Shown here: piece after piece, positions 1 to 23,240 of the stretch
How the letters are laid out: each line of letters opens with the position of its first letter
How positions within the stretch are numbered: position 1 is the first letter of the stretch
DNA from: a virus
IMG/VR virus record: IMGVR_UViG_3300030333_007227
Span: 1 to 23,240 of that record
Strand: one strand, 5' to 3'
Length of the DNA stretch: 23,240 nt
Notes under the pieces: generated by a model
Told to the model about the DNA's origin: nothing
Databases searched by the model: none
Seen by the model: the letters and a program-made list of their open reading frames with translations, nothing else
Program-made: the position numbers and the translations under genes

Positions 1-20
1 TAAGAGACCTTGGTATCTTA
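1..20 (-). terminator. Possible hairpin at the 3' end of hli
   Basis: Positions 1-20 form an imperfect palindrome: nine potential pairs with one mismatch (6/15) around a two-base centre. On the minus strand it starts with the TAA stop of hli. It could end the hli transcript, but the window stops here, so a following T-run cannot be seen. Such a tight centre would need one or two pairs to open. Confidence 0.25.
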
Positions 21-227
21 AAAAATACCTGGTATAACTGCTCCGAATAGGATGTAGTTATGTACGAGTGCGAAGAAACCGATCATCGCTAAACGACCAT
101 TAGTTTGTTCTGCATTTGGCCAGTACTTAACGTCTAGTACTTCTACTGGAGGTTCGGCAGCAAACATATTTTGCTTACCATACTCAGTAGTAGTATAACG
201 CTTCATACGGTTTGTTGAAGTTGTCAT
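18..227 (-). CDS. hli: High-light-inducible protein (Hli)
   Basis: A 69-aa single-helix relative of chlorophyll a/b-binding proteins. In cyanobacteria these thylakoid proteins bind chlorophyll and carotenoid and protect the photosystems; cyanophages carry them to keep photosynthesis running during infection. The signature ExxNGRxAMIG is at residues 40-50 (E40, N43, R45 are the expected pigment-binding and salt-bridge positions). The hydrophobic helix follows at about 46-65. The N-terminal 35 residues are soluble and not a recognisable signal peptide. It has its own consensus promoter (252-280) and is separated from the glycan cluster by a terminator, so it is an independent unit. The ribosome binding site is weak. 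A three-codon ORF (224-235) ends on its start codon as ATGA. The family call is very secure; the exact physiological role is inferred from homologues. Confidence 0.96.
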   Translation of the reverse strand: MTTSTNRMKRYTTTEYGKQNMFAAEPPVEVLDVKYWPNAEQTNGRLAMIGFFALVHNYILFGAVIPGIF

Positions 228-251
228 TCGTTCATTAAGAAACGTAACATA

Positions 252-280
252 ATTATATAGGAAAGATTAAATTATGTCAA
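252..280 (-). promoter_or_regulatory. Consensus sigma70-type promoter of hli
   Basis: On the minus strand there is TTGACA (275-280), a 17-base spacer and TATAAT (252-257): both hexamers match consensus and spacing is optimal. The expected transcription start is near 245, giving a leader of about 18 bases before the hli ATG at 227. It lies between the cluster terminator and hli, which supports a real promoter. Host-sigma70-like promoters are typical of early genes in T4-like cyanophages. Confidence 0.88.
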
Positions 281-302
281 GAAACTTAACATTCGGGCAT
301 CC

Positions 303-331
303 GAACAAAATTAAAGGGGTCTTATGACCCC
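303..331 (-). terminator. Rho-independent terminator of the glycan cluster
   Basis: Minus-strand hairpin with stem GGGGTC/GACCCC (316-321 with 326-331) and loop ATAA, followed by a T-rich tract (303-315: TTTAATTTTGTTC). It sits 18 bases after the stop of the last glycan gene (349) and before the hli promoter, the expected place for ending the long transcript. Confidence 0.85.
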
Positions 332-348
332 CATAATGTAAACTTATA

Positions 349-1140
349 TTAACTATTTTCAAATCCTGGTGGGAGTCGATTAAAGTAAGGATCATAATCA
401 AATAAACTATTCCAATCTTCTACATTAGTTGAATCTACTTTCCAAAAATTCCACAACCCATCATAACTTGACTTATGAAACACATCTAAATGCTCTGCAT
501 GAATAGAAGATCCCAACTGAATTCTAAAAAGAAATAAAGGTATAGCAAATGTATTACCTGAATTGTAAATCAAGTCGTCTGCTACTGCCCTTGGTTTAAC
601 CCCATTATCAATCTTATACTTATCACCACGTACATGTAACTCCATTAACTTCTGAGCATGACGACGAGTTATTAAATAACATGCTGTAGAAAAATCATTT
701 ACAAATCTTCTATGCATTTGTAAATGCACAGCTGCAGGATTAATAACAACCAATTGAATTACATCATAGTCATAAGGAATCTTACAAAAGAAATCTCTCC
801 ATTCAAATGGCCAATTAGAAACAGTACTAATATCACAGTCATCTTCCATGATGAGAGCACATGGTTCATCAGTCTTTAAAAACTCCTTCAATGCTTTTAA
901 ATGAGACGTAGTACATCCAACCTCACCAGAAGACATTCCATCAGGATACCTTCCTTTAAGAATATGTCCTAAATCTCTATCTCCTCTACCATCATAAGCA
1001 GATATACGTGTATAATTTTCTATCTCCCAGTATTTAAGTTGTGCTTTCATATAAGCATCTCTTTCTGGTTCTTCATCCAGATTAAGATAGTATATGTGAG
1101 GAAGACCTTTTAGTTTGTAAGTTGATTTATTTCTGTCCAT
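349..1140 (-). CDS. Glycosyltransferase family 25-like protein
   Basis: About 263 aa, similar in layout to GT25 enzymes (LPS galactosyl/glucosyltransferases of the Lgt/LOB type), which add a hexose from a nucleotide sugar to an LPS or protein acceptor. Counting from an upstream ATG at 1149, the start strand 'YYLNLDEEPER' is at about 20-30, the family-typical 'GEVGCTTSHLKAL' at 75-87, and the acidic metal-site motif 'MEDD' at 101-104. There is no signal peptide or membrane segment. I chose the ATG at 1138-1140 because it follows the previous stop by one base (TAATATG) and lies about 11 bases from the predicted start of the promoter at 1158-1186. The ATG at 1149 would add three residues. This is the last gene of the cluster, directly before the terminator. 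Sugar specificity cannot be read from the sequence. Confidence 0.82.
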   Translation of the reverse strand: MDRNKSTYKLKGLPHIYYLNLDEEPERDAYMKAQLKYWEIENYTRISAYDGRGDRDLGHILKGRYPDGMSSGEVGCTTSHLKALKEFLKTDEPCALIMEDDCDISTVSNWPFEWRDFFCKIPYDYDVIQLVVINPAAVHLQMHRRFVNDFSTACYLITRRHAQKLMELHVRGDKYKIDNGVKPRAVADDLIYNSGNTFAIPLFLFRIQLGSSIHAEHLDVFHKSSYDGLWNFWKVDSTNVEDWNSLFDYDPYFNRLPPGFENS

Positions 1141-1141
1141 A

Positions 1142-1843
1142 TTAATCAATAATATCTATTGTAGGTCTCCAACCTAAATTTGTCAATTGAGTTATATCTG
1201 CACATAAAGATTCTGGTTCCCCTCGAACTTCTTTAATAGGAAGATTACTTCTACCCATAGTCATAGCTAATTCCAATACTGAATTATTTTTTCCTGTTCC
1301 TATATCTATTATACCTCTAAAATTATCAGGAATCAAATAACATATTGCTCTTACTACATCATGAACATGAATCCAATCTCTTCTATGTTTTGTCAGATAT
1401 GGTGCAGTATTTTCCTGTAGCATTCTATAAAGCATATCTTTACGACTACCCTCCTCTGCCCATACATTAAAAAATCTCATGCCTACACTATTAGAAGGTG
1501 CCTGTATTTCATTAACTTTTTTAGTAATTGCATATGGATTTTGCCACCAACTATATGCACCTGCGGAACTGGCATATAATAAACGAATATTTTTTTCTTT
1601 ACAATACTCAAATATTGGTTTGGATTTTACTACATTATTTTCCCAAAATTTATCAGGATTTTTCAAACTATCTCTTAAAGCTGCAAACGCTGCCAAATGA
1701 ATTATGACATCATAATCTCCACCTTTAAAATTAACTATATCATCTGGAAAATCTATTCCATCAACTTCATATCCAACTTTATTTAAATGATTGAATAAGT
1801 GACTACCTATAAAACCCTTATGTCCAGTAACTAAAATCTTCAT
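1142..1843 (-). CDS. NAD-dependent epimerase/dehydratase (extended SDR)
   Basis: A 233-aa extended short-chain dehydrogenase/reductase that probably epimerises or dehydrates a nucleotide sugar. The Rossmann motif GxxGxxG is G7-G10-G13. 'HLAAFAA' at 49-55 and 'SSAGAY' at 92-97 give the catalytic Ser region, and Y104xxxK108 is the active-site pair. 'DWIHVHDV' and 'IDIGTG' are usual for the C-terminal substrate half. It is shorter than the roughly 310 residues of GalE/RmlB-type enzymes, mainly between strands 2 and 3 and in the C-terminal region, but all key residues are present. Its ATG overlaps the previous stop as ATGA (1840-1843). The exact sugar substrate is unknown. Confidence 0.82.
   Translation of the reverse strand: MKILVTGHKGFIGSHLFNHLNKVGYEVDGIDFPDDIVNFKGGDYDVIIHLAAFAALRDSLKNPDKFWENNVVKSKPIFEYCKEKNIRLLYASSAGAYSWWQNPYAITKKVNEIQAPSNSVGMRFFNVWAEEGSRKDMLYRMLQENTAPYLTKHRRDWIHVHDVVRAICYLIPDNFRGIIDIGTGKNNSVLELAMTMGRSNLPIKEVRGEPESLCADITQLTNLGWRPTIDIID
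1158..1186 (-). promoter_or_regulatory. Sigma70-type promoter inside the preceding epimerase gene, serving the GT25 gene
   Basis: TTGACA (1181-1186), 17 bases, TACAAT (1158-1163) on the minus strand: 6/6 and 5/6 matches with ideal spacing. The predicted start is near 1151, almost at the GT25 start codon. It lies within the last codons of the upstream gene, so selection for coding partly explains the sequence. The position still makes a separate promoter for the terminal gene plausible. Confidence 0.6.
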
Positions 1844-2781
1844 TTAATAATACTTTCAATATTTGGTAAGTAATAATCAGTTAATATTTTACACCATTCA
1901 AACCTTTTTGCATAGTCCAAAATTTCTTGTCTATTATTTACAGAATATTCCCTATTCTTTATAATCTTATTTTCAATATATTCAATATCTAAAATTCTAT
2001 CTTCAGGAATTACTGTAATAAATTCTTTACTCAAGTCAAGATTAGCAGTTGCCCATTCAGATACAACTACACCTAATCCAGCAGCAAAAGCCTCCATACA
2101 AACTAATGGATGTGCTTCACCATCTGATAGTAATACAAGATTACCATAATCAGTTAAGTTATTATACAATACTTCCTTTTGCCATTCACCCAAATAGTTT
2201 TTAGAAATATCAAATCTAGGTTCAGCAATATTTCCTGCATAATATAAAGAAGAAATTTGTTGAAAAAGATATTGCCTCTTACGATGATCTACTTTAGCAA
2301 GATAGATGCTGGAAGATGAATGTTTAGGGTCATGTGTAACCCTAAAATTATCTATCATAACACCATTAGGATTGAGAAATAAATTCTCTGATGGTATAGA
2401 AGCAAGATTTTGATAGGTATAATTAATAGCACCTGAAAGACCAAACACAACTGGTTTAATAGATGCAAACACATCAAATACTCTCTCTTTATACCCACCC
2501 ATCATCTCATAACGTTCTAGGTATGCAAAGTGAGTAGTACATGCACAAGGACGGTTGATATAAGGATAAAGAATAACCCAATCATCATAGTTAATATGAA
2601 CAAAATCAGGATTAAATTCATTCATCTGATGAAGCATCTTATTAGGATCTGCATCATTTAAAATCTGAACCTCATGTCCCATCTTCTTAAGAGATATATT
2701 CATATCCCAAATTAAAGATTCAACTGCACCCCACCCAATAGGAGGAATAGGAAGGGGTGGTCCAACAATACTAATTCGCAT
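1840..2781 (-). CDS. GT4-like glycosyltransferase (GT-B fold), copy 1
   Basis: A 313-aa retaining-type GT-B glycosyltransferase. The N-terminus has the glycine/proline loop and 'WGAVES' (17-22) common in GT4 enzymes. The C-terminal nucleotide-sugar domain shows 'LLSDGEAHPLVCMEA' at 217-231 with the E222/E230 pair that binds the donor. There is no transmembrane segment. It is a clear paralogue of the gene upstream (2771-3751): both share 'GWGAVESLIWD', 'KNYLGEW' and 'NLVLLSDGE'. The start overlaps the end of that gene by 11 bases, and its own stop forms ATGA with the next gene. Donor and acceptor are not determinable. Confidence 0.82.
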   Translation of the reverse strand: MRISIVGPPLPIPPIGWGAVESLIWDMNISLKKMGHEVQILNDADPNKMLHQMNEFNPDFVHINYDDWVILYPYINRPCACTTHFAYLERYEMMGGYKERVFDVFASIKPVVFGLSGAINYTYQNLASIPSENLFLNPNGVMIDNFRVTHDPKHSSSSIYLAKVDHRKRQYLFQQISSLYYAGNIAEPRFDISKNYLGEWQKEVLYNNLTDYGNLVLLSDGEAHPLVCMEAFAAGLGVVVSEWATANLDLSKEFITVIPEDRILDIEYIENKIIKNREYSVNNRQEILDYAKRFEWCKILTDYYLPNIESIIK

Positions 2782-3751
2782 TACTTCTAGGTTCCATCTT
2801 CTCTATGTTTTCAGCATAAAGTTTAACTAATCCTTCCCAAGAAAAATTATCAATAGCAAACTCTCTAATTTCATCCCGTCTACCTAAAGATGCTTCACGA
2901 TTTTCCTGTATCTTCTCTTTAATATAAGGAATGTCTTGTAACTTCTCATCAGGAACTACAGTTACATAAGGAAGTTCTGGTAAATCATGTGCAGCATACT
3001 TAGATATCACCACACCCAATCCTAAAATCATAGCTTCCTTAACAACCAAAGGTGTTCCATTCTCACCATCAGATAAAAGAACTAGGTTGGCAAAATCTCC
3101 GAGGTGTGCTCTCTTATGATCATCTGACCATTCACCAAGATAATTCTTCTTAGGATCAAAAGGAGTATGTCCCATAATTCTACCAACATAATCAATAGAA
3201 TCAATACCTTGATAGATCCACTGCTTCTTACGTTCATTAATCTGTGCAAGATATAGTGAACGATCTGGTAGAACTGCTTCCTTATGGTATGTAAACCTTT
3301 TATGATTAGCTCCATTAGCAGAAAGAAGTAACTTACTTTCATCTGCTCCTGCTGCTTTAAAACAATCCATATCCTTTTGAGAGATACAGAAAATATAATA
3401 ATCTTTATTATTAATAATCCAATCAAAAGTACGATCATATCCATCTCTACGATGCATATGAGGTTGATCAATATAAGGATAATGACTACTCAAAGCTAAC
3501 TTAGGAATGTTTGTTTCATTTGCAATACGATCCATTAAAGGATGAAATACATCATAATGAAGATGAGCAAAATCAAACTCCTCCTCATTCAAATGGCCAA
3601 TAATCTCATCCCAATCAGGAGTATTAATAATGGTTCCTTCATGATCTAAATCAGTAAGTTCTAAAGAATAATCCCATATTAAGCTCTCAACAGCACCCCA
3701 ACCATCAGGAGGGATAGGCATAATTCCTGGTCCAATTAATGCAAGTCTCAT
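2771..3751 (-). CDS. GT4-like glycosyltransferase (GT-B fold), copy 2
   Basis: A 326-aa GT-B glycosyltransferase, paralogous to the following gene. Its features are 'PIPPDGWGAVESLIWD' at 12-27, 'KNYLGEW' at 202-208, and the donor-site segment 'LLSDGENGTPLVVKEA' at 225-240 (E230, E239, one residue wider than in copy 1). The two copies are too diverged to be a recent duplication, so they probably add different residues to the same glycan. Its start overlaps the previous stop by one base (TGATG at 3751). It is cytosolic, with no membrane segment. Confidence 0.82.
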   Translation of the reverse strand: MRLALIGPGIMPIPPDGWGAVESLIWDYSLELTDLDHEGTIINTPDWDEIIGHLNEEEFDFAHLHYDVFHPLMDRIANETNIPKLALSSHYPYIDQPHMHRRDGYDRTFDWIINNKDYYIFCISQKDMDCFKAAGADESKLLLSANGANHKRFTYHKEAVLPDRSLYLAQINERKKQWIYQGIDSIDYVGRIMGHTPFDPKKNYLGEWSDDHKRAHLGDFANLVLLSDGENGTPLVVKEAMILGLGVVISKYAAHDLPELPYVTVVPDEKLQDIPYIKEKIQENREASLGRRDEIREFAIDNFSWEGLVKLYAENIEKMEPRSNAN

Positions 3752-4479
3752 CAGTACAATTCCTTATAAGCGTGAACAAGAGAGAAATTTGTTTCTCTAA
3801 AATTTGGTGTCTTCCAAACCTCTGTTAGGTTAGTATTAATAGAATAATCTTTTCCAAGCATATAATAACATATTTGCATGTAAAGATCCAACCAACCAAA
3901 TCTAAAATCAAGATGTTTTAAAATAAAGTCAAATTCAAAATCCATGAAGTCATATATCTTGTGATAATTATCTAAGAAAGTATTGATATTATAAACACTC
4001 CCACCACCTGCACCATACCAATCCACATTTGGTTTGGCACCATACTTAGCTACAAGAAACTGAAGAAGTTCAGGTGCAATCTTATTACCAGGAACATCAA
4101 ACCCTGCAATCTCCCATTCAGATGGAATGACTACTGGATGTTGTGTAAGAACATCATCCTCCATCATAATCATATGTGATCCACCAGCAGATTTTACAAA
4201 CCTTGCTGCTTCACGTACCATATGAATCCAATGTAATGATTCATCCTTAGTAAATCCATATACTCCAGATTCATGTCCAGTATTTCTCCTACCTATGTGC
4301 ATATAAGAATGAATATAATTACAATTATATTTCTCTGCTACATCACTATAATCAGCACCACCATCACCACATAAGGTATAAGGTGCATCAGGATGAAATT
4401 TTCTAAACTCTTGTAGAATAAACTCTGTTGCCTTTTTGTTCTCATAAACAGTATGAAAACATCCAAATTTTGCTGTCAT
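3751..4479 (-). CDS. Probable GT-A type glycosyltransferase
   Basis: A 242-aa protein I do not recognise as a named family. It opens with a short strand and 'TLCGDGGADYSDVAEKYNC' (35-53), as at the start of a nucleotide-binding GT-A domain. It carries 'MIMMEDDV' at 103-110, an acidic cluster like the metal-binding motif of GT-A enzymes. A glycine-rich 'YGAGGGSVYN' lies at about 154-163, followed by aromatic-rich helices. No membrane segment is visible. It is joined by TAATG to the upstream transferase and by TGATG to the downstream one, which fits a step in the same glycan. A glycosyltransferase role is inferred from these motifs and from context. Confidence 0.62.
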   Translation of the reverse strand: MTAKFGCFHTVYENKKATEFILQEFRKFHPDAPYTLCGDGGADYSDVAEKYNCNYIHSYMHIGRRNTGHESGVYGFTKDESLHWIHMVREAARFVKSAGGSHMIMMEDDVLTQHPVVIPSEWEIAGFDVPGNKIAPELLQFLVAKYGAKPNVDWYGAGGGSVYNINTFLDNYHKIYDFMDFEFDFILKHLDFRFGWLDLYMQICYYMLGKDYSINTNLTEVWKTPNFRETNFSLVHAYKELY

Positions 4480-5240
4480 TAATCTTTAAGGTAATGTGGG
4501 TGAATATCGTCACGATATAACCAGAACCAATGAGGTTCTCCTGGTGGAGTTGGTTGGACATCAGGTGTCATGTCCTTGAAATCATAACTAAATGGAGGAT
4601 TGTAAAAACTAAAAACAGATGGATCTTTCATACCTACCCATTTTTCAAAGTTCATCCTTTCAATAGGGCCAAAATCTTCCTTCTCCCTATGAAATGCATC
4701 CTTTGTAGGATGTTGAAGAGTAGAAATATAATCTGCTCTTGCCCACCAAAAATTACCACTCATATGTGGCCATGGATCTAAACAATAGTTAACTCCTGAT
4801 ACCTGATATCTATCCAACTTATCTATGTTCTCTTTCCACTTATCAATACAACCCCACTCCATGAGGTGTCTCCAACTATTAACTGCACGAACCTTCCTAT
4901 CAGAATATTGATCTCTAACACCACAATAATGACTCATACCTTTAGTATGGAAATACATTACCTTATGTGCACGTTTATTTACACAATCCTCATAAAGATG
5001 CTTTAAACAAAATCCTTCATACTCTTCATCACTATCTCTACAATCAATAATATCAATCCAATCATAAAGAGAAACAAAATGCTTAACTCTTGATGCCTGT
5101 ACCCCATTAATAGTACATTTTACCGTCGCTATTTTAGAAAGACCAGATGCATAAAGTCTTTTAATTTGATCATCCACCATGATCTTCCACAGATCACTAT
5201 CAGGTGGAGTCCATATATGATAATAAACGTTTGTCTTCAT
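4479..5240 (-). CDS. Putative glycosyltransferase with HTKG and SGNFWWA motifs
   Basis: A 253-aa protein of a family common in polysaccharide clusters and distantly like rhamnan-synthesis proteins. Motifs are 'YFHTKGMSH' at 96-104, 'SWRHLMEW' at 122-129 and 'HMSGNFWWARADY' at 159-171. In related proteins the HTKG and H-x-SGNFWW motifs line the active site. The start at 5238-5240 (ATG, two bases after the upstream TAG) is preferred to a GTG three codons earlier that would overlap the previous gene. It is very rich in Trp, Tyr and His. The stop overlaps the next gene as TAATG. The catalytic role is inferred. Confidence 0.65.
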   Translation of the reverse strand: MKTNVYYHIWTPPDSDLWKIMVDDQIKRLYASGLSKIATVKCTINGVQASRVKHFVSLYDWIDIIDCRDSDEEYEGFCLKHLYEDCVNKRAHKVMYFHTKGMSHYCGVRDQYSDRKVRAVNSWRHLMEWGCIDKWKENIDKLDRYQVSGVNYCLDPWPHMSGNFWWARADYISTLQHPTKDAFHREKEDFGPIERMNFEKWVGMKDPSVFSFYNPPFSYDFKDMTPDVQPTPPGEPHWFWLYRDDIHPHYLKD

Positions 5241-5242
5241 AA

Positions 5243-5974
5243 CTACCACTCGTTATTGTTTAATTTAGAATTGTCTTTAGCAAGATGCATCATCTTATTA
5301 GGAAACTCACAATACTGTGCAAACATCTCAGGATAAGAATAGTCGGGAGGAAGAGTAAATGTTTCATTACGATGAGTTAGAAACCATTTATTCATATAAC
5401 TCTCCTCATAGAATCTTGCTTGAATATCTTTAGATACATCTTCCTTTGTCCATTTATCAATTTGATTCATCATATCAAAAATATAAGGAACTTTACCACC
5501 CCATAAGCACCCTTGATGATAAACACTCATATCCATAATATCATCATCAATACAGGCATTTGATAATGGGTTTGTATCGTATGCTCCTGGAGATTTATTA
5601 TGTGGACCAAATCCAACATAATGGCATGGATGATGTACTCCAAAATATTTCTTAGAATCATCAAAGAAATCATCATATTTAATTTCTTCTTGAACATAAA
5701 GATCAGCATCTACTGATACCAACCAATCATAATCAGAAATCTTATCCTCCAGTTTTAACATCTCCTCAAATGTTTTATTATAAGTATCAGGAAATCCATA
5801 ATGAGGTATCTCCATGAGAGTTAAATTATCTGGTGTACCTTCCAATTCCCCATCAGTAAAAACAAAATAATGTTTCTCTACATTAGGTAGAAAATATTTC
5901 TCTAATCTTTCATACCATTCAGGAAGAAAATTAACATAAGATTCTGTACCCCAAAATGTAATTGCTATTTTCAT
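5243..5974 (-). CDS. Glycosyltransferase family 6 (ABO blood-group type alpha-1,3-Gal/GalNAc transferase-like)
   Basis: A 243-aa GT6 enzyme. Family members transfer Gal or GalNAc in alpha-1,3 linkage to a beta-galactoside, as in the human A and B transferases. The order of motifs matches the family: 'YFVFTDGELEG' at 36-46, 'YDWLVSVDADLYV' at 82-94 with the metal-binding DXD (D89-A90-D91), 'SPGAYDTNPLSNACI' at 128-142, 'YHQGCLWGG' at 152-160, and 'FYEESYMNKWF' at 188-198, equivalent to the WHDESHLN region. It is a bare catalytic domain without the animal stem and membrane anchor. Known bacterial GT6 enzymes usually have NXN instead of DXD, so this one is of the metal-dependent form. The ATG at 5972-5974 overlaps the previous stop (TAATG); a TTG eight codons earlier is less likely. 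Confidence 0.88.
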   Translation of the reverse strand: MKIAITFWGTESYVNFLPEWYERLEKYFLPNVEKHYFVFTDGELEGTPDNLTLMEIPHYGFPDTYNKTFEEMLKLEDKISDYDWLVSVDADLYVQEEIKYDDFFDDSKKYFGVHHPCHYVGFGPHNKSPGAYDTNPLSNACIDDDIMDMSVYHQGCLWGGKVPYIFDMMNQIDKWTKEDVSKDIQARFYEESYMNKWFLTHRNETFTLPPDYSYPEMFAQYCEFPNKMMHLAKDNSKLNNNEW

Positions 5975-6756
5975 TACAAATAATGCTCCCTGTTCCAATT
6001 AAATATTTTTTCAGCCTTTCGTGATTTAATATTCACAAATGTTCTCTCCTTTCCATGTTGATTTAATTTAAGAACCAAGGATCCTTTACGTGATAACTTA
6101 AATATTATATCATATATTGATATATTTTGCCCACCTACCAAAAACAATTCATGTTTCTCTTCCAAATCACTATCAATTACTTTTGATATAAGATCAATAA
6201 GATCATCTATATGAATTAGGTCAACCGTTGTCTTAAGATCTGCATAAATCTCTATAATATTATCAGTATTTAATGCAACCATAAGTTTATCTACTAAACC
6301 ATTTGTTCTATTAATATCTACATCACCACCCCAAACATTAGAAGTTCTTAATATGACAGTTTTACAATCAAGTTCATTTAAAATCTCCTCAACTCTTAAC
6401 TTTGACTGTCCATACACACTTCTAGGATGAGGTTCTGACAATTCTGAAATATCATCTTCTTCAATTTTACTTTGATGCATATCCCCTGCACTTGAGATAA
6501 AAATAATCTTACCATTAGGGTTTTTATTTAAATAATACTTAAATAAATTCTCACTATTAAACACATCATATTTTCCCTTCATACCATCTTTATCACGTGG
6601 AGTGGAAGACCAACCTAAATGAATTAAACAAGATTCTTCATGAGATTTAAATACATCATAAACAATATTTCGATATGATATAGTTGTAAGATCTTTACTA
6701 TTCAATTCCCTGAATCGTCTACCTATCATTCCAGTAGCACCAGTAAGATATATCAT
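5974..6756 (-). CDS. NAD-dependent epimerase/dehydratase or reductase (extended SDR)
   Basis: A 260-aa extended SDR. The Rossmann loop G6-G9-G12 begins at the very N-terminus, 'FISSAGD' at 86-92 holds the catalytic Ser, and Y115xxxK119 ('VYGQSK') is the active-site pair. 'VDLIHIDDLIDLI' is the conserved region after the substrate pocket. It resembles RmlD/Fcl/GalE-like enzymes of nucleotide-sugar metabolism without a diagnostic feature of one reaction. It lies between the GT11 and GT6 genes, with an ATGA overlap upstream and TAATG downstream, so it may make the donor for one of them. GDP-L-fucose synthase (Fcl) activity is possible but unproven. Confidence 0.78.
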   Translation of the reverse strand: MIYLTGATGMIGRRFRELNSKDLTTISYRNIVYDVFKSHEESCLIHLGWSSTPRDKDGMKGKYDVFNSENLFKYYLNKNPNGKIIFISSAGDMHQSKIEEDDISELSEPHPRSVYGQSKLRVEEILNELDCKTVILRTSNVWGGDVDINRTNGLVDKLMVALNTDNIIEIYADLKTTVDLIHIDDLIDLISKVIDSDLEEKHELFLVGGQNISIYDIIFKLSRKGSLVLKLNQHGKERTFVNIKSRKAEKIFNWNREHYL

Positions 6757-7565
6757 TTAACAATCACCCATTCATTAGGAATTAAATCAGAAGTATCTAA
6801 ATGTGAATTATTAGGGCCAAACCATTTAGCAGGAGCACAAACCACTTTATCTACAGCTTTAGATAACCATGCACCCCACCAAGAGAAGGAACTATTAGCA
6901 ATAATAAAATCAGAACATAAACTCATCAAACAAAGATCTGTGTAACTATCATTACCCTCTGCTACAAGAAATCTATCAGAAGAAAATAATGATTGTTCCT
7001 TACACCACTCAGGATCATCAGAAAAAACAATTACATTTCTACTACTATCAAATTTATCTAAACAAGATTGATAATAATTCAAATCTAAATTATGATGATT
7101 GGCAGAATTAATTAGAAAATCCCCTCTTCTAATATGAAGAGCAATGGGAGTATCTATAGTACACATCATATGCTTACAAGGAATAGCAATTTCATTCTTG
7201 AAAATAAAATCCTCACGAATTTCTTTCTCTATATTTTTAAAATATTTTTCTGTTTGAAAATAACCATACAAAGATACGTTATCAGAACAAGTATTGAATA
7301 GAGTTTCATTAAAATTAAACCCTCCCTCAGTACGAGGATTATCATCTTTAATTATTCCTATATTAGATTGTGTAAGATTTTTCATTACAAAAGGATCAAA
7401 CAATTCAATCCTTAATTTATTTCCTATACCATCATCAAATACCTCATTATGATAAGGAATACAAAAATCAAATCCTCTGTTCTTAGCAATCCCACGTAAT
7501 GAGGCATACTGGAACATTTGATTTCCCAATTGTCCCATCTTACCAAGATAATTAAATCCTATCAT
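6753..7565 (-). CDS. GT11 family alpha-1,2-fucosyltransferase-like enzyme
   Basis: A 270-aa GT11 enzyme. Family members (bacterial FutC/WbsJ type) move L-fucose from GDP-fucose to the 2-position of galactose. All diagnostic motifs are present: 'GQLGNQMFQYA' at 11-21, 'HIRRGDF' at 144-150 (GDP-sugar binding), 'VFSDDPEWCKEQ' at 180-191 and 'NSSFSWWGAWLS' at 224-235. Length matches bacterial members (about 280-300). No membrane segment is present. The start at 7565 lies within the end of rmlB (14-base overlap) and is needed for the conserved first strand. The donor might be GDP-fucose or GDP-L-galactose, since a GDP-mannose 3,5-epimerase is encoded at 17589-18629. Confidence 0.93.
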   Translation of the reverse strand: MIGFNYLGKMGQLGNQMFQYASLRGIAKNRGFDFCIPYHNEVFDDGIGNKLRIELFDPFVMKNLTQSNIGIIKDDNPRTEGGFNFNETLFNTCSDNVSLYGYFQTEKYFKNIEKEIREDFIFKNEIAIPCKHMMCTIDTPIALHIRRGDFLINSANHHNLDLNYYQSCLDKFDSSRNVIVFSDDPEWCKEQSLFSSDRFLVAEGNDSYTDLCLMSLCSDFIIANSSFSWWGAWLSKAVDKVVCAPAKWFGPNNSHLDTSDLIPNEWVIVK

Positions 7566-8484
7566 ACTTATACCAAATAATAGTTTTTGTTAATCCTTCT
7601 TCAAGAGTATGTGAGGGACTAAAATTTAATGTGTTTTTAATTTTAGTATTATCTATAGCGTATCGCAAGTCATGACCAGGACGATCATCAACATACTCAA
7701 TAAGATCCTCACTAGCACCCATAACTTTAATGATAGTCTTTATCAAATCAATATTCCTAACTTCACATTCCCCACCAATATTATATTTCTGACCTACTCC
7801 ACCTCCATAGAAAACATCTAATATTCCTCTACAATGATCCTCAACATAAATCCAATCTCTAACATTTTCACCATTACCATAAACAGGTATCTTTTTATCC
7901 TGCAAGATATTAGTAATAGTCTTGGGAATTAATTTTTCTCTATGTTGACGTGGACCATAGTTATTAGAACAGTTAGTAATTACTGTAGGAAGACCATATG
8001 TATTATGATAAGCCATTACAAAATGATCACTAGCTGCCTTAGATGCTGAATAAGGATTCTGTGGATCATAAGGTGTAGTCTCAGTAAAAGGAGGATCATC
8101 ATACCCTAATGAACCATACACCTCATCAGTAGAAATATGATGAAATCTCTCTACCTCATACTTAACTGAAAGATTAAGTAAATTAACTGTACCTACTATA
8201 TTAGTATCTACAAAAGGATTAACATCATTAATTGAATTATCTACATGAGTTTCTGCTGCAAAATTAAATATAGTTTTCGGTTTATATCTTGCAAATAATT
8301 CAGCAAGACGATACTCATCTGCTATATCAACACCCTTTACAGGATATTTTAAATCATAAAGATTCTCCATATCTCCTGCATAAGTTAACTTATCTAAAAT
8401 AACTACATCCTCAAAACAATTTTGAGACAAGTAATGTGCAAAGTTACTTCCTATAAATCCTGCTGCACCTGTAATAAAAATCAT
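7552..8484 (-). CDS. rmlB: dTDP-glucose 4,6-dehydratase
   Basis: A 310-aa extended SDR that converts dTDP-glucose to dTDP-4-keto-6-deoxyglucose, the branch point to dTDP-rhamnose and other deoxysugars. The NAD loop is G6-G9-G12. 'AETHVDNSI' is at 77-85, and 'HISTDEVYG' at 116-124 holds the Thr-Asp-Glu catalytic residues (119-121). Y145xxxK149 lies in 'NPYSASKAASDH', followed by 'NNYGPRQ' and 'EKLIPK' at about 174-188. These are all hallmark RmlB motifs. It is slightly shorter than the usual 340-360. The partner RmlC is encoded 11 kb upstream (19473-20021); no clear RmlD is adjacent, though two SDRs in the window could serve. It has an ATGA overlap with the previous gene. Confidence 0.93.
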   Translation of the reverse strand: MIFITGAAGFIGSNFAHYLSQNCFEDVVILDKLTYAGDMENLYDLKYPVKGVDIADEYRLAELFARYKPKTIFNFAAETHVDNSINDVNPFVDTNIVGTVNLLNLSVKYEVERFHHISTDEVYGSLGYDDPPFTETTPYDPQNPYSASKAASDHFVMAYHNTYGLPTVITNCSNNYGPRQHREKLIPKTITNILQDKKIPVYGNGENVRDWIYVEDHCRGILDVFYGGGVGQKYNIGGECEVRNIDLIKTIIKVMGASEDLIEYVDDRPGHDLRYAIDNTKIKNTLNFSPSHTLEEGLTKTIIWYKYDRI

Positions 8485-8852
8485 ATCTTTTCTAAGAACT
8501 CATCTAATTTTTCTCTAGTAATCATGTGAGAATTAATAACTTTATCATCAATTAACAAATCATAACTAAGTTTTCCCATAACCAATCTGTGAAATTTAAC
8601 ACCCCATTCAATCAAATGTTTATAAGTTAAATCATATAGATTTTCATATACCATACTCACATTACCATTGTAGATAGACATACCTCTGGCAGTGTAAATG
8701 ATAATTCTATATCCTTTCTCATAGTATTCATTAACAAGTTTAACACCATTATCAATAGGTTCACAATAACGATACTTGTCTACACCAAGTTTATCATAAT
8801 CAGAATGATGCCAACAAATGACATCATCCAAATCAAAAGCAATGGTCTTCAT
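8481..8852 (-). CDS. Small HAD-family phosphatase of the capsule-biosynthesis type
   Basis: A 123-aa minimal HAD hydrolase. Motif I 'FDLDDVI' at 6-12 has the nucleophile D7 and acid D9. Motif II is T54 in 'IIYTARGM'. K94 in 'GKLSYD' and D102-D103 in 'LLIDDK' form motifs III and IV. The order and length fit the EcbF/BcbF group of small phosphatases found in capsule loci and resemble a free polynucleotide-kinase phosphatase domain. The likely substrate is a sugar phosphate or nucleotide phosphate. It has ATGA overlaps on both sides, between a GT-B transferase and rmlB. Confidence 0.8.
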   Translation of the reverse strand: MKTIAFDLDDVICWHHSDYDKLGVDKYRYCEPIDNGVKLVNEYYEKGYRIIIYTARGMSIYNGNVSMVYENLYDLTYKHLIEWGVKFHRLVMGKLSYDLLIDDKVINSHMITREKLDEFLEKI

Positions 8853-9793
8853 ATCCCATTAATAATTTCTATGAGTCCATTACAACGGTTCATATATGTA
8901 TGATCCCTCTTAACAACTTCCCATAGATGTCGTGATCTTTCCTTATCATACTGATGCTCTATCCCAAGATCAAAGATTTCCTGTGCAGTCTCAGCACATA
9001 GAACTTCCTTATCTATAAAGTCTTTTACATAAGGAGCATCACATACAACAGGACAACCATAACTAATTGCCTTCATAACTCTACAAGATACGTAAAGAGT
9101 ATCTTTCTGTTCTTGTGGTCTAAAGTCAGGAATAAAGAATGACTTCTGCATCAACTTGATGTTTGTATCTTCATCAATTGCTTTATCACCTGATGGAACA
9201 TGTGCTTTCTCTGCGTCATAATGATTGAAAGTAATACCATTCTGCTTTACAATCTCAATAAACTGTTGATGTAAAGGATCTACATTAGGTCTTGGAGCAT
9301 GAATCGTTCCAATAAAGTTGTATGCATTATCTCTCTTAATATCAAGATCATCCTCTTCCATCTCCTCAGGCCAAATATTTGTTGCCAGAGAAAAGTAAAC
9401 TACCTCATATGGATCTTCAGGAGTCTTATCGTAAATAACTCCCTTATCCACCTCAATAAATCTTTCACCATCAGGTTCTGGTCTCTTATACTCAGGAACC
9501 CTCATATTAATAAGACGTTTTACATTACCAAGATACTTGTTCAGGTTAGTAAATCTATCCCAAGAAATATAAATTCCATCATCCATTACAGGACAATAGA
9601 AATCAGTCCTTGATTGATTATCAATTACAAATACTGCATTCTTATAATCAAACTCTTGTTTTGTGGGATATTCTCTATCATCAAACCAATAAACATCATA
9701 CCCCAACTTTTCAAATGTCCTATAAAGACATACTAAGTAATAAGATGCTGTGTCAGTATAATGCTTATGACCCCAAAGAATAATTTTACGCAT
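8849..9793 (-). CDS. GT-B glycosyltransferase, CgeB-like
   Basis: A 314-aa protein whose C-terminal half resembles CgeB/GT4-like transferases: 'RVMKAISYGCPVVCD' at 238-252 is the donor-binding helix and loop, and 'DHTYMNR' at 297-303 is the typical HTYxxR end motif. The N-terminal half begins with a Rossmann-like strand (3-8) but is less conserved. It is the first gene after the promoter at 9815-9843 and has a purine-rich ribosome site (GAGAAGAG) just before its ATG. It starts the block of genes devoted mainly to sugar transfer. Substrates are unknown. Confidence 0.72.
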   Translation of the reverse strand: MRKIILWGHKHYTDTASYYLVCLYRTFEKLGYDVYWFDDREYPTKQEFDYKNAVFVIDNQSRTDFYCPVMDDGIYISWDRFTNLNKYLGNVKRLINMRVPEYKRPEPDGERFIEVDKGVIYDKTPEDPYEVVYFSLATNIWPEEMEEDDLDIKRDNAYNFIGTIHAPRPNVDPLHQQFIEIVKQNGITFNHYDAEKAHVPSGDKAIDEDTNIKLMQKSFFIPDFRPQEQKDTLYVSCRVMKAISYGCPVVCDAPYVKDFIDKEVLCAETAQEIFDLGIEHQYDKERSRHLWEVVKRDHTYMNRCNGLIEIINGI

Positions 9794-9814
9794 ACTCTTC
9801 TCAAAGTTTCCTAC

Positions 9815-9843
9815 ATTCTAATCCTTATTATTTAATATGTCAA
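9815..9843 (-). promoter_or_regulatory. Sigma70-type promoter dividing the glycan cluster
   Basis: Minus strand TTGACA (9838-9843), 17-base spacer, TAGAAT (9815-9820): 6/6 and 5/6 consensus matches. It fills one of the few true gaps in the cluster (9794-9846). The predicted start is near 9808, leaving about 15 bases that include a purine-rich ribosome site. It would drive the run 9793 to 349 independently of the sugar-nucleotide genes upstream. Confidence 0.82.
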
Positions 9844-9846
9844 GAA

Positions 9847-10863
9847 CTATCTGTTTAAAGGTATCTTTCCTTTACCAATCTGATCTCTCCAATGATTCAA
9901 AAGATCTAAAAGGGTTTGTCTTACAGGAATCTCTGGTTTCCAATCAATAGTATTCCTTATCTTAGAATTATCAAACATCTGATAGTCTGCATCAATCGGT
10001 CTTAACCTATTACTATCAGTCTTAACTTCAATATCCACTTCACTAAATCCAAGAAGTATATCAACTACCTCAGTTAATTTGAATGCTTCTTCTCCAGCAA
10101 TATTAAAATACTCTCCAGGCAATACTCTTCCTTCTGCACTTGCTTCCAGTAACAAATAATATGCTCTAACAGCATCTCTACAATCTTGAAAAGTACGAGT
10201 ACAATCTAAGTTACCCACATAGACTATTGGATCCTGTAGCCTTGCTTCTATTAATGCAATCTGTTTAGCAACAGTACTCTCAAAAAATACATCACTTCTT
10301 CTAGGTCCAGTATGAGTTCCCATACGAGTCATAAAAGTCTTAATATTATATGCTTCACCATAAAACCTTCCAAGATAATCAGCTCCTATCTTGCTTATAC
10401 TATATGGACTGGCCCCATGAAGAGGTGTATCTTCCTTTAAGACCACACCAGTAGGGGCACGTCCATAAACTTCACTCGAAGAACACACATGAACAACTGG
10501 ATCATACTGAGTTACCTGTCTGATTGCTTCTAATAAATTAGCAGTCCCTATAATATTAGTCTGTAAAGTCTCTATAGGGATATTAAATGAAGTTTGAGGA
10601 TAAGATTGTGCTGCTAGATGTGAAATATAATCTGGTCTTATCTCATCTATCATTCTACTGATAGACATTGCATCATTCAAATCTGCATAATAAACAGAGA
10701 TACGATCATTCTTATTGATACGATCAGTTAAATGATATAGATTATCCAACGGTTCCTGCCACCGCATCATACCTACTATATCATAATCAGTATGTTCTAA
10801 AATATAATCAGCAAGTTGAGAACCAACCTGTCCTGTTATACCTGTTATAAGAATTGTTGTCAT
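9847..10863 (-). CDS. gmd: GDP-mannose 4,6-dehydratase-like SDR
   Basis: A 338-aa extended SDR most like Gmd, which turns GDP-mannose into GDP-4-keto-6-deoxymannose, the precursor of GDP-fucose, GDP-rhamnose and GDP-perosamine. The NAD(P) loop 'GITGQVGS' is at 8-15 and 'SHLAAQSYPQTSF' at 81-93. 'CSSSEVYG' at 127-134 holds the Ser/Glu catalytic residues (130-131) and Y154xxxK158 the base pair. 'TRTFQDCRDAVRAYYLLL' lies at about 213-230. The segment after the active site ('TRMGTHTGPRRSD') departs from classical Gmd, so another 4,6-dehydratase or epimerase activity is possible. It has an ATGA overlap with the SDR upstream and ends just before an internal promoter. Confidence 0.8.
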   Translation of the reverse strand: MTTILITGITGQVGSQLADYILEHTDYDIVGMMRWQEPLDNLYHLTDRINKNDRISVYYADLNDAMSISRMIDEIRPDYISHLAAQSYPQTSFNIPIETLQTNIIGTANLLEAIRQVTQYDPVVHVCSSSEVYGRAPTGVVLKEDTPLHGASPYSISKIGADYLGRFYGEAYNIKTFMTRMGTHTGPRRSDVFFESTVAKQIALIEARLQDPIVYVGNLDCTRTFQDCRDAVRAYYLLLEASAEGRVLPGEYFNIAGEEAFKLTEVVDILLGFSEVDIEVKTDSNRLRPIDADYQMFDNSKIRNTIDWKPEIPVRQTLLDLLNHWRDQIGKGKIPLNR

Positions 10864-11729
10864 TGAAACTCCATAGTTATAGCATCTCTCAGAGATCGTA
10901 CAGGTCTTCCCAATACTTTCTCTAAAAGAGGAGACCTCATAGCAATAATAGCAGGTCTATCTTTATAGAATTTAGCATCAGGAGTAGTAACTTTAGTTAT
11001 AAGATCTTGTACCACCAATTCACTTAGAATCTCAGCAAATTCAACCCTTGATAAAGTTTCTGGTCCTCCACAATTTATAACTCCCTCTTCACACACATCC
11101 CAGTTTTTATATAAAGAAATGATAGCATCAACTGTATCATCTCTATGAACTATGGATCTTCCAAAAGGATCAAATAGATCTGCTACTGTATCCTCACTTG
11201 CACAAGTCCTAAGATACGTGGTAAATCTATCATCCTTAAAGAAATTATAAGAAAGTCTTAATACTTTAAATCTCAAGTTACCAATAAATCTTTTCTCCAC
11301 AATTGCTTTCATTTCAGCATAGACCCCTAAAGGATTTGAGGGTTGTGATTCATCAAACTCATCCTCACACCTTCCATATACTGCATCACTAGAAAGAAAA
11401 ATAACTTTACAACCACGATCAAGTGCTTGTTGAATAAACTCTCCAGTAGACTCTACATTCACTTTTACAGCAACATCAAATTGTTCAGCACATACAGAAG
11501 GTGCTGATATAGCAGCAGTAAATACTACAGTATCTCCCTCCTTTAAAGTATCAAAATTATAAGAATGAAGATCATCTGCCAAGTTTAAAGCATAATAACC
11601 ACTATCAACAGTAAACAGATTAGATCTTGCAGGAGAAACTACCTTTCTAATATTATATTTGCCTTCAGTCTTCTCAACTAATCGACTGCCAATATTTCCT
11701 TTTGCACCGATAATGTGGAGGGTATCCAT
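10860..11729 (-). CDS. RmlD-like nucleotide-sugar reductase/epimerase (SDR)
   Basis: A 289-aa SDR of the RmlD-substrate-binding type. The Rossmann loop is G8-G11-G14. 'FLSSDAVYG' at 111-119 contains the catalytic Ser/Asp positions, and Y137xxxK141 ('VYAEMK') is the active-site pair. The C-terminal part ends in a short helix typical of RmlD-like proteins. It may reduce the 4-keto group of a deoxy sugar, either the Gmd or the RmlB product; I cannot tell which. Its first 52 bases overlap, in another frame, the end of the upstream nucleotidyltransferase gene. The start is nevertheless needed because the Rossmann strand begins at residue 3. Confidence 0.78.
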   Translation of the reverse strand: MDTLHIIGAKGNIGSRLVEKTEGKYNIRKVVSPARSNLFTVDSGYYALNLADDLHSYNFDTLKEGDTVVFTAAISAPSVCAEQFDVAVKVNVESTGEFIQQALDRGCKVIFLSSDAVYGRCEDEFDESQPSNPLGVYAEMKAIVEKRFIGNLRFKVLRLSYNFFKDDRFTTYLRTCASEDTVADLFDPFGRSIVHRDDTVDAIISLYKNWDVCEEGVINCGGPETLSRVEFAEILSELVVQDLITKVTTPDAKFYKDRPAIIAMRSPLLEKVLGRPVRSLRDAITMEFQ

Positions 11730-12367
11730 GTTTTAAATCTCTCTAGTCTTTCGGGTGTACCAATATCAAATCGTTCTGTATCCAGAACCTTATAGGATAT
11801 TTCCATACCAGTAAGTATATCATACTCCATACTCAACGGCAATCTCATTGGTATATTTAAATCCTTTTTATAAAATTTATAAATACCAAGACTTACCAAT
11901 TCTCTACCAGAAGCTTCAGAATTCTTCTCTACAAATTCTTCTACCTTTCCATCTTTCCCCTTAATATATCCCACATCATGTGTTACATCCTCTTCTGCAA
12001 CAAATAATGTAGAAGTATCGCAATCTAAATTCAATTCACCAGAAAAAAAAGTATCCCCATTCATTACATAGAATGAATCTGGTAGATCCATCTTACATAA
12101 AAATCCTGCAGTACCAGAAAGTTCTCCTTCATTAAATACATCCAATCCATAATCTTTATACTGCCTAAAATATTCATAATTAAGATTAGAACATACTAAT
12201 GTAATATCAAATCCCTTAAGATTTGCAAGAACATAATTTATAAATGGTTTATGATTTACATCAACTAATGGTTTAGGTTTTCCATTAGTAATAGAAGAAA
12301 GTCTTCTTCCTTTACCACCGACTAAGAGATATAACTTAGTCCCCTCGTATAATTCGGTAACTATCAT
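11678..12367 (-). CDS. hddC: Sugar-1-phosphate nucleotidyltransferase, HddC-like guanylyltransferase
   Basis: About 229 aa. The pyrophosphorylase signature 'LVGGKGRRLSSITNGKPKPL' lies at 15-34 (G-rich loop plus KPKP), and D105 in 'VMNGDTFF' is the metal-binding Asp. 'RFDIGTPERLERF' near the end is typical of HddC/ManC-type enzymes. Next to an HddA-like kinase, it most likely makes GDP-D-glycero-alpha-D-manno-heptose, though GDP-mannose or another NDP-sugar is possible. I chose the ATG at 12365-12367, 11 residues before the core. A TTG nine codons earlier would extend the overlap with the cupin gene. The last 52 bases also encode the start of the next SDR; the tail after 'ERFKTW' is longer than the fold needs. 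Confidence 0.8.
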   Translation of the reverse strand: MIVTELYEGTKLYLLVGGKGRRLSSITNGKPKPLVDVNHKPFINYVLANLKGFDITLVCSNLNYEYFRQYKDYGLDVFNEGELSGTAGFLCKMDLPDSFYVMNGDTFFSGELNLDCDTSTLFVAEEDVTHDVGYIKGKDGKVEEFVEKNSEASGRELVSLGIYKFYKKDLNIPMRLPLSMEYDILTGMEISYKVLDTERFDIGTPERLERFKTWIPSTLSVQKEILAVD

Positions 12368-12686
12368 CTTCAAAATGTTGTGTAGAAAATTCAAATAACT
12401 CAGTATCTTTTATACCAGTCATCTGATGTCTTAATCCTGGAGGAACATAAAATTTATCTCCTGGTTTAAGAGTAATGGTTTCTGATTTTTCATAATCATC
12501 ACTATTCCCATATCTTAATAAAATTTCTCCACTTTGTACATAGAATGTTTCATCCTTTATCTTATGATAATGCCATGAACATTCTTTACCTTCCTTAAAA
12601 AATAAAATTTTACCACAATACTTATCAGTATTTACAATCCACTTCTCATATCCCCATCCTTTAGGATGTATTTCTACTGTCTCCAT
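12336..12686 (-). CDS. Cupin protein of the heptose/mannose type
   Basis: A 116-aa single-domain cupin. Metal ligands are visible as H39 and H41 ('SWHYHK'), E46 and H87 ('GLRHQM'), with 'LKPGDKFYVPPG' at 73-84 as the second cupin motif. It resembles stand-alone cupins that accompany HddA/HddC kinase-transferase pairs and mannose-6-phosphate isomerase domains, so an isomerase or epimerase role on a sugar phosphate is likely. It overlaps the kinase gene by 13 bases and the nucleotidyltransferase by about 32. The fold call is strong; the reaction is an inference from neighbours. Confidence 0.82.
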   Translation of the reverse strand: METVEIHPKGWGYEKWIVNTDKYCGKILFFKEGKECSWHYHKIKDETFYVQSGEILLRYGNSDDYEKSETITLKPGDKFYVPPGLRHQMTGIKDTELFEFSTQHFEDDSYRIIRGD

Positions 12687-13720
12687 ACATCCACTCCATG
12701 TTTAACGAACTTAAAAGGAACCACTCTTCCCATTTCTCTATCTTTTAATGCCGTAATAAGTTGATGTCTCTTTTCAAATTCAGTAAAGAGAACCATATGT
12801 CCACCACCACCTGCTCCAGATATCTTAGCAGCAGTTGCTCCGTGTCGCAACGCATAATCATAGGTATCTATAAGTTCAGGAGAAGCAACCTTTTCATTAG
12901 TCTCTAACTTCATCTTCCAATATGTATTCATTAATGCAGATATCTTTTCAAAGTCTCCTGTCAATAAAGCATTCTTATATTCTATACATGCTTGCTTAAT
13001 ATTATGAGTTGCTTCAATAACTTTTTCATTACTCACTAAATTCTTAGCAGTATTCTCAATTACTCTATCATCTTTTCTAGGTTTACCAACATAATAGAGT
13101 ACAGTATTTAACTCCATCATATTCTGTGTCTTATAATTCATTCTTAATGGATTAACAATCGCTCTACCATCCTGTAGAAACTCCATAAAATTAAATCCAC
13201 CAAATGCAGCAGCAAACTGATCTTGTTTCCCTCCAGGAAGATCACAGATCTCTCTTTCTATCTCAATTGCGTCCTCTGCAATATCATATTCACCTCTCGG
13301 AAGACCATAATACTCAGTAATAGCAGCAACTAAAGCTACTACTAATGCACTTGAACTACCCAATCCACTACCAGGAGGTGCTTCAACATAGGTAGTAATC
13401 TTGACAGGTTCTCTCTTTAATTTGTAAGTAAGATATTGATAGGTATTAATAAGAAGTTTTAATGGGCCCTCAGAGTATGCATAGTCCATAAAGTCTGAAC
13501 TATAAAAATCTCTCTTTTCATTCATTCCTAAATCAATACTATTAAAAACCCAATGCGTCTCACGCTTACAACAATTATATGGTTCTATCTTACAGTAAGC
13601 ATACTGATCTATCGTTCCATTAAGAACTACACCACCATACTTTTTCCAATATGGTTCAAGATCTGTTCCTCCCCCTGCTAATGCCATCCGAAGAGGTGCT
13701 TTTGCGAATACTGTCTTCAT
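12674..13720 (-). CDS. hddA: D-glycero-alpha-D-manno-heptose-7-phosphate kinase-like GHMP kinase
   Basis: A 348-aa GHMP kinase of the HddA type, which phosphorylates C1 of heptose-7-phosphate (or a fucose/mannose-like sugar) with ATP. Counting from two codons upstream, 'APLRMALAGGGTDLEPYW' is at 10-27, the ATP loop 'PPGSGLGSSSALVVALV' at 117-133, 'LPGGKQDQFAAAFGGFNFME' at about 163-182, and 'KISGAGGGGHMVLF' in the C-terminal lobe. Length matches the family. The ATG at 13718-13720, two bases after the upstream TGA, is preferred to a TTG at 13726. With the HddC-like gene downstream it suggests a GDP-heptose route, but the isomerase GmhA is not in the window. Confidence 0.88.
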   Translation of the reverse strand: MKTVFAKAPLRMALAGGGTDLEPYWKKYGGVVLNGTIDQYAYCKIEPYNCCKRETHWVFNSIDLGMNEKRDFYSSDFMDYAYSEGPLKLLINTYQYLTYKLKREPVKITTYVEAPPGSGLGSSSALVVALVAAITEYYGLPRGEYDIAEDAIEIEREICDLPGGKQDQFAAAFGGFNFMEFLQDGRAIVNPLRMNYKTQNMMELNTVLYYVGKPRKDDRVIENTAKNLVSNEKVIEATHNIKQACIEYKNALLTGDFEKISALMNTYWKMKLETNEKVASPELIDTYDYALRHGATAAKISGAGGGGHMVLFTEFEKRHQLITALKDREMGRVVPFKFVKHGVDVWRQ

Positions 13721-13722
13721 AA

Positions 13723-14472
13723 TCAATAATGAACTTGATAATCTCCACCAACCTTGTTGATGTTGTTATTATTTAAATGATGTTTAAGAATTAATTCATT
13801 ACACCAATATCCATCCACATCATTAGACTGCCTTACCAATTGACCTAAACAATTAAACAATCCACAATAAACATTCATGGCATTAGTAGAGCCCATAGCA
13901 TACCAATCACCAATCATACCATCAGGATGATCTGGATTATGCTGATAATAAACAGCAGTATCATCCTCAGGAGGTTCAGAAAATTTAATCTGAACATGAG
14001 GGCCATAATCCATACGGTTACGAATCACCCAATCATAATGAGTGTTACTCTCCGTAGCATACCTTTCTTTCATTATGTTTGACATCATAATACTATACCA
14101 CATACAATTAGTAGTATTGTCAAGATACCCTTTAGCCTTTTCTACTGGATTATCACCAGGTATTTCAAGAGCCCAAGTATGTGCTTTTTCAAAAGTCTTT
14201 TGAGGATATTCAAAGTGCCTATTCCAAGTCTTAGGTTTCTCTACCAACATTGCTTTAGGTTGATAAAGTTGAGATATTTTTTCTAATGCATGAGGATCTA
14301 ACCGATGACCCTCTCTACCAGGAATAACAGATTCAGTACTTAAATTATCGGGATCAAACCAAGTATGAACAAACACATCCACATCATTATGATCTAAAAG
14401 TGCTGCTTTTAATTTCTGATACCCAACCTCAATTACTCTAGGTTGCCCTGATAAACATAATGCTACTTTCAT
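13723..14472 (-). CDS. Polysaccharide-cluster protein with an N-terminal 'LCLSGQPR' motif, probable glycosyltransferase
   Basis: A 249-aa protein of a family often found in LPS and capsule loci, with no enzyme name I can defend. It begins with a hydrophobic strand and 'ALCLSGQPR' at 4-12, followed by 'VDVFVHTWFD' at 31-40. An 'YDWVIRNRMDYGP' segment at 146-158 looks like a metal/donor-binding region (R-x-R-x-D), and a C-terminal 'WCNELILKHHL' lies at about 223-233. No membrane segment is present. It has an unusually good Shine-Dalgarno site for this region (GGAGG at 14477-14481, four bases before ATG) and a 12-base gap upstream rather than an overlap, so it may be translated independently. 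Confidence 0.6.
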   Translation of the reverse strand: MKVALCLSGQPRVIEVGYQKLKAALLDHNDVDVFVHTWFDPDNLSTESVIPGREGHRLDPHALEKISQLYQPKAMLVEKPKTWNRHFEYPQKTFEKAHTWALEIPGDNPVEKAKGYLDNTTNCMWYSIMMSNIMKERYATESNTHYDWVIRNRMDYGPHVQIKFSEPPEDDTAVYYQHNPDHPDGMIGDWYAMGSTNAMNVYCGLFNCLGQLVRQSNDVDGYWCNELILKHHLNNNNINKVGGDYQVHY

Positions 14473-14484
14473 AAATCCTCCACA

Positions 14485-14766
14485 CTATACTTCATAAAAA
14501 GTATATTTTAAAAATAACTCTTCACCCTTATGAATAGGTCTAAGTGTCTTGATAAAATACTTATCATCTTCACACCATTTAACACAGTTTGGATCATCAC
14601 TATGATTTATAAAACCACCTAAAGGAGTTCTATAGATAACCTCATCTACAATTAAATGAGACATCCCCAAAACCAAACCAACAGGTATATCTTCCTTTGC
14701 AAAAATCCCTTGACCCGCAATAGGACTATCTTTAACATGCAATCTACTAGGTAATGCCTGATACAT
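14485..14766 (-). CDS. Minimal SET-domain protein (putative lysine methyltransferase)
   Basis: A 93-aa protein that consists of little more than a SET domain, the fold that transfers methyl from S-adenosylmethionine to lysine. It shows 'SPIAGQGIFAKEDIPVG' at 14-30 (the G-x-G start motif), the near-invariant 'INHSDDPNC' at 53-61 (N54-H55-S56, SAM binding), and 'IHKGEELFLKYTF' at 78-90 with Y88 at the catalytic tyrosine position. The pre-SET and post-SET parts are missing and the insert between halves is very short. The start overlaps the GDPD-like gene as TAATG. The target could be a virion or host protein; nothing in the sequence says which. Fold recognition is good, activity uncertain. Confidence 0.82.
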   Translation of the reverse strand: MYQALPSRLHVKDSPIAGQGIFAKEDIPVGLVLGMSHLIVDEVIYRTPLGGFINHSDDPNCVKWCEDDKYFIKTLRPIHKGEELFLKYTFYEV

Positions 14767-15203
14767 TATCTCATCCTCCCAACATAGTCACTACAAATAC
14801 CATAACACTCTCCTAATGATTCTCCTGGTTTTCCTACCACATTAATAACAGTATTATTACCATACATCTTACCTGGATATGCCCATATAAAATGTTTACT
14901 GGTTAATGTATAATCATCTTGTCGATGAAAAAAATAATTATACCCGCTAGTGTTATCAACAAATTCAGTAAGAGTTTTAAAATCTTTACAATGAATCCAA
15001 AGAAAAGGTCGAAGACCTGATAACCACCACCATGTTACTTCATATTGTGGAGTATCATGACCCAACCATGGTTGACCATCAACAATCCACATATCAATCT
15101 CTACATCATATCCATTCTTGACACAATATTCAATTTGATGAGGGGTATTTTCTTTAGATGGATCGGGTCCATCAATATTACCCTTATGTGATATTAATTT
15201 CAT
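14766..15203 (-). CDS. Glycerophosphodiester phosphodiesterase-like protein, shortened
   Basis: A 145-aa protein related to the GDPD/PI-PLC phosphodiesterase barrel. It opens with 'ISHKGN' at 4-9, where most family members have HRG(N), then 'ENTPHQI' at 18-24, 'VEIDMW' at 34-39 (E35 and D37 as metal ligands), 'LGHD' at 47-50 and 'LWIHCKD' at 68-74. 'YFFHRQDDYTLTS' and 'GICSDYVGR' complete the pattern of a short GDPD-like group seen in polysaccharide loci. It is about 90 residues shorter than classical enzymes, so the barrel is incomplete or compressed. It lies between a SET protein and a cupin, with ATGA and TAATG overlaps. It may act on a glycerol-phosphate or phosphodiester substituent. Confidence 0.72.
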   Translation of the reverse strand: MKLISHKGNIDGPDPSKENTPHQIEYCVKNGYDVEIDMWIVDGQPWLGHDTPQYEVTWWWLSGLRPFLWIHCKDFKTLTEFVDNTSGYNYFFHRQDDYTLTSKHFIWAYPGKMYGNNTVINVVGKPGESLGECYGICSDYVGRMR

Positions 15204-15520
15204 ACTATGTACTTATCGGAAGGAATAGAAGGCCATCTTACCACAACAAGGTTCACGTCTGTAAGACATTCTACATCAGAAACCTCATTTTTACTATATG
15301 TCCACATGTCTCCTGCTTTCAAATGCTTACCTGAGACCATCATCTCACCTTCAATAATATAAGTTAGTTCAGTTGTAACCTTATGTAGGTGGGGTTGATG
15401 AGGATCACCTTTCTTGTGTTGATGATGTGCTACTTCAAAGAAAGGATTCTTAAAGACTGATGGTTCAAAGTCACCAACGAACCATCCCCCCTTCATATCA
15501 TTTATGTTGTAGGTCTGCAT
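15200..15520 (-). CDS. Small cupin protein
   Basis: A 106-aa cupin. 'GGWFVGDFEPSVF' at 11-23 is a start typical of cupins in marine polysaccharide loci. H41, H44, H46 and E51 in 'HQPHLHKVTTE' are the metal ligands, and 'LKAGDMWTY' at 67-75 is part of the second motif. The ATG at 15518-15520 is chosen because the conserved start begins there. It overlaps the nucleotidyltransferase by 23 bases; an upstream TTG and a downstream ATG are less convincing. The function is unknown and could be epimerase, isomerase or a sensor. Confidence 0.75.
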   Translation of the reverse strand: MQTYNINDMKGGWFVGDFEPSVFKNPFFEVAHHQHKKGDPHQPHLHKVTTELTYIIEGEMMVSGKHLKAGDMWTYSKNEVSDVECLTDVNLVVVRWPSIPSDKYIV

Positions 15521-16232
15521 ATTCATGCTCCAAGAAATGTTTACGTTCAGAAGGGGTTCCCATAGACCACAGTTGTCTAATAGGATGTATACCAATCTTC
15601 ATACCCTCTTCAATAAAAAGATTATAAAGAGGAGCAATATAAAACTCATTCTTTACTCTAATATTTCTTCTAATCATCTCAGATGCTAATCTAACGAAAT
15701 CTTTTCCTCTATTAAAATAATATAATCCCGCATGAGAATGATTACTAATCACTTCCTTCTCTGCTGTTCTTTTAACATACCCATCTCTTCCCAATTCAGA
15801 ATAACTATAAGCAGGATTATCTGCATAGAAAGTCAAGACTGCACCATCTACATCATCCTCAATATCTGCAGGATTAAAGTGAGGTTCAAAATACATATCA
15901 AGAGTACTAATGACTAAAGGAAGATCATTATCAATATAATCTTCGGCATATAAACATGAACAAACTGTTCCTTCAGTCTCTCTATCTACTATAATAATAT
16001 CAATATCTTCTCCAAATTTCTGACGGAGAACTTCATCCATTTGATTATTATCTACAGTATCTTTACGAATAACAAATATTATATTACACTCATCAGTTTT
16101 AATACAAGATAAACTCCAGTCAATCATTTGTTTATGACCAACTTCTACTAATTGTTTAGGAAGAGTAAATCCCTCATCTCTAAACCTCTGACCTCTTCCC
16201 ACCATAGGAATTAAGAGATTGTATTTTTTCAT
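15498..16232 (-). CDS. Sugar-phosphate nucleotidyltransferase
   Basis: A 244-aa pyrophosphorylase-fold protein that should join a sugar-1-phosphate (or a similar compound) to a nucleotide. The signature is 'LLIPMVGRGQRFRDEGFTLP' at 6-25 with P25-K26, and D112 in 'ISTLDMYFEP' is the metal-binding position. The downstream part 'GLYYFNRGKDF' is typical of this group. It is not clearly RmlA (dTDP-glucose): RmlA is about 290 aa. Its neighbours (PfkB kinase and KdsC-like phosphatase upstream, cupin downstream) suggest a separate small pathway. It has an ATGA overlap with the kinase. Confidence 0.78.
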   Translation of the reverse strand: MKKYNLLIPMVGRGQRFRDEGFTLPKQLVEVGHKQMIDWSLSCIKTDECNIIFVIRKDTVDNNQMDEVLRQKFGEDIDIIIVDRETEGTVCSCLYAEDYIDNDLPLVISTLDMYFEPHFNPADIEDDVDGAVLTFYADNPAYSYSELGRDGYVKRTAEKEVISNHSHAGLYYFNRGKDFVRLASEMIRRNIRVKNEFYIAPLYNLFIEEGMKIGIHPIRQLWSMGTPSERKHFLEHEYADLQHK

Positions 16233-16900
16233 AGTAAATTTTCTTTCAATAAATTAGTTGCAATAGTATGAGCCTTGATTACAGACTCTTTTAATTCATT
16301 CCCTTTAATCATAGACCTAATAAAACCAGAAGCAAAGTAATCTCCTGCACCCAGAACATTTATATCTGAAAGATATAGTTCCTCAGGTAAAGTATAATCC
16401 TCCACAGTTTCTCCATCAGAAATAGAACTGCCATGAGGATCATGCATTATAACATATCCCTTAACCTTCTTACCCAATTCTAATATATTCATAAACAAAT
16501 CTTCTTTAGCAATAAAGAGATAGTCCAAATATTGAAGTTGATCTATACACCTCTCAGGATTCTCCTTAGTAATATCAGCAGATACTATACCATTTAACTT
16601 AGGTATAAATGATGTATCACTCAACTGATTGATGTAAGAAATATGATGCCAATCATCATCAGTAGGAGAAGCAGGATTCTCTTTAATATTAAAGGAACAC
16701 CTACCAACCCTATAATTATTTTCCTTATCAACCAATACCAATGCATGACCAATAGAGAGAGGTTGAATAGAAACATTCAACCCCTGAGATACTAATCCCG
16801 ACCATACATTAGCAATTCCACCAAGAGAAGGAGTCTCTTTAAAACCAACTAATATTCTATCAACTGTAAGATGCCCATATAGGGTAACACTTTTACACAT
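16229..16900 (-). CDS. PfkB-family (ribokinase-like) sugar kinase, short form
   Basis: A 223-aa PfkB kinase. The N-terminal substrate strand 'SVTLYGHLTVDRI' is at 4-16, 'GGIANVWSGL' at 27-36 is motif 1, and the C-terminal 'NVLGAGDYFASGF' at 181-193 contains the anion hole and catalytic base (D187), with V in place of the usual T of DTxGAGD. It is some 80 residues shorter than ribokinase and lacks part of the lid and the adenosine-side region. The likely reaction is ATP-dependent phosphorylation of a sugar or sugar phosphate, as in the kinase half of HldE. TAATG and ATGA overlaps link it to the phosphatase and nucleotidyltransferase genes. Confidence 0.78.
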   Translation of the reverse strand: MCKSVTLYGHLTVDRILVGFKETPSLGGIANVWSGLVSQGLNVSIQPLSIGHALVLVDKENNYRVGRCSFNIKENPASPTDDDWHHISYINQLSDTSFIPKLNGIVSADITKENPERCIDQLQYLDYLFIAKEDLFMNILELGKKVKGYVIMHDPHGSSISDGETVEDYTLPEELYLSDINVLGAGDYFASGFIRSMIKGNELKESVIKAHTIATNLLKENLL

Positions 16901-17529
16901 TATTTCATCGCTGCACTTGATGCTTCTTTCTTATCCAACTCTGCAACTTCTTCTTCTGTTGCATCTGCCACAATACCCTTACCAACCAAGAAATCATACA
17001 GTTCTTGAACTACTCCTTCTCCTCCCTTTGATTCCAATAGATAAAGACAGTTCTCTCTAATAATTCTAGGTGAATCTGATGGAGCAAATGTCCAGAATAA
17101 AGTCTTAAACATAGAGAGATCAAAATAATCATCACCAACAAAGGCCATATTCTCTCTCTTTACATTATACTGTGCTTCAAGATGACTTAGATATACTGAT
17201 TTATCCAGACTCAAATCAGATCCACGAGTACAATAGAAAGGAATATTTCTTTTTCGTGCCATATCTGCATTCCAATTATCACCAGAAAGCATAATCACTT
17301 GAACACCTGCTGCTATAAATCTTTTAATTGCAGTGAAATCCTTACAACGGAATCTCTTATAAACAGGTTGATGCTCTTGAGTATATACCTTAGTTCCATC
17401 AGTTAGAACTCCATCTATATCAAGAATTAATAATTTAATCTCAGCTTTATTACCTATACATTGATCAAGAAGATTACTATGTTTCCAAGTACTACCATAG
17501 GTATCAAACTCATCAGGATATTCAGACAT
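16900..17529 (-). CDS. KdsC-like HAD phosphatase
   Basis: A 209-aa HAD phosphatase of the KdsC group (3-deoxy-D-manno-octulosonate 8-phosphate phosphatase). 'LLILDIDGVLTDG' at 33-45 contains the nucleophile D37 and D39, S82-G83-D84 is motif II, K110 motif III, and 'FVGDDYFDLSM' at 130-140 motif IV. The C-terminal tail after about 190 is charged and low-complexity. KdsC also serves in sialic-acid-like pathways, so the substrate could be a Kdo, nonulosonate or other sugar phosphate; no KdsA, KdsB or NeuB is present in the window. It is preceded by a gap with a weak promoter (17553-17581). Confidence 0.82.
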   Translation of the reverse strand: MSEYPDEFDTYGSTWKHSNLLDQCIGNKAEIKLLILDIDGVLTDGTKVYTQEHQPVYKRFRCKDFTAIKRFIAAGVQVIMLSGDNWNADMARKRNIPFYCTRGSDLSLDKSVYLSHLEAQYNVKRENMAFVGDDYFDLSMFKTLFWTFAPSDSPRIIRENCLYLLESKGGEGVVQELYDFLVGKGIVADATEEEVAELDKKEASSAAMK

Positions 17530-17552
17530 AATTTTTAATTACTATTGTACTA

Positions 17553-17581
17553 ATGTTAACAGGATTAGAGGAAAAAGTCAA
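17553..17581 (-). promoter_or_regulatory. Possible sigma70-type promoter of the KdsC-like gene
   Basis: Minus strand TTGACT (17576-17581), 17 bases, TAACAT (17553-17558): 5/6 and 4/6 matches. It lies in the 59-base gap upstream of 17529. It is weaker than the other promoters here, but position and spacing fit. Confidence 0.5.
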
Positions 17582-17588
17582 GAATTAT

Positions 17589-18629
17589 TCACTTTTCTAT
17601 CTCTAATGATATCCAATCATAAGTTCTACGAATACCTTCCTCAAGAGGTAACGAATAATCCCATCCAAGTTTTTCACGAATCAAATCATTATTAGAATTA
17701 CGTCCTCTTACTCCTAAAGGACCATCAATATGTTTCTTGGAGATATTTTTACCAGCAACCTTAGCAGTAATATCTACCAACTGATTTATACTAACCATTT
17801 CTTCAGAACCAATATTAACTGGTCCTAAGAAATCAGATTGCATCATTCTATAAGTTGCTTCAACACATTCATCTATAAAGAGGAAGGATCTGGTTTGTTC
17901 TCCGTCCCCCCATACCTCAATTGTATCGGTATCTCCCGCATACGCAACCTTTCTGCATATTGCTGCTGGAGCTTTCTCTCTACCACCTTCCCAGGTTCCT
18001 TCTGGTCCGAAAATATTATGGTAACGGGCAATCCTAACAGGAATACCATGGTTACGATTGTAAGCCAAGTACAGTCTCTCTGAAAAAAGTTTCTCCCATC
18101 CATATTCGGAATCTGGTGCAGCTGGGTATGCGGAATCTTCACGGCAATCAGGGTTATCTGGGTCTAGTTGGTTATGCTCTGGGTACATACATGCTGATCC
18201 AGAATAGAATATCTTTGTCTTATTCTGACTAGTAAAGTCATTCATTCTACGCTGCTGTTCTAATACATTCAAATTAATTTGAACTGAATTATGCAGTATC
18301 TCAGCATCATTCTCACCAGTAAATACAAATCCTGCACCACCCATGTCAGCAGCAAACTGATAGATGTAATCAAAATTTTCTATGTATCTACTAGGAACTT
18401 CATTATAAAAATTACCTCGTACTCCTTTAAATCCTAAACATTTAGCAACAAATCTTTCATCACGAAGATCTCCATATATAAATTCATGTGCTTCTGTATC
18501 AGAAAACTCAGGTGATTTAAGATCCACACCACGTACCCAATAACCTTCTTTACGAAGTCTCTTGACCATGTGACTGCCGATAAAACCACCTGCACCTAAT
18601 ACAAGTGCAGTTCCTTTATAATCGTTCAT
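17589..18629 (-). CDS. gme: GDP-mannose 3,5-epimerase
   Basis: A 346-aa extended SDR that closely matches plant-type GME, which converts GDP-D-mannose to GDP-L-galactose (and GDP-L-gulose). The NAD loop is G12-G15-G18. 'FAADMGGAGF' at 92-101 and 'SGSACMYP' at 143-150, with C147 as the presumed acid/base Cys, are diagnostic. Y176xxxK180 ('YGWEK') is the redox pair, and 'RYHNIFGPEGTWEGGREKAP' at 202-221 includes the second acid/base K219. 'WGDGEQTRSFLFIDECVEA' follows. The middle of the gene (about 17870-18190) is visibly richer in G+C than its neighbours. It has its own promoter (18654-18682) and no overlap with the next gene. In this cluster it would feed L-galactose or a derivative to the transferases. 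Confidence 0.93.
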   Translation of the reverse strand: MNDYKGTALVLGAGGFIGSHMVKRLRKEGYWVRGVDLKSPEFSDTEAHEFIYGDLRDERFVAKCLGFKGVRGNFYNEVPSRYIENFDYIYQFAADMGGAGFVFTGENDAEILHNSVQINLNVLEQQRRMNDFTSQNKTKIFYSGSACMYPEHNQLDPDNPDCREDSAYPAAPDSEYGWEKLFSERLYLAYNRNHGIPVRIARYHNIFGPEGTWEGGREKAPAAICRKVAYAGDTDTIEVWGDGEQTRSFLFIDECVEATYRMMQSDFLGPVNIGSEEMVSINQLVDITAKVAGKNISKKHIDGPLGVRGRNSNNDLIREKLGWDYSLPLEEGIRRTYDWISLEIEK

Positions 18630-18653
18630 ATTATCATATTACGTTCTTTATAT

Positions 18654-18682
18654 ATTATACATCAAACACATAAAGATTTCAA
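18654..18682 (-). promoter_or_regulatory. Sigma70-type promoter of the GDP-mannose epimerase gene
   Basis: Minus strand TTGAAA (18677-18682), 17 bases, TATAAT (18654-18659): 5/6 and 6/6 matches. The -35 part overlaps the 3' end of the SDR gene and the -10 lies in the 32-base gap before the epimerase ATG (18629). The expected start is near 18647. Confidence 0.72.
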
Positions 18683-19486
18683 CCCCTCATCAAAAGAAAT
18701 TTGTGGTTTAAAACCTAATGCCTTTAACTTATCCCCATTAACAGAATAATTATATGCCTGAGCAATCTTATTAAACTCAGGATAATCTACATAATTAAAT
18801 TTACTTTTACTTCCTAAAAAATCTCTTGCCTTCTCCATAATATTCTTAAATGGTAAAGGATTCCCTGTTACAATATTATAGATAGAATTTATCTCACCCT
18901 TCTCCATTACAAGTTTCATAGCACGACATATATCACTAACATGCATATAATCTCTTAACTGCATACCATCATCATAAAGAACAAGATCCTTATCTTCCTT
19001 CATCAATCCAATAAGAAACTTAAGAACATTTTTCTTGGCAGAAACAGTCTTATCATCACCATATACATTAGCAATTCTCAAAATACGATACTTTACACCA
19101 AATGTTTTACAATAAGAAATCAAAAGTTGCTCTGCACATCTCTTAGTAATAGAATAAAAACCTCCTGGTTCACAAACATCATCTTCTTTTGCATCAATAA
19201 TATCTGTTCCATATACAAATGCACTACTTACAAAATTAAAAGTAATATTTTCATCTTTACAATGCTCCAATACATCCATGAGTACCGTGAGATTGGTATC
19301 TACATCCTTATGAAGATCTTCAAAAACATGACTATTAGTAGTAGTACTAATAAAATAAATTATATCTTTTGATAATGGTTTCCTCTCTTCCCGTGGAATT
19401 TTAACTATTTCATCAGGATACAAATCACAAAAAGTACCACCAATAAAACCAGTAGCACCATAGACAGATAGTTTATTCATGCTCAT
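18662..19486 (-). CDS. Nucleotide-sugar SDR (RmlD/GalE-like)
   Basis: A 274-aa extended SDR. The Rossmann loop is G10-G13-G16 ('YGATGFIG'), 'FVSSAFVYG' at 85-93 is the catalytic Ser region, and Y111xxxK115 ('FYSITK') the active-site pair. 'IANVYGDD' and 'LRDYMHVSDICRA' follow in the usual order. Directly after rmlC, it may be the 4-ketoreductase completing a dTDP-deoxysugar, as RmlD does, or an epimerase. Two ATGs are possible, at 19486 and 19480; the second follows a small GAG. It overlaps rmlC by 8 to 14 bases. Confidence 0.78.
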   Translation of the reverse strand: MSMNKLSVYGATGFIGGTFCDLYPDEIVKIPREERKPLSKDIIYFISTTTNSHVFEDLHKDVDTNLTVLMDVLEHCKDENITFNFVSSAFVYGTDIIDAKEDDVCEPGGFYSITKRCAEQLLISYCKTFGVKYRILRIANVYGDDKTVSAKKNVLKFLIGLMKEDKDLVLYDDGMQLRDYMHVSDICRAMKLVMEKGEINSIYNIVTGNPLPFKNIMEKARDFLGSKSKFNYVDYPEFNKIAQAYNYSVNGDKLKALGFKPQISFDEGLKSLCV

Positions 19487-20021
19487 ACTTATAACACTCT
19501 TTAAATGATTTACCTACTTGATCCTTAGCAGAAAGAATAGGATCACCTTCAAATGGCCATTCAATTGCTAAATCAGGATCATTCCACATCAAAGTCTCTG
19601 CAGATTCTGGATGATAATAATCAGTACATTTATATTCAAACTCAGCATAATCACTTAGAGTATAAAATGAATGAGCAAATCCTATAGGAACCCATAACAT
19701 TATATTATTCTCAGAAAGTTCAATACCAAATGATTGTCCAAAAGTAGAAGAACTTTTTCTAAGATCTACAATTACATCATAAACAGATCCATGAGTACAT
19801 CTAACTAATTTTCCTTGAGGTTTATCTGTTTGATAATGAAGACCTCTTAATACCCCTTTAGAAGACTTGGAATGATTATCTTGTACAAAATTATCAACTG
19901 CTCCAGTTACTTCCCTAAATTTCTTAAGGTTAAATGATTCAAGAAAAAATCCTCTATCATCTTTATACTGAGGTGTAGTGATGACATAGGCATCTTTTAA
20001 ATTAGTTTCAGTTGCTTTCAT
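19473..20021 (-). CDS. rmlC: dTDP-4-dehydrorhamnose 3,5-epimerase
   Basis: A 182-aa RmlC, full family length. It epimerises C3 and C5 of dTDP-4-keto-6-deoxyglucose, the second step to dTDP-L-rhamnose after RmlB (7552-8484). 'DDRGFFLESF' is at 21-30, 'VLRGLHYQ' at 57-64 with the catalytic H62, 'GSVYDVIVDLRKSS' at 78-91, and 'VPIGFAHSFYTLSD' at 111-124 with H117. 'KCTDYYHPESAE' and 'NDPDLAIEWP' complete the pattern. It overlaps the cytidylyltransferase gene by 14 bases. A variant enzyme making another 3,5-epimer cannot be excluded. Confidence 0.92.
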   Translation of the reverse strand: MKATETNLKDAYVITTPQYKDDRGFFLESFNLKKFREVTGAVDNFVQDNHSKSSKGVLRGLHYQTDKPQGKLVRCTHGSVYDVIVDLRKSSSTFGQSFGIELSENNIMLWVPIGFAHSFYTLSDYAEFEYKCTDYYHPESAETLMWNDPDLAIEWPFEGDPILSAKDQVGKSFKECYKYEHE

Positions 20022-20520
20022 CTTCTAGATATTTTTTCAAAAGTTTAGGTGAATATTGTTCATTAGATTCTTCTATTTTTTCCTCTCTTTTAATTTTTTC
20101 AAGTTCATAAACTCTATTTCTAAGTTCAGTAGAAGAATATTGATGTCTTCTTAAATGAAAGAATAATTCAATACCATTATCTATACAGTATTGCTTACCA
20201 GTAAAATCTCTATCTTTATACTCTTCACTTAAAAATCTAATATGAAATGTCTGTGTCTTAATTAAATTAAGAAGATCTAATTCTGTTTCATATACAAGTA
20301 TTTCATCAATATATTTACAAGACTGTAATTGAACATACCTCTCATAAACACTTTGTGTTGGTTTATTTTTAACACCAGGACGATCTATAGTCGGATCTAC
20401 TTGAAGTCCAACCTTTAGATAGTCACACATTTCCTTCTCCATCTTGAGCATGGTTACATGTCCTGCATGAAATAAATCAAAGGAACTACATTGAAATCCT
20501 ATTTTCATGTCACTAGTCAT
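20008..20520 (-). CDS. TagD-like cytidylyltransferase (nucleotidyltransferase superfamily with HxGH)
   Basis: A 170-aa nucleotidyltransferase of the glycerol-3-phosphate or HldE-type cytidylyltransferase fold. '[18 protein letters not shown]' at 8-25 contains the HxGH motif (18-21), and '[12 protein letters not shown]' at 126-137 carries the second signature (SSTELR at 129-134). It activates a phosphorylated alcohol or sugar with a nucleotide: CDP-glycerol, ADP/CDP-heptose or CDP-ribitol are options. The C-terminal 30 residues are charged and helical. I chose the ATG at 20518-20520, preceded by GGAAGAG and overlapping the previous gene by 8 bases. An ATG four codons later and another 13 codons earlier are alternatives. 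Confidence 0.8.
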
Positions 20521-20857
20521 TTGCTCTTCCATAATCGTCATCGAATCTTTCAATATCATCCTCCTCTAGATAAGCACCACTTTGAACTTCTATAATCTTT
20601 AAAGGTATTTTACCAGGATTTGTTAATCTATGTTTAACACCTACAGGAATGTATGTGCTTTGATTTTCAACTATCAAATGCTTTTTACCGTCTATATGTA
20701 CAAGAGCAGTTCCTTCAACAACAACCCAATGTTCTGCACGATGTGTATGTCTTTGTAAAGATAAACTTGATCCTGCAGAAACTTCAATACATTTAACTTT
20801 GTACCTAGATCCTTCAGTAATTACATCATACCATCCCCAAGGTCTTTCTTCTTTCAT
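20513..20857 (-). CDS. Mannose-6-phosphate isomerase, type II cupin domain
   Basis: A 114-aa stand-alone copy of the C-terminal isomerase domain of ManC/AlgA-like proteins, interconverting fructose-6-phosphate and mannose-6-phosphate. 'RPWGWYDV' is at 5-12, '[20 protein letters not shown]' at 32-51 with ligands H37, H39 and E42, '[16 protein letters not shown]' at 67-82 with H76, and 'IEVQSG' and '[11 protein letters not shown]' at the end. All are family hallmarks. It supplies mannose-6-phosphate for GDP-mannose, the substrate of Gmd and GME. It is preceded by a good ribosome site (GAGG at 20863-20866). It is the first glycan gene after the phage hydroxylase. Confidence 0.9.
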
Positions 20858-20864
20858 AATAACC

Positions 20865-21476
20865 TCACTGCCATGGTGGCCCTAAAGACCATAAAACTAA
20901 ACTGTATCTTGTACCACTTGTTATAGGAGTAACTCTATGTGGAATAAAACTAGGAAATACAGTAAGAGATCCTTTAGGTCTTATCTCATCACAAGTTTTA
21001 ATTCTATCTTTACCACTAACAGAACCAAAATCAAATTCCAAATTACCCCCTTCATATTCATTACCATCCACAAGATTAACAGTCATACTTATCTTTCTAA
21101 CTGTTCCCATAGAAGTTGATACATTACCTGATTCATAATCATATAAGTAACCTCCAGTATATGTAGCATTAAAATCGGAGCCACCATCAACATGCCAATC
21201 ATAAAACTGATCTATTCCATATTTGGTAAACTGTATTTTTTCACCACCAGTAATTTTCCAAAACCAACCCGATTGAGCATTAGCTTCCTTAACAGCAGGA
21301 ATTATTAAATCATAAATTGATTTATCTGTCAACCAAGCAATCTCACTATTTCTAACACCTTGCTTTTTATTAGTATATGCTTTAACCAATTTCTCCTCAC
21401 CAATAGAAATTATCTCATCACATATATGTGATGAGATAAAGGAAGGAAAATGCACATAAGGAACTTTTAAGAACAT
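20865..21476 (-). CDS. 2-oxoglutarate/Fe(II)-dependent hydroxylase (PKHD/prolyl-4-hydroxylase type)
   Basis: A 203-aa dioxygenase typical of T4-like cyanophages. The double-stranded beta-helix shows the iron ligands H95-x-D97 ('FYDWHVDGG') and H180 ('FIPHRVTP'), with R190 ('[10 protein letters not shown]') for 2-oxoglutarate. '[20 protein letters not shown]' at 127-146 is the usual core. An insert at about 100-125, rich in Tyr, Gly and Ser, separates the HxD motif from the core. The target is unknown; protein or nucleotide hydroxylation is usual in phages. Codons 13-22 lie in a perfect 30-bp palindrome. The preceding 49-aa ORF ends directly before this ATG. Confidence 0.93.
21410..21439. repeat. 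Perfect 30-bp palindrome inside the hydroxylase gene
   Basis: Fifteen bases (21410-21424, TTATCTCATCACATA) are followed without spacer by their exact reverse complement (21425-21439). The flanking bases do not pair. On the minus strand it codes for '[11 protein letters not shown]' of the hydroxylase, 38 bases after the start codon. The mRNA would fold into a long A/U-rich hairpin, and the DNA could form a cruciform or bind a dimeric protein. Confidence 0.9.
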
Positions 21477-21626
21477 TTAAAATTGTTTAGGGTGAGTTAC
21501 TACGTCCCCATGTATTTCACCAATATCATCTATATGAGCATGATCTATTTTTTCAATATGTAAATGCTCTAATGCATTAGCAATTCTTTCTAATGCTGAT
21601 GCAATCCTAGTGAACTCTTCACTCAT
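21477..21626 (-). CDS. Small helical protein, 49 aa
   Basis: A 49-aa protein of unknown function. The start (21624-21626) overlaps the previous stop as TAATG, and the stop (21477-21479) lies immediately before the ATG of the hydroxylase. The first 30 residues, with Ile/Leu/Ala spaced by charged residues, look like one amphipathic helix; the rest is His- and Asp-rich. The exact junctions on both sides argue that it is translated. No family is recognised. Confidence 0.7.
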   Translation of the reverse strand: MSEEFTRIASALERIANALEHLHIEKIDHAHIDDIGEIHGDVVTHPKQF

Positions 21627-21835
21627 TATACTGCTCCTACCAAATCTTCAGCAAGACATTCCATTATAGCATTATAATCTGCATCTGGATCTTCTCCTGT
21701 CAAATTTACTTGATCTTGATAATATCTTTTTATCTTTTTATAAAGTTTAGGATTTTTGACATCTAAATAAATTTCTTGATTAACAGCAGCTCTGAGAGTG
21801 CCTATGTCTTTCTTGAACTTTGAAGTAAGCGTCAT
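21626..21835 (-). CDS. Small charged protein, 69 aa
   Basis: A 69-aa soluble protein of unknown function, predicted mostly helical, Lys- and Tyr-rich in the middle ('KNPKLYKKIKRYYQDQ' at 27-42) and acidic near the C-terminus. It is the first gene after the strong promoter at 21859-21887, which supports expression. There is no clear Shine-Dalgarno sequence. It is coupled to the 49-aa gene by TAATG. It resembles the small conserved hypothetical proteins of cyanomyoviruses in style, without a named family. Confidence 0.8.
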   Translation of the reverse strand: MTLTSKFKKDIGTLRAAVNQEIYLDVKNPKLYKKIKRYYQDQVNLTGEDPDADYNAIMECLAEDLVGAV

Positions 21836-21858
21836 TGCTTTAATTGGTTTACCCCAAT

Positions 21859-21887
21859 ATTATAATGGATATAGGGTATGTAGTCAA
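21859..21887 (-). promoter_or_regulatory. Sigma70-type promoter before the hydroxylase and glycan genes
   Basis: Minus strand TTGACT (21882-21887), 17 bases, TATAAT (21859-21864): 5/6 and 6/6 matches with ideal spacing, in the 55-base gap 21836-21890. It would drive 21835 onward into the hydroxylase and the sugar-nucleotide genes; no terminator is seen before 18662. Confidence 0.82.
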
Positions 21888-21890
21888 GTA

Positions 21891-22232
21891 TTAGACACGA
21901 ACTATTACATCTCCGTCATCATCTTCATCATCATCTTCCACATCATATGTACCTTCCTCTTCTCTTAATGTATCAATACGATCTTGCATCGATTTATATA
22001 ATGGATCTTGTGAATCTTGCTTAAAAGTTATACCCATCAACTCTTCACCAGGTTTAACATCAACCATCTCTGGATGAATGGGTTTAGTCACAGTCTTAGT
22101 ATATACTCCATTCACATCACTTTTTTCTATAGGTTGATTCATTAAATTCCAACCTCTTATCATCGTTCTAATTGCCCAAAACAATAGAATGAACCACGAA
22201 ATTGTAAACAATATATCTGTAATAGGATTCAT
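21891..22232 (-). CDS. Small membrane protein with acidic tail, 113 aa
   Basis: A 113-aa protein with one N-terminal membrane segment (about residues 5-24, 'DILFTISWFILLFWAIRTMI') followed by basic residues, which predicts the tail on the cytoplasmic side. The C-terminus is a run of Asp/Glu (97-108). No family is recognised. The start overlaps the 39-aa gene as ATGA (22229-22232), and AAGG lies upstream as a ribosome site. It ends the three-gene membrane-protein chain. Confidence 0.8.
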   Translation of the reverse strand: MNPITDILFTISWFILLFWAIRTMIRGWNLMNQPIEKSDVNGVYTKTVTKPIHPEMVDVKPGEELMGITFKQDSQDPLYKSMQDRIDTLREEEGTYDVEDDDEDDDGDVIVRV

Positions 22233-22348
22233 TTGCCTTCATCTCCACTTCTAAGTTCCTCATTTAAAAGATAAAACCAAATAACACTTAATATCATAAT
22301 TAATAAAACCCTAATGGATGAAGCATTAACTACAATAGTTCCAGTCAT
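22229..22348 (-). CDS. Tiny membrane protein, 39 aa
   Basis: A 39-aa gene: ATG at 22346-22348, TGA at 22229-22231. It has a hydrophobic segment at about 12-28 ('IRVLLIMILSVIWFYLL') and an acidic C-terminal tail (EELRSGDEGK). Both ends overlap their neighbours by exactly four bases (ATGA), so it is embedded in a translationally coupled chain with two other membrane proteins. The function is unknown; size and topology fit phage membrane peptides. Confidence 0.75.
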   Translation of the reverse strand: MTGTIVVNASSIRVLLIMILSVIWFYLLNEELRSGDEGK

Positions 22349-22683
22349 CTTCTTGGTATATATCTTTGTGCTTTTTGAGCAGTATCTTGAAGCATTGGCA
22401 TAAGATCACTTTCCACCTTATCGGTAATATCATCTATTACATTAACATCCAAATCCATAAAAGGTGGGATGATTCCCAATATTCTAAGTAATCCATCAAC
22501 AAATAATGCAAGGCATATAAATCCAAGGATCATACTAATAATAGTAGCATCACGATTATGTTTTGCCATCGATGCTTCATCAATTGCTCTAGCCTCAGCA
22601 AGAGCATCCGCAATCATAGTATCAACTTCTTTTTTAGTATAGAAGTCTCCAATAAAAGGAATATCGTGTCTGTCTGGGGACAT
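22345..22683 (-). CDS. Small membrane protein, 112 aa
   Basis: A 112-aa protein with an N-terminal soluble helical region ('YTKKEVDTMIADALAEARA' at 15-33), one membrane segment at about 48-72 ('IISMILGFICLALFVDGLLR' onward), and a C-terminal acidic then basic helix. The N-terminal helix could form a coiled coil. It is first in the membrane-protein chain, downstream of the promoter and inverted repeat at 22705-22733. A two-codon ORF (22683-22691) ends on its start codon. No family is recognised. Confidence 0.8.
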   Translation of the reverse strand: MSPDRHDIPFIGDFYTKKEVDTMIADALAEARAIDEASMAKHNRDATIISMILGFICLALFVDGLLRILGIIPPFMDLDVNVIDDITDKVESDLMPMLQDTAQKAQRYIPRR

Positions 22684-22704
22684 TAAAACATCTTATATAT
22701 TTCT

Positions 22705-22733
22705 ATTATAACACTCTTGTCAAGTGTTATCAT
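22705..22733 (-). promoter_or_regulatory. Promoter with an inverted repeat in the spacer
   Basis: A perfect 8-bp inverted repeat (ATAACACT, 22708-22715, and AGTGTTAT, 22723-22730) encloses TGACAAG on the minus strand. It overlaps two candidate promoters: ATGATA, 17 bases, TATAAT (22705-22733), and TTGACA, 18 bases, TATATA (22694-22723). The repeat covers the spacer of the first and the -35 of the second, as a dimeric repressor or activator site would. No T-run follows, so it is not a classical terminator. Confidence 0.5.
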
Positions 22734-22742
22734 TATATATTG

Positions 22743-22904
22743 TTACATCATCTCATGAACGTGTGTAGATGGGCGTTCTCCCATCTTAGCACTCTTATCT
22801 CTATCCAATTGATATAACTTTTGCATCATTTCTTGTTTCTTTTCAATATCATCAAGTTTCTTATGGACTTCTTTGAGTTCAGACTCAATAGATTTGTCGG
22901 TCAT
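22743..22904 (-). CDS. Small coiled-coil-like protein, 53 aa
   Basis: A 53-aa soluble protein (ATG 22902-22904, TAA 22743-22745). Residues 5-37 are an uninterrupted charged helix with heptad-like Leu/Ile/Met spacing ('ESELKEVHKKLDDIEKKQEM'), which predicts a coiled coil. The tail contains 'PSTHVHEMM'. It lies between two other phage genes on the same strand with no better ORF. No good Shine-Dalgarno is near the ATG; a GGGAGG lies about 26 bases upstream. Confidence 0.68.
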   Translation of the reverse strand: MTDKSIESELKEVHKKLDDIEKKQEMMQKLYQLDRDKSAKMGERPSTHVHEMM

Positions 22905-22979
22905 TTAGTTTTTAAAATGCTTCTCTCAAACCTCCCTGCCAAATAGAAGAGCACAACAGGTTGTTGATTTGAGTAGAAG

Positions 22980-22987
22980 TATTTATC
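22980..22987 (-). promoter_or_regulatory. Possible T4-type late promoter element
   Basis: GATAAATA on the minus strand, one base from the T4 late consensus TATAAATA and matching the relaxed NATAAATA form used for cyanophages. It overlaps the stop of the zinc-ribbon gene, 76 bases before the 53-aa gene. It is the only good minus-strand match I found in the window. It may be coincidence in AT-rich DNA. Confidence 0.3.
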
Positions 22988-23240
22988 TAACTTCGAAGTC
23001 CAACTTACGAATTTTACGCTTTCTTCTTGCCTCTTGCCAGTCCAAATCCTGTTGAGTTAATCCCTCATTTTTTCTTTTTGGAGTATAAGAATTTAACATA
23101 ATAACATCTGACATATCAACAGCAGATACCACATCTCCTCTAACAGTCATCATATTAGGACACCCACACGAATGAGTCTTCCCACTATTTCCTTGCAGTT
23201 CCTTCCCACACACACGGCACTGCACTTTTAAATTTGTCAT
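22983..23240 (-). CDS. Zinc-ribbon-like small protein
   Basis: An 85-aa protein that starts exactly at the window edge (ATG at 23238-23240). C8-x-x-C11 and C25-x-C27, with H23 between them, form a likely zinc-binding site ('CRVCGKEL' and 'HSCGCPN'). The C-terminal third is strongly basic (QEARRKRKIRK at about 69-79), suggesting nucleic-acid or protein binding. The style matches small conserved cyanomyovirus proteins. An earlier start outside the window cannot be excluded. Confidence 0.78.
   Translation of the reverse strand: MTNLKVQCRVCGKELQGNSGKTHSCGCPNMMTVRGDVVSAVDMSDVIMLNSYTPKRKNEGLTQQDLDWQEARRKRKIRKLDFEVR

Follow-up and report, generated by a model that had tools for sequence, protein, structure and literature searches.

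In cyanophages, the genes of a GT11 glycosyltransferase (alpha-1,2-fucosyltransferase family) and a GT6 glycosyltransferase (ABO-type fold) are found together in a pairing that is no coincidence. The window in which this pair was analysed is an entire IMG/VR virus record of 23,240 bases, most closely related to the myoviruses of Synechococcus and Prochlorococcus. As a whole, the best explanation would be that the two enzymes act successively on one acceptor, with altered donors, so as to form an ABO-shaped trisaccharide, a reading for and against which we would give equal weight. Held with somewhat less than that conviction is the broader proposal that cyanophages possess a modular blood-group-shaped glycan, in which the GT11-GT6 core would be kept and the donor cassettes swapped (GDP-fucose or GDP-L-galactose; a common sugar or an SDR-made, possibly deoxy, sugar), the window making an L-galactose analogue of the H/A/B structures. 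The enzymes that distinguish the first two cassettes are GMD and GFS, which form the route to GDP-L-fucose, and GME, which makes GDP-L-galactose.

The two enzymes and their gene cluster

Nearly all the genes of the window are held by the minus strand in one densely packed run, and around GT6 and GT11 there is a sugar cluster of about 30 genes, many other glycosyltransferases included. The GT6 gene (5243-5974, minus strand) encodes a protein of 243 aa that matches PF03414 with 54.5 bits, above the curated Pfam cut-off of 25 (E 1e-14), and the NCBIfam model Gltr_6 with E 6e-37, yet under the 250-bit cut-off of that model. Its sequence matches in the PDB are the human ABO transferases (E 3e-17), and its AlphaFold model (pLDDT 94.4) has BoGT6a as the top Foldseek match (4ayj, E 2e-21, TM 0.85), adopting the GT-A fold of the ABO transferases and BoGT6a. 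The residues by which the family is recognized are all present: the metal motif, here DAD (DxD, or NxN, in the family), the H-P-C motif, a catalytic-type Glu at the column of GTB E303 and BoGT6a E192, and the C-terminal Lys. Among the cyanophage rows of the GT6 alignment, DAD, E191 and K233 are invariant, E191 and K233 also across bacteria, and, in GTB numbering, H233-P234 is retained by the phage enzymes together with DxD, the C-terminal Lys and the catalytic Glu.

The GT11 gene (6753-7565, minus strand) matches PF01531 with 105.4 bits (cut-off 23.9; E 4.5e-30), and the motifs H-x-R-R-G-D (HIRRGDF) and SSFSWWGAWL are present in its alignment. A sequence search of the PDB gave no matches for this protein; its AlphaFold model (pLDDT 95.5) is matched in Foldseek by POFUT1, FUT8, NodZ and AtFUT1, with E values of ~1e-6 to 1e-4. 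Plant FUT1 (GT37), which accepts GDP-L-galactose, is related to it in fold (5kor, E 8e-5), although it belongs to another CAZy family and uses another acceptor. Both open reading frames lie where the initial annotation had seen the motifs of these families, and the profile scores place both proteins inside them.

Between the two genes there is a single SDR-family gene (5974-6756, minus strand; PF01370, 56 bits; GxxGxxG and YxxxK), with ATGA at the GT11/SDR junction and TAATG at the SDR/GT6 junction, and the start of GT11 is in turn overlapped by the gene of a dTDP-glucose 4,6-dehydratase, RmlB (7552-8484, minus strand; TIGR01181, 413.8 bits, exceeding the cut-off of 365). The overlaps RmlB/GT11, GT11/SDR and SDR/GT6 are consistent with translational coupling, which agrees with the linkage through one SDR gene that had been described at the outset. 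Immediately downstream of GT6 is a gene (4479-5249, minus strand) without Pfam family, which is kept 3′ of GT6 in loci L002-L007. The sugar cluster also contains a 2OG-Fe(II) oxygenase (20865-21476; PF13640), of which S-SCSM1 has one adjoining GDP-sugar genes, and a small SET-domain-like protein (14485-14766; INHSDDPNC), spotted by eye only.

Families such as these lead in the first place to the reading of authentic blood-group synthesis, in which GT11 would use the GDP-L-fucose of the host to make H, and GT6 would use UDP-Gal or UDP-GalNAc to make B or A. The closest solved relatives of the phage GT6, the ABO transferases and BoGT6a, use fucosylated acceptors and have the same H-P motif, where alpha3GT has A-W-W; GFS is common among cyanobacterial genomes; and there is a precedent in E. 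coli O86, in which H and B structures are assembled by a GT11, WbwK, and a GT6, WbnI (blood group B), that is, by members of the same pair of families within a single polysaccharide pathway (PMC4202792). However, the O86 system is bacterial and fucose-based, whereas the window belongs to a phage and has a GME-type module, DAD, an extra SDR and altered donor contacts. Since GME-type modules exclude GFS, and since the donor pocket of GT6 carries the changes R188T, D302E and H301Y, authentic synthesis seems rather unlikely, and the product of this phage would be an analogue and not the human antigen.

Pairing of GT11 and GT6 in viruses and bacteria

In a tblastn search for GT6, 71 phage records were matched, nearly all of them cyanophages, and the viral contigs held at least 535 GT6-encoding stretches, on the best 80 of which linkage was counted; these loci are the best-scoring ones and not a random sample, and neither the contigs nor the trees are independent samples. 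GT11 was found no more than 3 kb from GT6 in 77 of these best 80 viral loci (of at least 535), always on the same strand and with GT11 first, and in 43 of the same 80 GT11 and GT6 are immediate neighbours or overlap. As for the exceptions, L035 ends at the end of its contig; L103 (4047-5714), in which GT4 and GT6 are fused, stands where the fetched stretch ends, on a 17.7 kb contig without GT11; and L044 shares its contig with L008, on which a second GT6, farther along, overlaps a GT11, so that L008/L044 was rejected as a break of the pairing rule. By eye, the GT4 half of L103 is like the window gene at 1840-2781.

The pair is present in all 12 isolate or single-cell phage loci, and P-SSM2 and AG-345-F15 have it with a very distant GT6. 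In P-SSM2 (PSSM2_268, PSSM2_265) the same GT6 and GT11 families stand 1.5 kb apart in the same order, but its GT6 has only 27% identity, its donor module is of the GFS type and R188 is retained.

Of 80 bacterial loci, 52 have GT11 no farther than 3 kb from GT6 (35 of them directly adjacent), in both gene orders, and 26 of the 80 have no GT11 in the fetched DNA. In a planctomycete (MAG KLAP7; L134, 6001-7632) GT6 (residues 1-245) and GT11 (245-530) form a single protein of 543 aa. Akkermansia and relatives (L128, L160, L165) have a GT11 fused into a longer protein beside a GT6 protein of ~787 aa, and the GT11 fusion of L128 includes a methyltransferase domain. GT6 was found in just two of 390 cyanobacterial genomes, one of them without nearby GT11, and the usual hosts were therefore rejected as source of the gene. 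A divergent GT6 (L191, 8314-9000) stands beside a secA-like gene in a cyanobacterial genome of 2.3 Mb, without nearby GT11.

Taken together, the viral, phage and bacterial counts and the one fusion protein make a sequential action, with GT11 (H-like) followed by GT6 (A/B-like), well supported by context. If instead the linkage were that of an inherited glycan cluster, whose enzymes work on different residues of the same polysaccharide, one would expect both to sit, as they do, in a large cluster of sugar genes with many other glycosyltransferases, and to find GT6 without GT11 in part of the bacterial loci. Nevertheless, order and overlap are fixed across diverse phages, the bacteria show both orders and a fusion of the two enzymes, and the characterised ABO transferases and BoGT6a act on the alpha-1,2-fucosylated product, all of which makes action on different residues decidedly unlikely. 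Of the A/B- or H-like trisaccharide suggested in the initial annotation, the coupling of the genes and, by context, the successive action of their products have been upheld; an authentic H or A/B product has not, for reasons that lie in the donors of the two enzymes.

The GDP-sugar donor of GT11

The genes just ahead of GT11 in the phage operons are often those of a donor module, and where the module is local in this way the order is either GMD-GFS-GT11-GT6 or GME-GT11-GT6. Among 74 contigs the donor module was GME in 38 and GFS in 28, with both in none and neither in 8, a mutual exclusivity (Fisher p 1.5e-13, uncorrected for relatedness) that is repeated in the eight contigs of at least 80 kb (GME 4, GFS 4, both 0). 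As to the isolates with GT6, Bellamy, S-CAM9, S-PRM1, S-8S53 and SynMITS9220M01 have GME, and DSL-LC02, DSL-LC03, ACG-2014f and P-SSM2, among the matches listed, have GFS; S-SCSM1, where both modules are present, has GT11 and, among the matches listed, no GT6.

On a common set of 50 loci, the GT11 tree requires 4 changes of donor label and the GT6 tree 9, against ~16 with shuffled labels, as would be expected were GT11 the enzyme that consumes the GDP-sugar. When each locus was left out in turn, the GT11 sequence gave the correct module in 47 of 50, the rule being broken by L029, L040 and L013; the window GT11 was classed as GME type (log-odds 167), in agreement with its placement in the GME-linked clade of the tree. 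Position 148 of GT11 (HxRR[G/T]D) also tracks the donor module (G in 27 of 30, T in 18 of 20), although it is not put forward as a general rule.

The GME of the window (17589-18629, minus strand; PDB 2c59 AtGME, E 5e-88) is identical in alignment to AtGME at the catalytic residues S143, C145, Y174, K178, K217 and R306, according to the list in PMC8787198. It is found 10 kb from GT11, not adjoining it, in the same gene run. In the wider group around the window, GME is present in 20 of 27 contigs, and two have a true GFS without GME. Neither GMD nor GFS, the GDP-L-fucose module, rose over the cut-off in the window, itself a fragment, and its SDRs match DdmhA, RmlB, GME and others. The donor module is therefore GME and not GMD/GFS, and given that the modules are mutually exclusive, the evidence speaks against an authentic H product.

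In the sampled cyanobacterial genomes GME is rare (7 of 291) and GFS is common (263 of 291 at E 1e-60, many with ~40% identity), so that the phage would be supplying something that most hosts appear to lack, although GDP-Fuc may be on hand anyway, host GFS being common. Most likely, then, the donor of the window GT11 is GDP-L-galactose from the phage's own GME; L-Gal transfer by a plant alpha-1,2-FucT offers a precedent (Ohashi 2019, as cited in PMC8787198).

On the minus strand, between 9847 and 13726, the window also has a homologue of GDP-D-glycero-D-manno-heptose 4,6-dehydratase, DdmhA (9847-10863; PDB 7us5, E 4e-166), an HddC-like sugar-1-phosphate guanylyltransferase (11678-12394; NF049965, E 1e-16, under cut-off) and an HddA-like heptose-7-phosphate kinase (12674-13726; NF049969, E 9e-87, under cut-off), which would form a phage route toward GDP-6-deoxyheptose resembling Campylobacter capsule synthesis. 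That GT11 uses this or some other GDP-sugar, GME feeding another transferase, is very improbable, because, although these genes are nearer to GT11 than GME is, no consistent association of heptose genes with GT11 is seen, GME stands directly before GT11 in many relatives, and the characterised alpha-1,2-fucosyltransferases use GDP-L-galacto donors.

The donor pocket of GT6 and the inserted SDR gene

BoGT6a, an A-type GT6 of Bacteroides ovatus, is the closest in fold to the window GT6, with the catalytic Glu aligned, but it is metal-independent, with NAN in place of the DAD of the phages, and its R73, which contacts O3′ and O4′ of the donor (PMC3961637), corresponds to a T in the clade of the window. 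With human GTA/GTB, the best sequence matches, the common features are DxD, H233-P234 and E303, against an identity of ~25%, Q/C at positions 266/268, and the changes R188T, W300F, H301Y and D302E. The window GT6 has Thr at the column of GTB R188 and BoGT6a R73, and its clade is characterized by R188T and D302E and by an H301 that is nearly always Y or F; the donor pocket of the ABO type, with conserved R188 and D302 (GTB numbering), is thus absent from the window and its clade. As for the choice between A and B, the positions that carry L/M266 and G/A268 in humans are occupied by Q and C in all phage GT6 save the P-SSM2-like ones, both main phage types included, for which reason the ABO rules cannot predict the donor and a prediction of A or B from these positions had to be rejected as impossible.

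Every one of the 27 labelled loci in which an SDR separates GT11 from GT6 has T188, and every one of the 48 without such an SDR has R188. The T188 loci form a single clade (support 100), within which the type of SDR varies, and with this single origin of R188T, its match with the SDR counts as one event. The loss of R188 in exact step with the insertion suggests a non-standard donor for GT6, probably not plain UDP-Gal or UDP-GalNAc, but rather a modified sugar to whose synthesis the intervening SDR gene would contribute; we can reasonably infer that this donor would lack hydroxyls of the kind bound by R188 or H301, and we propose that the SDR at 5974-6756 makes or finishes it. In one group of this clade, L047 (2550-4666) and L050 (2300-5004), an SDR and, beside GT6, an RfbH/E1-like 3-dehydratase (PDB 3bcx, E 5e-67) are inserted between GT11 and GT6, which suggests a 3,6-dideoxy sugar for GT6. 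A donor pocket altered in this way, and tied to the inserted SDR, also argues against an authentic A/B product.

Proposed pathway and its meaning

In the pathway that we favor, a terminal galactose would first be capped by GT11, through alpha-1,2 linkage of an L-galacto sugar, and would then itself receive an alpha-1,3 sugar from GT6, the product being an ABO-shaped branched trisaccharide on a surface glycan directed by the phage, whether of the host (LPS or capsule) or of the virion. The data on which this is built are the families, the folds, the linkage, the fusion, the exclusivity of the donor cassettes and the residue changes; the linkages, the acceptor, the exact donors, the order of action and the place of the glycan are inferred.

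To call this a striking viral mimic of blood-group synthesis, as was first done, overstates the case: E. coli O86 is a precedent, the GT6 genes of two cyanophages had been noted by 2014 (PMC3961637), and no finding links the glycan with vertebrates. Likewise, the GT11 and GME of S-SCSM1 were noted in 2022 (PMC9602691), and the annotation of P-SSM2 already bears the GT6 and GT11 family names. The pairing rule, the exclusivity of GME and GFS and the change in the GT6 pocket were not found in the literature searched, from which subscription papers were mostly absent, and a search of papers for phage GT11 by family name gave none.

What looked like a chance pair of annotations becomes a rule across many cyanophage lineages, and with it come the predictions of two GT11 subtypes that differ in their use of GDP-L-Gal and GDP-Fuc, and of a GT6 subtype whose donor is another one, variants that would offer new enzymes for the synthesis of rare-sugar glycans. 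If this is true, the role of GME in these phages would be to provide for surface glycans that bear L-galactose, which may serve to exclude rival phages or to decorate the virion.

Follow-up and report, generated by a model that had tools for sequence, protein, structure and literature searches.

A perfect, spacerless 30-bp palindrome inside an oxygenase gene of a P-SSM2-like (Salacisavirus-like) cyanophage is a real, non-random feature. Judging from the sequences of its relatives, we consider it likely that template switching during replication homogenises this coding quasi-palindrome and so keeps it near-perfect. The palindrome itself was probably made by template switching as well, and it needs no function of its own. 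This best-supported cause was absent from the four ideas offered in the original prediction, which had been drawn from the letters of the DNA; in spirit it is a recombination-type scar.

The palindrome in the oxygenase gene

The prediction that an exact 30-bp inverted repeat without spacer lies at 21410-21439 of the window (the whole stretch of 23,240 nucleotides that was analysed) was reproduced with exact coordinates and sequence, and the gene described there as a hydroxylase matched the PF13640 profile of 2OG-Fe(II) oxygenases (E 1.5e-11, 45.6 bits versus a cutoff of 27). The features are listed in Table 1. The two arms are 15 nt each and 100% complementary, with 0 nt between them, and the symmetry ends abruptly at the palindrome edges, where the next 18 flanking pairs are mismatched. 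The palindrome begins 37 bp inside the coding region and covers codons 13 (second base) to 23 (first base) of the minus-strand reading frame, so that third codon positions face third positions; its centre falls inside the Ile18 codon, and first positions are partnered with second positions. The (I)CDEI(I) motif of the right arm recurs across many homologs, and the left arm encodes ISSxI. In an alignment of six sequences His95, Asp97, His180 and Arg190 of the oxygenase were invariant, giving the HxD...H iron ligands and the downstream Arg. Some homologs of this oxygenase are labelled ferrochelatase (RefSeq phage records NC_070962.1 and NC_070964.1, and phrog_3531), which is probably a naming error.

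Table 1. Positions in the window of the palindrome, its parts and the neighbouring features.
Feature	Position	Strand	Remarks
2OG-Fe(II) oxygenase, 203 aa	20865..21476	-	PF13640, phrog_61
Isolated single-arm 13-mer TTATCTCATCACA	20981..20993	+	same gene; encodes CDEI of KTCDEIRPK
Perfect spacerless 30-bp palindrome TTATCTCATCACATATATGTGATGAGATAA	21410..21439	.	oxygenase codons 13-23, gene on minus strand
Right arm, coding strand TATGTGATGAGATAA	21410..21424	-	encodes widely shared (I)CDEI(I) motif
Central TATA	21423..21426	.	hairpin tetraloop in predicted fold; AATT in L002
Left arm, coding strand TTATCTCATCACATA	21425..21439	-	encodes F-ISSHI; outgroup homologs L003/L051 differ (VLKPEI / ALKPEI)
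Small ORF upstream of oxygenase, 49 aa	21477..21626	-	protein 100% identical to a hypothetical protein of P-SSM2 (Prochlorococcus phage)

The claim that such a palindrome exceeds chance also held. From base composition, 8.8e-5 perfect palindromes of this length are expected per window, and the 4^-15 formula used in the prediction gives about 2e-5. When the codons of the window's genes were shuffled synonymously 200 times, the longest arm obtained was 13, never 15. No other perfect palindrome of at least 22 bp occurs within the window, and in 727 kb of viral DNA, a total that counts overlapping loci repeatedly, the only distinct perfect palindromes of at least 22 bp were the one in the window and its homolog in the relative L002. 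The proposed search for other copies returned none in the 23-kb record, where only the single-arm 13-mer at 20981-20993 was found, and the strict arm pattern, scanned across the viral collection, matched this gene alone, in two contigs. A repeated or mobile element was rejected on both of these counts, and also because the homologs L003 and L051 show no insertion difference at the palindrome codons. The 13-mer lies about 430 bases downstream of the palindrome, is lost or degraded in L002 and L049, and recurs because CDEI is encoded again by identical codons; arm conversion from it is possible but unneeded. An assembly artefact was judged unlikely, since a contig from a different sample (L001) has the same 30 bases.

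Relatives and paired changes

L002, whose protein is 93% identical to that of the window, carries a different perfect 30-bp palindrome. The proteins of L049 and L050 are 58% identical to the window's, with 13 of the 15 palindrome pairs in Watson-Crick form, and L156/L157, about 76% identical to L049, keep 12 of 15 pairs plus two G-U. L003 and L051/L052 (56%) read LKPEICD(R/E)II and lack the palindrome; at the right-arm site L051 has TTTGTGATGAGATAA, but its left arm does not match. Of the 54 distinct homologous sites compared, the five distinct carriers fold at z values of -3.8 or lower, and the 49 non-carriers average 5.3 pairs out of 15 (z -0.45).

A degenerate scan of the viral collection for SSxICDEI returned 30 stretches. 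Among these, homologs of the oxygenase came from only four contigs, all already known and all with 13-15 of the 15 pairs, and unrelated ORFs encoding the same residues had just 5-10. The outcome that would have counted against the original prediction, the same residues in related phages without pairing bases, was therefore absent. Residues and palindrome thus occur together within the family, as would be expected if the left arm had been written from the right. When phage records were searched at the nucleotide level with the region surrounding the palindrome, the only matches were weak and due to chance, and no relative was confirmed in bacterial and archaeal genomes.

Several of the differences among carriers fall on palindrome partners. 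A mirrored A/T swap separates the window from L002: its two differences lie at partner positions, changing His17 to Gln and leaving Ile18 silent; given two changes in 30 bp, partner placement by chance is about 1-4%. About 11 bases from the palindrome edge, L002 has a further multinucleotide difference at CDS positions 24-26 (window ~21451-21453), AAG in place of GCA in the window, which changes His9 to Ser. In L156 one pair has gone from T-A to C-G, a mirrored change with amino-acid replacements on both sides (Ser15 to Pro and Glu21 to Gly). The third pattern was found between L049 and L050, which differ at 6 positions in 2,685 bp (99.78% identity). Palindrome partners account for two of these 6, and through them the 26-bp segments of the two contigs are exact reverse complements of each other. 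This flip exchanges an A.C mismatch for G.T and does not restore pairing. That 6 random substitutions should include a pair of partners has p = 6.5e-5, before the correct bases are demanded, and the clustering of 4 of the 6 differences within 38 bp has p = 1.5e-4. Simulating the three patterns jointly from an L002-like ancestor gave about 5e-5, a rough and post hoc value; the probabilities of the mirrored changes and of the flip were likewise computed after the data had been seen. For the inversion between the L049/L050 mismatches to be artefactual, assembly words of about 8 bases would presumably be needed.

A general scan of the related contigs for mirrored changes returned one other case, a 16-bp palindrome, TTCAAATTAATTTGAA, in an epimerase gene (minus strand, 17589-18629). 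There a mirrored A-T to G-C change against L002 at window positions 18267 and 18274 leaves the protein unchanged. This palindrome is possibly another template-switch product.

Template switching as the probable cause

In the proposed mechanism a nascent strand, having copied one arm, would briefly switch to the other template strand or fold back on itself, copy the inverted arm and then return to the original template. The right arm (ICDEI) would have given rise to the left arm (ISSxI); the seed was perhaps AAATTT, a self-complementary sequence present in palindrome-less relatives. The result would be tolerated because third codon positions pair together, so that most swaps are silent or mild. 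The way in which the palindrome varies among relatives is the deciding evidence. The flip between L049 and L050 turns A.C into G.T and is imperfect both ways, and selection for pairing therefore fails to explain it; a mismatch-for-mismatch flip is what polymerase template switching between inverted-repeat arms is expected to produce. Independent substitution is a poor account of it.

The locus agrees with the marks by which template-switch sites are recognised. Arms of about 9 bp or more with a short spacer or none are represented here by 15-bp arms without spacer, inversion of an inner segment between close relatives by the L049/L050 26-mers, and homogenisation of arms at mirrored pairs by the window/L002 and L156 changes, although selection could mimic the last of these. 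Among the relatives no ancestor with one arm alone changed was found, and we infer the creation step for that reason. An alignment of ten sequences with trees placed the outgroup as palindrome-less, but the oxygenase gene is mosaic, so the polarity, and with it the ancestral state at the palindrome site, is uncertain. L049:769-1344 and L003:1706-2305 share 86% of bases after codon 57 and 65% before it, which suggests recombination within the gene.

Against template switching, the window/L002 and L156 changes, taken by themselves, would also be compatible with compensatory substitution driven by selection on pairing. Pair-count shuffles on the five distinct carriers were weak, with 39-99 of 500 reaching the observed values. 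In the sense RNA, G-U pairing lengthens the stems of L156 and L049/L050, a feature slightly more in keeping with selection on RNA than with homogenisation of DNA alone.

The mechanism is already known; what is new is a natural example of unusual clarity, in a gene of a P-SSM2-like cyanophage. According to PMC8604942, the template-switch model goes back to Ripley (1982), who put it forward first, in bacteriophage, and quasipalindrome mutation hotspots include thyA of E. coli, for which organism quasipalindrome assays are also described (PMC7202029). These hotspots resemble the present locus in that the mechanism works on imperfect inverted repeats and perfects them; they are laboratory mutation spectra, whereas this is a natural multi-state locus. 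A close likeness is seen in yeast coding genes, in which arm homogenisation and spacer inversion have both been documented (PMC8604942). The Saccharomyces cerevisiae cases share with ours a short coding inverted repeat, homogenised arms, inversion of an inner segment between close relatives and amino-acid changes. They differ in that ours lies in a cyanophage gene with 15-bp arms and no spacer, comes from metagenomic contigs rather than a phylogeny of cultured strains, and flips a mismatch pair within the arms instead of the spacer. Template switching also creates and maintains RNA hairpins (PMC8794818), where, as would hold here, apparently compensatory changes can arise in one mutational event; those are functional RNA genes, whereas this stem is protein-coding, with at most a hypothetical RNA role. 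Perfect inverted repeats with both arms translated are likewise present in the mitochondrial coding sequences of Nematomorpha (PMC6649704), but there they are numerous and reach 284 bp, and the phage has a single 30-bp case. In the literature on cyanophage hairpins and on T4 templated mutations nothing specific was found, and natural cases in phage coding DNA seem little described in the open-access literature. Mirrored base changes are often read as proof of a selected RNA structure. A flip without gain of pairing points instead to a mutational cause in wild phages, and the case also shows that a single step, with no adaptation involved, can replace several neighbouring enzyme residues.

Alternative readings and the surroundings of the gene

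A functional hairpin in the sense transcript, whose pairing is selected and which adjusts how the oxygenase operon is translated, how stable its mRNA is or how RNase processes it, is unlikely but keeps its place as a rival. The predicted hairpin occupies nucleotides 38-67 of the coding region, with a stem of 13 bp and a loop of 4 nt, and the 30-mer is predicted to fold at -16.3 kcal/mol (z -6.2). For the hairpin, RNase-site and protein-binding-site ideas of the original prediction alike, positive support is limited to this strong predicted folding. Selected pairing in RNA is consistent with the two mirrored changes among relatives, and at unpaired or G-U positions the carriers favour G-U over A-C in the sense strand (~6 versus 2 distinct positions, not significant). 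The L049/L050 flip argues against it, as it swaps imperfect pairs of which A.C is unpaired in the sense RNA. Conservation points both ways: between L002 and L049 the palindrome codons are more conserved than their flanks (30/33 versus 42/66 nt), but between L049 and L156 the palindrome, at 79%, falls below flanks at 85%. The homologs L003 and L051 are hairpin-less (z 0.8 and 0.15), and downstream of the L003 oxygenase lies the PF01050-like gene that the window has there too. No Rfam family matched at gathering thresholds, and a covariation test on the five distinct sequences gave 2 covarying pairs, with 58 of 500 shuffles equally good. A scan for intrinsic terminators returned a weak match with 4 G-C among 13 pairs and the tail TTTCTATTGG; termination there would leave a transcript that reaches only about 70 nt into the gene.

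It is also conceivable, and slightly more doubtful than the selected hairpin, that both processes act together: near the start of an auxiliary metabolic gene, a functional hairpin in the sense strand would be kept paired by template switching while the N-terminal peptide shifts (ISSH, ISSQ, VPPQ). One mutational process would then edit RNA structure and a protein segment together.

Chance, in the form of a codon coincidence within a conserved peptide that relatives inherited and that then drifted, is very unlikely. Since third bases face third bases, only five wobble pairs need to match once the peptide is fixed, and at the codon usage of the window 0.12% of synonymous sequences are then palindromic, or 0.17% if residue 17 is Gln. 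The scanning of very many windows will turn up such cases. Drift, however, predicts neither the exact flip of L049/L050 nor the mirrored changes of window/L002 and L156.

Binding of a dimeric protein, such as a regulator, nuclease or packaging factor, to the palindrome as double-stranded DNA appears still less probable. The perfect dyad symmetry would suit this reading, and a dimer would be indifferent to the flip. The palindrome nevertheless lies 37 bp inside a coding region and occurs once in the 23-kb record, its strict arm pattern is confined in the viral collection to two contigs of this family, and variation affects several bases of the arms as well as the two at the centre. We know of no binding consensus that can be recognised in the palindrome, and its half-site order, TCACA-N4-TGTGA, is presumably the opposite of the CRP order.

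The least probable reading, to which we give hardly any weight, is a recombination scar at the junction of the conserved backbone with the variable glycan cluster, as the original prediction had suggested. The junction itself is real and close: DNA homology to P-SSM2 stops at 21475, 36 bp from the palindrome edge, which places the junction at the oxygenase start codon. Together with the 49-aa ORF upstream, which falls below the 60-aa limit of the ORF listing, this end of homology makes the oxygenase the first gene of a variable sugar-nucleotide/glycosyltransferase cluster. In L049, L050 and L156, however, the oxygenase directly follows a phrog_552-like gene in place of the 49-aa ORF, and the palindrome sits at the same codons. 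Because relatives have it with a different upstream gene, the palindrome appears to belong to the gene and not to the junction, and the scar is largely refuted.

At the other end of the window, positions 18-227 on the minus strand encode a 69-aa protein with a weak match to PF00504 (chlorophyll a/b-binding), which fits a phage high-light-inducible protein.
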